From: Segatella copri
GTDB taxonomy: Bacteria > Bacteroidota > Bacteroidia > Bacteroidales > Bacteroidaceae
Assembly: GCF_009495355.1 (NCBI RefSeq)
Contig: NZ_VZAD01000061.1
Location: 62,001-126,000 of the forward strand
Reading direction: 5' to 3'
Length of the DNA stretch: 64,000 nucleotides
Shown here: piece by piece, positions 1-64,000 of the stretch
Layout: every line of letters begins with the position of its first letter
Numbering within the stretch: the first letter of the stretch is position 1
Made by a program: the position numbers and the translations under genes
Notes under the pieces: model-generated
Seen by the model: the letters and a program-made list of their open reading frames with translations, nothing else
What the model was told of the DNA's origin: nothing
Databases searched by the model: none

Positions 1-671
1 TCGTACATATCGCCATCATCGAGAAGTCAGGAGGTGAAACCCAATGGAATGGTATCAATGTGGCTGCCAGTCAACTCTCGGAGAACTGGAATCGCAAGGC
101 AGGTGAACAGGTATCGCTATATACGTATACCAATGCCGATGAGGTGCAGTTATTACTCAATGGTAAGAGCTTGGGAGTGAAGAGAAATGAACACGATGCC
201 AAACTGCGTGACCGCATACGTTGGGACTCTGTTCCTTATGAGCGAGGGTCTTTAGTAGCAGTGGCAAGAAAGGCTGGCAAGATAGTAGCTCGCCATGAAA
301 TCTCTACTACGGGAGAGGCTGTAGCGCTCAGGTTAGAACCGGAGTCTCGCTGCTGGCAAGCCGATGGCAAGGACCTGCAGTTTGTCAGAGTCACGGCAAC
401 CGACCGCAAGGGTCGCAGGGTGCTGAGTGCCCATCAGTTGTTGCAGATAGAATTGAAGGGTGAGGCAGATATTGTGGCAGTAGGCAACGGCGATATGGCT
501 TCGTCAGAGTTGCCAGTAGGTGACAAGCAGTTGGCAAGCCATGCCTCCCGAAGTCTTTACGAGGGTGCCGCCTGTATCGTTCTCCGTTCCCGTCGTCAGG
601 CAGGCAAGGTGGAGCTGAAGGTGAAAAGTGGAAATCTGTCAGCAGGAAGCCTGCGCATGAATACACAGTAA
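1..671 (+). CDS. Glycoside hydrolase family 2 protein, C-terminal part (beta-galactosidase-like)
   Basis: The frame is open from the window edge, so about 222 C-terminal residues are visible and the catalytic domain lies outside. The visible part has the pattern of GH2 accessory beta-sandwiches: a segment around YTNADEVQLLLNGKSLG is the typical DUF4982-like module of Bacteroidota beta-galactosidases, and it is followed by an Ig-like domain carrying the VGNGDMASSE turn. Such enzymes remove galactosyl or glucuronyl residues from plant or host glycans in the periplasm. The gene ends TAA at 669-671 and is followed by a hairpin. An in-frame GTG at 60 is internal, not the start. Family assignment is from recognisable motifs; substrate is not inferable. 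Confidence 0.85.
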   Translation, partial: VHIAIIEKSGGETQWNGINVAASQLSENWNRKAGEQVSLYTYTNADEVQLLLNGKSLGVKRNEHDAKLRDRIRWDSVPYERGSLVAVARKAGKIVARHEISTTGEAVALRLEPESRCWQADGKDLQFVRVTATDRKGRRVLSAHQLLQIELKGEADIVAVGNGDMASSELPVGDKQLASHASRSLYEGAACIVLRSRRQAGKVELKVKSGNLSAGSLRMNTQ

Positions 672-692
672 TATATAAGCGATAGTTGAACA

Positions 693-721
693 AATATTTT
701 TTCCTACCTGGGAAAAATATT
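693..721 (+). terminator. Hairpin after the GH2 gene
   Basis: An A/T-rich inverted repeat (AATATTTTTTCC / GGAAAAATATT) with a 6-nt loop lies 22 bases after the stop codon. It is probably the transcription terminator of the GH2 gene, although the T-run lies inside the stem rather than after it. Confidence 0.5.
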
Positions 722-812
722 CGACCTGTACGGTTGAAATTACCCAATACGCCCTGAACCAACGGTCACCGGCGCGTAGCGGAATTGAAAATCGCTGGTC
801 GAAGGATAAAGC

Positions 813-1003
813 AAAGGGCAGAAGCTCTTAGCCCAGGGCAGCGCCCTGGGTATAATAGCAATCAGCAAGGCGCCCTGTAAGGGCAAAAGCTTTATAAATT
901 GTCCGGAGTTTTAAAGCTTTTGCCCTTACAGGGCGACAGGTTTGCGCACATAACAACCCAGGGCGTTGCCCTGGGCTAAGAGCTTCTGCCCCTTCAGGGC
1001 GTG
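813..1003. repeat. Nested palindromic intergenic repeat, copy 1
   Basis: First of five related intergenic elements (others near 14.1, 23.9, 40.15 and 50.5 kb). The outer arms contain AGCTCTTAGCCCAGGGC and its complement; inner arms contain GCCCTGTAAGGGCAAAAGC and its complement; the centre is about 20 bases. The left arm lacks the outermost GCCCTGAAG block that the right arm has. Small ORFs on this stretch are by-products of the repeat. Copies 1 and 5 share one orientation; 2, 3 and the partial copy 4 the other. Confidence 0.9.
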
Positions 1004-1084
1004 TAGGGAAAAACTTGCGAAACTTCAATAAAACAAAAGCAGCGCGCTTTTTGTGGCGTTGCTGCTACATTTAGAAGAAGAACT

Positions 1085-1321
1085 TTACTGACGCTTCATG
1101 ATCTTCATTCCATTCACAATAGGGTTATTAACCTTTCGACCGTTCATGTCGTACACCGTTACAGGCTGATACATATAAGCAGACAATCTGTAATAACCAA
1201 TATTGTCAAGGTACTGTATGGCTTTGTTTCTGTCACAAATCTGTAAACCTCGTGATTCAAGCAAATTAACGAGATTTTCCGAAGATTCAAACCGTTTTGT
1301 AAAGGGAATAAGATTCGCCAT
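1085..1321 (-). pseudogene. Truncated Abi-family (Abi_2/AbiD/F-like) protein with foreign C-terminal tail
   Basis: From the ATG at 1321 the product has the N-terminal signature of Abi_2 abortive-infection proteins (LLESRGLQICDRNKAI, YLDNIGYYRLSAYMY). After about 55 residues the similarity stops and the frame continues into VYDMNGRKVNNPIVNGMK, which looks like a type IX secretion C-terminal tail, not Abi. Full-length Abi_2 proteins are about 300 residues, so only the first fifth remains. The promoter and a leader hairpin upstream are intact. I read this as a deletion fusion of two unrelated genes. An upstream in-frame start at 1399 would overlap the promoter and is unlikely. Confidence 0.7.
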
Positions 1322-1347
1322 ATTCAAAAGTGTATAAACAAAAAACG

Positions 1348-1392
1348 CCTCGCACGATTTGAGCATTGTTAAGAGGCTTGGCGAGGACTGAC
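1348..1392 (-). ncRNA. Structured leader of the Abi fragment (abiF-RNA-like candidate)
   Basis: On the minus strand the sequence just after the predicted transcription start folds as CCTCGC / GCGAGG enclosing about 27 nt, followed by a T-run and then the Abi start codon. A second Abi fragment 320 bases upstream has an equivalent hairpin. A conserved RNA motif (abiF) is reported upstream of Abi genes in this phylum; membership here is inference from position and shape only. Confidence 0.45.
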
Positions 1393-1394
1393 GG

Positions 1395-1427
1395 TGCAAA
1401 GATACGAATAATCATTGATAATACAAA
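1395..1427 (-). promoter_or_regulatory. Bacteroidales promoter for the Abi fragment
   Basis: Reading the minus strand, TTTG (1427-1424) and TATCTTTGC (1403-1395) are separated by 20 bases, matching the -33/-7 consensus of the phylum. Confidence 0.7.
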
Positions 1428-1444
1428 CTTTTTAGTGAGAAAAA

Positions 1445-1666
1445 TTACGCAAAATCCTCAAAATGGGAATCATCTTTAAACTGATGCGAATCAGCATCGA
1501 CCTCAAAAGTTCGAAGATAGTTAGCAAGGCGGAAATAGCTCAGCATCTTGAACTCAGAAGATGCTGCTTCCTCATTATAAAACAATAAGCCACGCTCCTT
1601 CAACAATTCTATCAGTTGGGCATGGCTTAGCGGCTGTTTATTATATTCTATATGTATATAAAAGCG
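1445..1666 (-). pseudogene. Second truncated Abi-family fragment
   Basis: The minus-strand frame ending at TAA 1445-1447 reads PLSHAQLIELLKERGLLFYN, then FKMLSYFRLANYLRTFE, a clear Abi_2 N-terminus different from the downstream fragment. No ATG precedes it in frame, a stop lies about 15 codons upstream of the conserved part, and the product ends after about 70 residues. It is a decayed remnant. Two different Abi genes were therefore lost side by side here, both by loss of everything after the first helix pair. Confidence 0.65.
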
Positions 1667-1667
1667 A

Positions 1668-1712
1668 AGATCCGCCCTGGTACGCTATTCAAGTGGGAAG
1701 CGTGGCGGATTC
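1668..1712 (-). ncRNA. Structured leader of second Abi fragment (abiF-RNA-like candidate)
   Basis: Arms ATCCGCC and GGCGGAT (1704-1710 and 1670-1676 on the plus strand) enclose a 27-nt loop that itself can form ACGC/GCGT. It sits between a promoter and the Abi remnant, in the same place as the hairpin at 1348-1392. Confidence 0.45.
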
Positions 1713-1719
1713 TGTTGAT

Positions 1720-1750
1720 GCAAAGGTACAACTTTTTTTGAATTATGCAA
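1720..1750 (-). promoter_or_regulatory. Bacteroidales promoter for second Abi remnant
   Basis: The minus strand has TACCTTTGC (1728-1720) with TTGC about 19 bases upstream (1750-1747). It places the transcript start just before the leader hairpin. Confidence 0.55.
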
Positions 1751-2279
1751 GAGCAAATGTACAAAAAGAGCTGAATTTGGAGCTGTTTTTGCCGCAAAGA
1801 AAGAAAATTTACGCTATTTTTAAAGATTTCTACCATTTTTTGATGGCAGTCTCAGATATTATGTATAACTTTGAAGCCGTCCAGCCAAGCTGTGCCTCTT
1901 AATCGTAACAGAGTTTGAGGAGCGGACTATGGGTGGGCACATACATATAAGGCGTTTACTGCGCTTTGGTTTTGACAACTGGGAATCTCGCAAATTCACA
2001 CTTGTTCGTCAAAGACAAAGCAACGAAACGCCCCATTGGGTGTATTGTATACAGCCCGTATTGTATCCTTTTGTCAGCACTTGTGTTGACTCTTGGATAT
2101 GAGAAGGTATCTACATATACGCACAGCGTGGGGCTGGACGTTGCTCGTTTCGACGAACAGGGCAATGCGAGAGCCTCCGGTTGTGGAACGAGTGACAGGA
2201 CTTGGCTCCACGTTTTTTATGCATGTATATCAGTAATCAATAATAATTGTTAGCGGGAGCCAGCTAATACGCTTCTCTT
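1751..2279. other. Unassigned stretch, no supported gene
   Basis: About 530 bases with open frames on both strands (up to 95 codons on plus, 1966-2253), but no protein family, promoter or start signal I recognise. Its base composition is more GC-rich than the flanking genes, and it ends with GCGGGAGCCAGC shortly before the next ORF. It may be mobile-element flank or a structured RNA; I leave it unassigned. Confidence 0.3.
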
Positions 2280-2708
2280 ATGGCAAACAGCAAACTATCT
2301 CGAGACGATATTATTCGCTTGTATAAATTCCTTTTAGATTACGAGAGTGAATACAAGACTATGGCACAGCAGTTCAATTTTAATGCTCCACAGCTTCAGT
2401 CTTTCATAAAACATCATTCTGTCCTCTTGGCTTCCAATTCAAAAAAAGAAAAGAAGAAAAAGGGAAAATATGAAGCTTGGTTCTTTTATGAGCAGAGGAA
2501 AAATGACCTCAAATCAAAAGATGACAAAGTGCATCATTTACTACGTCATTTTAGGAACTCTGTGGCCCATGGTCTTATAGTCAAAGAAAGCAAAGCTGTA
2601 TTCATATTCAAAGATAAAACTGAAAAAGGAAAAATCACGATGGAAGGAAAAATGAAAGCAGATATCTTCTTTGATTTTCTTTCCATGTTAACTTCATGTC
2701 GAAAATAA
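2280..2708 (+). CDS. Small HEPN-motif protein
   Basis: A 142-residue cytoplasmic protein with no signal peptide. Residues about 88-104 (LLRHFRNSVAHG) contain R-N-S-V-A-H, the RX4H motif that forms the active site of HEPN ribonucleases. The rest is predicted helical, with a lysine-rich stretch near residue 55-65. HEPN proteins often act as toxins or defence RNases that cut RNA on activation. There is no obvious antitoxin beside it; the next gene (14 bases on) is a lipoprotein. The family is inferred from a single motif and helical character, so the nuclease activity is a hypothesis. Confidence 0.5.
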   Translation: MANSKLSRDDIIRLYKFLLDYESEYKTMAQQFNFNAPQLQSFIKHHSVLLASNSKKEKKKKGKYEAWFFYEQRKNDLKSKDDKVHHLLRHFRNSVAHGLIVKESKAVFIFKDKTEKGKITMEGKMKADIFFDFLSMLTSCRK

Positions 2709-2721
2709 AAGCTATTTAATT

Positions 2722-3645
2722 ATGACAAAAATTATGCATGTATGGAGCATTATTATATCTGTTTTGCTCCTTTCTTTAAGTTCTTGTAGTAAAGAAGATT
2801 GTGAAATTTCTGTAACTGGAATTAGTCTGAACAAGCAAAGTATAGAAATCAAAAAAGGTAGGACAGAAAGACTTGTTGCTACAGTTTATCCTCAGGATGC
2901 AACAAGTGGAAAAGTGACTTGGTATTCTTCAGATGAAGATGTAGCAACTGTTGATGACAATGGTGTAGTAAGTGCCCTGAATGGTGGTTATACTTGGATA
3001 GAAGCTAGGACAGAAAATGGTTATACTGCAGGTTGTGAAGTTAACGTCATAGTCAGCGTAAAGAGTATATCCCTTGAATACACTTCATTATCTCTTACCG
3101 AAGGGGAACGTCATGGAATCATGGAAACTATATATCCCGAGGACGCCACAAATAAAGAAGTAACGTGGACATCCTCCAACGAATCTGTAGCAACAGTAGA
3201 TAACATAGGTAATGTACGAGCTGTAAAATCTGGAACAGCAACAATACGTGTAAAAACAGAAGATGGTGGGAAAACAGCTTCATGCGTTGTGACAGTGAAA
3301 CAGAAATCTAATCCAGGCGGAGATGGAGGATCCAGTTCGGAAATATCTAGCGTTGTAGGCTATTGGACTACAACTGTACACAACTCCTATTCTGGAAAAA
3401 GTGACAAAGGATGGATTTATTTTTCATCGAGTAATACGGTAAAATCGGTGACAGCAGATTCATGGACAGGAAAATATGAAAAAGAATCAGGATCCTATTA
3501 TGTCTCTGGGAACAAAATGAGAATAAATATTGGATCTTCTTCATATGATTATACAATAACGTATGGCTCTAATTACTTCTATCTTTCCGGAACAAAATTC
3601 TCGCAGAGTAGTCAATCTGATTTCAACTATTACTGGAATATGTAG
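2722..3645 (+). CDS. Lipoprotein with two bacterial Ig-like (BIG_2) domains
   Basis: A 307-residue protein. The N-terminal hydrophobic segment ends in a lipobox (LSLSSC, Cys at about residue 22), so it is predicted to be lipid-anchored. Two tandem BIG_2 domains follow (about residues 30-110 and 112-195), each with the typical P-x-D-A-T...VTW-x-S-S-(D/N)-x-x-V-A-T-V-D pattern. After a Gly/Ser linker the last 100 residues form a tyrosine-rich beta domain ending in tryptophan-asparagine-methionine, like small lipocalin-type domains of Bacteroidota lipoproteins. It is probably a surface or periplasmic adhesion or binding protein. It lies 13 bases after the HEPN gene and could share its transcript. 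Confidence 0.75.
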   Translation: MTKIMHVWSIIISVLLLSLSSCSKEDCEISVTGISLNKQSIEIKKGRTERLVATVYPQDATSGKVTWYSSDEDVATVDDNGVVSALNGGYTWIEARTENGYTAGCEVNVIVSVKSISLEYTSLSLTEGERHGIMETIYPEDATNKEVTWTSSNESVATVDNIGNVRAVKSGTATIRVKTEDGGKTASCVVTVKQKSNPGGDGGSSSEISSVVGYWTTTVHNSYSGKSDKGWIYFSSSNTVKSVTADSWTGKYEKESGSYYVSGNKMRINIGSSSYDYTITYGSNYFYLSGTKFSQSSQSDFNYYWNM

Positions 3646-3894
3646 AGTCACTTCCATAAAGTTGACCGTTTTCAATTATTATTTTTAGATCTTATAAGTT
3701 TTCAAGATTAAGTGTTATTAATTAAAAACGTATGTGAATGACATTAGAAATTTCTTCAATGTTGATTCTGTTGATTGGATTTGGTATGGGATTGCTCTAC
3801 AAATGCAAAGTAATAAATATCAACAACAAATGCAACCAAAAGTTTGAAGATTAAGAAGACTGATTGTCTTAAAAAATTATTAGATTTAAGAGCT

Positions 3895-4004
3895 AGGTGA
3901 TTATAGCGATGTGGTTCTACCTCTTCCCATCCCGAACAGAGAAGTAAAACACAAAAACGCGCCGATGGTACTGCGATATTAAGCGGGAGAGTAGGTGTCG
4001 CCAC
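3895..4004 (+). rRNA. Orphan 5S rRNA-like sequence, probably degenerate
   Basis: Hallmark 5S segments are present in order: GGTGATTATAGCG, CCTCTTCCCATCCCGAACAG, GAGAAGT, CGCCGATGGTACTGCG, GGGAGAGTAGGT and a closing GTCGCCAC that pairs with the 5' end. The 3' strand of helix II is damaged: the expected complement of GATGTGG is replaced by an A-rich run (AAAACACAAAAACGC). There is no 16S or 23S within the window. It is most likely a dispersed, decaying 5S copy, perhaps left by recombination at an rRNA locus. A weak hairpin follows at about 4009-4046. Confidence 0.65.
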
Positions 4005-4176
4005 AATACTCCTGAAGCGCCGAAGTCCTGGCGTCGAGGAATAGATCATAGGCAATGGGATTGAAGACTACGTGTCTCCAGTCCCATTTTTACATTATCA
4101 AGATAATTAGCTTCGTCCTTTGCTGTAACCTTGCATTTTGCGCTTCCGTTCACTCTTGGTCATCGTGCTTGGATTA

Positions 4177-4590
4177 TCACGGATCTGACGTATTGAGCCT
4201 TTGTTCACCAAAGGCAAGCCTGTTAAGCACATCATGGTCACCACTGAAGATGATGCCGACAGTGCAGTTCGGACTGTTCCTTGAAACTTGGTCGGGACGC
4301 TTGGCATCCATATATGGCTTGAAACCAAGTTCATCAAGTCTGTGCTGCAAGCGTTCATGCAACGGCACAGACTGGGAACCAAGAGGCACAATCTTTCCAC
4401 CCTTGACTATCTCAAAGTTGAGTCTTTTGCGTGAGTAGTTATAATGGTTGTTCTTATCTATGTCTGCGTTTTTTAGTTGGTAACGCTTCTCGTCCCAACC
4501 TCTGTGTTCCGCCTCGTTGCCCACTTGGGACGAGAACGATTTCTTGTCTGTGCCTACATGGATGGCGGCACGTGGTATGTTTCTTTCCAT
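4177..4590 (-). pseudogene. Truncated MobV-type relaxase (plasmid recombination/mobilisation enzyme)
   Basis: The 137-residue product begins with RAAIHVGTDKKSF, SVGNEAEHRGWDEKRY-like and NHYNYSRKRLNFEI motifs, the N-terminus of Bacteroidales MobV/Pre relaxases that nick oriT and stay bound to DNA during mobilisation. Relaxases of this family are 400-500 residues and have a conserved HxDE-type metal-binding region further on, which is missing. The frame stops at 4177. A different minus frame down to 4107 reads plausibly coding (TMTKSERKRKMQGYSKGRS) and may be the tail of another gene joined here. It is a remnant of a mobilisable element, with the DUF6371 gene as its upstream neighbour. Confidence 0.75.
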
Positions 4591-4704
4591 AAGAATTTCA
4601 TTTGAGCTTGTAACGTAGTTCTTGTATAATTGGAGACAGGTCTCGGGCAGAGCCTGAGCATAATAGAAGGACTTTTTAAGTGAACAGCGTCAGCAGGTGA
4701 ATCT

Positions 4705-4756
4705 AAAAGTCCCTATTATGTTTAGGACTTTTGTGAAAGTCCGTCACGCAAGCGTG
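4705..4756. promoter_or_regulatory. Two inverted repeats upstream of the relaxase remnant (oriT candidate)
   Basis: AAAAGTCC (4705-4712) and GGACTTTT (4725-4732) form a perfect 8-bp inverted repeat, and CACGC-AA-GCGTG lies at 4745-4756. They occupy the gap between the primase-like gene and the mob remnant, where MobV elements carry their origin of transfer. Function is inferred from position alone. Confidence 0.35.
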
Positions 4757-4779
4757 CTCGCAGATCCTTACCCACTCTG

Positions 4780-6423
4780 CTATGACTCTTCCACCAACAC
4801 CAACCCAAGACTGTCTATCAGATGCTGGAGTGGCGGATGTTGCTTTATCAGCCTTTGTAGCGCCATCTGTGGCGTTTCCGTCATCAGCAGGAAGTCGGCA
4901 ATGTCAAGACCATTGGTCTTTTGTTCATTTGTGGCATTGTCTTCCAAGATGTTGCTGACAAGTACTTGCTTGCATATTGATTGTAGTAATGGAAGTTTGC
5001 TTTTCCACTTATCCGTTGCCCCAAGGTCTGGAACCAAAACAACCTCCCGACCGCTTAGGACCTCGACTGCATCTTTGTTGAAACATCCATTCATGCCTCC
5101 AGTAGCCAACCACACGAAATCAGACATGAAGTGTGTGGCAATGATGGCTGTCTTTTTGCTCTCCACGATGGCTACAGTCTTGGTCGTGGTTTTATCTGTC
5201 AACAGATGTTCGCCAAAGAAGCACTGCCGAAGTGTAAAGTCTGGCAGTTTCAGTTCTGGGTGTACCCAAGTCATCAGGCTGTGTGGGTTCTTGATGCGGT
5301 GTCCTGTCTTGTCATCATACTTCATTATCTTGCCAGTGCGCACATTCCCATTGACATCTATCTGCCAAAAGATAGTTGAACCGCCCCATTTCTTTGAAGT
5401 TCCGACCTTGTACAAGGCAAACAGCCGTTCTGTCTCCTCTTTGCCAAAGACCGTTGAAATGTATCGGTACAAAGGATTGACAGAATAGCCATGCAGTGTT
5501 TGCTCCACCAGCTTGCTATCAATGAAAGTTGGAAGAGGTTTCTTTTTCCTGCACTCTTTGATTGGTGTTTTATATCTCCAATCATCATTGCTGTTGGCAT
5601 CGGGATAGTCCTTGAAATAATCAGATGGAGAATAATGGTAGCCACAACACTGCTCATGGTCGCATCGCCCCACGTTGTCGGGAAATGTAATGTGTCCTTG
5701 CTCGTTAATATATCTGGCAAAGCAACGCTTGCGCCCACATTGAGGGCAAGCATAACGGTTGCCCACCTTGTATTTCTGTAGATGAAAAGCTCTTTTTTCG
5801 ATGTTTTCCAGAGACGAAGGAATGTTGATACTCTCCAAAATGGGGCAATCTTCAAAAGCATTTTGGCTTATCGTTGTTAACGTGTTAGGTAATATGACTT
5901 CTCTAAGATTCTCACACAGGGAGAAGCAACCTGTTGGAATCTTAGTCACATTCTTAGGAATGGTGATGGTCTCCAACTTGGTCTTATAGAATGCCGAAGC
6001 CTCGATGGTGGTAAGGCTCTCTGGAAGTGTGATCTGAGTGAGTCCACTCTCCTTGAATGCATTTTTGCCTATCTTGGTGACAGTGTTGGGAATGACGAGG
6101 GTGGTAAGGGCAGAGCACCCTTCGAACAAACTGGTACGAATCTCCTCCAATTTCTCAGGCAGGATGACACTCTTCAGCGTCTTGCAATTGGAGAAAGAAG
6201 AAGCGCCATGCCAAGTAGTTTTTCCGAACTGGGTAATATTGGCAGGCAGTCTAATCTCTTCGAGCGGGTTGCCATTATGAAAAGCGAAGGCCACTTGGGT
6301 GTTGTCGCCTTCGAAAATCACGGATTTCACAGATGGGTTATAATTTCCGACAATTTCCACTTTCTCGATACCTGGCTCAAAAATATATTTGGTAACATTA
6401 TAAGTTTGTTGATTCGGCAACAA
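4780..6423 (-). CDS. Chimeric ORF: BspA-like LRR domain fused in frame to DUF6371 primase-like protein
   Basis: The 547-codon frame joins two unrelated halves. Residues 1 to about 214 are six or so LRR_5 (BspA) repeats with the cadence ...LTTLVIPNTVTKIGKNAF, normally found in surface proteins. From about residue 216 the sequence switches to a DUF6371-type protein of mobilisable elements: zinc-binding CPQCGRKRCF and GRCDHEQCCGYH, then a toprim-like region with VAIVESKKTA and LVPDLGATDKW. The junction (RAFHL/QKYKVG) is near 5780. The first codon is TTG, because a frameshift separates it from the natural N-terminus (next entry). An insertion of a mob element into bspA explains the arrangement. 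Without a secretion signal the fusion is probably non-functional, but it is fully open. Confidence 0.75.
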   Translation of the reverse strand: MLPNQQTYNVTKYIFEPGIEKVEIVGNYNPSVKSVIFEGDNTQVAFAFHNGNPLEEIRLPANITQFGKTTWHGASSFSNCKTLKSVILPEKLEEIRTSLFEGCSALTTLVIPNTVTKIGKNAFKESGLTQITLPESLTTIEASAFYKTKLETITIPKNVTKIPTGCFSLCENLREVILPNTLTTISQNAFEDCPILESINIPSSLENIEKRAFHLQKYKVGNRYACPQCGRKRCFARYINEQGHITFPDNVGRCDHEQCCGYHYSPSDYFKDYPDANSNDDWRYKTPIKECRKKKPLPTFIDSKLVEQTLHGYSVNPLYRYISTVFGKEETERLFALYKVGTSKKWGGSTIFWQIDVNGNVRTGKIMKYDDKTGHRIKNPHSLMTWVHPELKLPDFTLRQCFFGEHLLTDKTTTKTVAIVESKKTAIIATHFMSDFVWLATGGMNGCFNKDAVEVLSGREVVLVPDLGATDKWKSKLPLLQSICKQVLVSNILEDNATNEQKTNGLDIADFLLMTETPQMALQRLIKQHPPLQHLIDSLGLVLVEES

Positions 6424-6751
6424 CCTCTTTTACAGAAAGCGTAACCTTCTTACCGTCAATAGGTACCGCCATCTTGTCGGGTACTCTTACCTCGCCGTTG
6501 GCTTCTATAAAGACAATCTTGAGATATCGGCTGCCTTCTGTTCCACGTATCTCGTATTGGCAATTATTTGAAGTCAGCGTAACTTCTGCAAGCACAGGCA
6601 TACTTATCGTCAAGACAAGCAGCACCATGAGCCATCAGCAAACCTTGCAGAAAGGAGGAGTAGACTTCTGTTTCGTCACAGACCGAAGTGACGGGATTCG
6701 TGCCTGCACAGCACCGCTATGCGACCGAAGGACTGATGTAAAATTCTTCAT
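6398..6751 (-). pseudogene. Broken N-terminus of the BspA-like gene
   Basis: The minus frame from 6628 reads a signal peptide (VLLVLTISMPVLA) and an N-terminal beta domain ending SVKEVVAESTNL-stop; the LRRs continue in another frame, so a one-base shift lies near 6400-6415. The likely original ATG is at 6751 (MKNFT). Between it and WLMVLL (about 6630) an approximately 90-base sequence that ends in stop has been inserted. The gene thus carries three lesions: an insertion in the signal peptide, a frameshift and the DUF6371 fusion. Confidence 0.65.
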
Positions 6752-6832
6752 ATTGTTTCGGTTTTTATTGGTTTATATTGTGATGGAAAATCTCTGTCAG
6801 AATCAGGCTGAAACACACAGGTGTCTTCGGTT

Positions 6833-6871
6833 GCAAATTTACAAAAAAATCATCATAATGAATTGTACAAA
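6833..6871 (-). promoter_or_regulatory. Promoter of the former bspA gene
   Basis: The minus strand has TAAATTTGC (6841-6833) with TTTTGTACAA about 20 bases upstream. It is still intact about 85 bases before the original ATG. Confidence 0.55.
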
Positions 6872-6920
6872 AAAGGCTTTGAATAGCACAAAAGAGGCTT
6901 TCTGTATAGTACAAAACGTG

Positions 6921-6967
6921 CATAGGGTGTCGCATTCCCCATGAATGAGGCAATGCGACACCCTATG
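6921..6967 (-). terminator. Strong hairpin after the DUF3332 gene
   Basis: Perfect 16-bp arms CATAGGGTGTCGCATT and AATGCGACACCCTATG enclose a 15-nt loop, 39 bases after the stop codon of the minus-strand DUF3332 gene. On the minus strand it is followed by GCACGTTTTG, a weak T-run. Confidence 0.75.
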
Positions 6968-7005
6968 TGTTGATGTAAACTGAATTTCAGAAAATGATGA
7001 ACGGC

Positions 7006-7557
7006 TTATTTGTTGAAAGCATAGTAGAAGCCATCGTTCATCGCCATGCGGAGCTGGAATAAGCCATTGTCGTCGGCAGTGACATTCATCTTTGCGCCAC
7101 TTGGCAGACAGGCCTGGATGCTGCCGTCCTCATTGAAGCTGAACAGCTCGCGAATGTCGCCGTCCTTACTGTACGACCAGCTCTTGTTCTTCTTGTTGAA
7201 TACGAAGTAAGACTTCTCGCCGTCGGGGTCGGTTATCTCGTAACCATTCTTCAAAGTCTTGACAGCATACATGCGACCGTCCTTGCCCATCACGTCCTTG
7301 GTGGTTCCCACCTGTCCGATCACCTTCTCGCCTGTCCAGAACTCGATGGAGTTGAGCACGAAGAGGTCGGCTACAGAACATACAGCATAGGCTGGAGAGA
7401 TGAGGATAAAGATAAGCTCATTGACAAACTTGTTGTCTGTAGCTCGCTTGTTCCAGCTGAGAACTGAGTTGGTAAGGCCGAAAGAGCCGATGCATGAACT
7501 GAGAGTCAAGGCACCCACTGTGACTGCGATGACTGATTTGGTGAATGTTTTCTTCAT
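7006..7557 (-). CDS. DUF3332 family lipoprotein
   Basis: A 183-residue protein. The N-terminus has a hydrophobic segment ending in the lipobox LTLSSC (Cys near residue 22). The sequence then follows the DUF3332 pattern: SCIGSFGLTNSVLSWNK, FVNELIFI, a second hydrophobic segment around residues 50-70, and VLNSIEFWTGE. The C-terminal half is a small beta-rich domain. Family members are small envelope lipoproteins of unknown function, frequent in Bacteroidota and some Proteobacteria. It is a single-gene unit with its own strong hairpin. Confidence 0.85.
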   Translation of the reverse strand: MKKTFTKSVIAVTVGALTLSSCIGSFGLTNSVLSWNKRATDNKFVNELIFILISPAYAVCSVADLFVLNSIEFWTGEKVIGQVGTTKDVMGKDGRMYAVKTLKNGYEITDPDGEKSYFVFNKKNKSWSYSKDGDIRELFSFNEDGSIQACLPSGAKMNVTADDNGLFQLRMAMNDGFYYAFNK

Positions 7558-7618
7558 CTTGTTAAAAAATTAATGTATGTTGATAATTGATTATAGTGTT
7601 TCCGGTTCTTGAAAAACC

Positions 7619-9751
7619 CTAAAACTTGAAATGCCGTTTCAGCCAGCGGCTCATCATCTCGTAGGCACTCTCTTCCTCCTGATGCTGAGGCTCGGCAAAG
7701 GTGAGATGCTCGCCAGAGGCATCACCATGCTGGTCGGGGAAGATAATCATCAGATTGGTGCCGGAGAAGAAACGGGTCAACTCTTCGGGCAGACGCTCAA
7801 GGGCAGTCTTGTGAGAGACGGTTCCCTTGCGGGCTGTTACCACCACAAACATGTGGTCGGGAGCTATCTGCGAGGCTATCTGGGGCATCTCGTTCCAATG
7901 GTTCATGAGCGTATAGTCGGAACGAACCTCGGGATAGCGGTTCTTGATAAACTCGTTGATGAGCGAAAGTGCCTCCATACGGCCATGGAACTGTATGCGG
8001 CAGTCGAGGTTGCGTGCCATGCGCGACAGACGTTCTACCCAGCGGTAGAAACCTGGCTCAAACTCTGCTCTCGAAGGAACAGCCACCTGTATGCGGCGTA
8101 TGGTGTTGAGCGGCTGGCGGATGCGTGCCATGATGATCTGGCGGCTGAGTCCATTGAAAAGGCTTTGGTGGAACTCGCCCCAGAACTTGGGCGATCGTTC
8201 CGGATGCATGTGCATGCCGATGATGATCTCGGAACACTGAAACTCGTTGAAGGCGTGCTTGATGCCATTGGCGATGTTGGCAGCTATTCTGACCTGGGTC
8301 TGCGTGAGCACATCGGTGGCTGCTGCTATCTGGCTGCAATGTTCGAGCAGCCGCTTGCCTTGCTCCTGGTTGTAGCGCATGTCTTTGTCCTCATACACCA
8401 CGTTGAGGCAAACCAGACCGCGGTTCAGCTTCTGGTTTCTCACCAAGAAGGCGAGGCTCATCAGGTTGTCGGCATATTCGGGATAGCGCACGGGGATGAG
8501 TATCTTCTCATCGTTGGCGCTCTTCTCGTCCTCAGCCTCCGGCAGCTCCTTGTCTCTTAGTACTATCATGCGCGAAGACCAGTCGGTAAGCAGCGAGGAG
8601 ATGATACAGGTACACAGTATCATGATCACCACACCGTTGAGCATGTCGTCGTCGACAAGATAGGTGTTCTTGCCGACAAGAATGTTCATTCCCACCATCA
8701 CCATGGCGATACTGCCTGCAGCATGGGCTGAGGTAAGACCGAACATCATGTGACCCGAAGACAGGGGCAGGCGGAAGCCAAAGCAGGCAGCATAGGCGGC
8801 AATGGCCTTGCCCAGGGTGCCAAAGAACACGATGCACAGCACCACCCAGAGAATATGACCGCCCTGGAAGAGCAGTCCCACATTGATCAGCATGCCCACT
8901 CCTATCAGGAAGTAAGGAATGAAGAGGGCGTTGCCGATAAACTCGAGCCGGTTCATCAGTGGCGACACATGAGGTATATACCTATTTAATATAAGGCCCG
9001 CAAAGAAGGCACCAAAGACTCCCTCGATGCCTACCGTCTGCGAGAGGGCGGCACTCATGAAGAGCATGGCCATGACAAAGATAAACTGCATCACGGCATC
9101 GCTGTATCGGCGAAGAAACCATCGGGTGAGACGGGGTATGAGGAATATCATCACGCCACAATAGGCGGCAAACTTGGCTGCAAAGAGTACCCAGAAGAGT
9201 ACGCCGTCGTGCTCGGTGAACGAAGCCACCAGACCAGCCAGCATCACTAAGGCGATGAGCAGGGAGATCATGCTCGACCCCACACTCAGCGTGACGCTCG
9301 GCTTCTGTTGCAGTCCGTAACGCGACACGATGGGGTAGGCGATGAGCGTATTCGAGGCCATGATACAGCTCAACAGGAATGAGGCTTTGGTGGAATAGTC
9401 CAAGAGGGTGACGCTCATCCAATAGGTGAGTCCGAAAGGAACAAAGCACGTCAGCAGACCATAAGTGAGCAGTCTCGACTTCGCCTTCTTCATGCCCTCC
9501 ATGTCCATCTCGAGGGCAGCCAGAAACATGATGTAGTACAGTCCCACCTTGCCAAACAACTCAAAGGAAGAGTCGCGCTCCAGGATGTTGAGCCCGTACT
9601 TGCCTATGAGCACTCCTGCCAATACCATACCGATGATGTGTGGAATGCGGAGCTTACCCATGATGATAGGCGCAAAGAGGATGATGATCATCACGACGAA
9701 GAAGATCAGCGTAGGGTCGGTTATCGGGAAATATTGTGCAATGTTCAGCAT
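7619..9751 (-). CDS. CPA2-family cation:proton antiporter with C-terminal stress-type domain
   Basis: A 710-residue protein. Residues about 15-400 contain 12-13 hydrophobic segments of the Na+/H+ or K+/H+ exchanger fold (starting FVVMIIILFAPIIMGKLRIP and including GIEGVFGAFFAGL and GLTSAHAAGSIAMVMVG). The remaining 290 residues are soluble and resemble a tandem universal-stress-like module (ILIPVRYPEYADNLMSLAF; HFHGRMEAL-type strand). It would exchange monovalent cations for protons across the inner membrane and help pH or potassium balance, with the cytoplasmic domain as a sensor. No RCK/TrkA-N domain is visible, unlike KefB/C. It has its own promoter and is divergent from the MFS gene. Confidence 0.85.
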   Translation of the reverse strand: MLNIAQYFPITDPTLIFFVVMIIILFAPIIMGKLRIPHIIGMVLAGVLIGKYGLNILERDSSFELFGKVGLYYIMFLAALEMDMEGMKKAKSRLLTYGLLTCFVPFGLTYWMSVTLLDYSTKASFLLSCIMASNTLIAYPIVSRYGLQQKPSVTLSVGSSMISLLIALVMLAGLVASFTEHDGVLFWVLFAAKFAAYCGVMIFLIPRLTRWFLRRYSDAVMQFIFVMAMLFMSAALSQTVGIEGVFGAFFAGLILNRYIPHVSPLMNRLEFIGNALFIPYFLIGVGMLINVGLLFQGGHILWVVLCIVFFGTLGKAIAAYAACFGFRLPLSSGHMMFGLTSAHAAGSIAMVMVGMNILVGKNTYLVDDDMLNGVVIMILCTCIISSLLTDWSSRMIVLRDKELPEAEDEKSANDEKILIPVRYPEYADNLMSLAFLVRNQKLNRGLVCLNVVYEDKDMRYNQEQGKRLLEHCSQIAAATDVLTQTQVRIAANIANGIKHAFNEFQCSEIIIGMHMHPERSPKFWGEFHQSLFNGLSRQIIMARIRQPLNTIRRIQVAVPSRAEFEPGFYRWVERLSRMARNLDCRIQFHGRMEALSLINEFIKNRYPEVRSDYTLMNHWNEMPQIASQIAPDHMFVVVTARKGTVSHKTALERLPEELTRFFSGTNLMIIFPDQHGDASGEHLTFAEPQHQEEESAYEMMSRWLKRHFKF

Positions 9752-9815
9752 AGGCTTTCTGTTTTTCGGGAGAGTTCTCGAGCATCAGCTGCATCACTCT
9801 TCCTATAATATGGGT

Positions 9816-9847
9816 GCAAAAATAATAATAAATCTTGAAAAAGCAAA
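9816..9847 (-). promoter_or_regulatory. Promoter of the antiporter gene
   Basis: The minus strand has TTTG (9847-9844) and TATTTTTGC (9824-9816) separated by 19 bases, 65 bases before the ATG. Confidence 0.75.
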
Positions 9848-9865
9848 GTCTTTTGCCTCCTTATC

Positions 9866-9897
9866 AATTATATGTGCAAAGATTTTTGTAAATTTGC
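9866..9897 (+). promoter_or_regulatory. Promoter of the AraJ-type MFS gene
   Basis: The -7 element TAAATTTGC is at 9889-9897, 46 bases before the ATG; the -33 element is weak. It is back to back with the antiporter promoter. Confidence 0.55.
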
Positions 9898-9942
9898 ACC
9901 CGGAAAGTAAACTTAAGATAGAAAGATAAGGATAATACGCGT

Positions 9943-11082
9943 ATGAAAAAAGGACTGTTTGCACTTGCCTTGGGTACGTTTACCCTTGGTGTCGCCGAAT
10001 TTATTATCGAGGGAATCCTCACCGATGTGGCACACAGTATGAATGTGTCCATCCCTCAGGCTGGTCATCTCATCTCGGTCTATGCATTAGGAGTATGTGC
10101 CGGAGCATTCTCGCTGATATTGATGCATAAGTATCGCCCGAAGAATATACTTTTGTTTCTTGTGTCGTTGGTGATTCTCGGAGCCGTCATCGCCACGATG
10201 GCACCAAGCTATTGGCTGTTGCTTTGTGCCCGGTTCATACAGGGACTGCCTCATGGTGCCTATTTCGGAACTGCAACCATTGTGGCGGTGAAGATGGCGA
10301 AAGAGGGTAAGGGCACCAAGGCGGTGGCGATGATGTGTGCCGGTATGCCTTTTGCCAACCTGATGGGTGTTCCGTTGGGTACCTACCTGAGTCACACCAT
10401 CTCTTGGCGAGTACCTTTTATGATGTCGGTGGTGTTGGGCATCATCACGCTCTATATGATTCACAAGTGGGTGCCCGATGTGGAGGCATTGCCCAATAAG
10501 GGTATGAAGGCGCAGTTCAGATTCATGCGCCATCTGGCTCCCTGGCTTATCATCGCCGCCACCTTCTTGGGCAATGGCGGCATTCTCTGTTGGTTCAGCT
10601 ACATCTCTCCACTCTTGCAGATGAACAGTGGATTCCATGCGTCGAGTATTTCGTTGCTGATGATTCTTGCCGGTTTGGGAATGGTAGTGGGCAACCAGGT
10701 GAGTGCATTGCTGGCAGACCGATTCAAGCCAGGCCGCTTTACCTGTTATCTTCAGTTCTTGGCGGCGGCAGCCTTGCTTGCCACCTTCTTCCTGTCGCAC
10801 AATGGCTGGGTAACGGCTTCGATGATGTTTGTCTCTTGTGCCTGTCTTTTCGGTATCGGCTCGCCCGAGCAATATCTCATCGTGAAGCACAGCGAAGGAG
10901 GCGAGATGTTGGGTGGATGCTGCATCCAGGCAGCGTTTAATTTAGGCAATGCCCTGGGCGCCTTTTTTGGCGGAATCCCTGTAACGATGGGATTGGGCTA
11001 TCATTATCCCGCCCTTATCGGTGTGCCTATGGCATTGATAGGTGCCCTCTGTCTGCTGATGTTTCATCGTAAATATGAGTAG
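9943..11082 (+). CDS. MFS transporter, AraJ family
   Basis: A 379-residue protein with 12 predicted membrane segments. The start (LALGTFTLGVAEFIIEGIL) and the motif-B region (RFIQGLPHGAYFGTA) are typical of the AraJ/DHA1 drug:proton antiporter group. The loop-8 motif reads LADRFKPGR. Family members export sugars, purines or drugs by proton exchange; the substrate here cannot be read from the sequence. It is preceded by its own promoter and divergent from the antiporter. It is single-gene; the asd gene follows after 250 bases with its own promoter. Confidence 0.87.
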   Translation: MKKGLFALALGTFTLGVAEFIIEGILTDVAHSMNVSIPQAGHLISVYALGVCAGAFSLILMHKYRPKNILLFLVSLVILGAVIATMAPSYWLLLCARFIQGLPHGAYFGTATIVAVKMAKEGKGTKAVAMMCAGMPFANLMGVPLGTYLSHTISWRVPFMMSVVLGIITLYMIHKWVPDVEALPNKGMKAQFRFMRHLAPWLIIAATFLGNGGILCWFSYISPLLQMNSGFHASSISLLMILAGLGMVVGNQVSALLADRFKPGRFTCYLQFLAAAALLATFFLSHNGWVTASMMFVSCACLFGIGSPEQYLIVKHSEGGEMLGGCCIQAAFNLGNALGAFFGGIPVTMGLGYHYPALIGVPMALIGALCLLMFHRKYE

Positions 11083-11180
11083 CGGAGATGGATGAATGAT
11101 ATTTTATGCAAAATAATGCAGAAATGTTAGCAAAAGTAATAAAAATGCAACAAAAAGCAATAATTTATGGGATTTTATGC

Positions 11181-11210
11181 TTGATATTGTAGAAAAAGTC
11201 TTAACTTTGC
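11181..11210 (+). promoter_or_regulatory. Promoter of asd
   Basis: TTAACTTTGC (-7 element, 11201-11210) lies about 120 bases before the ATG, with TTGATATTG at 11181-11189 as a weak -33 element. The long leader between has no obvious ORF. Confidence 0.6.
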
Positions 11211-11331
11211 AGCGGATTTGAGAGGATAAGCGTTAGAAGACAACCAAAGATGAGAAATCATCATGCTGGAAAGGAGCATTCTTTTCTTTTCCAAAAGATT
11301 CACTTTAAACAACTTTTAAAAAGATTCGATT

Positions 11332-12345
11332 ATGAAAGTAGCAATTGTTGGTGCAAGCGGTGCAGTAGGTCAGGAATTCCTGCGTATCCTTGCTGAGAGA
11401 AATTTCCCAATGGATGAGTTGGTGTTGTTTGGTTCTGAGCGTTCGGCTGGACGAAAATACAACTATAAGGGAAAGGACTATGAGGTGAAACTCTTGCAGC
11501 ATAACGATGATTTTAAAGATGTCGATATCGCATTCACATCTGCTGGCGGCGGAACTTCTGAGGAGTTTGCCGATACTATCACCAAGTATGGTGCTGTGAT
11601 GATTGACAACTCAAGCGCTTTCCGTATGTGCGACGATGTGCCATTGGTAGTACCAGAGGTAAACGCCGAGGATGCGCTCAACCGTCCACGCAACATCATC
11701 GCCAATCCAAACTGCACCACCATCATGATGGTAGTGGTATTGAAGCCTATCGACGACCTGAGCCATATCAAGAAGATTCATATTTCTTCTTACCAGAGTG
11801 CTTCGGGTGCTGGTGCTGCAGCCATGGCTGAGCTTGAGCAGCAGTATAAGGACATCATCGAGACTGGCAAGACAGACCATATCAACAAGTTCCCACATCA
11901 GTTGGCATACAATGTCATTCCTCAGATAGACAAGATGACTCCTAACGACTATACCAAGGAGGAGATGAAGATGTACAACGAGACTCGTAAAATCATGCAC
12001 TCTGATGTTCGCACCAGTGCTACTTGTGTACGTGTTTCCTCACTTCGTTCTCACTCAGAGAGCGTATGGTTCGAGACCGAGAAGCCTTTGGCAGTAGAGG
12101 ATATCCGCAAGGCTTTGGAGGCTGCTCCTGGCGTAACCGTAAAGGACGATGCACAGAACTACGTCTACCCAATGCCATTGGAGAGTGCGGGTAAGGACGA
12201 TGTCTATGTAGGCCGTATCCGTAAGGATCTCGCCGATGACAACGGCAATACATTGTGGCTCACAGGCGACCAGATTCGCAAGGGCGCAGCGCTCAATGCC
12301 GTTCAGATCGCTGAGTATTTGATCAAAGTAGGAAATATAAAGTAA
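11332..12345 (+). CDS. asd: Aspartate-semialdehyde dehydrogenase
   Basis: A 337-residue enzyme that reduces L-aspartyl-4-phosphate with NADPH to aspartate semialdehyde, the branch point to lysine/diaminopimelate, threonine and methionine. The N-terminal nucleotide-binding motif is [15 protein letters not shown]. The catalytic cysteine lies in NPNCTTIMM (about residue 127), the [10 protein letters not shown] segment follows, and the substrate-binding Arg/His are in [11 protein letters not shown]. Length matches the family. It is followed after only 4 bases by the RavA-type gene, so the two are probably cotranscribed. Confidence 0.95.
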
Positions 12346-12349
12346 ATAC

Positions 12350-13549
12350 ATGCTTGAAAGATTCAAACTCTTGCTTCGGGATATGAACCGGGGCATTTAT
12401 GAGAAAGAAACAGAAATATCGCTCTCGCTCCTTGCCGCTCTGGCAGGCGAGAGCGTTATTCTTTTAGGCCCACCGGGTGTGGCCAAGAGTATGGTGGCAC
12501 GACAGTTGAAGTGTGCCTTCCGTGGAGCACGCAATTTCGAGTATCTCATGTCGCGCTTCTCTACGCCCGATGAGATCTTCGGTCCTGTGAGCATTCAGAA
12601 ACTGAAGACCTCCGACACCTATGAGCGTGCTGTGGAAGGTTATCTTCCTACAGCCGATGTCGTATTCCTCGACGAGATATGGAAGGCAGGTCCTGCCATA
12701 CAGAACACCCTGCTCACGGTCATCAATGAGAAACTGTTCCGCAACGGCATACGCGAAATCGAGTTGCCGCTGAAGCTTCTCGTGGCTGCCAGCAACGAGT
12801 TGCCAGCCAAGGGTGAGGGACTGGAGGCGCTGTGGGACCGATTCGTCATCCGCATAGAGAGCCGTCCCATCCGACAGGAGAAGAACTTCCGAGAGATGCT
12901 CCTGGGGGTGAAGAGTGAAGCGGGAGGACTGTGTGCGGCGGCCGAAGGGAAAGCCAATTCAAATGCGATTACTGCCGGGGAATATGCGGAATGGTCGAAG
13001 GCCATCGATCGCATAGGAGTGAAGGAGGAGGTATTCGATGCCATTTCTGCTATCCGCAAGTCGCTGAGGGCAGTCAATGTCGACGAGGCCGACGAGCGCC
13101 GTCATGTGTATGTGAGCGACCGTCGCTGGAAGAACATCATGCGCCTGCTTCGTACCTCTGCCTTTATGCAGGATCGGGCGGAAGTGGCAGTATGCGATCT
13201 TCTTCCCATCTACCATTGCCTGTGGCAGGAGCCGGAGGAGAGGGATGCCATCCGTGCGCTCGTCATCAAAGCACTCTTTGCTCCTCATGCCGACAAGTTG
13301 GTAGAGATGAAGAATGCCCTTGCCGAGGACATCAAATATCATCGCATCCGCCGCAGTCCTGATGAGGGCAGGGATTACGAGGGCGAGATAGAGAGTCTCT
13401 CTGATGCCCTGACTTCCCTGGAACGCCAGTTAGGTGACAATCTCTTCGTTTCTTCCGACGACAAGACCGAACTCTCTTCTTATCTTCGCGATTTCTACAG
13501 AGAGCTGGCCTTTACCCGTCAGGACACGATGAAACTGTATGCGGAGTAG
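12350..13549 (+). CDS. ravA: MoxR-family AAA+ ATPase, RavA type
   Basis: A 399-residue ATPase. The AAA+ core has Walker A GPPGVAKSM (about residue 40), Walker B VVFLDEIWK (about 108) and sensor 1 LLVAASNELP. RSFSTPDEIFGP-type and EGLEALWDRF motifs are typical of RavA. In E. coli RavA works with the VWA protein ViaA as a chaperone pair acting on respiratory and envelope proteins. The partner gene is normally next to it, but here it is about 6 kb away at 19584, with unrelated genes between. Residues about 190-205 (AAAEGKANSNA) are low in conservation and their DNA shares a 19-base run with the WYL gene at 39.6 kb. It starts 4 bases after asd. Confidence 0.85.
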   Translation: MLERFKLLLRDMNRGIYEKETEISLSLLAALAGESVILLGPPGVAKSMVARQLKCAFRGARNFEYLMSRFSTPDEIFGPVSIQKLKTSDTYERAVEGYLPTADVVFLDEIWKAGPAIQNTLLTVINEKLFRNGIREIELPLKLLVAASNELPAKGEGLEALWDRFVIRIESRPIRQEKNFREMLLGVKSEAGGLCAAAEGKANSNAITAGEYAEWSKAIDRIGVKEEVFDAISAIRKSLRAVNVDEADERRHVYVSDRRWKNIMRLLRTSAFMQDRAEVAVCDLLPIYHCLWQEPEERDAIRALVIKALFAPHADKLVEMKNALAEDIKYHRIRRSPDEGRDYEGEIESLSDALTSLERQLGDNLFVSSDDKTELSSYLRDFYRELAFTRQDTMKLYAE

Positions 13550-13565
13550 CGCATCCACGTGATAC

Positions 13566-13982
13566 TTATTTCTCCACCAGTACGTCCTTTTCTTCATAAC
13601 TGTCGAAGCCGATGCTCATGTCAGCACCGTGCTCCCGGAAGATGGAGATAAGGTGTTGCTGCATGTCGGGATCAATGGCTATCTCGCCATTCTTCGCCTT
13701 ATAAAACCTGCGCCGGGCATAAGGCGTACGGGAATAGAAATAATGGGTTCTTCCCGCCGGGATGGTACTGTAGATGCGCTGGAATCCCCTTGCCCATACT
13801 TGCTTTTCTGACACAAGATGATAGGGGCACTTCTCGCCCTCACACTGCAGGTGCTTCACATTGAGCACCTCAAAGGTATCGGCACAGGTAAGTGCCTTGA
13901 CATACTGCGCATAACGGGCGCAAGTGTTGCTGCGTGTGCAGGATGCCATGGGGCAAACTACACTCAATGAAATTTTCTTCAT
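13566..13982 (-). CDS. Cysteine-rich DUF6078-like protein
   Basis: A 138-residue cytoplasmic protein. It has clustered cysteines (CPMASC, NTCARY, then CEGEKCPYHL), which suggest zinc binding, and a basic C-terminal half (SRTPYARRRFYKAK) that could contact nucleic acid. The pattern resembles the DUF6078 family of Bacteroidales; no function is known. It is convergent with the RavA gene (stop codons 16 bases apart) and followed upstream by the palindromic repeat copy 2. Family name from memory, moderate certainty. Confidence 0.6.
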   Translation of the reverse strand: MKKISLSVVCPMASCTRSNTCARYAQYVKALTCADTFEVLNVKHLQCEGEKCPYHLVSEKQVWARGFQRIYSTIPAGRTHYFYSRTPYARRRFYKAKNGEIAIDPDMQQHLISIFREHGADMSIGFDSYEEKDVLVEK

Positions 13983-14020
13983 TTTTTCTTTTATTTTTAA
14001 GTTACTGAAGTTTCAGTTTT

Positions 14021-14297
14021 GCCCCACACGCCCTGAAGGGGCAGAAGCTCTTAGCCCAGGGCAGCGCAAATAAACGAGCAGTTCATTGCAGCAGCACGCC
14101 CTGAAGGGGCAGAAGCTCTTAGCCCAGGGCAACGCCCTGGGTTATCATGAACGCAAACCTGTCGCCCTGTAAGGGCAAAAGCTTTAAAACTCCAAGCAAT
14201 TTATAAGGCTTTTGCCCTTACAGGGCGCCTTGCTGATTGCCATTATACCCAGGGCGCTGCCCTGGGCTAAGAGCTTTTGGGCCTTCAGCCCGTAATT
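14021..14297. repeat. Nested palindromic intergenic repeat, copy 2 (duplicated left arm)
   Basis: It has the same element as at 0.8 kb, in the opposite orientation. The outer left arm (CGCCCTGAAGGGGCAGAAGC) occurs twice, at about 14030 and 14097, the first copy being cut short. The inner arms are GTCGCCCTGTAAGGGCAAAA and complement. It is followed by ATTTGCGAAAGTTGAG, a satellite motif seen after other copies. Confidence 0.9.
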
Positions 14298-14559
14298 AAC
14301 CATTTGCGAAAGTTGAGTAATTCATAGAATGGTAAGGCTTATACAGGGATGCTAAAACTCGGAGATAGGATGCTGGAACTCGGAAATAGCTTTTTATCTT
14401 ACCAGAGCACATTTGTGCCCTTAGTCAGGGCACAAATGTGCTTTAGGCAGACAAAATATTAAGTCTAAGTTCCAGTGATCAGGAAAGCAGTCATTCCAAC
14501 TTCTCAGATAGCAGGAATACCAGAATTTTCAGTCGCTATGTCAGAAGATGGAGCAAGCC

Positions 14560-14802
14560 ATCGTCGGCTGGAGCTACCTCTGATCTCTCGATTTTTATGG
14601 ATAAAATCGCTCAACGTATTAGTCGCCCATTAACGAAAACGAGTAGCCTTGTAACTGTTCACACGATAGCCTACGGCAATAATCATATCCAGATTATAGA
14701 CATTAGCCTCATACCTTTTTCCTTCGGTAGCAGTTATCCAAGTTTTTTGGATAACTGAATACTTATTGAGATCTCCTTCTTTGAGCTGAGCGACATGGGA
14801 CA
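14560..14802 (-). pseudogene. Remnant of a RhuM-family protein
   Basis: The minus frame reads AQLKEGDLNKYSVIQKTW, then ITATEGKRYEANVYNLDMII, then AVGYRVNSYKATRFR-stop-WATNTLSDF, the signature of virulence RhuM-type proteins linked to prophages and defence islands. The TAA replaces the Gln codon usual before WAT. Only the central third is left. It lies next to a DinD remnant, indicating an old accessory insert. Confidence 0.7.
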
Positions 14803-14866
14803 GAGAAGACAGGCATGGTGTGAGAGGCGATAGAACTCCACTTTTCTATGCCCTCACTTTCCTATC

Positions 14867-15075
14867 TCTATCATTTGCTGCATTAGCGGAAAATGGTAAT
14901 TTACATCTTGCCAATTTAGGCTGCATAATTCCATCGCTTTATGTATTACAGGCTTGAAGTTTTCGTCCTTCTTATACCCAACAGCCACACACAATTCCCT
15001 TGCCAGCTAATACTCTTGTCTAATCTCGTCAGTGTGCTTTATGTTTTCAAATGTTTCGTTCTTTGTTTCGAATTA
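14867..15075 (-). pseudogene. Remnant of a DinD-like protein (DNA-damage-inducible protein D)
   Basis: The minus frame reads ETFENIKHTDEIRQEY-stop-LARELCVAVGYKKDENF, then KPVIHKAMELC and VNYHFPLM, matching the N-terminal region of DinD. The stop TAG replaces the Trp codon usual in EYW-ARE. About 70 of about 280 residues remain. It abuts the end of the DUF262 gene. Confidence 0.65.
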
Positions 15076-17214
15076 CTATTCGTTTCCACCGATTCTTTTA
15101 ATGTGAAAAACAAGAGCATCTTGCTCTATGCTTAGTTCGTTAAAGACATCTTTCAATATGTCTATTTTAACTGCAGTCGAGCTTTTTAGGTAGGCGTAAA
15201 CACCATCGAAAATCAACACACTGTTTTGATACTTGGTCGTTTCATTTTGTAAGAAAGTTAACGAATCATCATTAGCAATCTTTTGAATATCAAATTTATA
15301 CTCTCTATACAAGAATTTCATGATACCAATAAAAGCATTTATCCAATTTTCATCTTGTTTAATTGGAAGTTGCTCACCATTGATATTACAGTCAATAAAA
15401 ACTGTATTGGTAAAATCCTCTGACTCATCTTCCAAAGTGAGAGACTCTGCCTCTTTTATTGCAGGCTTATATTTAGAAATCGGCAACTTCCATATTTCTA
15501 TTGCCTCTCTTTGAATTTCACCCAATCGTGCCTCTAATTGCTTTTCACCCCATGATGTCTGTTGCTTGATAAACTCATTGATATGTAAAGGAGAATACTT
15601 AAAACCTATGCCCAATCCTGATTCTGTCTGCAATGTCAGTTTCGTCATAAAGCTACTATTGCTATAAGAGCTATTATATCCCGTCAGAGTAAGGTTGGCA
15701 ATGGTATGCTCCCAAATCTCTTGAAGGCGTATCGCTTTCTGTTCACCTCCTAAAGATTTTTTCCAATCAACATTCAACGTTTGTGGCATCACATGTTCTA
15801 TAGACAATATCACATTTCCGTTTCCATCTGGTAGCATTTTATCTATTACCGAAGTATCTCCTTCTGCATTATTACCAGCATTCAAACGATAGAATGTATA
15901 TATTTTATTCTTAGCACGCATCTTATATATATTCTTTGTGGCTAAGGCTTCCATAAATTCTTTGTCAGATGGGAAGCGCCCAGAGCCATTACGGGAAGTC
16001 AAAAGATAACAAACTGCCTCATAATAGGGTATGATAGCTTTTTGTACGAGCTTTTCCGCACTGTCGTAAAGCGATGCGAAAATCTTATTAAGAGCATTTG
16101 TTGGAACATCGCATATCAATCGTCTGAAAATGTAGCATTCAACAACGACCAACACTTTACAAAGTTCCTCTTCATCTATTTTTTTAGAATAAAAACTATC
16201 CAACAATTTAAATTCAAAAGGATGACAAACTGTCATCTCTAAAAGAGCAAGTCGTTTGAGAATCAAATTCAACTTGCTACTTTTGGTTGCTGCATTTTCT
16301 ATCTCAAAAAGATAGCGTGAATACGTCTTCATTTCTCCAAGCAACTTTTCTGGCGCAAGCCCTTTATGGTTTGTAAATTCCTTAAACTTAAAATAGACAT
16401 CACGCAAAACAGGAATTTTATTTGTTTGAGCGGTCATGTAATCTCTCACAAAAAGTGTTACAGCTCCTTGTGCATCCTTTGGGTTACCAGAATAATTAGA
16501 ATACTTCTCTATATCGATCCAATAGTTCTTATAATATGCTTTCTGAAGATTGGGCTCTAAATTCATCAAAATAAAATTTCTAATTTTATCGCCATCAGTC
16601 AAGGCTAATCCTGTAGAATTCAAAGACTCAAATATTAATTGTGGCTTGTCTTTAGTGTCTACCTCAATCTTCACCATCATCAAGTTCTTTATTGCATTAT
16701 AAAACTCAACTAAAGAATATTTTGAGTTTTTCATCCATTCATAGAATAAATGAAAATTCTGTGTGATATAAGAATCTTTTTCAAATGCCTCTTCGTTATC
16801 TTCTATTAATGCAGCAAAAGCATTTCTATCCTTTTCAACATGAACCATACGAGGCTGGATCGAACCATCTTCCAACGACTCGTAACTAAACTTTTTATGG
16901 ATATTATCGGTCAAAGTGCTTTTTGCTTGCTTCACGCCATCTTTGATTAATTTTGCCATAGCAAGCCATATCAAAGAAACTGTAGTTAGTCTCTGTTGAC
17001 CATCAATTACTGACCATGAGTTATGTTTAATATGGTATAGAACAACACTTCCAAAGAAATGCTCTCTATCTGTTTCAATAATAGAAAGCAAGTCTTGAAA
17101 TAATTGTTTGCATTGTTTGCTTGTCCAACTATAATTACGTTGATATACAGGTATAATATAGCAGGTATCATCACCTGTAAACAGGTTCTCTAATTTAGTT
17201 TTTATGGCTTCCAT
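15076..17214 (-). CDS. DUF262/DUF1524 protein (GmrSD-like type IV restriction nuclease)
   Basis: A 712-residue protein. The N-terminal DUF262 domain has IPVYQRNYSWT (about residue 21) and the DGQQRLTT motif (about 72), which in GmrS-type proteins binds and hydrolyses nucleotide. The C-terminal part has the DUF1524 HNH motif ILSIEHVMPQTLN (about 470-485), the nuclease centre. In GmrSD the two halves cut DNA carrying modified bases; other single-chain members (such as BrxU or SspE-like) also defend against phages. About 100 extra residues follow the nuclease domain. It is preceded by a small ORF 11 bases upstream. The AT-rich codon use differs from ravA, suggesting transfer. Confidence 0.85.
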   Translation of the reverse strand: MEAIKTKLENLFTGDDTCYIIPVYQRNYSWTSKQCKQLFQDLLSIIETDREHFFGSVVLYHIKHNSWSVIDGQQRLTTVSLIWLAMAKLIKDGVKQAKSTLTDNIHKKFSYESLEDGSIQPRMVHVEKDRNAFAALIEDNEEAFEKDSYITQNFHLFYEWMKNSKYSLVEFYNAIKNLMMVKIEVDTKDKPQLIFESLNSTGLALTDGDKIRNFILMNLEPNLQKAYYKNYWIDIEKYSNYSGNPKDAQGAVTLFVRDYMTAQTNKIPVLRDVYFKFKEFTNHKGLAPEKLLGEMKTYSRYLFEIENAATKSSKLNLILKRLALLEMTVCHPFEFKLLDSFYSKKIDEEELCKVLVVVECYIFRRLICDVPTNALNKIFASLYDSAEKLVQKAIIPYYEAVCYLLTSRNGSGRFPSDKEFMEALATKNIYKMRAKNKIYTFYRLNAGNNAEGDTSVIDKMLPDGNGNVILSIEHVMPQTLNVDWKKSLGGEQKAIRLQEIWEHTIANLTLTGYNSSYSNSSFMTKLTLQTESGLGIGFKYSPLHINEFIKQQTSWGEKQLEARLGEIQREAIEIWKLPISKYKPAIKEAESLTLEDESEDFTNTVFIDCNINGEQLPIKQDENWINAFIGIMKFLYREYKFDIQKIANDDSLTFLQNETTKYQNSVLIFDGVYAYLKSSTAVKIDILKDVFNELSIEQDALVFHIKRIGGNE

Positions 17215-17225
17215 ATCTTCGTTCT

Positions 17226-17348
17226 TTATCTTTTCAACATCGTCCTATATTGTTCCAAATTATTGCTTCCCCTCAATTCCATTATTAAGTCTTTGGCGAT
17301 ATTAGTGTCAATCATCAGATGTAGTCCCAGTTCTTTTTCATGTAACAT
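17226..17348 (-). CDS. Small ORF upstream of the DUF262 gene
   Basis: A 40-residue frame (MLHEKELGLHLMIDTNIAKD at the start, ending RTMLKR) that stops 11 bases before the DUF262 start and begins 11 bases after the AAA gene ends. It is not recognised. It could be a leader peptide, a small partner protein or the C-terminus of a lost gene; the tight spacing suggests cotranscription with the nuclease gene. Confidence 0.35.
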   Translation of the reverse strand: MLHEKELGLHLMIDTNIAKDLIMELRGSNNLEQYRTMLKR

Positions 17349-17359
17349 TCTGTGATTTG

Positions 17360-18946
17360 TTATCTTACTTCCCACCCATCAATAGTCCCCGTCTTCGACG
17401 AGAAATTGCAGCCTATCAAATGGATATGCTTTGGACTTGCTTCGTATTCCCTCGCATATCCCTTGTCTTTGATTTGTTGGATGGCGGCATCGGCGGAGCC
17501 ATCAAGTTTGAACTCGAAGATATAGACATCGTTTGTGGTCTCTATGATACAATCCACTCTGCCTTCGCTTTGCTCTTTCTCGATGAAGATGGTATAGGAA
17601 CTGATCATTCGGAGAATGAGATAGAACGTGTACTGGAAGTATCGCTCCTTCTCTCGCTCATCATCCTTGCGACGCTGCGAATAGGGAATGCTTGCCAAGA
17701 AAGAGGTGAAGAGTTTCTTGAGCTGTTCTACATCACCTTCTTCCATGGTATCTATCACTTGAAGAACCCATGAACTTGGAGATTCTTTTGGCTTGAGGTA
17801 GCTGGATGTGAGCAATGTGATGAAGCCACGGCGTACTTCATCATTTGGAAAATCCAACAGATAGGAGTTGGTTGATCGCTTATACTTCTTGACGGTGAGA
17901 TAACCACTCTGATATATCATAGGCAATGGACGTTCCACATCAGCCTTGTAGTCATCGAAGTCTTGGGTGGTATAGTACTTGCCCACCAATTCGTTGATGT
18001 GTTCGTTGTCGTGAGCCAGGAGGCGCACAAGATAGGTTGGTGAACCTGTCTTGAACCAATAGTCGTCTATCCACATTTCGTTGAAGGCACGGAGTATGCT
18101 GAATGGATTATATACGCCAATCAATCGGCGACTGAAATGGTAACCATCGAACTGGCGCTTCAACTTGACTTTCATTTCATCTTCAGTAAACTCATATTCC
18201 CTTGCCATCTCCTTAATTTGCTCCTTGAAGACGGTGTGGAGTTCCTCCTCGGTGATGCCGAGCAAGGTGTCGTATCGGGCGGAGAGGCTGATGTCGTCGG
18301 GTTGGTTGAAACCGCTGAACACACTGACTTGTGAAAACTTGGTAACTCCCGTGAGTAATACGAACTGGAGATGCTCATCGGCTTCCTTGAAGACGGAATA
18401 GAATCCCTTCAGGGTATTACGATTATAATCCTCTAAGGTTATCTTGCTCTCATTGGTAGTGACATACATATCCAAGTCCATTACGTCAAGCAATGGCTTG
18501 TCGTATTCATCAATCAATACGACGGCACGCAAGCCTGTCTTTTCGTGGGCTGCCTTCAGAATTTCACGGAAGCGACTTCCAAGAGTTGTGGCAAAGGGAG
18601 ACTTGCCATATATAGCTTCTTGTGTTTCGACAAATTCAGTCAATACATTTTCCAATTCATTTTCCTTCGTAAAATCCTTGCCATTGAAATCTATATGAAA
18701 TACAGGATATTCCTTCCATTCTGTCTCTAATTTCTCCAAGGCAAGCCCTTTGAACAGTTTTTTCCTGCCTTGGAAGTAGCATTCGAGGGTTGACACAAGC
18801 AAAGACTTGCCAAATCGCCTTGGGCGACTCAGAAAGTAAATGTTTCCATTATGTATCAAGTCATAAATCAACTCGGTTTTATCAATGTAAAGATAGCCCT
18901 CATTGATGATTTTATCGAAACTTTGAATGCCTATAGGATATTTCAT
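17360..18946 (-). CDS. AAA-ATPase-like protein with PD-(D/E)XK nuclease domain
   Basis: A 528-residue protein of the AAA-ATPase_like plus PDDEXK_9 (DUF1703) family that is heavily expanded in Bacteroidota. It has the family opening (YPIGIQSFDKIINEGYLYID), Walker A RPRRFGKSLL (about residue 42), Walker B VVLIDEYDKPL (about 146), and the C-terminal nuclease-fold strand VDCIIETTNDVYIFEFKLDG with the D...E-x-K residues. The biological role is unproven; mobile or defence functions are proposed. It sits in the variable insert between ravA and viaA and has its own promoter. Confidence 0.85.
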   Translation of the reverse strand: MKYPIGIQSFDKIINEGYLYIDKTELIYDLIHNGNIYFLSRPRRFGKSLLVSTLECYFQGRKKLFKGLALEKLETEWKEYPVFHIDFNGKDFTKENELENVLTEFVETQEAIYGKSPFATTLGSRFREILKAAHEKTGLRAVVLIDEYDKPLLDVMDLDMYVTTNESKITLEDYNRNTLKGFYSVFKEADEHLQFVLLTGVTKFSQVSVFSGFNQPDDISLSARYDTLLGITEEELHTVFKEQIKEMAREYEFTEDEMKVKLKRQFDGYHFSRRLIGVYNPFSILRAFNEMWIDDYWFKTGSPTYLVRLLAHDNEHINELVGKYYTTQDFDDYKADVERPLPMIYQSGYLTVKKYKRSTNSYLLDFPNDEVRRGFITLLTSSYLKPKESPSSWVLQVIDTMEEGDVEQLKKLFTSFLASIPYSQRRKDDEREKERYFQYTFYLILRMISSYTIFIEKEQSEGRVDCIIETTNDVYIFEFKLDGSADAAIQQIKDKGYAREYEASPKHIHLIGCNFSSKTGTIDGWEVR

Positions 18947-18970
18947 ATTGCCTTCTTATTGAATACTACT

Positions 18971-19003
18971 GCAAAATTACAAAAAAAAATCATATTCGCA
19001 ATT
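18971..19003 (-). promoter_or_regulatory. Promoter of the AAA-PD-(D/E)XK gene
   Basis: The minus strand has TAATTTTGC (18979-18971) with TTGCG about 18 bases upstream, 25 bases before the ATG. Confidence 0.5.
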
Positions 19004-19009
19004 CTGTGC

Positions 19010-19041
19010 TTGGTTATTTCGCGGGAAATGCGTATTTTTGC
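19010..19041 (+). promoter_or_regulatory. Promoter of the C_GCAxxG_C_C-viaA operon
   Basis: TTGG (19010-19013) and TATTTTTGC (19033-19041) are spaced by 19 bases, 48 bases before the ATG. Confidence 0.65.
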
Positions 19042-19088
19042 AAGTGGGCTTTATGGTAAATCCTTGTTTCTATTAAAGAGAGAACGTT

Positions 19089-19580
19089 ATGAATGAACAG
19101 AAGAAATTGACTCCCGAATTGGAGGAACGTGTGCAGCAGGCGGTGGATAACTTCATGCAGGGGTATGGCTGTTGTCAGTCTGTAGTGGCAGCCTTTGCCG
19201 ATCTGTATGGTCTTGACGACAAGATGGCGAAGCGCATCGGTGCAGGCTTCGGAGGTGGAGTAGGAAGGATGCGGATGATGTGCGGTGCCGTGTCGGGAAT
19301 AGTTGTCCTCGTAGGACTTGATTGCGGACAGACCGAAGGCGATGACCGCGAAGGAAAGTCGGCATGCTATAAGGTGGTGCAGCAACTGCTCGCCCAGTCG
19401 AAAGAGCAGAATGGCAGCATCATCTGTGCCGAAATCTTAGGACTGAAAGGTCATGAGAAAGCTCAGTCGAGCTATGTCGCCTCTGCCCGTACAGCCGAAT
19501 ACTATAAGACGCGTCCCTGCGCTGCCAAAGTGGAGAGTGCTGCCAGAATCTTTGCCGAATACTTGATGGCGAAAGAATAA
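19089..19580 (+). CDS. C_GCAxxG_C_C family protein
   Basis: A 163-residue protein. The family pattern is clear: YGCCQSVVAAFADLYGL near residue 26-42, GAGFGGGVGRMRMMCGAVSG, and C-terminal cysteines in IICAEIL and TRPCAAKV. The conserved cysteines are thought to bind metal or act in redox; members are often annotated as probable redox-active or split-soret-like proteins, with no proven reaction. It ends 3 bases before the viaA-like gene, so both are likely one transcript. Confidence 0.85.
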   Translation: MNEQKKLTPELEERVQQAVDNFMQGYGCCQSVVAAFADLYGLDDKMAKRIGAGFGGGVGRMRMMCGAVSGIVVLVGLDCGQTEGDDREGKSACYKVVQQLLAQSKEQNGSIICAEILGLKGHEKAQSSYVASARTAEYYKTRPCAAKVESAARIFAEYLMAKE

Positions 19581-19583
19581 AAT

Positions 19584-21200
19584 ATGAACTACCAAAATAA
19601 CAAGGACTTTGCCGAAGCCCAGTATTACCTGAAGATGCTGGACGACTTCTGTAAGACAGGTCGGGTGATCATGCCCGAACTGCCGGCACAGGTCATGCCC
19701 TGGAATACGAAGGAAGATCCGCTGAAAGACTATCTCGTTCATCTCTTCAACCTGAAGATAACCATCGCAACAGGTGAGGAGGTGCAGAAGTTCATGCGCC
19801 AGGTGGTGAACAGCAAGATCAAGGCAAAGGTGTTCTACGACTGCGTGGGCAAGTTTGTGGTGGAGTGTGTGCATCACATCCGTTTTCAGCGCCAGCGTGC
19901 CTGGACTGCCCATCATCGTGCCGAAGATGTGCTGTCCTGGACCAGCTTCAGGCGTATGGACAGGCAGGTGTGGCATCCCTTGCTCCATCAGTTGGAGCAG
20001 GATTATGGTGCCGACGGTTTCGACAAGCCTTTCTTCGTGCGGCTGTTTCAAGGCGAGGGCGCTTCGAAGAGCGAGAACTGGGAACGTCTGGTGAGAGACT
20101 GGAAAGACTGTATCGAAAGGCAGACACTTGGCAAACTGAAGAACTTCATCGCCATCAGACAGAACAATTTCGAGAGCGGACTCATCAAGATGATGGGTCA
20201 GGTGACCCGAAACATCAAGGCCAAGGGAATACCCGAGAGCAGAGCCGTACAGGCTTGGGAACTGATGTCGGGCGGATGGACCGAGACCGAGTTTGAACGC
20301 AGGCTTAACCAGATGAAGATACAGGACCGCTATCCCGAAATCAAGGAGATAGTGGCAAAGATGGGTCGTGTGGCAGACGCCAATGGCAAGGACCGACTCA
20401 CTATAGCTTCGGGCGTAGACATGAAGATGGAGCATTCGGCAGGCAGCGACATTGAGGGCATCACCGTGGGCGACGACCTCAACTCCTTGCTGCCTCTCGA
20501 ACTTGCACAGTATAGCGATGAGGACATGGAAGGGCTCTTTATTTATAAGTATCGTACGCGCAGGCTGCAGACCTTCCGCTATAAGAGCGAGATGGCAAAG
20601 CCTTCACGCAAGTTGGGATTCACCCATGCCTCGCGCAAGGGTCCCATGATCGTGTGCCTCGACACGTCGGCAAGTATGTATGGCACTCCCGAGCGAGTTG
20701 CCTCCACGCTTATCTCCCTGCTTGAGGAAACTGCCGAGGACCTGGAACGTGACTGTTATCTCATAGACTTTTCGGTCAGCATCCATGCCGTCGATCTGAT
20801 GGAGAAACGCCGGCTCAACCGCATGCGCAAGTTGGGTTTGCAGATACCTCAGTCTTCGGACGAGCCAGATTTGGAGAAGCCGCTGCGCCAGTCAAGCGCT
20901 TCTCATCTTCCCTTCATCGGTGGTGGTACGAATGCACGCAAGATGATGGATGAGATGTTCTCTCTTCTCGACAACGACGGTTTGCGTTATGTCAATGCCG
21001 ACGTGCTGTGGATCACCGACTTTATGATTCCGGAGCCTCCCCGTCTGCTGCTCGATAAGTTCAAGGAATACCGCGACACGGGCACCCGCTTCTATGGCAT
21101 CTGTATCGTACACGAGCAAGACAAAGCCGAGAATAATTCCTGGGAGCCTTACTTCCATCACCTCTATACCATCACCTATCGCCCCGTGAGGAGGTATTAG
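19584..21200 (+). CDS. viaA: VWA-domain protein, ViaA-like
   Basis: A 538-residue cytoplasmic protein. The N-terminal 300 residues are helical; the C-terminal von Willebrand A domain has the metal-ion (MIDAS) motif in IVCLDTSASMYGTPE (about residue 355), a Thr-containing loop (FIGGGTNARKM) and WITDFMIPEP. This layout is that of ViaA/YieM, the partner of RavA, which binds anionic lipids and delivers the ATPase to membrane targets. The matching ATPase lies at 12350-13549, separated by inserted genes, so the pair has probably been split. The ATG is 3 bases after the preceding stop. Confidence 0.8.
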   Translation: MNYQNNKDFAEAQYYLKMLDDFCKTGRVIMPELPAQVMPWNTKEDPLKDYLVHLFNLKITIATGEEVQKFMRQVVNSKIKAKVFYDCVGKFVVECVHHIRFQRQRAWTAHHRAEDVLSWTSFRRMDRQVWHPLLHQLEQDYGADGFDKPFFVRLFQGEGASKSENWERLVRDWKDCIERQTLGKLKNFIAIRQNNFESGLIKMMGQVTRNIKAKGIPESRAVQAWELMSGGWTETEFERRLNQMKIQDRYPEIKEIVAKMGRVADANGKDRLTIASGVDMKMEHSAGSDIEGITVGDDLNSLLPLELAQYSDEDMEGLFIYKYRTRRLQTFRYKSEMAKPSRKLGFTHASRKGPMIVCLDTSASMYGTPERVASTLISLLEETAEDLERDCYLIDFSVSIHAVDLMEKRRLNRMRKLGLQIPQSSDEPDLEKPLRQSSASHLPFIGGGTNARKMMDEMFSLLDNDGLRYVNADVLWITDFMIPEPPRLLLDKFKEYRDTGTRFYGICIVHEQDKAENNSWEPYFHHLYTITYRPVRRY

Positions 21201-21236
21201 ACGATTCAGTATTAGTAACTGAACTTTAGCAAGTTC

Positions 21237-21385
21237 AGAAGTTAAAGGAGTGATCACTCCCTTCGGTCGTTAGAGGCTATAGCCAACAGCACAAAGGGAA
21301 TGGGGAAGGGGCAAATCCACAAAAGCATTTGTCCCTTAACATCTCTAACTTCTTTAACTTCCCCATTTGCGAAAGTTGAGTAAGA
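21237..21385. repeat. Satellite repeat cluster (CTCCCTTCGGTCGTTAG and TTGCGAAAGTTGAG motifs)
   Basis: It contains GTGATCACTCCCTTCGGTCG-TTAG, CTATAGCCAACAGC, CCACAAAAGCATTTGTC, a run of TAACTTCTTTAACTTCC and CATTTGCGAAAGTTGAG. The same pieces, some inverted, recur at 24064-24125, 24552-24722 and 50160-50200/50698-50750. It lies between two convergent genes. Confidence 0.75.
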
Positions 21386-21393
21386 TGTTTCTT

Positions 21394-22425
21394 TTATTTC
21401 TTTTTCAGCATCATCATACGCGACTTTTCCTTTGCCAGAGCCTGCATGTCCACGGCAACATCGTCTTCGTCAACGATTTCCACGCCTGTCATCGTCTCTA
21501 TCACATCTTCCATGGAAACCACGCCACGAAGGCAGCCGTATTCATCAATGATGATGGAGATGTGCTCTCGTTTTTCCAGCATCTTTTCCCATATCTGATA
21601 CAAGGATTCGTCCTCCTTGAAAGAGAGAATCGGGCGTACCAGTTCGGATAATTTGGTTTGGAACTTGTCGTCCGAAACCTCCTTGAGCACCATGTCTTTC
21701 AGAACATATCCTACGATATAGTCCTTATTGTTGTCATAAACGGGGATGCGGGAGAATTTCCACTCTTTCTGCTCGTAAAACTCCTTGATGGACTGATTGA
21801 TGTTAGCCGATTCCACTACGATGGATGGTGTCATAACCTCTTTGGCTTTTACTCCAGCCAGACGGATGCAGCTTTTGATAATCTTGCTTTCTGATTCATG
21901 GAAGATACCTTCTGTGGTACCTACATCCACCATGGCAGAAACTTCTTCGCGACTCATGGAAGCCTGATGGCTCTTCGGTGTAAATACCTTTGTGATAAGC
22001 TCAGAGAGCAGTACCAGAGGATAGGTGATGAAAATGAGCACCCTGATGATCTTGGTAGATGTCATCGCCAGAGAGCGCCAATAGGAGGCACCAATCGTTT
22101 TCGGGATGATTTCTGAAAGCACCAGAATCAACAGAGTAAGAATGGCAGAAATGATTCCGAAGTATTCTTCACCAAAGAGTTTCATAGATTCAGCACCTAC
22201 ACCGGCAGAACCGATGGTGTGGGCGATGGTGTTGAGCGAAAGAATGGCACCTACCGGGCGATCTACGTTGTTCTTATACTGTTTCATCAACGAGGCAGTC
22301 TTGTTGCCTTGATTCTCCTTCATCGAGATAAACGACATCGGAGTAGATAATAGCACCGCCTCCAGGACGGAGCATAAAAAGGATAGTGACAGTGCACCTA
22401 AAAAATATAATATGATTAAACCCAT
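21394..22425 (-). CDS. CNNM/CorC (HlyC/UPF0053) transporter-associated protein
   Basis: A 343-residue membrane protein. The N-terminal DUF21/CNNM domain has three to four hydrophobic segments (starting LIILYFLGALSLSFLCSVLE), followed by a linker (GIFHESESKIIKSCIRLAG) and a pair of CBS domains (from VMTPSIVVESANINQSIKEF to IIIDEYGCLRGVVSMEDVIE). Such proteins are linked to magnesium or cobalt efflux, with CBS domains sensing ATP-Mg. The C-terminal CorC_HlyC transporter domain of longer relatives is absent; the protein ends in a basic tail after the second CBS. It is single-gene. Confidence 0.85.
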   Translation of the reverse strand: MGLIILYFLGALSLSFLCSVLEAVLLSTPMSFISMKENQGNKTASLMKQYKNNVDRPVGAILSLNTIAHTIGSAGVGAESMKLFGEEYFGIISAILTLLILVLSEIIPKTIGASYWRSLAMTSTKIIRVLIFITYPLVLLSELITKVFTPKSHQASMSREEVSAMVDVGTTEGIFHESESKIIKSCIRLAGVKAKEVMTPSIVVESANINQSIKEFYEQKEWKFSRIPVYDNNKDYIVGYVLKDMVLKEVSDDKFQTKLSELVRPILSFKEDESLYQIWEKMLEKREHISIIIDEYGCLRGVVSMEDVIETMTGVEIVDEDDVAVDMQALAKEKSRMMMLKKK

Positions 22426-22663
22426 GTAAATTTCAATTCGTTAATAATATGTTATCTGTAATGAGATAGATATTATTTTCGAATGTTGCAATGAAGGATA
22501 TAATGGGCTACATTACATCTGTGATGTTTATTCAATATGGATATTGATGCAAATGACATTGTTGTTATATTTCAATCTGTTGCAAAAATAAGCAGAAAAA
22601 CATGATTTCAATACAATCTTTTCGTAAATTATATAGTTTTAATATGTTTTTAGTAAAAGTATG
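22426..22663. other. AT-rich gap without gene
   Basis: An AT-rich spacer between the starts/ends of two minus-strand genes. I see no ORF, repeat or RNA; only TTGCAAAAATA near 22570, which could be a minus-strand promoter element for the CNNM gene. Confidence 0.4.
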
Positions 22664-23770
22664 TTAGTATCTGAGTTTTATCAATGTCCCCATAGGGCAC
22701 ACGAAACGGCAGTAGGGGCGTGTGATCACAAAGGATAATGCGATGAACAGAAGGGCTGTCGCAATGACAATCCATGAGGCAGAACGGAAGATGAATGCCG
22801 AAAAAGGCTCATAGTCAGTCCATTCGCTCCACACTCCTCCCCAAATACATACCATCAGCAAAGCCCATATCAGCTTGCGCACCTTGTCAAGCCGTTTGAT
22901 AGCCAAGGGACTCATTCTTATCTTGTATTTTATCCCTCTGCCTGCTATCTGCTGCAGCGAGCCGTATGGACAGACGTGGGTACAATAGTGCGACTTCTTG
23001 CCAAAGAGCGGATAAATGAAAGCCGTTATCAGCATGACTGTCGCAATGATGTTGCCCGATATCTCCATGCCATGGGCTGCGAAACCCAGCAGGGAAGAAT
23101 AAGAAAGGCAAGTTCCGCACCAGAATCCAAGCACAATGACATTCAGTATCAGTTGACAGAAATGATACCTTCTGTTCTTGACAAAAAGTGGTAGGATGGC
23201 TGCCATCAGCACCACGCATATACCGGTGATGTTTCTTAGGGAGAACAGAGAAGAGCCGCTGTTATCAGAAGAACCCCAACTGCTGTTGCCTTTTACTGAT
23301 TCGTCGGTCTGCAGATTGTTCTTGGCATACAGAAGTCCCCGTTGCATGTTTCCTATAATGGCTTTGGATGAGAATGTGGCCCCTGTTACGGCATCCACCT
23401 TCATGTTCATTGCCTCGTCTATCGTTCTGCCTTTCCATTTCTCAAACAGGGCAGAGGCATTGTCAAAGAATTCCTTTGTCTCGTCGTTCTTTAGCGCCAC
23501 AATGTTCTCTACGACACCATTCTTGATGACGATGTTGAGTGGCACCTTTCCTCCATATCCTGTGATGTCTGATGCCAGCGCAGAAGTGTTGATGACGGCA
23601 GTTCCGTTTCCGAGTATGCGTAGAGTGTCATTGTTTGCAGCCTGTGGCTTCTGTTCAGATCGGAAAGAGTGTCCCAACAGTTCGCCATGCTTTACGATAG
23701 CCAGCGAAGAAACAATGACCAGACAGATGAAAAGACTTAATAACTGTTTTGTTCTGAAAAATGATTTCAT
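22664..23770 (-). CDS. FMN-binding and 4Fe-4S membrane protein (NosR/RnfG-like)
   Basis: A 368-residue inner-membrane protein. After an N-terminal membrane anchor, residues about 45-145 form an FMN-binding domain with the flavinylation motif DAVTGATFSS (Thr near residue 130), a target of ApbE. Five membrane segments follow, and two cysteine clusters, CTHVCPYGS (about 265) and CRFVCPMGT (about 355), resemble the polyferredoxin arms of NosR, each incomplete for a classical CxxCxxCxxxCP set. It probably passes electrons across the membrane. A second FMN-binding protein lies 350 bases downstream beyond repeat copy 3. Confidence 0.8.
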   Translation of the reverse strand: MKSFFRTKQLLSLFICLVIVSSLAIVKHGELLGHSFRSEQKPQAANNDTLRILGNGTAVINTSALASDITGYGGKVPLNIVIKNGVVENIVALKNDETKEFFDNASALFEKWKGRTIDEAMNMKVDAVTGATFSSKAIIGNMQRGLLYAKNNLQTDESVKGNSSWGSSDNSGSSLFSLRNITGICVVLMAAILPLFVKNRRYHFCQLILNVIVLGFWCGTCLSYSSLLGFAAHGMEISGNIIATVMLITAFIYPLFGKKSHYCTHVCPYGSLQQIAGRGIKYKIRMSPLAIKRLDKVRKLIWALLMVCIWGGVWSEWTDYEPFSAFIFRSASWIVIATALLFIALSFVITRPYCRFVCPMGTLIKLRY

Positions 23771-23828
23771 ATTTAAGTCTGTTGTTTCCTATTTTTTTAT
23801 TCGTTACTGTAGTGTCTTTAACTGAAGT

Positions 23829-24035
23829 TTCGCCCCACACGCCCTGAAGGGGCAGAAGCTCTTAGCCCAGGGCATCGCCCTGGGTTATTACGGATGATAG
23901 CCTGTCGCCCTGTAAGGGCAAAAGCTTTAAAACTCCTAACAATTTATAAGGCTTTTGCCCTTACAGGGCGCCTTTCTGATTGTCATTGTACCCAGGGCGA
24001 TGCCCTGGGCTAAGAGCTTTTGGGCCTTCAGCCCG
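23829..24035. repeat. Nested palindromic intergenic repeat, copy 3
   Basis: It has the same orientation and arm order as copy 2 (CGCCCTGAAGGGGCAGAAGC ... GTCGCCCTGTAAGGGC ... GCCCTTACAGGGCGCC ... GCCCTGGGCTAAGAGC), with a centre of about 24 bases. It lies between two FMN-binding genes that may once have been adjacent. ACTTGCGAAACTTGAG follows. Confidence 0.9.
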
Positions 24036-24063
24036 TACTTAAACCACTTGCGAAACTTGAGTC

Positions 24064-24125
24064 TTTAACTTCTAACGACCGAAGGGAGTGATAACTTCTC
24101 TAACTTCTGTATTTGCGAAGGTTCA
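24064..24125. repeat. Satellite repeat, inverted copy
   Basis: TAACGACCGAAGGGAGTGAT and AACTTCTCTAACTTCTGTAT-TTGCGAAG match the complement of the units at 21250 and 24590. It overlaps the end of the small FMN-binding gene. Confidence 0.65.
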
Positions 24126-24530
24126 ATGCGTTAGATAATAAGAGATGCCCCGCTTTACGTTTTCCTTTACAGCTTTGCTGGAGTAGGTGGCACCTGTGAC
24201 ACCATCGATTTGGGCATGCTGTGCCTTTCTTACTTTCATGCCGTTCCATTTGTTGAGCAGACCCTGTTTTACCTTGTTGAAGAACTTGGGAGTCTCCTGA
24301 TTGGCAAGTGCTTTGATTTCTACAATTTTCCCTTTCTTGATGTAGATAGCGAGTGGTGTGTTGCCGCGAAATCCCTTGATGTCTTTCCCCAGCGTTGTGG
24401 TATTGACGATGTAGGTTCCGTCTGCCTTCTTGGTCATGACCTCAGAGTGGGAACTTTTGGCTGTTGCTATTATACTGCTGACCATTCCTATGCACAGTAT
24501 TGCCGCAAAAATGAATATTCTTTTCTTCAT
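24123..24530 (-). CDS. Periplasmic FMN-binding domain protein
   Basis: A 135-residue protein with an N-terminal signal or anchor (FIFAAILCIGMVSSIIATA) followed by a single FMN-binding domain. The flavinylation motif is DGVTGATYSSKAV (Thr near residue 110). It is the same domain as in the neighbouring NosR-like gene (pattern N-T-L-G-x-D-I-x-G-(F/Y)-x-G). It would carry covalent FMN after ApbE modification and serve as a small electron carrier outside the inner membrane. No apbE is in the window. The gene pair is separated by repeat copy 3. Confidence 0.8.
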   Translation of the reverse strand: MKKRIFIFAAILCIGMVSSIIATAKSSHSEVMTKKADGTYIVNTTTLGKDIKGFRGNTPLAIYIKKGKIVEIKALANQETPKFFNKVKQGLLNKWNGMKVRKAQHAQIDGVTGATYSSKAVKENVKRGISYYLTH

Positions 24531-24551
24531 AATTGTTTTTTGTTATAGAAC

Positions 24552-24722
24552 TTTCGCAGAGTTCAGAAGTTATAGAAGTTAAAGAAGTTATCACTCCCTT
24601 CGGTCGTTAGAAGTTATAGCCAACAGCCTTTTTGGTTGAATATTTAGCTGTAAAGCATATGGCTTTAACTTCTCTAACTTCTTTAAATTCTTTAACTTCC
24701 CCATTTGCGAAAGTTGAGATCC
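24552..24722. repeat. Satellite repeat cluster
   Basis: It has GTTATCACTCCCTTCGGTCG-TTAG, AGTTATAGCCAACAGC, TAACTTCTCTAACTTC and CATTTGCGAAAGTTGAG. It is the same arrangement as at 21237-21385. Confidence 0.75.
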
Positions 24723-25105
24723 TAATTTTATTGTGTGCAAAATTACACAATAATTCTGTAATAAGCAATGCTGGTATTCAAAAATCATTATTTTTAGGTA
24801 TTGCTTTACATATCCTCCATCGACAATCCTTGGTATCCGATAGTGAATTTCTTTCTCTTCCTTTCTGTCCCATCAGGAAGCTATCTCCTTTCCGAGCAGT
24901 ATGCATATTGTATTTCATTTTCAATTTCATCTTCCCTCTTCATTTTTTCTCCTCCTATGTCAGTTTTTGTCTTAACAGGATTGTATTTTTGCCGCAGAAT
25001 TGACAATAACTCTATATAATTAAGGTATGAATGCAGAAAGAAGGAGGGAGTGGAGTCCCTGAAATGTGAAATATAGGAGGAATCCATAAGATTTCTTGTT
25101 AAAAA
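24723..25105. other. Gene-free stretch with a higA-derived scrap
   Basis: No supported gene. At 24894-24925 GAGCAGTATGCATATTGTAT-TTCAT matches the higA coding strand at 43802-43826, in the same orientation, and would read KYNMHTAR on the minus strand, but it has no extended frame. Open minus frames here have stops around it. I see no other structure. Confidence 0.45.
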
Positions 25106-25430
25106 TTTGGTGGCTCATCAGATTTTTAATACATTTGCCATTGGTTAGTGACAGGGCAGGTGAAAGTCCTCGCTTGAAGTCGCTATGATGCAGAGAAACA
25201 AGATAATCTTGTGGACACGAGCAAACTATTCAGTTCTGTAGGTTGAAATCTGGTAAATTGAAACGTAGAAAGAACGCGAATTTGTTTGAGCGAGTCTGCG
25301 CCATCATATGGTGTGGATTCCTCTTTCGCATTTTCTTTTCTACGGGTTTTACCAGAGCCTAACTTACAAGGAAGTGAAGAAAGTAGGGGTTCACGCCATT
25401 CTTTTTTCACTTATGGACCATTATGAACTT
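25106..25430 (+). ncRNA. Candidate non-coding transcript upstream of the island
   Basis: A well-formed promoter (TTTG 25106-25109, 20-base spacer, TACATTTGC 25130-25138) predicts a start near 25145. The following 285 bases have no start codon with a convincing ORF, contain a palindrome ACAAGAT-A-ATCTTGT at about 25202-25216, and end before a second promoter (25432-25460). I do not recognise the RNA. Confidence 0.35.
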
Positions 25431-25431
25431 G

Positions 25432-25460
25432 TTTGGTTCGCAGATATTTCCTACCTTTGC
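25432..25460 (+). promoter_or_regulatory. Promoter for first island gene
   Basis: TTTGG at 25432-25436 and TACCTTTGC at 25452-25460 (spacer 16, slightly short), 94 bases before the ATG of the 73-aa gene. Confidence 0.6.
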
Positions 25461-25482
25461 AACTTGATACACTTGCATTTGG

Positions 25483-25519
25483 GCAATTTGAAAGCAGCTT
25501 TCATTGCGCTCGTTTGCAT
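25483..25519 (+). promoter_or_regulatory. Shared inverted-repeat leader element, copy 1
   Basis: GCAATTTGAAAGCAGCTTTC-ATTGCGCTCGTTTGCAT contains TGAAAGC/GCTTTCA arms with a one-base gap. An almost identical block is at 35769-35804 ahead of the LRR gene. The copies lie just downstream of, or overlap, TAnnTTTGC elements, so the block may be an operator or the 5' end of the transcript. Confidence 0.6.
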
Positions 25520-25553
25520 AAACCATATACGATAACTTAAAAACTGAATGCTT

Positions 25554-25775
25554 ATGAGTAAGGTATTCCAAGTAAAGCCTAAGCGCATCAAGCGCTCTAA
25601 CGGTACAGTTCTCACTCCCGAAATGGTAGTGACAGTAACAACCTTGCAGCACACCGCCACCCCTTTTTACAATGGAGCCAAGGAGGTGCAAGAGGCCTAC
25701 ATGCGCCTCTATGCTTTCGACTATAAGAAAGCATGCTGCAATCAGAATGATTTTGAATTTAAGAAGTTGGACTAA
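25554..25775 (+). CDS. 73-aa protein of unknown function, copy 1
   Basis: Start chosen at the second ATG so that it matches the copy at 28054. It is a small basic protein: KRIKRSNGTVLTPEMVVTVT, then ATPFYNGAKEVQEAYMRLYA and FDYKKACCNQNDFEFKKLD. No signal peptide or membrane segment. The two copies differ at only about six residues, mainly near the N-terminus, and the DNA from about codon 8 to the end is almost identical and more GC-rich than the genes around. The stop TAA overlaps the ATG of the next gene by one base, so translation is coupled. I do not recognise the family. Confidence 0.75.
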   Translation: MSKVFQVKPKRIKRSNGTVLTPEMVVTVTTLQHTATPFYNGAKEVQEAYMRLYAFDYKKACCNQNDFEFKKLD

Positions 25776-27985
25776 TGGGAATATTTAATTCTAAAAATTT
25801 GAAGAAAGCGGTCAATATGGTCGCTTCTTCTTCGCCTGTCATAAATGCAATTTCGCAAGCTACTGACATTGTAGATAAGTCTATGGATGTAATAGACAAA
25901 AATCTTAATGGAGGAAAAAACTGGAATTTTTCGGAGACACCAATTGACGAAGTGGCTAAAGCTTTTATGAATGGTGTAAGAGGCAAGCATATAGTTTGTA
26001 TGATGACAAACATTTCTGATAGTGCTAAGGCTTCTATTCGTGATAATTTCAATATAGATATACATGAACAAATCTTGTTCTTTAATGATACTTCATTCTT
26101 TGGAAACAAAAATCAAGGCATAGTTATTACCAATAAAAGGCTTGCTTGGATTCCTGATAATGATGAGGGAGACGTATATTCTTTTGCATTTAATGACATT
26201 AAGAGAGTTGAATATCGCGAGATGCATATCTATCTATGGGGATATGGAAATGACGAGGATAATGTACCTTTGCCATTGGACCATTTCTTTAGTTTTAATG
26301 GAGAGACTTCTGCCGTTAAAGCTGATGCTCAAAAAATAGCTGCCGTGTTAAACAAGATGGTTACTGTTGCAGGGCATGAAGAGGAGACAACCCCATTGGA
26401 AGAAATAGAATCTTATTTGGATAATAATGAAGCGGATAAGGCAATTCAAGGAATAAATGAAATGTTGTCATCTACAGATATTACAGATGATGAGACTAAA
26501 TCAATTTGTTATTATTATTTGGGACTGGCGTATGCACAAAAAATGGAAGAACAATTAGATGTTGATATCGCAGCTGGCTCGGAGCAATTCTCAGAAGAAG
26601 TAGATCGTTATGACGGTGCTATGAACAGTGCGTTTAGAGAGGCGCTTGTACTTTGTACAGATGATGAATTCCGTTGTAAAATATATTATCTTAATGCTTT
26701 GTATTGCTTAAATCAATTACAAGGAAGACAAATGGCGTTAGCAGCCATGGAATCACCAGATTTTGAGATTAAGCAAGAAGCTAAGGATATATATATGAAT
26801 ACAACTAAACATCTTCCTGCTTATTTTACACAAATAGACTATAATACGAGAAAATTTATATTTGTTCTTGGAACAGAGAAACAACTACCTGGTTGCTATG
26901 ATAAAGATGGGAACATACAATTCGTGTTTACATTAAACGATCTTCCTACATCAATCCAATTCCCTGTTGGGCATCCGCAAGCCAACACTTTATACATTGG
27001 TCATCCGTTCAAACCTGCAACGTATCTTCCATTTGAGAATGCAACAGAGCAGTTGTTTATGGAAAGAGTACATGAACTTTGTTATTTGGGACAATGTCTT
27101 GGAGCTAATGAAATAAGAATTAAAAGATTACGTGGGTTAGATACTGCTTCTTCAGAAGCAAAGCAGTTGGATGTGTCTGGAGAATTGGATGTTAAAGCCG
27201 TTAATGTTGGGGGAAGTTTTGGTAAAAATACTGCTGCTCAAAATAGTTATTCATCCAAGGATGGAATGGAGATGGTTCAGACGTATTTACCAACAAAGCA
27301 GCCATATTGCCCAGACGATTTGGTTTGGTTAGACTCTGAAACTTCTTGGCAAGCTTTGGTAAAGCAAAGATTGAATGGAAATATATTGTCATATTCTTTG
27401 CATCTGTCTTCCTCGGAATCTGTAAGCATGACTTCAAGTAAAGTTCTGTCTGTCAAGGCATCTTTTGAATACCTTGTCACAAATGTAAGTGGAACTTATG
27501 ATGCCAAAACAGACAAGACCTTTAGTAAGACAGAAGAGATAGAATGGGAGATAGATATGCAGTTCAAGCCTTTGCAGGATTTTGAGGACGATAATGTTAA
27601 TGCCTCTAATGGTCAGGCGGTTGCTCAGATTGCTCAAACACAGAAATCTGAATTGTCAGAGGACGAGTTGGCATATAAGGAAGAAGTAGAGTTCTGTTTG
27701 GAAGATGCGTCTGAAATAGATGCTCATTCTCGTAAGTTCTTGGAACGTAAACGTCAGAAACTCGGATTGTCAGAGACGAGAGCGCAAGAGATTGAGGACA
27801 TGGTAAAGGCTTCTTTGGTATCTTTTACCGATGAAGAAAAAGAGTACATGGAAGCTCTTGATGATGTTATCGAAGATGGAGTAATTCCTGATAATGTTCG
27901 TAGATTATTGGAGCGTGAAAGAAAATCATTGGGAATCTCTGAGGAACGCGCCAAAGAATTGGAAGAAATAAAATGTAAAGCATAA
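25775..27985 (+). CDS. Large protein with PH-like, TPR-like and TerB-like C-terminal repeats
   Basis: A 736-residue soluble protein, not seen as a whole before by me. Residues about 105-165 (ILFFNDTSFFGNKNQ...VITNKRLAW) have the pattern of bacterial PH-like domains. Residues about 210-345 are helical and repeat-like (SICYYYLGLAYAQ, CKIYYLNALYCLNQ), resembling TPRs. A beta-rich region spans 360-620. The last 105 residues hold two copies of a helical unit: EEVEFCLEDASEIDAHSRKF-LERKRQKLGLSETRAQEIE and YMEALDDVIEDGVIPDNVRR-LLERERKSLGISEERAKELE, as in TerB-like tails. The frame is coupled to the 73-aa gene (1-base overlap) and ends before a hairpin. A membrane- or protein-binding scaffold is plausible, unproven. 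Confidence 0.7.
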   Translation: MGIFNSKNLKKAVNMVASSSPVINAISQATDIVDKSMDVIDKNLNGGKNWNFSETPIDEVAKAFMNGVRGKHIVCMMTNISDSAKASIRDNFNIDIHEQILFFNDTSFFGNKNQGIVITNKRLAWIPDNDEGDVYSFAFNDIKRVEYREMHIYLWGYGNDEDNVPLPLDHFFSFNGETSAVKADAQKIAAVLNKMVTVAGHEEETTPLEEIESYLDNNEADKAIQGINEMLSSTDITDDETKSICYYYLGLAYAQKMEEQLDVDIAAGSEQFSEEVDRYDGAMNSAFREALVLCTDDEFRCKIYYLNALYCLNQLQGRQMALAAMESPDFEIKQEAKDIYMNTTKHLPAYFTQIDYNTRKFIFVLGTEKQLPGCYDKDGNIQFVFTLNDLPTSIQFPVGHPQANTLYIGHPFKPATYLPFENATEQLFMERVHELCYLGQCLGANEIRIKRLRGLDTASSEAKQLDVSGELDVKAVNVGGSFGKNTAAQNSYSSKDGMEMVQTYLPTKQPYCPDDLVWLDSETSWQALVKQRLNGNILSYSLHLSSSESVSMTSSKVLSVKASFEYLVTNVSGTYDAKTDKTFSKTEEIEWEIDMQFKPLQDFEDDNVNASNGQAVAQIAQTQKSELSEDELAYKEEVEFCLEDASEIDAHSRKFLERKRQKLGLSETRAQEIEDMVKASLVSFTDEEKEYMEALDDVIEDGVIPDNVRRLLERERKSLGISEERAKELEEIKCKA

Positions 27986-27993
27986 TTCTGATA

Positions 27994-28035
27994 ACTCAAT
28001 TAGTTGTGATAAGATTTTCACAACTAATTGGGTTT
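27994..28035 (+). terminator. Hairpin between the large protein and second 73-aa gene
   Basis: TCAATTAGTTGTG and CACAACTAATTGG(G) form a 13-bp stem with a loop of about 10 bases, followed by GTTTCA. It is a probable terminator or attenuator inside the island; the next ATG is 19 bases later. Confidence 0.6.
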
Positions 28036-28053
28036 CATATAACATAATAGACT

Positions 28054-28275
28054 ATGAGTAAAGTATTTCAAATAATGCCTAAGCGCATCAAGCGCTCTAA
28101 CGGTACAGTTCTCACTCCCGAAATGGTAGTGACAGTAACAACCATGCAGCACACCGTCACCCCTTTTTACAATGGAGCCAAGGAGGTGCAAGAGGCCTAC
28201 ATGCGCCTCTATGCTTTCGACTATAAGAAAGCATGCTGCAACCAGAACGATTTTGAATTTAAGAAGTTGGACTAA
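28054..28275 (+). CDS. 73-aa protein of unknown function, copy 2
   Basis: It is nearly identical to the gene at 25554-25775 (differences such as V/I and K/M near residue 7-8, L/M and A/V near residue 33-38). Identity of the DNA extends through the stop codon but not into the flanks, so either a recent gene-sized duplication or gene conversion maintained it. It is followed 13 bases later by a small zinc-ribbon ORF. The function is unknown; each copy stands at the head of a different gene set. Confidence 0.75.
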   Translation: MSKVFQIMPKRIKRSNGTVLTPEMVVTVTTMQHTVTPFYNGAKEVQEAYMRLYAFDYKKACCNQNDFEFKKLD

Positions 28276-28288
28276 AAAATATAAATAG

Positions 28289-28456
28289 ATGAGAACGCCT
28301 AAAATGACAACGTGTAAAAAATGCCATCGTAGTTATAATACGATGTCGGAAGTTTCTGTGTGTCCAAGTTGTGGTACTACAAATATTTGTTATACACATG
28401 TAATGAATGATGTGGCATCAGGGCTTAAGTTTTTAACAAAAATATTAAAAAAATAG
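28289..28456 (+). CDS. 55-aa zinc-ribbon protein
   Basis: A short frame MRTPKMTTCKKCHRSYNTMS ... VCPSCGTTNIC ... LKFLTKILKK. Two CxxC knuckles (CKKC and CPSC, 21 residues apart) form a rubredoxin-type zinc ribbon. It is placed 13 bases after the 73-aa gene and 6 bases before the EcsC-like gene, so it is within the transcript. Ribbons of this kind act as protein or nucleic-acid binding modules. It is too small to assign further. Confidence 0.6.
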   Translation: MRTPKMTTCKKCHRSYNTMSEVSVCPSCGTTNICYTHVMNDVASGLKFLTKILKK

Positions 28457-28462
28457 AGCATT

Positions 28463-29605
28463 ATGGCAAATGAAGTAACAGTATGGAACAAAGTTATGTC
28501 TTCGGCTTTGGCTATTCCTGGAGTACAAGTAGATAGAGAGACGTTTTTGAGATCAGAACTTCGACAGTATTGCTCTAAAGATGAATTGGAGAAGGCTATC
28601 TCAAATCCTGTTGATGTCCTTTCGGAAGATAGAATAGATAGTTTAGCAAACTCCTGTATCAATAATCATTTATTGAAAGTTACATCTTTGTCGGTTGTCG
28701 CTGGTATTCCAGGAGGTTTAGCTATGGCAGCAACAATCCCAGCAGATATGGCTCAATATTATTGGCATACTTTCGTCTTGGCACAGAAATTAGCCTATCT
28801 TTATGGTATTCCGGACTTAAGAGATGAAAATGGTAATCTTACCGAAACGTCACAAGATATGTTGACTTTGTTTGTCGGTGTGATGATGGGAGCTGCTGCA
28901 GCTAATAATGCAATTAAAAATGTTTCTAAGGCATTTGCTGTCCAAGTTGTTAAGCGCTTGCCTCAAAAGGCTTTAACTAAAACAGTGTATTATCCTATTA
29001 TTAAGCAAGTAGCCAAATGGATAGGAATAAAGCTGACAAAAGATACTTTTGCTAAAGGCGTAGGTAAAACAATTCCAATTTTGGGTGGCATTATTTCTGG
29101 TGGATTAACTGCTGCAACATTCCGTCCTTCAGCTAAGCGTCTTCAAAAGAAATTGAAGGAACAAATGTATGACATTCATATCCCAGAAGGAGATACAGAA
29201 GATTTTGTAAATGCAACCTTTTCAGAGGTAGAAGATGGAGCGGAGTCTCCTATTGCGTTAGAGAATCCAGATAAGTTGATTATTCAATTCATGCTTAATT
29301 TGGCAAAAGTAGGAGGTAATTGGAATGAAAGAAAAGAAACTCTTTTATCTAATGAAATAGAGAGTTCCACTTTGTCTGAAGATGAGCAATTAGAACTTGC
29401 ACAACTAATGAGTGGTGATAAGTTATTGCAAATAGACTTCTCTTCTATACAAAATGATGAAGCTAATAGTGCGAAGTTGTTAGAAAAAGGAGTTGATATC
29501 TTGAAAGCAGAAGATAAAGTTGCTTTGGCTGAAAAATTATATTTCAAAAAGATAGCAAAACAATTGGGCTTTTCTGCTGAGGATATAGAGGAGGCCATGA
29601 ACTAA
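28463..29605 (+). CDS. EcsC-family membrane-associated protein with TerB-like tail
   Basis: A 380-residue protein. Residues about 65-230 match the EcsC pattern: SLSVVAGIPGGLAMAATIPA, DMAQYYWHTFVLAQKLAYLYG and GKTIPILGGIISGGLTAATF, with glycine-rich hydrophobic stretches that may insert in or bind membranes. The last 110 residues are acidic and helical and end KIAKQLGFSAEDIEEAM, echoing the TerB-like tail of the 736-aa protein. EcsC proteins accompany ABC exporters in Firmicutes but also occur in stress and conflict clusters; no ABC genes are here. It lies 6 bases after the zinc-ribbon ORF. Confidence 0.7.
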   Translation: MANEVTVWNKVMSSALAIPGVQVDRETFLRSELRQYCSKDELEKAISNPVDVLSEDRIDSLANSCINNHLLKVTSLSVVAGIPGGLAMAATIPADMAQYYWHTFVLAQKLAYLYGIPDLRDENGNLTETSQDMLTLFVGVMMGAAAANNAIKNVSKAFAVQVVKRLPQKALTKTVYYPIIKQVAKWIGIKLTKDTFAKGVGKTIPILGGIISGGLTAATFRPSAKRLQKKLKEQMYDIHIPEGDTEDFVNATFSEVEDGAESPIALENPDKLIIQFMLNLAKVGGNWNERKETLLSNEIESSTLSEDEQLELAQLMSGDKLLQIDFSSIQNDEANSAKLLEKGVDILKAEDKVALAEKLYFKKIAKQLGFSAEDIEEAMN

Positions 29606-29633
29606 ATTAGTTGCAATTTTAATTGGAAATATT

Positions 29634-30014
29634 ATGATAGTAGTTAGAACAAAAGAAGAATTGCAAGAAGCTATCAAAAATAAGGTAGATTCAATAAGAA
29701 TAGAAGATCCCTATGCCAAGACATTTGCTAATGCAGTTCGTTCAAGAAGGAGGAAAGCTAAGGTAGCTAAGGGGGCTATTGGATTTGGAGCTTTAGCAGT
29801 AATAGGTGGTTTAGCTGCCGCTCCGTTTACAGGAGGCGCTTCTTTAGCGGGAACTGTTATGGGTGCAACAGCTATGGGACTTACCGTTGGTACTGTAACT
29901 ATAAGTACGGCAGAATTAGCAATGATTCTTGGTTTTGCTGCTTATGCTCTCAACAAGAAATATACCATAAAGATAGGTGATGGGGATAAGTATGTTGAAA
30001 TGCGACCTCAATAA
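29634..30014 (+). CDS. Small glycine-rich membrane protein
   Basis: 126 residues. The basic N-terminal half (RSRRRKAKVAK near residue 37) precedes two hydrophobic Gly/Ala-rich segments (about residues 50-78 and 85-105) that could form a helical hairpin in the membrane. The tail YTIKIGDGDKYVEMRPQ is beta-like. It lies 28 bases after the EcsC-like gene and shares its AT-rich composition. I do not recognise the family; hydrophobic glycine hairpins of this type are seen in small toxins and in membrane-perturbing effectors, but nothing else supports that. Confidence 0.6.
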   Translation: MIVVRTKEELQEAIKNKVDSIRIEDPYAKTFANAVRSRRRKAKVAKGAIGFGALAVIGGLAAAPFTGGASLAGTVMGATAMGLTVGTVTISTAELAMILGFAAYALNKKYTIKIGDGDKYVEMRPQ

Positions 30015-30023
30015 AAATAACTT

Positions 30024-30173
30024 AAAAATAATAATGTTACGGGAAGATTAAAACCTGACACGCGTAACCTTTCACAGGGCGAGGCAGACACAATTGTTAG
30101 CATTGTTAAAAAAGTGTTGGATGTCATTGTAGATATGACAGGTGGAAAACCTACGTTTGGAGGTAAGAAGTAA
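30024..30173 (+). pseudogene. Open stretch without start codon after the membrane protein
   Basis: The frame reads GRLKPDTRNLSQGEADTIVS, IVKKVLDVIVDMTGGKPTFG and GKK-stop, with coding-like composition, but no ATG/GTG/TTG precedes it after two stops at 30012 and 30018. It may be the tail of a lost gene or use an unusual start. Confidence 0.3.
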
Positions 30174-30177
30174 AAAT

Positions 30178-30247
30178 TTGTCCGACGCAAAGCACGAAAT
30201 AATGAATGATTCAATAAATCGTTGTTGGTTGGCTGTGCGTCGGACAA
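30178..30247 (+). terminator. Long-loop 12-bp inverted repeat
   Basis: TTGTCCGACGCA (30178-30189) and TGCGTCGGACAA (30236-30247) are perfect complements separated by 46 bases. It lies at a composition change inside the island, between the AT-rich first part and the zinc-ribbon/coiled-coil part. It could be a terminator, a recombination-site arm or a structured RNA. Confidence 0.45.
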
Positions 30248-30313
30248 GAGTATGCCGTTTCGTTTATATGGTAAGAGTATTTTTTAAAAAACTACTTATA
30301 AATCATATCGCTT

Positions 30314-30514
30314 ATGTTTAGAGGATTCTGTGCTTTCGTCTGCGATGATTGCGGACATAGATTCAAGGGGATGGATTGCGAGTGGATGGCAACAGCCTAT
30401 ACTGCTCCAGTGAAATGCCCTAAGTGTGGTGGGTGGCATACCTATCCACCAGGCTTTTTAGGCTTGAACAAATATGTCTATCGAAGAATATGGAAAAACA
30501 GAGAGAAAAAATAA
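30314..30514 (+). CDS. Zinc-ribbon protein, paralogue A
   Basis: 66 residues, MFRGFCAFVCDDCGHRFKGM, DCEWMATAYTAPVKCPKCGG and a basic tail (YRRIWKNREKK). CDDC and CPKC knuckles make a zinc ribbon, with WH-TYPPG after it. A close relative is encoded at 34799-35041 with the same MFRG start, DCEW, YTAPVKCPKCG and TYP-G blocks. They bracket the coiled-coil and DUF4112 genes. Role unknown. Confidence 0.7.
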   Translation: MFRGFCAFVCDDCGHRFKGMDCEWMATAYTAPVKCPKCGGWHTYPPGFLGLNKYVYRRIWKNREKK

Positions 30515-30534
30515 TCATTTTAAAATAAGGCTAT

Positions 30535-30951
30535 ATGAAGATAGCGATTACTTATGCTGAGCTGCAGGATTATGTAGCCAGTCATTTTCATAAGACTGTT
30601 AATTTTGGGTATGTAGACGGGGCTACTGTGTCTGTCTCTATACCTATCAAAGTGCTGGGCTTTACCAAGTCTGTAAGCATAAACATTACTGTGAAGAAGA
30701 TTGAGGGTACAGACTTGTTCTTGTCGTATGACGGCAAGATGGGTATTGACCTGCTTGTTTCGCCAGCCATCTCTTATGCCAAGAAACTTGTGCCGGAGAA
30801 AGCAGGTTGGGTGGAACAGATGCCTGGCAATATCGTTAAACTGCGCCTTGGCGACATTGACAAATTGCAGAAAGTGTTTGAAAAGCTGAAACTTGACAAT
30901 ATCTTATTTGAACAGGGAAATATTGGAATAGAAATGTCATTAGTTTATTGA
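30535..30951 (+). CDS. Unrecognised 138-aa beta-rich protein
   Basis: No signal peptide or membrane segment. The sequence alternates in beta-strand style (VSVSIPIKVLGFTKSVSINI, TDLFLSYDGKMGIDLLVSP) and ends with an amphipathic helix and a last strand. The cadence resembles small lipid-binding or immunity-type proteins, but no family is clear. It lies 20 bases after the zinc-ribbon gene. Composition is more GC-rich than the preceding genes. Confidence 0.6.
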   Translation: MKIAITYAELQDYVASHFHKTVNFGYVDGATVSVSIPIKVLGFTKSVSINITVKKIEGTDLFLSYDGKMGIDLLVSPAISYAKKLVPEKAGWVEQMPGNIVKLRLGDIDKLQKVFEKLKLDNILFEQGNIGIEMSLVY

Positions 30952-31024
30952 TTCGTTATGGGTGACTGATGTCTATTTCGCAAAAAAATAGAGTGTTCTT
31001 ACTTTTTTCTTGATACTCTGCCAC

Positions 31025-31080
31025 CATTTGACATATCTATATAGTTATTTCGCAGCCGAAATCAAATGTATAACTATATA
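31025..31080 (+). promoter_or_regulatory. Large inverted repeat before the 178-aa gene
   Basis: TATATAGTTAT (31038-31048) and ATAACTATATA (31070-31080) are perfect 11-bp arms; the loop holds a second hairpin TTTCG-CAGC-CGAAA. It ends 13 bases before an ATG. It could be an operator or a leader hairpin that controls the start. Confidence 0.5.
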
Positions 31081-31093
31081 AGGTAATGTAACA

Positions 31094-31630
31094 ATGGAAA
31101 AGAACATCAGGAAAAGAGTATGTTGGTTGGCTGCGGTAATGAGTGCCGTGCTGGTAGTGTTATTTGGCTATTGGTTCTTCTTGACCCCTCATGGCTATTG
31201 GCAAAAGAAGGAGGAGGCTTTGAAGAATGAATATATGGATAGGAGGATGCTTTGGCGGAAGTCGGAGAAAATGACCATGCAACAGATGTTGTCGGACATG
31301 ACGCTAATGGCTAAGGGGGATTCGGTCCTGATTTGTTGGCTAACTGATCTCTCGCTTCCCGTTTATCGTGACTTCATTCATGGTACTGCGCAACCTACAA
31401 GGAATGCTTGGGCTGAGACGAGATATTGGTATATGTCTTCTCTCGCTAAAGGCAGAGAATGGATGGAGGAGCGTGCCAAGACGAGGATTCACAAGAGCCT
31501 GATCTTTGTGGAGACGAGTAGATTTCAGGTGCAGAAGGGTTCCTTGAAGGATTATCGTAAAGAGAAACTTACTCCAACTGAGATTAGAAACAACAAGATG
31601 TATCTAAAAGATAATTGTCTGTATAGATGA
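31094..31630 (+). CDS. Single-pass membrane protein of unknown function
   Basis: 178 residues. A short basic N-terminus precedes one hydrophobic segment (about residues 10-32: WLAAVMSAVLVVLFGYWFFL), leaving a 145-residue, Trp- and Lys-rich soluble part outside (or inside) the membrane. No cysteine or catalytic motifs stand out. It follows a strong inverted repeat and precedes two further island genes with 30- and 15-base gaps. Not recognised. Confidence 0.6.
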   Translation: MEKNIRKRVCWLAAVMSAVLVVLFGYWFFLTPHGYWQKKEEALKNEYMDRRMLWRKSEKMTMQQMLSDMTLMAKGDSVLICWLTDLSLPVYRDFIHGTAQPTRNAWAETRYWYMSSLAKGREWMEERAKTRIHKSLIFVETSRFQVQKGSLKDYRKEKLTPTEIRNNKMYLKDNCLYR

Positions 31631-31660
31631 AATCATAGCATAAATAAAGTGTAACGAAAA

Positions 31661-31990
31661 ATGAATAAAATTATAGGGTTTCTTGTAATGGTTTTCATGT
31701 TCCTACCCTGGCGACCAATCGTTGCTATAGTGGCAGCAGTATTGTTTGTCAACATCAATGGTACGGAATTGTATAGATGGCAAGCTGGTTTGGCGCATGG
31801 ATTGTTCTTCCTGCCTAATCTGGTGAGGCATCTCTTTGACGGCGATGTCCTTTTCAAGGCTACCAATTGTACTGCAGGTTATCATGTTGCCTGGTGGATA
31901 GCTACAGTCGGTTCGTGCATCGGTTGGCTCGTTGATGCAACCTTCTCTTTTATGAAGGCATCGGCATTTGTAGGTAGTGATAAAGAATAA
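31661..31990 (+). CDS. Small integral membrane protein
   Basis: 109 residues with three hydrophobic stretches (about residues 5-32, 45-58 and 72-97) including FLVMVFMFLPWRPIVAIVAA and WWIATVGSCIGWLVDATFSF. It is probably an inner-membrane protein. It ends 15 bases before the 727-aa coiled-coil gene. No family recognised. Confidence 0.6.
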   Translation: MNKIIGFLVMVFMFLPWRPIVAIVAAVLFVNINGTELYRWQAGLAHGLFFLPNLVRHLFDGDVLFKATNCTAGYHVAWWIATVGSCIGWLVDATFSFMKASAFVGSDKE

Positions 31991-32005
31991 ATAAATATAA
32001 ATACG

Positions 32006-34189
32006 ATGAACAGTATGGCTGATAATCAAAAAGTATATCAGGCGATCAAGACGATTGCTGATGAACTCTGCAAGGAGAACAAGACGTATCTTCGTGCAGA
32101 TTTGGCTTTTGAACTGAAGAAGTATGGTATAGCTTCCGATTCCTCGGAGGTAAGTAAGCTGGTATTTGATGCCTACAGATATTTCCATGATAACGGTAAT
32201 ATCGCCATTGCTTTTGTTTCCAATAATTCACGTACAACGCTTGTGGCTGAGTACAAGTTGAATGACAGTCTGGAACAGGGCAACAAGGAGGAGGCTTTGA
32301 AGATAGCCGAGACGGAACTGGCGTTGTCTTCATCTGCTTTGGAGCAGTTGAAGGAGCAGGTGGAGCAGAACCTAAACTTAGTTCTTGTTAAGGGGACGTC
32401 GAAGATGGCTGATATTGTCATGGGCACGAATGGCGTGAAAGATGTTAGAAGCAAGGCGTCTACCATGTTTGATAAATACACCAAGATGGTGGAGGCTTAT
32501 CACTATGCCGAGGATAGCGTTCGTGGAAACATTGAAGATTTTACATCCTTGCGTAGTGATATCGGGACGGTTTATCGTGACTATGCCCTGAAACTGATCG
32601 ATATTTATGGCGACTCCATCAAGATGGTTTCTCCTGATCTGTTCGACTTCAAGCGAATAGAGTGGCTGGATGTGGACGAGATGCTTAAGTATGTGGAGTT
32701 GGAATATAACAAGCTCACGGAGAAATGTGCAGCTCTGATTGGTGAGATTTCTAAAAGCTTCCGCACTTCTTTGCAGGGTTCTTTGCAGGCTTATAAGTCT
32801 TTGTCGAACGGCAACAAGTCATTGGGCTTGGCGATGGCAGGATTGACGATGCTCGAACACTATATGGGAGCAAGTGAACGCGCTAATCGTTTGAAGTCTG
32901 ATTTGTCAGTTTTCCAAACCAGCGTGAAGCATGATGCCACTCGCATCAAGGCTGATATGGGACGATTGTTGGTAATCTGCAAAACGCTCAATGATGTGGT
33001 AATTCCGAAGGCGAATGTGTTCTTGCGCTATGGAGAAAAGCTGTTGGCTTCTGACTTGAAGGCGACGCTTGATGCTTTGTATGCGGATGAGACTATTCGT
33101 CCATTGGAGGAGCAACGAAAATGTCTGCTCCAGCAGATGAAAGCGCTGGACATGGAAATTAACGACCATCTTCAGAACATCGATGTCTACACCTCGCTGA
33201 TTAATGACATCACCGCCACCTTGGAGTCAAAGCAGGGAAGTTATATGGAAGCGAAGGCTAAGAAGCCTTCCAAGCCTTTCTTCTTGGTCAACTGGATCAC
33301 CTTTGGTATGGCCAACAAGAACTACTATCGTGACTTCGCTGAATGGAATGCTGTATGCTTCCCACTTGTGAGAGAATATGAGAGCTATCAGGTAGATTTG
33401 AAATTGGATAAGGAGGAATTGGAATCGCATCGTGAGGAACAAATCCGTATCAAAAATGAGTATGCCAAACTCTCCAGTGAGCTGGATAAGGTTTCTAAGG
33501 AGATCAGAAGCAAGATAGTTTGCTCTGACGACTTGAAATTGAAGATGCTGAAACATCTCCGTGATATGGTTGCCATGCTGAAACTTGGACGTGAAATCAT
33601 GGAGAGCAAGATAGATGAGAAGTTGGTGCATGCGGTCGATATTCCCGATTATCGGGAGGCAGCCAAGCTTCCTTCCGACGTGGAGCAGAACCTTTCTCAG
33701 TTTACAGGAATGTTGGCAGACAATCTCCATGCCGACAAGAATATGGCTAAGAATCTGCTTGATGGAGTGGAAGCATATACGAAAGACCATAAGAAGATAG
33801 AGGGCAAGACCGCACAACAGAACAAACCTGCTGAGTATAGCGAGGAAGACTTGGCGATGACGACAGAAGCTATGGAGCAATCTTTGCAAAAAGGCATCGT
33901 TCTGTTTGATAGTTTCGCTAAGCTCAAAGCGCAGCAGCTCAACGGAAAGCTGGCTTCTGTAGCTTACGATAAGGAGTTGAAGAAACATGCTGATGAGTTT
34001 AAGCGTGAAATGGCTAAGATAGACAACAAGAGTGCTTATCTTCGTGAGGTGTTCAAGCGTATCAATCTGGCTGGTAGTGAGGAGGAACGTAAGCAGGCTA
34101 TGGAGTTGATGAGCGACTTGAGCGGTTTTTCTCTTTCGGAACAGGAGTTCACGGAATTTATAAATGGTAAGAAACAAATAGAATTATAA
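32006..34189 (+). CDS. Large coiled-coil protein of unknown function
   Basis: 727 residues, no signal peptide. The first 80 residues look like a winged-helix or similar small domain (VYQAIKTIADELCKENKTYL, ADLAFELKKYGIASDSSEVS). The body is almost entirely helical with coiled-coil stretches (for example around 85-125, 360-420 and 455-520: LDKEELESHREEQIRIKNEY), interrupted by one short aromatic segment FFLVNWITFGMANKNYYRDF near residue 425 that could contact membrane. The C-terminus contains FKRINLAGSEEERKQAMELM. The next gene starts 5 bases on. It is likely a structural or sensing partner of the small membrane proteins beside it (inference). Not recognised. Confidence 0.65.
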   Translation: MNSMADNQKVYQAIKTIADELCKENKTYLRADLAFELKKYGIASDSSEVSKLVFDAYRYFHDNGNIAIAFVSNNSRTTLVAEYKLNDSLEQGNKEEALKIAETELALSSSALEQLKEQVEQNLNLVLVKGTSKMADIVMGTNGVKDVRSKASTMFDKYTKMVEAYHYAEDSVRGNIEDFTSLRSDIGTVYRDYALKLIDIYGDSIKMVSPDLFDFKRIEWLDVDEMLKYVELEYNKLTEKCAALIGEISKSFRTSLQGSLQAYKSLSNGNKSLGLAMAGLTMLEHYMGASERANRLKSDLSVFQTSVKHDATRIKADMGRLLVICKTLNDVVIPKANVFLRYGEKLLASDLKATLDALYADETIRPLEEQRKCLLQQMKALDMEINDHLQNIDVYTSLINDITATLESKQGSYMEAKAKKPSKPFFLVNWITFGMANKNYYRDFAEWNAVCFPLVREYESYQVDLKLDKEELESHREEQIRIKNEYAKLSSELDKVSKEIRSKIVCSDDLKLKMLKHLRDMVAMLKLGREIMESKIDEKLVHAVDIPDYREAAKLPSDVEQNLSQFTGMLADNLHADKNMAKNLLDGVEAYTKDHKKIEGKTAQQNKPAEYSEEDLAMTTEAMEQSLQKGIVLFDSFAKLKAQQLNGKLASVAYDKELKKHADEFKREMAKIDNKSAYLREVFKRINLAGSEEERKQAMELMSDLSGFSLSEQEFTEFINGKKQIEL

Positions 34190-34194
34190 GGCGT

Positions 34195-34785
34195 ATGGAA
34201 AGTTCAAGAAGACAGCAGGCCCAGGCTGATTTGGGCATGGATTTCGCAAAAGAAGATCAAAAGCGAGAGGCGGCTCTTGCCAAAGAACAGGCGAGGGCTG
34301 ATAAAAAAGCAGCAAAGCGTGAGAAGATGATGAACATGCCATCATATCGTCTGATGGTAGGTACGGCGAAGTATATGGACAAGTGGTTCTTGGATCCTAT
34401 CCTTGGCTTCATCCTTCCTGTCGGTATCGGTGATGCTTTGACGAGCGTGTTTGCATTCCCATTTATCTATTACAGTCTTTGCGTGGTTAAGTCGATTCCG
34501 CTGACTTTGGCTGTCATCTATAATATCTTGATGGATGTGCTGATTGGTGCCATACCTTTCTATATAGGTGATGTGCTGGATGTATTCAAGCGTTCGTATG
34601 TTGAGAACCTGAGATTGGTTACCGGGTATATCGAGGATGATAAGGAGATTATCAATAAGGTGAATAAGAAGGCATTTTGGACGGCTGTGTTCATCGTCGT
34701 GCTTTGCTGGTTGGTTTATGTGGTGATATCATGGGCCATTCGCTTGGGAACCATGGCTTATGATTGGATAGCTTCATTGTTCTAA
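34195..34785 (+). CDS. DUF4112-type membrane protein
   Basis: 196 residues. A charged helical N-terminus (AALAKEQARADKKAAKREKM) precedes the DUF4112 pattern: MDKWFLDPILGFILPVGIGD, then ALTSVFAFPFIYY, then MDVLIGAIPFYIGDVLDVF and KRSYVENLRLV. Four hydrophobic segments are predicted in total, the last at about 160-180. DUF4112 proteins are small inner-membrane proteins without known activity. It lies 5 bases after the coiled-coil gene and is followed by zinc-ribbon paralogue B. Confidence 0.75.
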   Translation: MESSRRQQAQADLGMDFAKEDQKREAALAKEQARADKKAAKREKMMNMPSYRLMVGTAKYMDKWFLDPILGFILPVGIGDALTSVFAFPFIYYSLCVVKSIPLTLAVIYNILMDVLIGAIPFYIGDVLDVFKRSYVENLRLVTGYIEDDKEIINKVNKKAFWTAVFIVVLCWLVYVVISWAIRLGTMAYDWIASLF

Positions 34786-34798
34786 AAAAGGATTGCTT

Positions 34799-35041
34799 AT
34801 GTTTAGAGGAATGACAAAGTTTACCTGTGATAATTGTGGAAACAAATTCATGGGATGGGACTGTGAGTGGCGGTGTACAGTATATACTGCTCCCGTAAAA
34901 TGCCCGAAGTGTGGCAGTATGCATACATATCCGTCAGGATATAATATAGCATTTCTTTTTGGGGGATTGTTTGGCTTGAAAAAGACTTTTTATCGAAAGA
35001 TATGGAAAAGCATCGATGAGAGGAATAAAACTGACAAATAG
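34799..35041 (+). CDS. Zinc-ribbon protein, paralogue B
   Basis: 80 residues from the ATG aligned with paralogue A (30314). CDNC and CPKC knuckles, with shared blocks MFRG, DCEW, YTAPVKCPKCG, TYPSG and YRKIWK. It has an extra hydrophobic insert (IAFLFGGLFGL) before the basic tail, perhaps a membrane contact. The ATG lies 13 bases after the DUF4112 gene and the stop is 3 bases before the next. Confidence 0.7.
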   Translation: MFRGMTKFTCDNCGNKFMGWDCEWRCTVYTAPVKCPKCGSMHTYPSGYNIAFLFGGLFGLKKTFYRKIWKSIDERNKTDK

Positions 35042-35044
35042 CCT

Positions 35045-35701
35045 ATGAATAGTAATATTTTCTTTCAACCTTTCGTTGGCAAGGATTATGTCAACGGAGG
35101 GATATTCGGCAAGCGAATCATGATATTGGGCGAGAGTCATTATTGTGATGAGAATTGTACGGATTGTGGCGACTGCCAGCTACATCGGGAGTGTATGAAC
35201 TTTACGCAGCAGGTGCTTGGGGATTATCTCAATGAGAACAAGGAACGGCAGAACTGGATGCGGACTTTCCTGAAGTTTGAGCGTTCGTTAGTGGGTGAGG
35301 AGACCAATCAAGCGATGAGGCTGAAGATTTGGAACTCGGTCATCTTCTTCAACTATCTGCAAGTGGCGATGGGTGGTCCTCGCGAGGCTGGCACAGCCGA
35401 ACAATATCACCAGGCAGGCAAGGCTTTCTTTGAGGTCATCGAAAAGTATCAGCCTCAGTACATCATTGTATGGGGTAAGAGGCTTTGGAACAATTTACCT
35501 GGCGGTCACTGGCGCCAAGAGCAAGTTTCTGATGTTCACTGGGTGGATTGCAATGACATGGAAGTGGAAGGCACTTGGGTGCCTAATGGCTTCTACATGA
35601 TGCCTGGTGGCAAGCATGTTAAGGCTCTTGTGGTGAATCATCCTTCCGTAGGCTATTCCTGGGACTATTGGTACAAGGTGATACAAAGATTTTTGAGATA
35701 A
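35045..35701 (+). CDS. Uracil-DNA-glycosylase-like fold protein
   Basis: 218 residues. It opens with a strand-turn GKRIMILGESHYCDENCTDC, which resembles the GExP/GESH loop of UDG-superfamily proteins, followed by a cysteine cluster (C..C..C...C, four Cys within 18 residues, possibly a metal site). Later motifs are IWNSVIFFNYLQ, YIIVWGKRLWNNLP and a final VVNHPSVGYSW, analogous to the UDG HPS loop. These suggest a UDG-like fold; whether it cuts bases is unknown. It is last in the sub-operon that begins at 30314; the LRR gene follows after a new promoter. Confidence 0.55.
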   Translation: MNSNIFFQPFVGKDYVNGGIFGKRIMILGESHYCDENCTDCGDCQLHRECMNFTQQVLGDYLNENKERQNWMRTFLKFERSLVGEETNQAMRLKIWNSVIFFNYLQVAMGGPREAGTAEQYHQAGKAFFEVIEKYQPQYIIVWGKRLWNNLPGGHWRQEQVSDVHWVDCNDMEVEGTWVPNGFYMMPGGKHVKALVVNHPSVGYSWDYWYKVIQRFLR

Positions 35702-35711
35702 TTTTCTCGCT

Positions 35712-35814
35712 TGCGCCACGATTTGACACACCTGACCTGTAATTTTGCATAAGATAAGCTGCACTCGGCAATTTGAAAGCAAGCTTTCATTGCGCTCGTT
35801 TGCATTATCTTTGC
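35712..35814 (+). promoter_or_regulatory. Promoter region with shared inverted-repeat element, copy 2
   Basis: Two -7-like elements are present: TAATTTTGC (35741-35749, with TTTGACAC about 20 bases upstream) and TATCTTTGC (about 35806-35814). Between them lies GCAATTTGAAAGCAAGCTTT-CATTGCGCTCGTTTGCAT (35769-35804), matching the block at 25483-25519 except for one extra A between the TGAAAGC/GCTTTCA arms. Confidence 0.6.
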
Positions 35815-35841
35815 CGACGTAAACATTAAAAACAAGGAATT

Positions 35842-36609
35842 ATGGCACAGATTACAATCAATATCCAGACTTTGGACTGGACAATGGGGGAGACCGTAGG
35901 CTTGCACTTGATGCTGAAGAAAGGCAGCAAGGCAAGAATCGCTTGGGGCGATGGAAAGGTACAGGTCGTGACAGGTAAACAGAAACCTGCTTCCGAAAAG
36001 TTGGCTTGGGTGGAGGCTGGTCATTCCTATCCTGAGAAGGGCATGTACTACACCATTACCATCTGTTCGGAAGAGGAAGATGCCATTATCGGATTTGATG
36101 GATGTGGCATGTTCGAGGTGAAAACCTTTGATGTGATTCTCACGGAATGTCCTAACTTGCGTATCTTGGGCTATTCTGGGTATGGCGAGGAGAAACTCGA
36201 CGTGAGCAAGAATCCTTTGCTGGAGTTCATCGACTTCCACGAGATAAGAAACGAGAAGTTGGATTTCTCTGCCAATCCGCTCTTGGAGGAGTTGCATATT
36301 GATGGAGCAAAGGACTTGGTATCTTTGAATTTGAGCAAGAACGACAAGTTGCGTCGCTTGGACATCTTCATGTGTCACAATCTTCAGCATCTCGCCCTGA
36401 GCAATCAGTCGCAGCTGAATGAGGTGGATTTCGCTCTCACTCAACTCCGTCCCAAAGACTTGGAGTATTTGGAGAAGACGTTGAAGCGAAACTCTCCCTA
36501 CAAGATACGGGGAGGAAGCTTTGGCGATGATAAGATAATAGAAGTTAGTAATGGTGAAATCGTAGGTGAAGATGAAGGAAAACTGGATTCAACTTATCGA
36601 TACAATTGA
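35842..36609 (+). CDS. Cytoplasmic PKD-like and leucine-rich-repeat protein
   Basis: 255 residues, no signal peptide. Residues about 20-80 look like a PKD-type beta domain (KARIAWGDGKVQVVTG ... AGHSYPEKGMYYTITI). From about 100 to 215 are LRR-like units spaced about 22 residues (LDVSKNPLLEFIDFHE, LDFSANPLLEELHIDG, LNLSKNDKLRRLDIFM). It is probably a protein-binding module. The start is preceded by a promoter with the shared element, and the end overlaps the next gene by 38 bases. Confidence 0.7.
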   Translation: MAQITINIQTLDWTMGETVGLHLMLKKGSKARIAWGDGKVQVVTGKQKPASEKLAWVEAGHSYPEKGMYYTITICSEEEDAIIGFDGCGMFEVKTFDVILTECPNLRILGYSGYGEEKLDVSKNPLLEFIDFHEIRNEKLDFSANPLLEELHIDGAKDLVSLNLSKNDKLRRLDIFMCHNLQHLALSNQSQLNEVDFALTQLRPKDLEYLEKTLKRNSPYKIRGGSFGDDKIIEVSNGEIVGEDEGKLDSTYRYN

Positions 36610-37384
36610 GAAAGATCCGTTTGAAACGGAGGCTTTCTTCGCTTTGATGGATTATGTGGGCGAAGCGTCGGACGATGATAAGCGCAGAGTTGTACAAGAA
36701 GTAGAGCGTCGCATCAAGATGATTGCCCGTTATGATGCGGACAAGAGTTTCCGCTTCCGTAAGTTCAGTGAACAGGAGCGGGAGGTGCTTGATTCCCTTT
36801 GGAGTACTCGGGTAAAGATTCTCAATGTGATGATGTTAAATCCTACAGAGGAAGAAATCGAGCGTTTGGGACATCAGAACGATAAACTTCATGAACTGTC
36901 GAAGGATGCCTTTGCGCAAGGTCGCAACCTCTGGAAGTCTTTGTTGCACTCACCGAGCTTGATGGCAAACGAGGATTATTATGATGTGGAGGAGCACGTT
37001 GATTTCAGTTGGAATGATGAGGATTCCGTCCTCAAGATGGATAATGATGACTATTATGGCTCAGACTTCGAGTATATGCTCCATTTTCATTGCAATTTTA
37101 GGGATAGTGGGCGGTATTCGTATGAACCTCTAGTGGCTGATGATGGTACCAACTGGAATTTGGATTATCTCGACAATCAGGCTTTCGACAAATTTTGCAT
37201 CTGCCATCTCCTTCACTCGCTCCATAGTCATGAGCATTACTCTTTGCCAGACATCCTCCGTATGGATGATTTTTGGACGGATGTCAGCTTGAGATATGAG
37301 CGAGAGGTGTATCAATGGAAAAAAGGAAACGTAATCTTTAAAGAGGAAGTAAATGGAAAAGGAATGGATGAAACTGATAGATGA
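36572..37384 (+). CDS. Unrecognised acidic protein, tandem paralogue 1
   Basis: 270 residues from the ATG at 36572 (a GTG 6 bases upstream is also open). It is closely related to the next gene: shared blocks are VQEVERRIK, FRxFSExERExLD, LMANED-type linker, NDDYYGSDFEYMLHFH and CHLLHSLHSHEHYSLPDILR-MDDF. The conserved DDYY, CxC/H and HxHE residues hint at a metal or catalytic site, but I know no family. It overlaps the LRR gene by 38 bases and the next gene by 32 bases, so all three are translationally linked. Confidence 0.65.
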   Translation: MKENWIQLIDTIEKDPFETEAFFALMDYVGEASDDDKRRVVQEVERRIKMIARYDADKSFRFRKFSEQEREVLDSLWSTRVKILNVMMLNPTEEEIERLGHQNDKLHELSKDAFAQGRNLWKSLLHSPSLMANEDYYDVEEHVDFSWNDEDSVLKMDNDDYYGSDFEYMLHFHCNFRDSGRYSYEPLVADDGTNWNLDYLDNQAFDKFCICHLLHSLHSHEHYSLPDILRMDDFWTDVSLRYEREVYQWKKGNVIFKEEVNGKGMDETDR

Positions 37385-38261
37385 TGTAGAGAACGACCGT
37401 AGCTATAATGCTGATCCTAACTTCAAATTTGTAGACTTTATAAGAGAAAAGTCTACGATAGAGGATAAGCGTGCCATCGTGCAAGAGGTGGAACGTCGTA
37501 TCAAGAAGGTGGTGAATCGGGAAGAGAACAATCCTGACTATTTCTTCAGAAACTTCAGTGAGTCGGAGCGAGAGCTCTTGGACGACTTGCTTGGGCTTCG
37601 TGAGGTGACGCTCGACGAGATGATGCTTCATCCTACTGCTGCCGAGGTGGAACGATTGAGCAAGTTGAACGACAAACTCTACAAGCTCACCTTAGAGTGT
37701 TTTGAGCAGTGCCGTAACCTTTGGCTTACGCTCTACCGTTCGCCATACAAGGTGGACGACCGTTTCTGCTACGACTTGGACAGTACGCTTCGATTCGAGT
37801 ATGCTGACAAAGACTCGGTCTTGCATCTGGAGAATGATGACTATTACGGTTCCGACTTCGACTATATGATTCATCTGACAGATGAGTTGCTCAGTACAGG
37901 ACATTGCAAGATGGATACCATCGTGAATGGTGCGTCTGCCAACTTTTTCGGCAACGAAGAGGATACGTTGAGAGAGTTGACTGATACGCTCGACGATGGC
38001 ACGTCGTGGGCGGAAAGCTATCTGCACAACAAGGCGTACGACCATTTGTGTATCTGTTATGCGATGCATGCCTTGCATACTCATGAGCCTTGGTGCCTGC
38101 CAGATATTCTTCGTATGGATGACTTCACGGTGAGAGTGGAACTGAAATACGACCGCAATATATCCGAACAGCGAGATATTCGTTATGCTGATGATGGAAA
38201 TGAAACCGACCCTCATTGGCCTGAGGATGTGCCTTGCTTGGGTAGAACACAAAAAGGCTGA
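37353..38261 (+). CDS. Unrecognised acidic protein, tandem paralogue 2
   Basis: 302 residues, related along its whole length to the preceding gene (MEKEWMKLIDDVEND vs MKENWIQLIDTIEKD; ENDDYYGSDFDYMIHL; CICYAMHALHTHEPWCLPDI-LRMDDF), with an added segment ETLREL-rich near residue 205 and a longer tail with a DPHWPEDVPC motif. The conserved NDDYYGSDF and HALHTHE blocks are the best handles for a homology search. The duplicates overlap by 32 bases. Function unknown. Confidence 0.65.
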   Translation: MEKEWMKLIDDVENDRSYNADPNFKFVDFIREKSTIEDKRAIVQEVERRIKKVVNREENNPDYFFRNFSESERELLDDLLGLREVTLDEMMLHPTAAEVERLSKLNDKLYKLTLECFEQCRNLWLTLYRSPYKVDDRFCYDLDSTLRFEYADKDSVLHLENDDYYGSDFDYMIHLTDELLSTGHCKMDTIVNGASANFFGNEEDTLRELTDTLDDGTSWAESYLHNKAYDHLCICYAMHALHTHEPWCLPDILRMDDFTVRVELKYDRNISEQRDIRYADDGNETDPHWPEDVPCLGRTQKG

Positions 38262-38316
38262 TACCTTGACATAATAAAACAAGAAGTTTAACGTCATATA
38301 TAAAAAATATAAGATT

Positions 38317-38790
38317 ATGAAGTTAGCAGAAGCATTGAGCATCAGAGCCGACTTGCAGAAGAGAGTGGGTCAACTGAAAGAACGTATCAAGGAAAGCGCC
38401 AAAGTGCAGGAGGGCGATGAACCCTGCGATAACGTAGAGGAACTGTACAAGGAACTGGATGACGTACTCGTCCAGTTGGAAGACTTGATTTATCGCATCA
38501 ACATCACCAACGTTCAGATAGTTCAGGACGGAGACTCCTTGACTCGATTGATAGCCAAGAGAGACGTCTTGTCGATGCGTGTCAAGGCATTGAAAGAGGT
38601 GGTGAACTACGTTGCTGCCAACGATACTCGCTTTGGCAGAAACGAACTGAAATATGTTAGAACCATAGATATAAAGGCTCTTCGTAAGGAGGCTGATACC
38701 TATGCCAAGCAGTATCGGGAGCTCGACCTGAAAATTCAGAGTTTGAACTGGACTGTAGATTTGGTAGATTTGCAAGACTTGCCCCGATAA
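38317..38790 (+). CDS. DIP1984 (DUF6847) family protein
   Basis: 157 residues, all helical. The family pattern is clear: MKLAEALSIRADLQKRVGQL at the start, AKVQEGDEPC, DDVLVQLEDLIYRIN, TRLIAKRDVLSMRVKALKEV, KYVRTIDIKALRKEAD and a C-terminal LNWTVDL. It is a coiled-coil bundle of the septicolysin-like group; biochemical role not established. It is the last gene of the LRR sub-operon (55-base gap). Confidence 0.8.
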   Translation: MKLAEALSIRADLQKRVGQLKERIKESAKVQEGDEPCDNVEELYKELDDVLVQLEDLIYRINITNVQIVQDGDSLTRLIAKRDVLSMRVKALKEVVNYVAANDTRFGRNELKYVRTIDIKALRKEADTYAKQYRELDLKIQSLNWTVDLVDLQDLPR

Positions 38791-39085
38791 TGGAGCGAGG
38801 ATTGAAATTTTCATTGAGTAGATTAAAACTTTCGGAGAAAAGATAGAGGCAGCAAGAGGCTGACATCAGGCAATAGGTCTGTGTTAGCATTATTAAAAAT
38901 TCATGTGTTTCATGCAAAGAGACGAGTTTGTTCACAGTTCATTTCAAGCATCGGGCACAAGTGTATCGCGCATTGGTATATGACAAAAGTCAGAAACGCC
39001 AGCATTTAGCATTACCATTTTGTTGGCTATCTTTTCTCCTCTTTTTAGGCATTTCTTTTAAATTTTCATTAGATATTTAGAGATT
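38791..39085. other. Gap before the WYL gene
   Basis: About 295 bases with no recognisable gene or repeat. ATTTCTTTTAAATTTTCATT just before the WYL gene is AT-rich and may hold its promoter, but no good TAnnTTTG was seen. Confidence 0.35.
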
Positions 39086-40108
39086 ATGGACAATCGTGTA
39101 AAATTCTATAGTTGGCTGATAGGCCTCTTGGATCGTAAGCATCTTACCTTTGAGGAGATTGCTAATGAGTGGCGTGATGCCAACGCTAATCAGGATGAGG
39201 ATGAGCTGGACAAACGTACCTTTCATCGTTATCGTGAAAATATCCAGTCGCAGTTTGGCATTACTGTGGAATGCAACAAGAGCGACGGCTATCGGTATTA
39301 TCTGAAGCGTGATCCGATCGCTAATGATGATGTGACGGAATGGATGCTGAGTTCCCTGCGGCTGGCTTCGTTAGGTGATATGCTGAAGTATCACAATAAG
39401 GTGATGCTCGATACACCGCCATACAACACGGAATATCTGGATGATATTCTTGCAGCGATAGATAAGCAATATCTGCTGAAGTTTAAGTATGTTTCGGGTT
39501 TCGGAGCAGAGAGCGATATCGTGCTGCAACCGGCTTTCGTGAGATACTACAAGCAGAGATGGTATGTTGTGGGAGTGAAGAAACAACGTTCGGCGTCTGA
39601 AGGGAAAGCCAATTCAAGTGCTGAGGTTGATGGAGATGCTGATTTGAATGCAGAGGAAGATGTGAGAAAACTCGTTCGCTGTCTTCCTTTCGACCGCATC
39701 AGTTTTCTGAAGCTTATTTGCGAGAAGCATCCGTTGTCGGCAAAGATGAAGAAGTTCCTGACTCCAGAGAATTATTATGAAGATTGCTTTGGCATCTATC
39801 GGATGGAAGATGTACCAGTGGAGAAGATCCGCATCCGTGCCTTCTATCCGGAATACAATTATATCGAGGAGGTTCCACTGCACGAGAGTCAGCAGAAAGT
39901 AAAGGAGTCGAAAGACGGAATGTATCGGGAATATACCCTCACCGTTCGCCCCAGCCGTGATTTCCTTCAGGAACTGTTATGGCATGGCAGAAATATCATC
40001 GTACTGAAGCCTGAGAGCTTGAGGAAGGATATGATTGGTATCTTAAAGGATATGACGAAGAGTTATGAGACGGGCGAATGCCTGAATGGGGAAGGAATAA
40101 AGGCTTAA
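39086..40108 (+). CDS. WYL-domain transcriptional regulator
   Basis: 340 residues. The N-terminal 80 residues form a winged-helix-like part (FEEIANEWRDANANQDEDEL, TFHRYRENIQSQFGITVECN). The WYL domain starts about 130 (YLLKFKYVSGF, RYYKQRWYVVGVKK, PFDRISFLKLI) and a C-terminal WCX-type region ends at about 325 (IIVLKPESLRKDMIGILK). WYL proteins sense small nucleic-acid or nucleotide ligands and often control phage-defence clusters. This one closes the island on the same strand. Residues about 172-190 (SEGKANSSAEVDGDADLNAE) are an atypical acidic insert between WYL strands whose DNA shares a 19-base run with ravA. Confidence 0.85.
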   Translation: MDNRVKFYSWLIGLLDRKHLTFEEIANEWRDANANQDEDELDKRTFHRYRENIQSQFGITVECNKSDGYRYYLKRDPIANDDVTEWMLSSLRLASLGDMLKYHNKVMLDTPPYNTEYLDDILAAIDKQYLLKFKYVSGFGAESDIVLQPAFVRYYKQRWYVVGVKKQRSASEGKANSSAEVDGDADLNAEEDVRKLVRCLPFDRISFLKLICEKHPLSAKMKKFLTPENYYEDCFGIYRMEDVPVEKIRIRAFYPEYNYIEEVPLHESQQKVKESKDGMYREYTLTVRPSRDFLQELLWHGRNIIVLKPESLRKDMIGILKDMTKSYETGECLNGEGIKA

Positions 40109-40138
40109 TGTTTCTCTCCTGGAAAATGGAAAATTCAA

Positions 40139-40200
40139 GGGGCTAAGAGCTTTTGGGCCTTCAGCCCGTACTTAAACCGCTTGCGAAACTTGAGTTTAAA
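40139..40200. repeat. Palindromic intergenic repeat, copy 4 (right end only)
   Basis: It begins abruptly at GGGGCTAAGAGCTTTTGGGC and continues CTTCAGCCCGTACTTAAACC, then GCTTGCGAAACTTGAG, matching the right end of copies 2 and 3. The palindrome itself is deleted. Confidence 0.8.
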
Positions 40201-40380
40201 ATAGAATATTGGCTGTATTTCAAGAGCGATTCTGTAGGACAGACAAAGCGACACAAAATAAAACTTATCGTTGGTTTCAAAGATACGTTTGCCGTGGATG
40301 TCATAGCGGTTCTCAACGTCCTTCTTCTGGGCATCGTGCTCGTCGATGTATTTTCTGATATTAGCATTCTTGCACAATAA
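40200..40380 (-). pseudogene. Chimeric scrap: alaS fragment joined to a secretion-tail-like sequence
   Basis: At 40310-40359 about 50 bases match the alaS coding region at 46142-46192 with two mismatches before the similarity stops; on the minus strand both read [10 protein letters not shown](Q/L)KKDVE. The frame then continues into RYDIHGKRIFETNDKFYFV, resembling a type IX C-terminal sorting tail. No start codon for an intact gene remains. It is debris from recombination with alaS or with a related locus. Confidence 0.55.
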
Positions 40381-40437
40381 AATGCAGAATTTTGAGTTAT
40401 TATGAAAGAAAGTTTTTTTGAATAAATAATGTTGCTT

Positions 40438-42174
40438 ATGAAAAGAATGAATAAAATGCTGTTGGTTGCAGCTTTGGCGGCAACCACACTTTCTGTTCAG
40501 GCAGAACAGAAGAAGGGACCGGCTTGGTTGAGTGATGCACTTTTCTATCAGATTTATCCATCTTCCTATATGGATACTGATGGCAACGGTATTGGCGATC
40601 TGCCGGGTATCACTTCCAAGTTGGATTACATCAAGTCTCTGGGTGTGAACGCCCTCTGGCTCAATCCAATCTTTGAGTCGGGATGGTTTGATGGTGGCTA
40701 TGATGTCATCGATTTCTACAAGGTGGATCCTCGATTCGGTACCAATACCGATTTGGTTACATTGGTCAATGAGGCCCATAAGCGTGGCATCAAGGTTTGT
40801 CTCGACTTGGTGGCAGGACATTCCAGCACCAAGTGTGCCTGGTTTAAGGAGTCTTCCGAGAAAGATCCTAACCAGCGTTACAGCGACTATTATATCTGGA
40901 TGAATGATATCCCTGAGAGTGAGAAGAAAGAAATAGAAGCCCGTCATCAGGAAGCAAGTCCGGAGTCTAGTACCCGAGGAAGATATGTGGAGGCTAATGC
41001 TCCTCGTGCCAAGTATTATGAGAAGAATTTCTTCGAGTGCCAGCCTGCCTTGAACTATGGTTTTGCTCATCCAGATCCAAATCATCCTTGGGAGCAGGGC
41101 GTAGATGCTCCAGGACCACAGGCTGTCCGCAGGGAAATACGTAACATCATGGCTTTCTGGTTTGATAAGGGTGTGGATGGCTTTCGTGTAGATATGGCGT
41201 CATCGCTTGTCAAGAACGACCCTGACAAGACGGAGGTTTCCAAGCTTTGGAAGGAGATGCGTGCTTGGAAGGATAAGTATTATCCAGAGACCGTCTTGAT
41301 TTCAGAGTGGGCTAATCCGCAGCAAGCCATTCCTGCTGGCTTCAACATCGATTTCTACATCCATTTCGGTCTCAAGGGCTATGCCTCTCTGTTCTTCGAC
41401 CGCAAGACTCCATGGGGCAAGTGGGAGCAGAGTTACCAGAACTGCTATTTCGACAAGCAGGGCAAGGGTTCGCTTAAGGAGTTTAGCGAGAACTATACCA
41501 AGGCATACAATGCCACCAAGAATCTCGGCTACATCGCTGTTCCATCTGCCAACCACGATTACCAGCGTCCTAACATCGGTACCCGCAATACGCCAGACCA
41601 GTTGAAGGTGGCGATGACCTTCTTCCTCACCATGCCAGGTATTCCGTTTATCTATTATGGTGATGAGATTGGTATGAAGTATCAGATGAATCTCCCTAAC
41701 AAGGAGGGTAGCAATGAACGTTCTGGTACCCGCACTCCGATGCAGTGGACCAAGGGCAAGAATGCCGGCTTCTCTACGAGTGCACCTGATAAGCTCTACT
41801 TCCCTGTAGATACAGAAAACGGAAAGTTGACCGTTGAGGCTCAGCAGGGTGATCAGAAATCTCTGTTGTCATATACCCGTAAGCTGACCGCTTTGCGTCA
41901 TTCTGCAAAGGCTCTTGACAATGAGGGTGATTGGAAACTCCTGAACCAGAAGGGGCAGGAATATCCGATGGTATATGAGCGCACTTTGGGTGAGGAGAAG
42001 TATGTTGTTGTCGTGAATCCTGGTGCCAAGGCAGCCTCTCTCAATATCAGCTCCGTTGGTGGTAAGGCAGTTTCTGTTCTTTCCACAGGAAAGGTTGTGT
42101 ATAAATCAGGAAAAAAGACTGATGTGATTAAAGCTTCTGGCATAAGTGCCGCCATATTCAAGGTGGAAAGATAG
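40438..42174 (+). CDS. GH13 alpha-glucosidase-type enzyme (secreted)
   Basis: 578 residues from the second ATG (an ATG at 40429 is also in frame). A signal peptide (LLVAALAATTLSVQA) suggests a periplasmic enzyme. The (beta/alpha)8 barrel has the GH13 regions: region I DLVAGHSS, region II GFRVDMAS with the nucleophile Asp, region III ISEW with the acid Glu, region IV PSANHDYQR with the third acid. The opening ALFYQIYPSSYMDTDGNGIG and the TPMQW block are typical of oligo-1,6-glucosidase or trehalose-synthase-like members. The usual Asn/His in region I is AGHSS, slightly divergent from VxNH. It would hydrolyse small alpha-glucosides. It is a single gene with a terminator. Confidence 0.88.
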   Translation: MKRMNKMLLVAALAATTLSVQAEQKKGPAWLSDALFYQIYPSSYMDTDGNGIGDLPGITSKLDYIKSLGVNALWLNPIFESGWFDGGYDVIDFYKVDPRFGTNTDLVTLVNEAHKRGIKVCLDLVAGHSSTKCAWFKESSEKDPNQRYSDYYIWMNDIPESEKKEIEARHQEASPESSTRGRYVEANAPRAKYYEKNFFECQPALNYGFAHPDPNHPWEQGVDAPGPQAVRREIRNIMAFWFDKGVDGFRVDMASSLVKNDPDKTEVSKLWKEMRAWKDKYYPETVLISEWANPQQAIPAGFNIDFYIHFGLKGYASLFFDRKTPWGKWEQSYQNCYFDKQGKGSLKEFSENYTKAYNATKNLGYIAVPSANHDYQRPNIGTRNTPDQLKVAMTFFLTMPGIPFIYYGDEIGMKYQMNLPNKEGSNERSGTRTPMQWTKGKNAGFSTSAPDKLYFPVDTENGKLTVEAQQGDQKSLLSYTRKLTALRHSAKALDNEGDWKLLNQKGQEYPMVYERTLGEEKYVVVVNPGAKAASLNISSVGGKAVSVLSTGKVVYKSGKKTDVIKASGISAAIFKVER

Positions 42175-42190
42175 AACTTTTATAAAAACA

Positions 42191-42226
42191 GAAATGCGTC
42201 CGTATTGTGCGGGCGCATTTTTGTTT
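42191..42226 (+). terminator. Terminator of the GH13 gene
   Basis: AAATGCGTCCG and CGGGCGCATTT pair around a 7-base loop and are followed by TTGTTTT, 16 bases after the stop codon. Confidence 0.85.
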
Positions 42227-42318
42227 TACGGTCACGAATCATCTTCATCATGCAGCTTTTACTACACGTCGTTAACCTATTAATACGATGATAGTCTCCT
42301 TGCCAAGATACCTTTCTA

Positions 42319-42582
42319 TCAATCTTCCTTCAGATACCAGTCCTTGATGTATCCGGAATAATGCTTGGCAAACTCCTCGGCTTGTCCGGGAGCGCAGGTC
42401 TTCACCTTCTTGGCAGGAATACCCGCCCAAATCTCATGTGCAGGAACCTTGGTTCCATGGGTAACTACTGCACCTGCAGCAATAATAGCCCCTTCTCCAA
42501 TGTCAGCCTTGTCAAGTACAGTGGCATTCATTCCGATGAGTGCGCCTTTTCTGACTGTGGCTCCGTGGACGATGGCACCATG
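42319..42582 (-). pseudogene. C-terminal remnant of a gamma-carbonic-anhydrase/hexapeptide protein
   Basis: The minus frame reads HGAIVHGATVRKGALIGMNA, then TVLDKADIGEGAIIAAGAVV and IWAGIPAKKVKTC, the C-terminal half of the left-handed beta-helix of gamma-class carbonic anhydrase-like proteins (YrdA/PaaY group). The first 85 or so residues are missing: the frame is stopped by TGA at 42583-42585, exactly where the AAA ATPase gene ends. The ATPase unit appears to have been inserted into, or recombined with, this gene. Confidence 0.7.
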
Positions 42583-42587
42583 TCAAA

Positions 42588-43718
42588 CTATTTCATATAC
42601 TTTTTCAACCACAAGTCGAAGAACTTGTCATATACCACGTAGGCATCATCCTGCTGGGTGATGAAATCTTTTTCCAACAATCCCTTCAAGGCAGAGTTGA
42701 CAGAACTTGGTGATGGGAGGTGGTATTTCTTGGCAAAGGCTCCGCTCTTTACGCTTCTGGCTTCGCCCTCTGCAGAGATGGCAATGAAGACATTGCGCTG
42801 CTTTTCCGGCATCTGGCGTAGAAGGGTCTCGTAGGTGTCTGATGCCATGTTGAGATTGTAGTTGATGGCGTCATCTACCATATCCAGAGTGCAGGTGCCC
42901 TGTTCGGGAGTCTTGAGGAAGAGAACATTCATTACTCGCTGGATGTATGAAGTGACACCACCGAAACGGGCGAAGAGTTCTCCGATAATGGCTGCATCGA
43001 GATGTTTGTTGCGTTCCTCGAACTTGGCTGTGGCAAACTCCTTGTATTTCTCCACATCCAGCGGCTTCAGGTTCATCAGCGTTACGCTCTGATAAAATGG
43101 GCGGGCAGGAGATGTGAACATTTCTGCCATCAGATGGCGGTGAGAACCCGAGAAGATGAAGTGGGCATTGGTGCATCGCTGGATGTAGGTACGGAGCAAT
43201 GCCTCTATGCGATTGTCGGCATAGTTGGTGATTTGCTGAAACTCGTCGATAGCAACAAGGCATGGTTTATCGGCTTGGTTGAGATAAGCGAATATCTCAT
43301 CAAGCGTAATTTCCGGATTCACCATGTTGCCGATGCCTATTCCCCAAACTGGAGCCCCGTTGATATCGAAAGAGATTTCTGAACGGAGAGAAGAGAGCGC
43401 CATCAGGAATTTCTCCCAAGCGCTTCTGCCTTTAGGGCGAAGTTCATCAATAATGGCTTTGCCGAACATATTGACCAGATCGCTGACGGAATTGGTTGAA
43501 TAGATGTCTATGATAAAAGTATAATAATCTTTTTGGATGACTGGCTGGGCAAAGCAATGGTGAATCAGCTCTGTTTTTCCGATGCGTCGAGGGGAAATCA
43601 GAGCCATGTTATTCTCATTGGTCAGCATCTCTGTGATATGCTGGGTTTCTTCCACACGGTCGCAGAAGTATTCCGGACCAGCGTAACCGTTTGTGACAAA
43701 AGGATTCTTCATTACCAT
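42588..43718 (-). CDS. AAA-type ATPase with C-terminal DNA-binding-like domain
   Basis: 376 residues. It opens NPFVTNGYAGPEYFCDR, has Walker A ISPRRIGKTELIHH (about residue 40) and Walker B PCLVAIDEFQQI (about 155), and sensor IFSGSHRHLMAEMF. The C-terminal 90 residues include SVKSGAFAKKYHLPSPSSVN, a winged-helix look. This is the archaeal-ATPase-like (STAND-related) family, frequent and mobile in Bacteroidota; function unknown. It ends inside the hexapeptide remnant and is preceded by higBA on the same strand. Confidence 0.8.
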   Translation of the reverse strand: MVMKNPFVTNGYAGPEYFCDRVEETQHITEMLTNENNMALISPRRIGKTELIHHCFAQPVIQKDYYTFIIDIYSTNSVSDLVNMFGKAIIDELRPKGRSAWEKFLMALSSLRSEISFDINGAPVWGIGIGNMVNPEITLDEIFAYLNQADKPCLVAIDEFQQITNYADNRIEALLRTYIQRCTNAHFIFSGSHRHLMAEMFTSPARPFYQSVTLMNLKPLDVEKYKEFATAKFEERNKHLDAAIIGELFARFGGVTSYIQRVMNVLFLKTPEQGTCTLDMVDDAINYNLNMASDTYETLLRQMPEKQRNVFIAISAEGEARSVKSGAFAKKYHLPSPSSVNSALKGLLEKDFITQQDDAYVVYDKFFDLWLKKYMK

Positions 43719-43739
43719 ATCTATACCTTATTATATATT

Positions 43740-44051
43740 TTACAGTATGGCTGCAACTTTGCGAATCTGCTTAAGTTTTTCTACCAAAGCATTATCTTTT
43801 CGAGCAGTATGCATATTGTATTTCATCTGCAATTTTAGAAGAGAATCTGCAGGAATATCTAATGCAGCCTCAAACATCAGAGCAGAAGTTGTGGTAACGG
43901 GACGTTTGCCATTCAGTATCTCGTTGAGTACGGAATATCCCATACCAATACTTTCCGCAAATTTTCTTTGCGAAATGCCACGTTCTTCTAATTCTTCTTT
44001 CAAAATCTCACCAGGGTGAGTTGGGTAAAAACCAAAACCTAAGTTTGACAT
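43740..44051 (-). CDS. higA: HigA-type antitoxin
   Basis: 103 residues with an XRE helix-turn-helix (GISQRKFAESIGMGYSVLNE, about 25-45) preceded by the HigA opening HPGEILKEELEERG. It would neutralise the neighbouring RelE-like toxin and repress the operon. Toxin-first order and an 11-base gap match HigBA. The C-terminal codons (KYNMHTARK) match a 25-base scrap at 24.9 kb. Confidence 0.85.
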   Translation of the reverse strand: MSNLGFGFYPTHPGEILKEELEERGISQRKFAESIGMGYSVLNEILNGKRPVTTTSALMFEAALDIPADSLLKLQMKYNMHTARKDNALVEKLKQIRKVAAIL

Positions 44052-44062
44052 AATGCTGTTTT

Positions 44063-44380
44063 TTATTTATAATGGTTTGATAATTCTAATATATTACATA
44101 TCGTGATTTGTTTTTCGTTGCCAACAACTTCAGAATGAAACTCTATTCTATATTGGTCATTGACTCTAACAGATTCACGATCTTTCTTATCACCCACAAG
44201 AACTTCGTAATGTAAAGCTTTGTAGCGATAAAAATCAGCTGTACTGTTCAAGGATGCCATAAGGTCAATAACTCGAACGTACTTCTTTATGATTTGAGGT
44301 TGGAAGCGATACTTTTTGTTATGCGCTTTACCCTCATAATATAATTCTCGGAGATAATCCTCTTCAAATATTATTTCCAT
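44063..44380 (-). CDS. higB: HigB/RelE-like toxin
   Basis: 105 residues of the RelE/HigB fold: a helical N-terminus (YLRELYYEGKAHNKKYRFQP), then ALHYEVLVGDKKDRESVRVN and DQYRIEFHSEV, the strands that carry the basic residues used for ribosome-dependent mRNA cleavage. It is the first gene of the operon with higA 11 bases downstream. AT-rich DNA suggests mobility. Confidence 0.85.
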   Translation of the reverse strand: MEIIFEEDYLRELYYEGKAHNKKYRFQPQIIKKYVRVIDLMASLNSTADFYRYKALHYEVLVGDKKDRESVRVNDQYRIEFHSEVVGNEKQITICNILELSNHYK

Positions 44381-44701
44381 AATTATATATGTTTTATTGA
44401 TTGCAAAGATAATACTTTATAATTAGTGTTCGCTATTTTTGCGAATATTTTATGGATTTTTATCTTTTATGTGAGATGATAAAACGTAGCAATTGTCATT
44501 TTTTGCTTCCCTTACTGCAATTGTAAGGTTGGCAATGATATAAAAAATAATTTAGATTATTATTTTTTTCTTAGAAATAATAGAGATAGTTCTTTTACTA
44601 GTTTTTCCCGGCAACTTTTTGTAATTGCTTCAACAAAAAAACATCAACTTCATTATGTAGAAAGTTGATGTTTTTTTTAAAAAATCTTTATATTAAATAC
44701 T
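44381..44701. other. AT-rich gap with bidirectional terminator
   Basis: No ORF. It holds the higBA promoter side (GCAAAGATA-like element at about 44402-44410 on plus, reading TATCTTTGC on minus) and a hairpin listed separately at 44634-44678. Confidence 0.5.
44634..44678. terminator. Bidirectional terminator
   Basis: ACATCAACTT and AAGTTGATGT pair around a 10-base loop, with T8 to the right and A7 to the left, so it can stop transcription in both directions. It serves the minus-strand gene ending at 44702. Confidence 0.85.
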
Positions 44702-45661
44702 TTAATGGAATAATCCTCCTTGTTTTTGGAAGTCTATCATTTTTTTCAATTCTTTTGGATTAAAAAACGCAATGAAATCACAGAGTTCTTGCTCATTTTT
44801 AAATGCAATAGTTAATTGAGCAATATCATCATTCATGCCTTTCCAAGTTCCGGTGCATGTTAGAACAGGAGGTTTTGTCGCATTTTTATATATAAATGTG
44901 AACTTTTTATTATCCCATTTTCCTGCATGTATTTCTTTACCCCTATAAAAAGTCATGGTTTCTATAGGAATTTCGATGTCTATTTTTTTCTCAAATGCTC
45001 CAACATTGTTGCTGATTGCTGTTTTTTGCCATTCTTTATATTTGGCAAGTAGATTTTGGAGTGTTGTGTAAAGTGTTGGCGAATTAGCAATCTTAACTAA
45101 TCCATCTTTACCTCCCCAAGGAGCAAAAATTTGAATAGGTTCTACTAAGAAAGCATATGCTTGTTTTGAATTATCAGTTAAAGCATATATTTTTTTCATT
45201 TGTTCAAATGTCTTATATTCACCTAATTGTTCCTTTTTATAGATGGTATCATTGATGTAGAATTGTTTCTCGTATTCTGCTCTCTGTTGAACGGCTAGTG
45301 CTATTCTTTGTCCTGGTAATAACTTGCCGCCTATTTTGCTAGAGTTAGTGATAGTGTTGCCAGGTTTACTATTTATTTGAGAGGCAGTTTGGGCAGCATT
45401 GTTCCATCTATTTAAAGTTCCTTCCGTAATTTCTTTTTTATTGCTTGTAGAGTCTGCTTGGAAAGAATCCGGCTGTTTGTATATTTTCATTGTACGAGTT
45501 GTAGGCTCGTTAGTTGGTTGAGTAATTTCTTCAATGGTATTTGCTGCTTTTTGAATTGCTTTGCCTAACTTTTTGAAAAATTGAGCGTTGGCATTAGTTG
45601 TTCCACTTAGAAATACTAGTATTAAGCCTAATCGGAAGGCTGGACTTTTGAAAAATTTCAT
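44702..45661 (-). CDS. Secreted protein of unknown function
   Basis: 319 residues from the ATG at 45661, which directly precedes a signal peptide (FRLGLILVFLSGTTNANAQ); a start 39 bases upstream would spoil the signal. The mature part begins with an amphipathic stretch (FFKKLGKAIQKAANTIEEIT), a low-complexity Asn/Thr region, and a beta-rich C-terminal half (IEIPIETMTFYRGKEIHAGK, TCTGTWKGMNDD). No family recognised. It is flanked by two bidirectional terminators, so it is a single-gene unit. Confidence 0.7.
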   Translation of the reverse strand: MKFFKSPAFRLGLILVFLSGTTNANAQFFKKLGKAIQKAANTIEEITQPTNEPTTRTMKIYKQPDSFQADSTSNKKEITEGTLNRWNNAAQTASQINSKPGNTITNSSKIGGKLLPGQRIALAVQQRAEYEKQFYINDTIYKKEQLGEYKTFEQMKKIYALTDNSKQAYAFLVEPIQIFAPWGGKDGLVKIANSPTLYTTLQNLLAKYKEWQKTAISNNVGAFEKKIDIEIPIETMTFYRGKEIHAGKWDNKKFTFIYKNATKPPVLTCTGTWKGMNDDIAQLTIAFKNEQELCDFIAFFNPKELKKMIDFQKQGGLFH

Positions 45662-45692
45662 TTCGTTGCTAATATTTGGGGTTCTTAAAATA

Positions 45693-45734
45693 AAAGACAA
45701 AGTAGCACATTATATATTTTGCTACTTTGTCTTT
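45693..45734. terminator. Bidirectional terminator after alaS
   Basis: AAAGACAAAGTAGC and GCTACTTTGTCTTT are perfect 14-base arms around a 14-base AT loop; flanked by A/T runs. It ends alaS on the minus strand and insulates the secreted-protein gene. Confidence 0.85.
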
Positions 45735-45756
45735 ATACCTTATATTATATGTAATA

Positions 45757-48420
45757 TTACAGCTGAGCCAACTCTACAACCTTATCTACTGCTGCGCTCA
45801 AGCCGTCCTTGTTCTTACCGCCAGCCTGAGCATAGTGAGGCTGACCGCCACCGCCGCCCTGAATCAACTTGGCAGCTTCGCGAATCATCTTACCAGCGTT
45901 CAAACCGTGATCCTTCACCATGTCATCGCTGAACATTACGCTGAGCATTGGCTTGTCGTTGTATACGGAACCTACCACACAGATCATGTTCTCTGGCAAA
46001 GCCTCGCGAACCTTGAATACCAAATCCTTGGCAGCTGCTGGCTCCATTGGCAATACGGCTGTGACAACCTTCACACCGTTCACCTCCTTGGCATTCTCTA
46101 CGAGCTTATCCTTGGCACGCTCCACAGCCTGAGCCTGGAACTTCTCAACGTCCTTCTTCAGGGCATCGTGCTCGTCGATGTACTTTCTGATGACACCCTC
46201 GAGATCCTTGGCATTGTTGAACAATCCCTTCAAGGCTACGATGGTATCCTGCAAACCGTAGATGGCCTCCTCGCAAGCCTTGCCAGTCAAAGCCTCGATA
46301 CGGCGGATGCCGGCTGCTACGCTGCTCTCAGAGATAATCTTGAAGAAACCGATCTTACCGGTGCTCTTGGCATGAATACCACCACAGAACTCAGCAGAAG
46401 GACCGAAGCGAACCACACGAACCTTGTCGCCATACTTCTCGCCGAAGAGGGCGATGGCACCCAGTTCCTTAGCCTCCTCGATAGGAGTGTCGCGGTGCTC
46501 GTCCAGAGGATAGTCGGCACGAATCATCTCGTTCACCTTGCGCTCTACCTGGCGAAGCTCCTCATCAGTCACCTTCTGGAAGTGAGAGAAGTCGAAACGT
46601 AAGGTGTCTTTGTCTACATAAGAACCCTTCTGCTCTACGTGATCGCCCAGTACCTGCTTCAGACAGTAGTCGAGCAGGTGGGTGGCAGTATGGTTGGCAG
46701 CACTGCCCTCACGGCTGTCGATATCGACACAAGCCATGAAGTCGGCAGTCAGGTTCTTTGGCAGTTTCTTCACGATGTGGATGCTCTGGTTGTTCTCGCG
46801 CTTGGTGTCGATAATCTCGATGGTCTCGTCCTCGCTGACGAGTACACCCTTGTCACCAACCTGTCCACCCATCTCACCATAGAATGGAGTGTTGTCGAGT
46901 ACCAACTCGTAGAAGCTGTTCTTCTTCTGTGTCACCTTGCGGTAGCGCAGGATGTGGCACTCATATTCTGTATAGTCGTAACCCACGAAGTTCTGGTCGC
47001 CTTCCTTCAGTACTTCCCAGTCGCCGTTCTCCACGGCAGCGGCATTGCGGGCACGCTCCTTCTGCTTCTTCATCTCCTCGTCGAAACCGGCTGCGTCTAC
47101 GGTGTAACCATTCTCACGGCAGATGAGCTCTGTCAGGTCAAGAGGGAAACCGTAGGTATCGAAGAGACGGAAAGCGCTCATGCCGTCGAGCTGAGTCTCG
47201 CCATGAGCCTTGAGCTCGTCCATATCACCATTGAGGAGGTTGATACCCTTCTCCAGTGTGCGGAGGAATGAATCCTCTTCCTCTTTCATCACGCGGGTGA
47301 TGAGCTCCTGCTGAGCTGGCAACTCTGGGAAGGCTGCACCCATCTGCTCTACCAATACATTGACGAGCTTGTACATGAATGCCTGTTTCTGGCCGAGGAA
47401 GGTGTAAGCGTAACGTACGGCACGGCGCAAGATGCGGCGGATGACGTAACCAGCCTTGGCGTTGCTTGGCAACTGACCGTCGGCGATAGAGAAGGCTACG
47501 GCACGCAGGTGGTCGGCGCAGACACGCATGGCGATGTCGATCTTCTCCTGCTCATCCTTACCCTCGCCATTTTCACCGGTAGGAGTAGTGAAACCATACT
47601 TCTTGCCAGAGATAGCCTCGATTTCCTTGATGATTGGCTGGAAGATATCTGTATCATAGTTAGAGTGCTTGTCCTGCAGCATGCGAACCAGGCGCTCGAA
47701 GCCCATACCGGTATCGATGACGTGCATAGGGAGAGGTTCGAGAGAACCGTCAGCCTTGCGGTTGTACTGCATGAACACGATGTTCCAGATCTCAATCACC
47801 TGTGGGTTGTCCTTGTTTACCAACTCACGGCCTGGCACCTGAGCCTTCTCCTCAGGAGTACGAGAGTCAACATGGATCTCTGAGCAAGGACCGCAAGGAC
47901 CCGTATCGCCCATCTCCCAGAAGTTGTCGTGCTTGTTGCCGTTGATGATGTGGTCGGCAGGTACGTGCTTTGCCCAGAAACCTGCAGCCTCGTTGTCGCG
48001 CTCCAGACCTTCCTCCTTGCAGCCCTCGAACACGGTAACGTAGAGGTCCTCAGGGTTGAGCTTCAGTATTTCAGTGAGGTATTCCCATGCCATATCGATG
48101 GCACCCTCCTTGAAATAATCGCCGAAGCTCCAGTTACCGAGCATCTCGAACATGGTGTGGTGATAAGTATCATGACCTACCTCTTCGAGGTCGTTGTGCT
48201 TACCGCTAACACGGAGACATTTCTGAGTATCAACACGACGTACATCCTTACCTGGGTCCTTTGTACCGAGGATGATGTCTTTCCACTGGTTCATACCAGC
48301 ATTTGTAAACATCAGCGTAGGGTCATCCTTGATAACCATAGGTGCTGATGGAACAATTTTGTGGCCTTTGCCTTCGAAGAATTTCTTGAAGGATTCGCGC
48401 ACTTCATTAGCTGTCATCAT
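45757..48420 (-). CDS. alaS: Alanyl-tRNA synthetase
   Basis: 887 residues, full length. It attaches alanine to tRNA-Ala and edits mischarged Ser/Gly. The class II core starts [20 protein letters not shown] with motif 2 in [11 protein letters not shown]. The editing domain has the zinc-binding HTATHLL and [10 protein letters not shown] motifs. The C-terminal C-Ala domain ends [20 protein letters not shown]. Promoter overlaps that of the divergent merR-type gene. A 50-base piece of its coding sequence is duplicated at 40.3 kb. Confidence 0.97.
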
Positions 48421-48458
48421 ATCTATTTTGTATTAATCTTTATTTTTTTCCGAAATTC

Positions 48459-48491
48459 TTTGCAAAGATAAGAAGAATTGCTTAAATTTGC
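48459..48491 (+). promoter_or_regulatory. Promoter of the MerR-type gene, overlapping the alaS promoter
   Basis: TTTG (48459-48462) and TAAATTTGC (48483-48491) with 20 bases between. The two divergent promoters share the same 30 bases, so they probably compete or are jointly regulated. Confidence 0.7.
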
Positions 48492-48494
48492 AAA
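48462..48494 (-). promoter_or_regulatory. alaS promoter
   Basis: The minus strand has TTTG (48494-48491) and TATCTTTGC (48470-48462) with 20 bases between, 42 bases before the ATG. Confidence 0.8.
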
Positions 48495-48529
48495 TCAATT
48501 AATCATTGTTTGATAAAAAGTTGCAAATT

Positions 48530-48877
48530 ATGGCTCTGAAAACAGATAAAAACGTCAAATTGTACTACTCCATTAAGGAAGTGGCCGAGGAAGTGGGTGT
48601 CAACGAGTCTACGCTGAGGTACTGGGAGAAAGAGTTTCCTTTCCTCAAACCCAAGGTCACATCCAACAAGGTTCGTCAGTATACCGAGAAGGACATAGAG
48701 CAGGTAAAGGTCATCTATTCGCTCATCAAGGTGAAGGGCCTCAAGATTGCTGCTGCCCGCAAGTATCTGTCACAGAACAGGACTGGCGCTGAGAAATCTT
48801 CAGATGTTCTGGAGACGCTCATCAGTGTGCGCGATGAGCTGAAAGAGCTGAAAAAACATCTCGATGCCTTGGTGTAG
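48530..48877 (+). CDS. MerR-family transcriptional regulator
   Basis: 115 residues from the ATG at 48530 (an upstream in-frame ATG at 48506 lies too close to the promoter). Winged-helix MerR domain: YSIKEVAEEVGVNESTLRYW, EKEFPFLKPK, RQYTEKDIEQVKVI, and a coiled-coil dimer helix at the end (ISVRDELKELKKHLDAL). No effector domain or cysteines, as in small MerR-like regulators of the Bacteroidota. It is divergent from alaS. Target unknown. Confidence 0.88.
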   Translation: MALKTDKNVKLYYSIKEVAEEVGVNESTLRYWEKEFPFLKPKVTSNKVRQYTEKDIEQVKVIYSLIKVKGLKIAAARKYLSQNRTGAEKSSDVLETLISVRDELKELKKHLDALV

Positions 48878-48920
48878 GGTTTTTACTTCTGAACCCGGCT
48901 AAAATTCAACAAATAAAAAT

Positions 48921-49253
48921 ATGGTAATAGATTTTGAAAAAATTGCTGAGGCTCATCTCGAGGGCTTCAAGGGAGGAAAAGGAAAGTTGGACACTCGAAA
49001 CTTCGTGGACGACAAGGTGAAGATCATGTATTCTACACTTCGTCCGGGAGCTACCTCAGGACTGCATACCCACGAGGGCAACTGCGAGGTGGTGTTTGTG
49101 ATAAGCGGAACGGCTACATTCCACTATGATGACAGTGTGGAGGAGGTACGTGCCGGACAGGTACACTACTGCCCCATGAACCATGCCCACTATATGGAGA
49201 ACCTCACCGACCACGACTTGGTGTATCTTGCCATTGTGCCAGAACATCATTAA
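48921..49253 (+). CDS. Cupin-domain protein
   Basis: 110 residues forming one conserved beta-barrel. Cupin motif 1 is GLHTHEGNCEVVFVISGTAT and motif 2 is HYCPMNHAHYMENLTD; the His/Glu residues would hold a metal ion. It may be a small isomerase, dioxygenase or sensor; the reaction is not readable. Thirteen bases separate it from the FKBP gene, so they are one operon. Confidence 0.85.
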   Translation: MVIDFEKIAEAHLEGFKGGKGKLDTRNFVDDKVKIMYSTLRPGATSGLHTHEGNCEVVFVISGTATFHYDDSVEEVRAGQVHYCPMNHAHYMENLTDHDLVYLAIVPEHH

Positions 49254-49266
49254 TCGACCCCCAAAA

Positions 49267-49665
49267 ATGGCAAAAAGAGAATACGTAGAAGCCAACAAGC
49301 GTTGGTTAGAAGAGAAGGCTCGCGAGGAAGGCGTACAGGCCTTGCCCCGTGGCATCTATTATAAAGTGCTGAAAGCAGGCAATCCTGATGGTGCCAAACC
49401 AGGCCGAAGAAGCATCGTTACGGCTCACTATACGGGATGGACCATCAACGGCAAGAAGTTTGATTCCAGCCGTGGTGGAGCTCCTGTAGCATTTCGCCTG
49501 TGCGAACTGATAGAAGGATGGATTGTCGCCATGCAACAGATGACGGTAGGCGCCAAGTGGGAAATCTATATACCTGCAGAGATGGGGTATGGCAAGTTCT
49601 CACAGCCAGGCATCCCCGGTGGCTCTACCCTTATTTTCGAGATAGAGCTGTTGGGTGTAGCCTGA
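49267..49665 (+). CDS. FKBP-type peptidyl-prolyl isomerase
   Basis: 132 residues from the ATG at 49267, 13 bases after the cupin stop; upstream in-frame starts would overlap the cupin gene. Domain features: VTAHYTGWTINGKKFDSS, LIEGWIVAMQQMTVGAKWEI, YIPAEMGYG and GGSTLIFEIELLGV. There is no signal peptide, so it is a cytoplasmic folding helper. The usual F-x-L-G before VI-GW is replaced by FRLCELIEGW. Confidence 0.9.
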   Translation: MAKREYVEANKRWLEEKAREEGVQALPRGIYYKVLKAGNPDGAKPGRRSIVTAHYTGWTINGKKFDSSRGGAPVAFRLCELIEGWIVAMQQMTVGAKWEIYIPAEMGYGKFSQPGIPGGSTLIFEIELLGVA

Positions 49666-49678
49666 CGTTTGTCTTTTC

Positions 49679-50140
49679 TTACTTCTTGGTCAGCACATAG
49701 TGCTTGGCCATGGCGCCTTCTGGCTCGTTACCGATGGAGTCGGTCATGATGAGACTATGAGCATCTCTTACCTTATAGTAAGAAGTTTCTCCACTCGAAG
49801 GACGGGTGATTTCTATCACACCGTGCGACAGGAGTTTGTAGATTCCGCTTGCCTCGTCGTGTCCGTCTTTACGGTCAATGTAGTCGGCAGAATACTGGTA
49901 GGTGCTGTCTGCATTGAGGGTCAGCACGGTCTTGATGCCAGGACAGTCGGCAGCAGGAAGTGTTCCCTCGTAAGTACCTGCAATAGAGTCGAGTACAAAG
50001 TCGTTTGAATCAAGCGAATCTTTTTCTGCATAGCTGAGGCTGTCTTGATCGGTCTCAGGAGCGTTGGTCTTCTTGCTATTGCAAGATCCAACAGATAGAG
50101 CAGCGATAACAGCTGCTGTCAATACCAATTTCTTTTTCAT
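49679..50140 (-). CDS. NlpE-like lipoprotein
   Basis: 153 residues. Signal and lipobox (LSVGSC, Cys near residue 20), an acidic linker, then an NlpE N-terminal-like domain (YEGTLPAADCPGIKTVLTLN, with GIYKL and YYKVRD strands). E. coli NlpE is an outer-membrane sensor for adhesion and copper stress; here only the N-domain is present. The CxxC of NlpE is reduced to one Cys (ADCPG). Convergent with the FKBP gene. Confidence 0.8.
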   Translation of the reverse strand: MKKKLVLTAAVIAALSVGSCNSKKTNAPETDQDSLSYAEKDSLDSNDFVLDSIAGTYEGTLPAADCPGIKTVLTLNADSTYQYSADYIDRKDGHDEASGIYKLLSHGVIEITRPSSGETSYYKVRDAHSLIMTDSIGNEPEGAMAKHYVLTKK

Positions 50141-50210
50141 ACTTTACTGCTTTTTAATTTAACTTCTCTAACTTCCCCATTTGCAATAGTTGAGTTAGTA
50201 TAATCACGCA

Positions 50211-50241
50211 GCAAATATACATGATTATTTTCTTATATGCA
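50211..50241 (-). promoter_or_regulatory. Promoter of the NlpE-like gene
   Basis: The minus strand has TATATTTGC (50219-50211) with TTGC about 20 bases upstream, 71 bases before the ATG. Confidence 0.6.
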
Positions 50242-50263
50242 AGTTTTTCACCCTACATTTTTG

Positions 50264-50340
50264 GGAAGTTGGAGAGTTTTTGGGAATGTTGAAGATTTTT
50301 TGGGGAATGTTGGGGAGTTTTTGGGAATGTTGAAGTACGG
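50264..50340. repeat. Degenerate tandem repeat
   Basis: About three imperfect units built on GTTGGAGAGTTTTTGGGAAT and GTTGAAGATTTTTTGGGGAAT. It directly precedes palindromic repeat copy 5 and belongs to the same repeat-rich gap. No coding role. Confidence 0.6.
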
Positions 50341-50379
50341 TTGAAATTACCCAATACGCCCTTCCTGTGCTGTTGAAAT

Positions 50380-50690
50380 TACCCCACACGCCCTGAAGGG
50401 GCAGAAGCTCTTAGCCCAGGGCATCGCCCTGGGTATAATGCCAATCTGCAAGGCGCCCTGTAAGGGCAAAAGCTTTACATATCGCAAAGAATTTTCATTT
50501 TTTATTAGGTGTTTTTTAAAGCTTTTGCCCTTACAGGGCGACAGGTTTGCGCACAAAATAACCCAGGGCGCTGCCCTGGGCTAAGAGCTTCTGCCCTTTC
50601 AGGGCGTGCTGCTTGTGTCCATTACAGCCCTGGGCTATGCGCTTGGGCCTTCAGCCCGTGCTTGCCCCCGTGCGATACTTGAAATGTTTA
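50380..50690. repeat. Nested palindromic intergenic repeat, copy 5
   Basis: It has the same orientation as copy 1 (GGCGCCCTGTAAGGGCAAAA ... TTTTGCCCTTACAGGGCGAC), but the centre is about 50 bases and unrelated to the others. A second, shorter right-arm copy follows at 50625-50665 (GCCCTGGGCTATGCGCTTGG-GCCTTCAGCCCGTG). The TACGGTTGAAATTACCCAAT block before it also occurs at 729-748 before copy 1. Confidence 0.9.
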
Positions 50691-50758
50691 ATTTCATATC
50701 CACAAAGGCATTTGTCTTAACTCCTTTAACTCCCTTAACTCCTCCAAAAAACTCTCCC

Positions 50759-52006
50759 TTATTTCCTCTTCTTTTGCGTGTTAGGCAGGAATCCGGCAAT
50801 GATGCCGAGCAGAGGCAGGAAGGCGCTTACCTGGAAAATGAACTCGATGCTGGTCTTGTCTGCTAACCATCCGAAGAAGGCGGAGCCCAAACCTCCTAAA
50901 CCAAACATCAGTCCGAAGAAGATGCCGGCAATGAGACCCACCTTGTCGGGCATCAGGTCAGTGGCGTACACCACGATAGACGAGAAAGCCGAGGCAATGA
51001 TCAATCCCGAAAGGAAGGTACAGACGAGAGTCCAGAACAGATTGGCGAAGGGCATGATGAGGGCGAAAGGTGCCGCACCGAGGATAGAGAACCAGATGAC
51101 GTACTTGCGCCCAAACTTATCACCCAACATACCTCCAGCCACAGTACCAATGGCAAAGGCGGCAAGAAAGACAAACAGACACAGCTGAGAAGTCTGTACC
51201 GAGATGCCAAACTTGTCGATTAGGAAGAAGGTGAAGTAGCTCGTGATGCAGGAGGTATAGAAATACTTCGAGAAGATGAGCAGCACGAGGATGAGCAGTG
51301 CCCCATATTTCGCCCGCTTCGAGATGTCGTTGTTCAGGGTGACGTTTTTCTGCGGATGCGTCACCACATACACCAATCGGGCCTTGTACCATGCCCCTAA
51401 TCTGATCATGATAAGGGCAGCGAGCAAGGCGGCAAGGGCAAACCACGAGATGGCGTGCTGTCCGAAAGGCAGGATGATGAGGGCTGCAAGGAGAGGACCT
51501 ATCGCCGAGCCACCGTTGCCGCCTACCTGGAAGATGGACTGTGCCAGACTCTTCCTGCCTCCCGATGCCAACTGGGCTACTCGTGATGCAGTGGGGTGGA
51601 ACACGGATGAGCCTAAACCCACGATGCTCACAGAGAGGAGAATCAGCAGATAATTTTCTGAGAAGGCCAGCATCAGTAGACCGATGAGTGTGAAACACAT
51701 ACCCACGGAGAGGGCATAGGGACGTGGATGCTTGTCGGCATACAGTCCGGTAAAGGGTTGCAGAATCGATGACGCCATCTGAAACATCAGGGTGATGATT
51801 CCGATTTGTGCGAACGAGAAGTCGAACTTATCCTTGATGATGGGGTAGATGGAGGGGATGATCGACTGAATCATATCATTCAGAAAGTGGGAAATGCCAC
51901 AAATGATAAGTATCGAATATACCGTCCCCTCCATCTTCGTGGGGTTTCCTTTTATTTTACTACCTATTGATTTTATATTCATTTCTATATTGGTTTTGAG
52001 AACCAT
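50759..52006 (-). CDS. MFS transporter, fosmidomycin-resistance (Fsr) type
   Basis: 415 residues, 12 membrane segments. The Fsr pattern is visible: GISHFLNDMIQSIIPSIYPI at the first helix, GLYADKHPRPYALSVGM after helix 2, and GLGSSVFHPTASRVAQLASG. It would export drugs or metabolites by proton antiport. The ATG is 9 bases after the stop of the carboxylesterase gene, so it is the last gene of the operon 53699-50759 reading minus. Several in-frame Met codons exist (first helix begins near residue 28), so the true start may be somewhat later. Confidence 0.85.
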   Translation of the reverse strand: MVLKTNIEMNIKSIGSKIKGNPTKMEGTVYSILIICGISHFLNDMIQSIIPSIYPIIKDKFDFSFAQIGIITLMFQMASSILQPFTGLYADKHPRPYALSVGMCFTLIGLLMLAFSENYLLILLSVSIVGLGSSVFHPTASRVAQLASGGRKSLAQSIFQVGGNGGSAIGPLLAALIILPFGQHAISWFALAALLAALIMIRLGAWYKARLVYVVTHPQKNVTLNNDISKRAKYGALLILVLLIFSKYFYTSCITSYFTFFLIDKFGISVQTSQLCLFVFLAAFAIGTVAGGMLGDKFGRKYVIWFSILGAAPFALIMPFANLFWTLVCTFLSGLIIASAFSSIVVYATDLMPDKVGLIAGIFFGLMFGLGGLGSAFFGWLADKTSIEFIFQVSAFLPLLGIIAGFLPNTQKKRK

Positions 52007-52015
52007 TTGACCGCT

Positions 52016-53677
52016 TTACTTCCAGAACAGTTGGTCGATAAACTCATATCGCTTCTCCATCTGGGCATCGGTCTTTACCACCGTGTTCTCGTCGATCTGT
52101 AGCACAGGAGCGATGGCTTTACCGTTGGTGGAAGGCCATTCAGGCAGACCCAGTCCGTTGGGGTTGCCAGTCTTCACAAAGTTGATGTAGTACTGGCTGA
52201 AGATGTCGCTTATCATGTAGTCGGCAGGTTGCCAGTTGTAAACACGGTTGGTAGGCAGAGTGCCCATGGCATACTCGATATCGGCAGAGTGTACGGCACC
52301 CTTGTCCTGTGGGGCAGGAGCCTCACCCTCCTTGGCGTCTATCACACCACCAGCCAGGGCAGCCACCTTTCCCTTGATGGCCATGGCAGGACGGGGATGA
52401 CAATAGCGATAACGGTAAACGGGCTGTCCGCTTGTCAGTTTGTGCATGTTGCCCCACTTCCATGTGGAATAGTCGAGGAAGATGTCAGAAGCCAAGTTCA
52501 CACCCGGTTGCTCCAGCACATCCTTGTCGGTAGTGATGCCGTAAAGACGGAACAACTCATCTATGTTCTCTTCGCCGAAAGTAGCTTTGGCACCAGCCTT
52601 CAGGTTCTCCACCGTAGGCTGTTTGCCCATCAGTACAGCCCATGGTGTCATCTCCTGGTTGTTGCCGCCCACGAGCAGAGGCACCTTGGTCTGGTTGCCT
52701 TTGGCGAAAGTCTCTTCTGGTTGCTCTACGAAGAAATATCTGTCGATGTTGTACACGGGGAGCGACTTGACGGAAGCCAACTTCAGCAGCTCTTCAGCAG
52801 GAAGGTTGCGAAGCATGTCGATGTCAGCCTTAGGGGCTTTCTTCTTGCTTGCCTTTCCCTTTGTCTTATCGGTCTTACCGACCATCTGTGCAACTATATT
52901 CTGTGCCATTTCCACCCCCTTCTGCTCAGCTTCCTTCAGGGTAAGCACCTTTTTGAATCCCATGACCGAGCCGCTGGAACCCATGGCCTGTGCAAAGAGA
53001 CCCTGGCAGAGAGGCGAAGCCATCAAGGCACTTACCGACATCGAACCGGCCGATTCGCCAACGATTGTGATGCGGTTGGGGTCGCCTCCGAAGGCCTCGA
53101 TATTGTCTTTCACCCATTTTATGGCAGCCACCTGGTCCATGAAACCATAGTTGCCCGATCCTTTATAGGTGGTCTCCTTGGAGAGTTGTGGATGCGCGAA
53201 GAAACCGAAGATACCCTCGCGATAGTTGGCGGTGATAGAGATGATGCCCTTTCTCGCCATCGCGTCGCCAGCATATCGAGCCTCGCTTCCGCTTCCAGCC
53301 ATCAGTCCTCCGCCATTGAAATAGATCAATACGGGCAGATGCTCTTTCATCGTCTTGGCAGGAGTCCATATATTAAGGTATAGACAGTCTTCGCTGTTCA
53401 CCTTGGTTCCGAAGTTCATATCGCCGAAGAGTGGTTCCTGCATCGGATTAGGTCCATACTCTTTAGCCTCGCGCACACCGTCCCAGTGCTTTGCTGGCTG
53501 CGGAGCCTTCCATCTGAGGTTGCCCACAGGAGGAGCAGCAAACGGAACACCTTTAAACACCTTGATGCCCGAGAGGTCTTTTCCTTCGAGGATACCCTCG
53601 GCCGTCTTTACCTGGGTTTGCGCCATCGTTCCCATCATGGGGAGCAGAAAAGCGAGAGATAAAAATAGTTTCTTCAT
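52016..53677 (-). CDS. Secreted carboxylesterase/lipase (type B)
   Basis: 553 residues. A signal peptide (LFLSLAFLLPMMGTMAQ) precedes the alpha/beta-hydrolase. Visible motifs are EDCLYLNIWTP, oxyanion-hole YFNGGGLMAG, and the nucleophile elbow GGDPNRITIVGESAGSMS (Ser about residue 205). The acid and His of the triad are in the second half (VGGNNQEMTPW; the catalytic His is probably in GAVHSADIEYAMG). It would cleave ester groups, for example acetyl or feruloyl esters on glycans, in the periplasm. A Lys-rich insert near residue 275 (KTDKTKGKASKKKAPKAD) is unusual. Confidence 0.87.
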   Translation of the reverse strand: MKKLFLSLAFLLPMMGTMAQTQVKTAEGILEGKDLSGIKVFKGVPFAAPPVGNLRWKAPQPAKHWDGVREAKEYGPNPMQEPLFGDMNFGTKVNSEDCLYLNIWTPAKTMKEHLPVLIYFNGGGLMAGSGSEARYAGDAMARKGIISITANYREGIFGFFAHPQLSKETTYKGSGNYGFMDQVAAIKWVKDNIEAFGGDPNRITIVGESAGSMSVSALMASPLCQGLFAQAMGSSGSVMGFKKVLTLKEAEQKGVEMAQNIVAQMVGKTDKTKGKASKKKAPKADIDMLRNLPAEELLKLASVKSLPVYNIDRYFFVEQPEETFAKGNQTKVPLLVGGNNQEMTPWAVLMGKQPTVENLKAGAKATFGEENIDELFRLYGITTDKDVLEQPGVNLASDIFLDYSTWKWGNMHKLTSGQPVYRYRYCHPRPAMAIKGKVAALAGGVIDAKEGEAPAPQDKGAVHSADIEYAMGTLPTNRVYNWQPADYMISDIFSQYYINFVKTGNPNGLGLPEWPSTNGKAIAPVLQIDENTVVKTDAQMEKRYEFIDQLFWK

Positions 53678-53698
53678 ATAGTTGTTTGGTTTGAAAAA

Positions 53699-54604
53699 TC
53701 ATTTCACCGCCTCTACCTCGTAGCCAGCCAGCTTGAGGAGGTTGAGCACACCCTTTTCGCCTGGCAGATGACCGGCACCTACGGCAAAGAAGGTTGGTTT
53801 GTCGCTCATGATGGCAGGCATTTTTGCCACCCAGTCAGCATTGCGGTTGTCGAACATGATGGCATACTCCTCTTTCGTGTCGTCGCAGCTGTCGTTGCGC
53901 TTCTCGCTGAGCACCTCTTCTATCTGCTTCATGTTCTGAGCGAAGTAGGCGTCGCTGAGGCGTTGCGTTACCATGTTGTAATATTCCGTGTTGTCGACGA
54001 GGCACATCAGGAGTTGCTTCTGGCGCTCGAGAGGAATACTCTTGAAGAGCACCTCTATCTGCTTGTCAACCGTTTCAAGACCGATGACAGGCTCGTGGTT
54101 GCGCTTGGCAAACTTCTGGAAGTAGTCGTCGAACGACTGTGTAGGGTCAAAGCCACGGGCATGCTTGAGCGACATGAGCAGGGTGAGCTGTGTGTTGAGA
54201 GCCTGCGGTGTGATGTTGCCAAACTTAGCCTCCACGATAGGGTTGCTCATATCGGCACTTGTCAGGTCCTTGAGCAACTTGTTGAGTCGTGTGTACTCTT
54301 CTTCGGTAAGTATGCTCTTGAGTGTCTTGCCGTGAGGGAGCAGCATGGCAACTGCCATTTTCTGTACACTCTCTGGTTTCTTCATATCTTCCATGTCGAG
54401 CTCTCCGCATACCTGTTCGGTATTGTTGAGAGCGTCAGGGATACCCTCTATGGCATTGACGAAACTGACGGGTGCCAGATGATAAGTTCCTACGATGTAG
54501 GATGGTGACTTAAGGTCTTTGCCCGAAATCTTATACAAGAGTTGGGCGTTGGCGCTTGTAAACATTGATACAAGAGCCAGTGAGATAATCATTAACTTTT
54601 TCAT
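53699..54604 (-). CDS. TraB/GumN family protein
   Basis: 301 residues. A signal peptide (MIISLALVSMFTSANAQ) precedes the TraB/GumN domain with its two GxxH motifs, VGTYHLAP near residue 40 and VGAGHLPGEKG near residue 278, which form the proposed metal-protease-like site. Role unproven; relatives are in polysaccharide clusters and pheromone shutdown. It is upstream of the carboxylesterase (21-base gap) and downstream of ettA (27-base gap). Confidence 0.87.
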   Translation of the reverse strand: MKKLMIISLALVSMFTSANAQLLYKISGKDLKSPSYIVGTYHLAPVSFVNAIEGIPDALNNTEQVCGELDMEDMKKPESVQKMAVAMLLPHGKTLKSILTEEEYTRLNKLLKDLTSADMSNPIVEAKFGNITPQALNTQLTLLMSLKHARGFDPTQSFDDYFQKFAKRNHEPVIGLETVDKQIEVLFKSIPLERQKQLLMCLVDNTEYYNMVTQRLSDAYFAQNMKQIEEVLSEKRNDSCDDTKEEYAIMFDNRNADWVAKMPAIMSDKPTFFAVGAGHLPGEKGVLNLLKLAGYEVEAVK

Positions 54605-54631
54605 TTTCTCTGATTTTTTATCCTTATATTT

Positions 54632-56329
54632 TTATTCTTCCATCAACTTGCGATAGCGACCCTTCTTGATCTCAGTATCGCCAAGACGGCGGGCCTTGTT
54701 GATCTCGTACTCCGAGTAGCTTCCCTCGAAGAAGAAGACCTCACCATTACCCTCGAAGGCAAGGATGTGAGTACAGATACGGTCGAGGAACCAACGGTCG
54801 TGACTGATGACAACCGCACATCCCGCAAAGGCCTCCAGGCCTTCCTCCAAGGCGCGCAGCGTATTCACGTCGATATCGTTGGTAGGCTCATCGAGCAGAA
54901 GCACGTTGCCTTCCTGCTTCAGCGCCAAGGCCAACTGCAGGCGGTTGCGCTCACCACCCGAAAGCACACTGCAGAGCTTGCTCTGATCGGTTCCCGAGAA
55001 GTTGAATCGCGAGATATAGGCTCGTGCGTTCACATCACGTCCGCCAAGACGCAAGGTCTCGTTGCCCTGCGAGATGACTTCGTAAACCGTCTTCTGAGGA
55101 TCGATGTCCTTGTGCTGCTGGTCCACATAGGCAAGCTTCACGGTCTCACCCACCTCGAAGTTGCCGCCGTCGGCCTGCTCCAGTCCCATGATGAGGCGGA
55201 AGAGGGTAGTCTTACCGGCTCCGTTAGGACCGATGACACCCACGATGCCGTTAGGAGGAAGCATGAAGTTGAGGTCATTGAAGAGCACCTTCTCTCCGAA
55301 AGCCTTCTTTACGTGCTGAGCCTCGATCACCTTATTGCCCAGACGAGGACCGTTAGGGATGAAGATCTCCAGTTTCTCCTCGCGTTCCTTCTGCTCCTGG
55401 TTGAGCATCTGCTCGTAGGAGTTCAGACGGGCCTTACCCTTAGCCTGTCGGGCCTTAGGTGCCATGCGTACCCATTCCAACTCGCGCTCCAACGTCTTGC
55501 GGCGCTTAGAGGCAGTCTTCTCTTCCTGTATCATTCGCTTGGTCTTTTGGTCGAGCCATGACGAATAGTTGCCCTTCCATGGGATTCCCTCGCCACGGTC
55601 GAGTTCCAATATCCACTCGCTCACATCGTCGAGGAAGTATCGGTCGTGAGTGACGGCGATGACTGTTCCCTCATATTGCTGCAGGTGCTGCTCCAACCAG
55701 TCGATACTCTCAGCATCCAAGTGGTTGGTAGGCTCATCGAGCAGGAGGACATCAGGCTTCTGCAGCAGCAGACGGCAGAGAGCCACACGACGGCGCTCAC
55801 CACCCGAGAGGTTGGTTACGGGCCAGTCGCCGGGAGGACAGTGCAGTGCATCCATCGCACGCTCCAGCTTAGAGTCGATGTTCCAGGCGTCGGTAGCATC
55901 AATGATGTCCTGCACCTCGGCCTGTCGCTGCATCAGTTTGTCCATCTTGTCGGGATCGCCATAGTATTCCTCGAGTCCGAATTTATTGTTAATATCCTCG
56001 TATTCAGCGAGTGCATCGTATATTTTCTGCACACCCTCCATCACGTTCTCCTTCACGGTCTTGTTCTCGTCGAGCGGAGGATCCTGAGGCAAGTAGCCCA
56101 CAGAGTAGCCTGGGCTCCAAACCACCTCACCCTGGGTAGGTTGCTCAAGTCCTGCGATGATTTTCATCAACGTAGATTTACCGGCACCATTCAAACCGAT
56201 GATACCGATCTTTGCTCCGTAGAAGAACGATAGGTAGATGTTCTTCAGAATTTGTTTCTGATTTTGTGGGATAATCTTGGATACTCCCACCATAGAGAAG
56301 ATAATCTTCTTGTCGTCAACTGTTGCCAT
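54632..56329 (-). CDS. ettA: Energy-dependent translational throttle protein EttA (ABC-F)
   Basis: 565 residues with two ABC domains. Walker A motifs are GLNGAGKST (about residue 42) and GPNGAGKTT (about 360); signature motifs are LSGGERRRVALCRLLL and LSGGERNRLQLALAL; Walker B strands end LLLDEPTNHLD and LLLDEPTNDID. The linker between domains and the arm are in the EttA range, and there is no membrane part. It binds the ribosomal E site and controls entry into elongation by ATP/ADP ratio. It is the first gene of a minus-strand operon with TraB/GumN, esterase and MFS. Confidence 0.93.
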   Translation of the reverse strand: MATVDDKKIIFSMVGVSKIIPQNQKQILKNIYLSFFYGAKIGIIGLNGAGKSTLMKIIAGLEQPTQGEVVWSPGYSVGYLPQDPPLDENKTVKENVMEGVQKIYDALAEYEDINNKFGLEEYYGDPDKMDKLMQRQAEVQDIIDATDAWNIDSKLERAMDALHCPPGDWPVTNLSGGERRRVALCRLLLQKPDVLLLDEPTNHLDAESIDWLEQHLQQYEGTVIAVTHDRYFLDDVSEWILELDRGEGIPWKGNYSSWLDQKTKRMIQEEKTASKRRKTLERELEWVRMAPKARQAKGKARLNSYEQMLNQEQKEREEKLEIFIPNGPRLGNKVIEAQHVKKAFGEKVLFNDLNFMLPPNGIVGVIGPNGAGKTTLFRLIMGLEQADGGNFEVGETVKLAYVDQQHKDIDPQKTVYEVISQGNETLRLGGRDVNARAYISRFNFSGTDQSKLCSVLSGGERNRLQLALALKQEGNVLLLDEPTNDIDVNTLRALEEGLEAFAGCAVVISHDRWFLDRICTHILAFEGNGEVFFFEGSYSEYEINKARRLGDTEIKKGRYRKLMEE

Positions 56330-56366
56330 GTTTATTATATAATTTATTAATCTTTTCTGTTTGCTT

Positions 56367-56400
56367 GCAAAAATACAAATAAAAAGTCAATTTTCGCAAG
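56367..56400 (-). promoter_or_regulatory. ettA promoter
   Basis: The minus strand has TATTTTTGC (56375-56367) and CTTGCG about 19 bases upstream, 38 bases before the ATG. Confidence 0.55.
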
Positions 56401-56469
56401 AAAGTAACGTTGAAATGGCAAATAAAGAGAAAAAATGTGCTTGTCGGACAAAAAAGTGGCAGATGGAAG

Positions 56470-56500
56470 TTGTTTTCCCGTAATTTTTGCTTATATTTGG
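56470..56500 (+). promoter_or_regulatory. mgtC promoter
   Basis: TTG at 56470-56472 and TATATTTGG at 56492-56500, 30 bases before the chosen ATG at 56530. It supports that start over earlier in-frame codons. Confidence 0.6.
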
Positions 56501-56529
56501 CCGCAAATTACAAACAAAAAAATACAATT

Positions 56530-57183
56530 ATGGATGCAACTTATATGGAACTGGTGGTGAGGCTGACGTTGGCTATGGTCTTGGGCGGAGCGATAGGTAT
56601 AGAGCGTGAGTATCGTGCCAAGGAGGCAGGCTTTCGTACCCATTTCCTGGTAGCCTTGGGAAGTGCCCTCTTCTGTGTGGTGTCGCAATATGGTTTTGGT
56701 GTCGACCTGAAAGACTCTTCCCGTGTAGCAGCCCAGGTGGTGTCTGGCATCGGCTTCTTAGGTGCAGGAACCATCATCTTCCAGAAGAATGTGGTGAGAG
56801 GACTCACCACCGCTGCCGGCTTATGGGTGACAGCAGCCATAGGTCTGGCTTGCGGAACGGGCATGTTTGTCGCCGCCGTCATCACGACCGCGATGGTGCT
56901 CCTGGGACTTGAGGTGCTCAACTATCTGATACCACAGTTGGGCTCCAACACGATCGAGTTGTCCTTTACGGCTCCCTCGATAGATAGTGTGAAGCAGCTC
57001 ATCAAGAGTCTGAAACAAGACAATGTAGAGGTCCATTCTTATGAGTTGAAAGACCGTCGCACGTCCAAGGGCGAGTTTTTGGAGGTGAGCATGGAACTGA
57101 AGGCGAAACGCGGTTTCCATACCCTTTGTATGCTCGACTACATGAATGATTTCTCTGATGTCACGATTTCCACGATGGAGTAG
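56530..57183 (+). CDS. MgtC/SapB family membrane protein
   Basis: 217 residues from the ATG at 56530; an earlier start (56410) would contain the promoter. Four to five hydrophobic segments with the MgtC pattern LVVRLTLAMVLGGAIGIERE, YRAKEAGFRTHFLVALGSAL, RVAAQVVSGIGFLGAGTIIF and TTAAGLWVTAAIGLACG. The C-terminal 75 residues form an ACT-like domain. It is linked to magnesium homeostasis and inhibition of F-ATPase in other bacteria. Convergent with the DUF4476 gene. Confidence 0.9.
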   Translation: MDATYMELVVRLTLAMVLGGAIGIEREYRAKEAGFRTHFLVALGSALFCVVSQYGFGVDLKDSSRVAAQVVSGIGFLGAGTIIFQKNVVRGLTTAAGLWVTAAIGLACGTGMFVAAVITTAMVLLGLEVLNYLIPQLGSNTIELSFTAPSIDSVKQLIKSLKQDNVEVHSYELKDRRTSKGEFLEVSMELKAKRGFHTLCMLDYMNDFSDVTISTME

Positions 57184-57201
57184 GGGCGTGAGGAAGAACA
57201 A

Positions 57202-57714
57202 TTATTTACACTTTCTCATGATTTCTCCAGCCTTTTCCTTATCGCTGTCAAAGCTGAACAGTTTATAGATGTCGGTCGCATTCTGAGGATCAACGATGTG
57301 GGGCGCCATCATGGAGAGCGCTTTCAGCCGTTCGTCGTCAAAGGTGAAAATCTTCATCAGTCTGACAGCCTGTGAGCAGGAGTAGTAGCATCCTAAGCTG
57401 GCGACCTCTATCAGGTCGAACTTGTTGTCATCGAACGATGCCTTCTTCACTTTATTATATAGTATGGAGAAGCTTTGGTTGCTGAGACTGTAGCCATAGC
57501 GTGTTCCCTCTTCGGGACAGAATGCCGGACCGAGAGTTGGTGGGGTGGGACGTTCCGGACAAACCGTAACCGTTGGTTTGCGGTTGTTGTCATCGTCAAT
57601 TCTTGTACTGTAGTTGATCACTTTCTTGTTTCTGTCTTTAGCCGAAGCCGAGAGGCATAAGGCAAAGAGCATCAGGCTGGTGGCGATAATTGCCATTACT
57701 TCATTTCTCTTCAT
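57202..57714 (-). CDS. Exported DUF4476 protein
   Basis: 170 residues. A signal peptide (MAIIATSLMLFALCLSASA) precedes a Pro/Thr-rich linker and the DUF4476 helical domain (LSNQSFSILYNKVKKASFDD, FDLIEVASLGCYYSCSQAVR, LMKIFTFDDERLKALSMMAP). The domain is common in Bacteroidota exported proteins; function unknown. Single gene with its own promoter. Confidence 0.82.
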   Translation of the reverse strand: MKRNEVMAIIATSLMLFALCLSASAKDRNKKVINYSTRIDDDNNRKPTVTVCPERPTPPTLGPAFCPEEGTRYGYSLSNQSFSILYNKVKKASFDDNKFDLIEVASLGCYYSCSQAVRLMKIFTFDDERLKALSMMAPHIVDPQNATDIYKLFSFDSDKEKAGEIMRKCK

Positions 57715-58090
57715 TGTCTTTACTGTTTTTGAAGGTTGGTGTTTATTGCACTTCTCTAACTTCCCTTTTTTGAAAGTAGAGCTCTTATCTTTTATAGAGT
57801 CAGTGCAAAGTTACTCCTTTCCATTGTTTAAACATGGGGATAATTCCCTAATTGTAAAAGGAAAATCCCTACAAAGTACCAAAAGTGTACTTCGATGTTT
57901 CGTTTTTTTTACTTGTCTTCTTGCATAGAAGCAAAAAAATACTTACCTTTACCGCCACTTAGGGCGACATAACTATGTGTTGAGTCAATCGGCAAATAAA
58001 TAGGTGTCTCTAAGGTCTTGGAAAACTGATGATTTTTTGTCTTGTAGCATAGTGAACTATGGTTCAAGATAATACTAAAAAACGAAAACT
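57715..58090. other. Divergent promoter region
   Basis: It contains the minus-strand promoter element TAACTTTGC (57813-57805) for the DUF4476 gene and, near 58048-58061, the palindrome CATAGT-GA-ACTATG about 30 bases before the next plus gene, a possible operator. No ORF of note. Confidence 0.5.
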
Positions 58091-58648
58091 ATGCGATTAC
58101 CTGAATATATAATAAAGATGTTACGGAAAAAGTCGGGGAATGATTTGTATTTGCCGTCTGACTGTGAATTTCTCTCGCTTGATATAGAGAGTAATTTAGG
58201 AATCCATATTGGTGCTACAACTCTAAAGCGCCTTTTAGGATTTGCAAATGATGAACGTACTCCTCATGCCAGCACCCTTGAAGTATTGGCAAAATATCTT
58301 GGGTATGTTCATTGGGAAGATGTTGTAAATCAAGAGGAAAAATATAGTTCGGATTTTGATACTCCTGAGGACGAAATACGTGCGGCTAATCTGACTGTAG
58401 GTGATCGGGTAGATATAACTTATTTGCCAGACCGGCATGTAGTTTTTGAGTATGTGGGAGATGATTATTTTGTTGTGGTAGAGCGAGAGGGAAACAAATT
58501 GGAACTTGGTGATCGTTTGCAAATCCAGAATTTTATCCTGCATCATCCTTTTTATGCAAGGAATGTTTATCGGGGAGATGAATGTCTGGGTCCCTATTCT
58601 GCTGCCGTTGTTTCAGGGATAGATACGTTAAAGCTGATAGAGAAATGA
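58091..58648 (+). CDS. HTH-like regulatory protein paired with the kinase
   Basis: 185 residues. The N-terminal 75 residues resemble a helical DNA-binding-like domain frequent in Bacteroidota (LSLDIESNLGIHIGATTLKR, LLGFANDERTPHASTLEVLA-KYLGY). The C-terminal half is beta-rich (GDRVDITYLPDRHVVFEYVG, KLELGDRLQIQNFILHHPFY), perhaps sensory. Its stop overlaps the ATG of the kinase gene, so the two proteins are made together and may act as a pair. Confidence 0.65.
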   Translation: MRLPEYIIKMLRKKSGNDLYLPSDCEFLSLDIESNLGIHIGATTLKRLLGFANDERTPHASTLEVLAKYLGYVHWEDVVNQEEKYSSDFDTPEDEIRAANLTVGDRVDITYLPDRHVVFEYVGDDYFVVVEREGNKLELGDRLQIQNFILHHPFYARNVYRGDECLGPYSAAVVSGIDTLKLIEK

Positions 58649-59883
58649 TGGATTATTCTTGTTTTTCTGATAACCAGCAGTCTTGTTTGGCGGAACCCTT
58701 GCCCGTTTCAGGCTTTATATGTGAGGCTTACCGTGTGAAGATATATGGTAAACTTCATTTTTTGAAAAAGCTAAAAAAAGAGCATGAGGACAATATTCTT
58801 TTTCGGGAGGCCTTACGGAAAGAATTTGAAATAGGTTTTCGATTAGAGCATCCCAATATTGTAAGGTATGTCTCTTTTCATGATGATGAAATCTTAATGG
58901 AGTATGTAGATGGAGAGGACTTGTTGGCTTTCTTGAAAAATCATCCTACATACTTTGAAGATGCAGAACATTTCGATAAGTTTGTTGGTCAATTATTAAG
59001 TGCTTTGCAATATCTTCATGACAATCAGGTCCTTCATCTCGATTTGAAACCAGAGAACATCATGTTGACTCGCATTGGTTGTGATGTAAAAGTGGTAGAT
59101 TTGGGCTGCTGTTATTCCGATACTTTTGTTGATTCTACTGGATATACTACGCAGTATGCTGCACCAGAACAGCTTGCCGGTAGGAAGGTGGATGTTAGAA
59201 CAGATATTTATGCTGTAGGCAAATTATTGGAATTGTTGCCACATCCTCCTGTATATAATAAGGTGATAAAAAGGTGTTTGAATAAAAATCCTCAAGACCG
59301 TTATCCGAGCATTGCAGATTTAAAGGCAGCTTTGGCAACAAAGAAGATAGTAAGAAAAAATATGATGTGGGTTGCATCTATAACCGTTGTGGTATTTTCC
59401 TTTCTATTGCTTTCTTTCGTGTTCAAGTTCTCTTCAGTGCCGAATTCGGCAATAAAAAATACGTCAGTTCAGGAGGAGGCTGATACAATTAAACATCTCA
59501 TCCAGAATCCGCAGAAATCAAAGAATCCAACTGCAAATCCCATTGTTGTACAGAATTCTCGTCCGGCAGTTTCGACTGTCCGGCAGAATGCAAAAAGTCA
59601 CAATTGGCAAAAGGAGATGGATGCCGCATTGGATAAAGTTTATAGACAGACAATAAGTTCTTTTTGCGATTCCATCTTTCCATCACCAACAGTAGGATTG
59701 GCATGGAAGACAAAAAGTTCAGAATTTCATCATCAGGTCATGAAGATTACATCAGATTTTCATGCAAAGTATCCCGAAGTGGAGGAATCATTGCTCTTTG
59801 CTTATGCAGAGAATAATTTTCAGAGTGTAGTAGGATATGTGTTTGGTAAGATGCAGGATAATGGTAAAAAGGCGAATCCTTAA
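58645..59883 (+). CDS. Transmembrane serine/threonine protein kinase
   Basis: 412 residues; start at the ATG overlapping the previous stop (ATGA). The Hanks-type kinase domain has the ATP-binding Lys in HFLKKL (about 41), catalytic HLDLKPEN (131-138; Leu replaces the usual Arg before the Asp, a non-RD kinase), DLG for DFG (152-154) and APEQ (173-176). The P-loop is degenerate (SGFICEAYRV). One membrane segment lies at 241-260, followed by a 150-residue C-terminal region expected outside the inner membrane that may sense envelope state. It is probably the sensor of this cluster. A terminator follows. Confidence 0.85.
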   Translation: MMDYSCFSDNQQSCLAEPLPVSGFICEAYRVKIYGKLHFLKKLKKEHEDNILFREALRKEFEIGFRLEHPNIVRYVSFHDDEILMEYVDGEDLLAFLKNHPTYFEDAEHFDKFVGQLLSALQYLHDNQVLHLDLKPENIMLTRIGCDVKVVDLGCCYSDTFVDSTGYTTQYAAPEQLAGRKVDVRTDIYAVGKLLELLPHPPVYNKVIKRCLNKNPQDRYPSIADLKAALATKKIVRKNMMWVASITVVVFSFLLLSFVFKFSSVPNSAIKNTSVQEEADTIKHLIQNPQKSKNPTANPIVVQNSRPAVSTVRQNAKSHNWQKEMDAALDKVYRQTISSFCDSIFPSPTVGLAWKTKSSEFHHQVMKITSDFHAKYPEVEESLLFAYAENNFQSVVGYVFGKMQDNGKKANP

Positions 59884-59888
59884 AGCGA

Positions 59889-59943
59889 AAAAATGGAAAT
59901 GGAAGAAATGGTCGGAAACCTTTCTTCTGTTTCCATTTTAATT
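59889..59943 (+). terminator. Terminator of the kinase operon
   Basis: AAAATGGAAAtGGAAGAAA and TTTCTTCtgTTTCCATTTT form a near-perfect long stem, 6 bases after the stop codon, followed by AATTTT. Confidence 0.85.
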
Positions 59944-60039
59944 TTGTACCTTTGCCCTCGATAAAAAAACTATATAGCCCACGTCGTATAAGCTATAGGA
60001 CTTATTTTGGAATAAAATTTAAAAAAAGTTTCAGAAAAG

Positions 60040-60072
60040 TTTGGTAGTGTGGATAGTTTTCTATATATTTGC
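60040..60072 (+). promoter_or_regulatory. Promoter of leader element copy 1
   Basis: TTTG (60040-60043), 20 bases, TATATTTGC (60064-60072). The same arrangement precedes copy 2. Confidence 0.8.
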
Positions 60073-60099
60073 GGTATGTTAAACAATTAAATTGTAGAA

Positions 60100-60330
60100 T
60101 ATGACATAAACAAATAAAGACATATAGGAAAATGAAGCGTTAGCTTTTTGTTCTTGCTTTCTGAAAATCGCCAAATTTAGAAGAAGCCACAAGAGTAAAA
60201 GTTATACGCTCACGTCTGCAATACGGCGTGGGCTTTTACTCGTATTATGTGGCTTATGGTGTTTGGCGATACCTCAGGAGGCGTAGACGAAGTGAATGGT
60301 TCACGCCTTTTTTCTGTCTATACCTTTTTG
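60100..60330 (+). ncRNA. Structured leader RNA, copy 1
   Basis: About 230 nt conserved with copy 2 (62268-62492). Core hairpin: AAGCCACA-AGTAAAAG pairs with CTTTTACT-TGTGGCTT, enclosing GCTCACGTC/GGCGTGGGC. A second hairpin GGCGT...ACGCC followed by T6 (60281-60315) looks like an intrinsic terminator. Differences between copies keep pairing (T-G to C-G in the inner stem; A-T to G-T in the outer). The next gene starts 77 bases after and has no clear promoter of its own, so the RNA is either a regulated leader or a separate small RNA with read-through. Confidence 0.7.
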
Positions 60331-60406
60331 ACCTTATGACCTGACAATCGCTTACTATAGTAGGCTCTGTGAATAATTTTATGTTAAACTATTAAATTCG
60401 TAAATT

Positions 60407-60973
60407 ATGAAAATCTGGAGATTAGTATCTGGCATTTTGTCAATGATTTCATTTTTGATTATCACCTTTCAATCATGTGCGGTGGGTTTTGTAAATGCAA
60501 TAGAAGAAAACGCTAAAGACACAAGTGATGTTGCGGGCTTGTTGGTTGCTTTTGGCTTGTTGATTTCGGGTATTGTAGCAACTTCGCTTTGGAAGAAAAA
60601 CGGTAAGAGCGACGATATCTCTCTTATTGTTTTATATGGATTGACAGCTCTGATAGGATTTTTCAATTTAGGCACTTTTAGTGATTTAGTTGTATGGTCT
60701 TCTTGGGCTTTGATTTGTGCAGTGATGGCAGCTATAGCACTTTATCTTCATTCTCAAGAAGTTGGAGATAATGATTATGTATCTTCGTCCACGCCTTCTT
60801 CAAATGTTTCAATGAAGGAATGTCCAAATTGTCACGCCGTAATCGACGCGGGAAGTGCTTTTTGTAGCTCATGTGGCTTTAGATTTCCTGTTCAAACTTT
60901 TTGTAGGATATGCGGAAAGCAATTGAAAGAAAATGAAGCTTTTTGTACGAATTGTGGTACAAAGCGAGAATAA
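60407..60973 (+). CDS. Membrane protein with two C-terminal zinc ribbons
   Basis: 188 residues. Four hydrophobic segments occupy about residues 5-120 (LVSGILSMISFLIITFQSCA; ISLIVLYGLTALIGFFNLG; WSSWALICAVMAAIALYL). Two double-CxxC zinc ribbons follow: CPNC...CSSC (about 138-160) and CRIC...CTNC (about 166-185). The ribbons should lie in the cytoplasm. Related zinc ribbons head the next operon genes. It follows leader copy 1. Function unknown. Confidence 0.75.
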   Translation: MKIWRLVSGILSMISFLIITFQSCAVGFVNAIEENAKDTSDVAGLLVAFGLLISGIVATSLWKKNGKSDDISLIVLYGLTALIGFFNLGTFSDLVVWSSWALICAVMAAIALYLHSQEVGDNDYVSSSTPSSNVSMKECPNCHAVIDAGSAFCSSCGFRFPVQTFCRICGKQLKENEAFCTNCGTKRE

Positions 60974-61100
60974 ATGTACAGACCAGAATTGAATTTTATC
61001 ATGTATGATTATCTCTACTTTTGTTTTCTCTAATTGGTGGGCAAAGCAAAAGTAGAGAAGTAGAAAGGAAAATTAGTACAAACACTGAAAACTACAAGCT

Positions 61101-61250
61101 ATGAAACTATGTGTTAATGGTCATTTGGTAGATGATTTTAAAGAAGAAAGAGCTTGGGTGGCTGCTGTCAAAAATGGAAAATGTGGATATATAAATGCAA
61201 ATGGGCATGAAGTTGTAGCATTTTTGATTATCTCAACTGAAATTTTTTAG
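61101..61250 (+). pseudogene. Short WG-repeat-like fragment
   Basis: 49-codon frame MKLCVNGHLVDDFKEERAWV, then AAVKNGKCGYINANGHEVV, matching one WG repeat (W...V..NGKxGYI...G). It then ends in AFLIISTEIF-stop, unlike the repeat. WG proteins usually have many units, so this is probably a truncated gene or a minimal relic. Confidence 0.5.
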
Positions 61251-61274
61251 AAAAATATATTAAAGTAAGATTTT

Positions 61275-62147
61275 ATGAAAAAGTGTCCTAATTGTGGAGC
61301 CATAATAAGTGACGATAGTCTCTTTTGTGGAAAATGTGGTTGCTTGTTGAACAAGCAGCAGATAAAAACACCAGCTGGTGAACAGATGAACAATAATGAA
61401 GACTTGTTGGAAAATAATGAAAGAAATGTTAGAAAGTATTATGTCGTAGCCGGGGGTGTCGTAGTCTTGTTGGTTGCCCTTGGCTTTTATTTATTTAAGA
61501 GTCATGGTAGACAGGCTGGTAACCAAAATATGTTGGATTCTCTTTCGGATACCATCTCAACTATGGAAATGCAAGATTCGGTAGAAGTGACAGAAGAACT
61601 TTCTGCGAATGATATACTGAAACGTCATCCTGGCTTTCAGTTATTGTGCTCTGTTTCTGGTGATTTTGATGGAGATGGGAAAGAAGAAACCTTATATGCA
61701 ATTAATCCTAAAAGTGATGAAGGTCCTCATATCGAATATGTTTATTTCTCAAAAAAGAAATTTCCTTCTATTAAGGTTCAGACGCATGGTATTTATGTAC
61801 CTAATAGTAAACCTAAAAATGCAGGAGACTTGGATGGGGATGGAGGCGATGAAATCGCATTTTATTCTTCTGGATATTCGTCCAGTTGGAATGATTACTA
61901 TATCTGGTCATATAAAAATGGGAAATGGATAGTGCCCATAAAACCTGTAAATTTGCCAGACTGGGCTTTGGAAGACGGCTATGTGCCTGTAAGAAAAAGC
62001 TACAAGAAAGGTTATGTAGAAATTGATGACAATCAAGAAATGGTAGATGTTGATGATTCTGTTTATAACGAAAATACCCATGCTGGTTTGCAATTTGAAC
62101 GGAAAATAGTGAAGTTTAACAATAAAGGTTATAAAGTAGATTATTAA
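61275..62147 (+). CDS. Zinc-ribbon, single-pass membrane protein with FG-GAP-like exported domain
   Basis: 290 residues. N-terminal zinc ribbon (CPNCGAIISDDSLFCGKCG, residues 4-22), a linker, one membrane segment (about 55-75, YYVVAGGVVVLLVALGFYLF), then a 210-residue outer part with two Asp-rich calcium-type loops, GDFDGDGKEE (about 133) and GDLDGDGGDE (about 183), as in integrin-like FG-GAP repeats. The layout suggests a cytoplasmic sensor or docking ribbon joined to a periplasmic beta-propeller-like domain. It is in the first zinc-ribbon operon. Confidence 0.75.
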   Translation: MKKCPNCGAIISDDSLFCGKCGCLLNKQQIKTPAGEQMNNNEDLLENNERNVRKYYVVAGGVVVLLVALGFYLFKSHGRQAGNQNMLDSLSDTISTMEMQDSVEVTEELSANDILKRHPGFQLLCSVSGDFDGDGKEETLYAINPKSDEGPHIEYVYFSKKKFPSIKVQTHGIYVPNSKPKNAGDLDGDGGDEIAFYSSGYSSSWNDYYIWSYKNGKWIVPIKPVNLPDWALEDGYVPVRKSYKKGYVEIDDNQEMVDVDDSVYNENTHAGLQFERKIVKFNNKGYKVDY

Positions 62148-62209
62148 TTTAAAAATGGTCATATAATGATTAGTTCGTTGATAATTCGATAAAAATAGTT
62201 ATAGTTTTT

Positions 62210-62241
62210 TTTGTTATATGATTATTTTTTTATATATTTGC
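62210..62241 (+). promoter_or_regulatory. Promoter of leader element copy 2
   Basis: TTTG (62210-62213), 19 bases, TATATTTGC (62233-62241). Confidence 0.75.
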
Positions 62242-62267
62242 CGTATGAATCAATTAAAGAGTTTGAT

Positions 62268-62492
62268 ATGACATAAACAAATAAAGACATATAGAAAATG
62301 AAGCGTTAGCTTTTTGTTCTTGCTTCCTGAAAATCGCCAAATTGAAAAGAAGCCACAAAGAGTAAAGGTTTGACGCTCACGCCTGCAATACGGCGTGGGC
62401 TTTTACTTGTATTATGTGGCTTATTGTGTTAGGTGATACCTCAGGAGGCGTAGACGAAGTTGTTGGTCCACGCCTATATTTTTGTCTATACT
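62268..62492 (+). ncRNA. Structured leader RNA, copy 2
   Basis: Same element as at 60100-60330. Identical stretches include AATGAAGCGTTAGCTTTTTG, CTGAAAATCGCCAAAT and GATACCTCAGGAGGCGTAGA. The outer stem AAGCCACA-AGTAAAGG/CTTTTACT-TGTGGCTT and inner CTCACGCC/GGCGTGGG are kept. The final hairpin GGCGT...ACGCC is followed by a weaker TATATTTTT. The gene for the SH3-like protein starts 58 bases later. Confidence 0.7.
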
Positions 62493-62549
62493 TTTAGAAC
62501 TTTAGGACCTCTATAGAGTAAAAGTACAATTTTGTGATTACCTATACAT

Positions 62550-63560
62550 ATGAGAACGAAATGTCAACATTGCAACACTACGCTTCAATTCGATGAGCGT
62601 AAATATATAAGAAACAATTGGGTAGAGTATACATGTCCTGTTTGTGGAAATCAAGTCAGATTTCAGTATGGTGTGGCTGATCAACATATTAGTGTGACAA
62701 GTCAGGATAGTCCTGTATTACAGCCTGTTAAATCAAATTTTCAAAGTCAACCAACGCCAGTTTCTCATCAGAATATAGTTCCACCTGTATATGAAGAAGA
62801 GCAACAACGTCGTTCGCCTCTTATTTGGCTTGTTCCTGTTCTTGTATTGTTGTTTTGCGCAGTCATAGGTGGGTATTTTTACTATAATAAGGTTTATTTG
62901 CCTGCAAAAATAGATCGTGAAGCGCCTCGGTATTATACGATTTCAAATATGACCAATCTCCGTTCTTCTAAATCGGCAGGTGCCGAATACAACAAAATAG
63001 GGTCAATACCATTTGGTAGCGAGCTGATCACATATTCTCACGAGGCGGATTGGAGTGAAGTAAAAGATGCGACTGGCAAACGCGGATTCATCGCATCAAA
63101 CTATATTGTAGAGAAGTCTGATTTCTACCGACTGAATAGTATTTTTGGTGATGCCTCATCGCGTGAAATTATTCAGACAGTTAAATGTCGTAGAGCCCTA
63201 TTGAATTATTTTAAAGAACATAATTATATAGGAAGCATTTCTCAGAGTGAGTTAGGATCTGTTACGCCACAAGTTGTGCCTAATTCTGACAATCAGTGGC
63301 AAGTATTTACTCGCTCCAAAGGAGTTACACCTAACAGTGTCTGGTTTGGTCGTGCAATTAATAGTGATTCTAAATTTACAGACTTTGCTGTCATCATTAC
63401 AAATATTAAAACAGGAGCTCACCGCTTTCTGCTGTTCTGTTTTGATGAGACAGAGAAACCTACATTGGTTTATGAGGAGAATACAAGTGCAAAATACATA
63501 GAAAATGTGTATTGTTATGATGGCTCGGATGTAGAAGTTGACTATTATTATGCAAGATAA
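62550..63560 (+). CDS. Zinc-ribbon, single-pass membrane protein with SH3-like domain
   Basis: 336 residues. The N-terminal zinc finger (CQHCNTTLQFDERKY ... CPVCGNQVRF, residues 5-45) precedes a Gln/Pro linker and one membrane segment (about 92-112, LIWLVPVLVLLFCAVIGGYF). Residues about 130-195 form an SH3_3-type domain (MTNLRSSKSAGAEYNKIGSI, GSELITYSHEADWSEVKDAT, GKRGFIASNYI), which in envelope proteins binds peptidoglycan. The rest is unassigned. The next gene, an L,D-transpeptidase, overlaps it by 11 bases, which supports a cell-wall role. Confidence 0.78.
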   Translation: MRTKCQHCNTTLQFDERKYIRNNWVEYTCPVCGNQVRFQYGVADQHISVTSQDSPVLQPVKSNFQSQPTPVSHQNIVPPVYEEEQQRRSPLIWLVPVLVLLFCAVIGGYFYYNKVYLPAKIDREAPRYYTISNMTNLRSSKSAGAEYNKIGSIPFGSELITYSHEADWSEVKDATGKRGFIASNYIVEKSDFYRLNSIFGDASSREIIQTVKCRRALLNYFKEHNYIGSISQSELGSVTPQVVPNSDNQWQVFTRSKGVTPNSVWFGRAINSDSKFTDFAVIITNIKTGAHRFLLFCFDETEKPTLVYEENTSAKYIENVYCYDGSDVEVDYYYAR

Positions 63561-64000
63561 AACTAAATCGAAAAAAGCAAGGAACTATGGCTTGTTTCTT
63601 CTATATACGATCACATTCATAGTACCAGTTGGTGGCTTGGTGGGATTATATGGCTATTTTCAGAAACAGTTAGATGATATTCCTGAAGCACGTATCATTG
63701 TTGTTTCAAAGCAAGATATGCGATTGCGAGTATATGATTACAAAGGAACAAGACTAATGGACTATGGAATTGCCTGCGGTAAAAATTTTGGTCAGAAGCA
63801 TAAAGTCGGAGATATGAAGACGCCAGAAGGTATGTTTTTTGTTCAGTCGATAGAAGATGCCTCTGAACGTACACATGATTTTGGAGATGGTCGAGGAGAA
63901 ATACAGGGAGCCTATGGTCCCTATTTTATCCGTCTGGACACTCCTGGAAACAAAGGTATAGGTATTCATGGAACGCATGATCCTCTTTCTATTGGTACAC
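63550..64000 (+). CDS. L,D-transpeptidase (YkuD/ErfK type), N-terminal part
   Basis: The frame from ATG 63550 (11-base overlap with the previous gene) is open to the window edge, 150 residues. An N-terminal membrane segment (YGLFLLYTITFIVPVGGLVG) anchors it; the YkuD domain begins IIVVSKQDMRLRVYDYKG and continues with VGDMKTPEGMF and GIGIHGTHDPLSIGT, the His-rich block before the catalytic SxxC motif, which lies beyond the window. It would make 3-3 cross-links in peptidoglycan or attach proteins to it. The context (kinase, SH3-like protein) suggests envelope control. Confidence 0.88.
   Translation, partial: MQDKTKSKKARNYGLFLLYTITFIVPVGGLVGLYGYFQKQLDDIPEARIIVVSKQDMRLRVYDYKGTRLMDYGIACGKNFGQKHKVGDMKTPEGMFFVQSIEDASERTHDFGDGRGEIQGAYGPYFIRLDTPGNKGIGIHGTHDPLSIGT

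What the first reader, a model, noticed from the sequence alone, without database searches (positions are those of the whole stretch)
60040..62492. Duplicated approximately 230-nt structured leader RNA with its own promoter and terminator-like hairpin
Two copies 2.17 kb apart each have promoter, conserved 5' segment, a long stem (AAGCCACA/TGTGGCTT), an inner stem with pair-preserving changes (GCTCACGTC versus GCTCACGCC opposite GGCGTGGGC) and a GGCGT/ACGCC hairpin with T-run. Each stands ahead of a zinc-ribbon membrane-protein operon that lacks another clear promoter. This is a strong candidate for a riboregulator or small RNA tied to this gene type.
Basis: partly seen in the sequence, partly recalled or inferred. 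Interest (0 to 1): 0.75.

Follow-up and report, generated by a model that had tools for sequence, protein, structure and literature searches.

The report
New Bacteroidota leader RNA with start-stop
Two copies of a structured RNA that matches no Rfam family sit in front of genes here; the same RNA recurs in many Bacteroidota genomes, mostly ahead of genes for exported proteins, and looks like an on/off switch for transcription that begins with a start codon followed almost at once by a stop codon.

Summary
The copies (60115-60320, 62282-62488) belong to a large RNA family that matches none of 4227 Rfam models. A covariance model finds it in 220 of 299 genomes of the genus, 148 of 393 of the order and, at a stricter cut, 44 of 395 of the phylum; 2-20 copies in each of 12 chosen genomes. 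Compensatory changes are extensive (covariation 0.471 against 0.146 shuffled, 0/500). Of 99 members with long flanks, 89 have a co-directional ORF nearby; 73 of these look exported by a crude rule, against 167 of 515 control ORFs. Zinc-ribbon genes are not the common partner. I read it as a cis-acting transcription attenuator with mutually exclusive helices; the signal is unknown. Family: near certain; cis-action: likely; attenuation: probable; role of the start-stop: inferred. No expression data here.

The parts
60115..60320 (+). copy 1 of the leader RNA (extent of models R1 and R2)
   Evidence: 187.4 bits with R1, 169.6 with R2
60064..60071 (+). TAnnTTTG (-7 type) promoter-like element of copy 1
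   Evidence: sequence; 65 of 115 anchored members have TAnnTTTG at -115..-55, background 0.04 per random 68-nt window
60101..60109 (+). start-stop mini-ORF ATG ACA TAA of copy 1
   Evidence: held-out check
60119..60127 (+). conserved GACATATAG element
   Evidence: alignment; place
60134..60148 (+). GAAGCGTTAGCTTTT: 5' strand of possible closing helix P0, or small hairpin H0
   Evidence: P0 z -6.4 in permutations, weak in column counts; H0 z -1.7
60158..60175 (+). P1 and P2 5' strands
   Evidence: helices 2 and 3
60184..60191 (+). P3 5' strand (partner 60248-60255)
   Evidence: helix 4: 6 of 6 pairs with changes on both sides
60193..60201 (+). P4 5' strand (partner 60233-60241; base 60233 is shared with the end of P5b as drawn)
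   Evidence: helices 5 and 6
60208..60216 (+). P5 5' strand (P5a)
   Evidence: helix 7
60225..60233 (+). P5 3' strand (P5b), also complementary to the terminator 3' arm
60258..60273 (+). P2 3' strand flanked by GGY/RCC pairs (pseudoknot or alternative hairpin)
   Evidence: helix 8 (1 of 3 pairs with changes on both sides)
60280..60313 (+). terminator arms Ta (60280-60288) and Tb (60298-60308) and U-tract (60308-60313)
   Evidence: U-tract with at least 7 T of 10 in 91 of 99 other members
60407..60973 (+). first gene after copy 1: protein with C-terminal double zinc ribbon
   Evidence: membrane nature by eye
61275..62147 (+). next gene: zinc ribbon and FG-GAP matches
62282..62488 (+). copy 2 of the leader RNA
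   Evidence: 172.3 bits with R1 (one search lists 2.4e-31 place), 151.8 with R2
62233..62240 (+). TAnnTTTG promoter-like element of copy 2
62268..62276 (+). start-stop mini-ORF ATG ACA TAA of copy 2
62375..62400 (+). P5 hairpin of copy 2 (P5a 62375-62383, P5b 62392-62400)
62447..62483 (+). terminator arms Ta (62447-62455), Tb (62465-62475) and U-rich tract of copy 2
62477..62484 (+). TAnnTTTG-like site inside the U-rich tract of copy 2, 66 nt before the gene; a possible second promoter
   Evidence: counts against the attenuator reading for this copy
62550..63560 (+). first gene after copy 2: zinc ribbon and bacterial SH3 matches
25196..25410 (+). possible divergent member (37.3 bits with R2)
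   Evidence: weak; P2-like pairing with GG/CC flanks seen by eye
1934..2227 (+). possible divergent member with a long P5 loop (34.1 bits with R2)
   Evidence: weak; ORF 2280-2705 follows

Best explanation
It is a cis-acting 5' leader RNA of a large unnamed Bacteroidota family that works as a transcription attenuator. Transcription starts near a TAnnTTTG element; 25-61 nt after the start of that element (43 of 50 members that have both) most Bacteroidales members carry a start-stop mini-ORF with a normal-looking translation initiation region; then comes a fold of about 190 nt (P1-P5) ending in a U-tract terminator, a median 57 nt before the gene. Strand P5b can pair either with P5a (whole fold formed) or with the terminator arm Tb, so the RNA has two mutually exclusive states. 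Inferred: the P1-P5 fold (and perhaps helix P0, which would cover Tb and the U-tract) favours read-through, P5b:Tb or the local Ta:Tb hairpin stops transcription, and an unknown signal (ligand, protein or a ribosome on the start-stop) decides. Shown by sequence: family, covariation, positions, start-stop, U-tract, complementarity. Not shown: transcription, termination, translation, signal.
For: Covariation over 99 members: 46 of 50 pairs with changes on both sides, score 0.471 against 0.146 shuffled (0/500) and at most 0.073 for slid partners. Position: 89 of 99 members have a co-directional ORF of at least 58 aa starting from -60 to +450 nt of the RNA end, 63 of 99 at 20-110 nt. U-tract: at least 7 T in 10 nt after the stem in 91 of 99, against 1.5% of random 10-mers, and in 25 of 31 members whose local hairpin is weaker than -3 kcal/mol. 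Only 4 of 67 members with a close ORF have TAnnTTTG between U-tract and ORF. As strand-to-strand duplexes P5b:Tb averages -14.95 and Ta:Tb -6.25 kcal/mol; P5b:Tb beats 2000 of 2000 permutations (z -8.8), the control pairings P5a:Tb and P3a:Tb give z 0.0 and 2.0. Start-stop: in frame in 84 of 91, against 10 and 28; A-count at -14..-12 is 2.01, downstream genes 2.09, shuffled 1.23. Held-out loci (41 members, some in genomes that had given other members): start-stop 31 of 33 with an ATG, U-tract 40 of 41, P5b:Tb z -3.1 with 0 of 2000 (control z 1.9).
Against: No transcript, term-seq or reporter data. Whole-molecule folding favours the P5 state over the P5b:Tb state by a mean of 11.9 kcal/mol and in 88 of 89 members, so the second state needs kinetic help or a signal. 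Duplex energies leave out the cost of a loop of roughly 70 nt. Within the genus P5b:Tb is nearly invariant (z -1.9); column counts show 96.5% paired but only 3 cells with changes on both sides, and a slide of +3 also pairs 95.5% of the 381 cells it keeps (score 0.099 against 0.161). In the genus the local hairpin Ta:Tb might terminate whatever P5 does. Copy 2 in the window has a TAnnTTTG-like site in its own U-rich tract. No ATG in range in 16 of 107 members outside the Flavobacterium-like group; in that group of 18 the start-stop is at chance (3, 4.2 expected), and several of its members lie 214-370 nt before about 1000-aa proteins. Permutations ignore phylogeny.
Confidence: 0.55

Rival explanations
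1. An orphan riboswitch: the P1-P5 fold binds a small molecule or second messenger, and the start-stop is incidental or only protects the 5' end.
For: Complex conserved fold with a probable pseudoknot; 2-20 copies in each of 12 chosen genomes, before unlike genes, as for second-messenger riboswitches (recalled).
Against: No obvious common metabolite among the downstream genes; start-stop kept in frame.
Confidence: 0.2
2. A trans-acting small RNA family ended by its own terminator, with genes downstream by read-through, by a second promoter, or by chance.
For: Own promoter-like element and terminator; Bacteroides has paralogous sRNA families such as FopS (PMC11697453, passages); copy 2 has a TAnnTTTG-like site after the RNA.
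Against: 89 of 99 have a co-directional ORF nearby; 4 of 67 have TAnnTTTG in the interval; FopS are about 65-70 nt.
Confidence: 0.13
3. A protein-controlled leader: an RNA-binding regulator or a NusG-type antiterminator binds the fold.
For: Conserved primary sequence in GACATATAG, GAAGCGTTAGCTT and the P5 stem.
Against: No candidate protein was sought.
Confidence: 0.1
4. A mobile or repeat DNA element rather than a functional RNA.
For: Multicopy and patchy, some copies near contig ends.
Against: Compensatory changes; fixed orientation to genes; no match in the plasmid and phage collections and none in two exact-pattern scans of viral contigs.
Confidence: 0.01

Closest known systems
Ribosome-mediated transcription attenuators (example VmlR, PMC9226507, search listing only)
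   Same: short ORF at the 5' end, competing helices, terminator before the gene (general features recalled)
   Different: here the ORF has 0-3 varying codons, so no peptide or codon sensing; larger conserved fold; unlike target genes
Start-stop sites (Campylobacter Ribo-seq, PMC11955535, passages; it cites E. coli work as ref. 20)
   Same: AUG followed at once by a stop
   Different: there 18 putative sites described as internal and out of frame; here kept within an RNA family upstream of genes
FopS sRNAs of Bacteroides thetaiotaomicron (PMC11697453, abstract and passages)
   Same: multicopy RNAs in Bacteroidota
   Different: about 65-70 nt, act in trans on susC mRNAs; here a leader of about 200 nt
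Computed Bacteroidetes motifs Bacteroidales-1, Bacteroides-1, Flavo-1, Bacteroid-trp, 6S-flavo (PMC2864571, passages of its table)
   Same: structured RNAs of the same phylum
   Different: no Rfam match at the RNA at gathering score in the window or in 33 loci. GUCCY-hairpin and Bacteroides-2 have no Rfam number in that table and could not be tested
Candidate RNA catalogues: human microbiomes (PMC8040213, passages) and 64 structured 5' regions of Flavobacterium psychrophilum (PMC9723704, passages)
   Same: may contain members or fragments of this RNA
   Different: nothing of this description in the passages seen; their tables were not available

Membership tests
Any Rfam 15 family | score above the gathering cut-off | tested here: not met
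   no match at the RNA in the window or in 33 loci; at E<=10 on 59880-62560 three weak matches, none overlapping either copy
Leader-peptide transcription attenuator | translated short ORF in the leader | tested here: inconclusive
   in-frame start-stop and initiation-region signal; translation not measured
Leader-peptide transcription attenuator | regulatory codons in the leader ORF | tested here: not met
   codons vary and 14 of 91 members have none between start and stop
Leader-peptide transcription attenuator | mutually exclusive terminator and antiterminator helices | tested here: inconclusive
   P5a:P5b and P5b:Tb both supported by permutation; function untested
Riboswitch | conserved fold 5' of genes | tested here: met
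Riboswitch | specific ligand binding | not testable with these tools
   needs in-line probing or similar
FopS sRNA family | sRNA of about 65-70 nt | tested here: not met
   model of 196 positions against the paper's passages; sequences were not compared

The most novel reading that the evidence does not exclude
A phylum-wide regulatory class in which a peptide-less start-stop codon pair is the sensor: initiation and immediate termination by a ribosome at the 5' end, next to the GACATATAG element and strand P0, set whether an attenuator opens many exported-protein genes, so that the exported proteome follows ribosome or initiation status.
Probability: 0.2. Interest if true: 0.9.

Novelty: new variant of a known kind. 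Interest (0 to 1): 0.76.

Why it matters
It would be one of the commoner cis-regulatory RNA families of Bacteroidota, a phylum that dominates gut communities (recalled), standing before surface LRR proteins, lipoproteins and SusC-like transporters. The conserved start-stop makes a concrete question testable: can translation of no peptide at all be a regulatory signal?

Tried and rejected
Tie to zinc-ribbon genes: rejected. H0 hairpin AAGC/GCUU: no permutation support (z -1.7, 103 of 2000). Pairing of the terminator loop GAAGU with H0: no support (self score 10.79, permuted mean 11.15, 1955 of 2000 permutations at least as high; odd-H0 subset 713 of 2000); that script mis-parsed some rows and included some opposite-strand matches. 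P0 closing helix: z -6.4 over all, but the divergent subset is not significant (371 of 2000), and column counts are weak (5 cells with changes on both sides; a +3 slide pairs 85.7%), so it stays suggestive. Plasmid, phage and viral searches: no match. Negative control in another phylum: not made (one search failed).

Literature: nine searches ran; I saw no listing that names this RNA. The library holds only openly licensed PMC papers. Six papers were opened for passages (for the first also outline and abstract); no supplementary file was seen.

Counts and dropped rows: one search used 129 distinct RNAs, 4 without anchor; I set 18 apart as Flavobacterium-like by locus number (members from other orders of the class; the genus is inferred), and the other 107 include two from outside the order (L186, L203). 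One search compared 70 mini-ORFs and 74 genes; one search used 41 mini-ORFs, 180 gene starts and 225 internal ATGs. One search used 89 of 99 members (10 lacked four aligned pairs). In one search one of 41 had no anchor and 7 of 40 no ATG. Weak genome hits: by hand count 62 of the 220 genus genomes and 30 of the 148 order genomes have a best E above 1e-8; some may be chance, since opposite-strand matches reach 36.7 bits. In the large surveys only 6 or 8 candidates per genome were scored, so copy numbers there are lower bounds. Signal peptides were judged by a crude rule of my own.

Full report
1. Observation. They are 91% identical over query positions 5-226, fold better than 200 of 200 shuffles (z -5.7 and -6.6) and have no Rfam match.

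2. Homologues. blastn found it in 26 of 100 genomes, own included. From 22 sequences (A4) I built covariance model R1; its structure has 21 of 46 pairs with changes on both sides and covariation 0.356 against 0.148 shuffled, 0/500. R1 matched 220 of 299 genomes of the genus and 148 of 393 of the order at E<=1e-3, and 44 of 395 of the phylum at E<=1e-6, where 351 had none. Twelve chosen genomes hold 2 to 20 matches at E<=1e-6. In the own genome R1 gave 5 places at E<=1 and the broader model R2 gave 11 at E<=0.01; the weakest are doubtful.

3. Structure. On 99 members (A7) P1-P5, H0, the GGY/RCC pairs and the terminator together have 95.4% of cells paired (77.3% shuffled; at most 43.3% with slid partners), 46 of 50 pairs with changes on both sides and covariation 0.471. 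My own APC-corrected G-test ranks P1, P2 and P3 pairs first. GGY/RCC pairs flank the P2 3' strand (94.5% paired; C-G instead of U-A in 6 members), which implies a pseudoknot or an alternative hairpin. A7 was fitted to R1, so pairs in R1 lean towards it; P5b:Tb, P0, H0 and GGY/RCC were not in R1.

4. Surroundings. Of 99 members with up to 7 kb downstream (some cut by contig ends), 89 have a co-directional ORF of at least 58 aa starting from -60 to +450 nt of the RNA end; the median distance is 57 nt and 63 of 99 start at 20-110 nt. By a crude rule 73 of 89 first proteins look exported (17 lipoprotein-like), against 167 of 515 other ORFs of the same loci (Fisher p 1.6e-18; loci are related, so p is optimistic). 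Pfam over the 89: LRR_5 18, LRR_8 16, TonB plug 8, T9SS tail 5; NCBIfam: SusC/RagA 8, T9SS tail 6. Weak own-genome copies precede proteins that by eye look like LytTR, TerB-like, membrane and lipoprotein types (not searched in Pfam), so export is a tendency, not a rule.

5. Start-stop. In 107 members outside the Flavobacterium-like group the stretch before the fold holds ATG + 0-3 codons + stop in 86, 28.2 expected from dinucleotide shuffles. For the ATG nearest -38 (91 members have one in range) the in-frame stop comes within 3 codons in 84, against 10 and 28 in the other frames. The codons vary (ACA, AGA, GGC, AAA, GTA AAA, ATC AAT TCA, none), so shortness, not a peptide, is kept. Before it, the A-count at -14..-12 is that of real genes (2.01 against 2.09; shuffled 1.23), and the initiation-region score in the genus equals that of genes (5.77 against 5.81; internal ATGs -5.99, which also differ in base composition). 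Held out: 19 of 19 genus and 12 of 14 order members with an ATG, against 7 and 3 of 33 in the other frames; 7 of 21 order members have no ATG. In the Flavobacterium-like group it is at chance (3 of 18, 4.2 expected).

6. Attenuator. The U-tract is conserved (91 of 99; 40 of 41 held out). Its adjacent arm Tb has three possible partners: the local arm Ta (z -4.5 in the genus, -1.2 outside), P5b (z -8.8 over all, -8.7 outside the genus, -1.9 within) and the 5' strand of P0 (z -6.4); control pairings gave z 0.0 and 2.0 over all. P5b:Tb is stronger than the folded local hairpin in 99 of 99, but that compares a duplex without loop cost with a hairpin; duplex against duplex the means are -14.95 and -6.25 kcal/mol. 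Divergent members show matched changes (by eye in the list: L203, L215, L213, L186). Column counts for P5b:Tb: 96.5% paired, 3 cells with changes on both sides, 0/500 shuffles as high, but a +3 slide pairs 95.5% of 381 cells. In the window copies the duplexes are P5a:P5b -16.4 and -19.1, P5b:Tb -16.8 and -19.6, Ta:Tb -14.0 and -14.9 kcal/mol. Whole folds favour the P5 state by 11.9 kcal/mol on average, in 88 of 89. P5 followed by UUUU also scans as terminator-like in both copies. Copy 2 has a TAnnTTTG-like site in its U-rich tract.

7. Reading. The simplest account is a transcription attenuator whose state is set by P5a:P5b against P5b:Tb; what decides is unknown. The start-stop ATG lies about 30-40 nt before the P0 strand, and a ribosome on it would end near the start of the GACATATAG element, not in the fold (footprint size recalled). 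I leave its role open: sensor, 5' protection or spacing device.

8. Known or not. No Rfam match at the RNA in the window or 33 loci. Nine literature searches gave no listing that names it (listed in Tried and rejected). Motifs without Rfam entries and supplementary catalogues could not be checked, so it may exist there unnamed. I call it a new variant of a known kind: a cis-regulatory leader with a terminator, made unusual by its start-stop, copy number and spread.

Noticed in passing
window 1348-1385 (-): Rfam abiF RNA match (52.7 bits).
   Followed up: no
window 1934-2227 and 25196-25410: Weak R2 matches (34 and 37 bits) that look like divergent members of the same RNA, one with a long P5 loop.
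   Followed up: partly
L184, L185, L187, L192, L194, L202: Members from another order lie 214-267 nt before about 1000-aa proteins that look SusC-like by eye, with TAnnTTTG close before the RNA.
   Followed up: partly
L228, L229 (own genome C12): Two divergent copies with P5 loops of about 100 nt before proteins that look TerB-like by eye, about 33 kb apart.
   Followed up: no
window 58582-59883: Protein kinase gene directly upstream of copy 1, in a region with zinc-ribbon, SH3 and L,D-transpeptidase matches.
   Followed up: no
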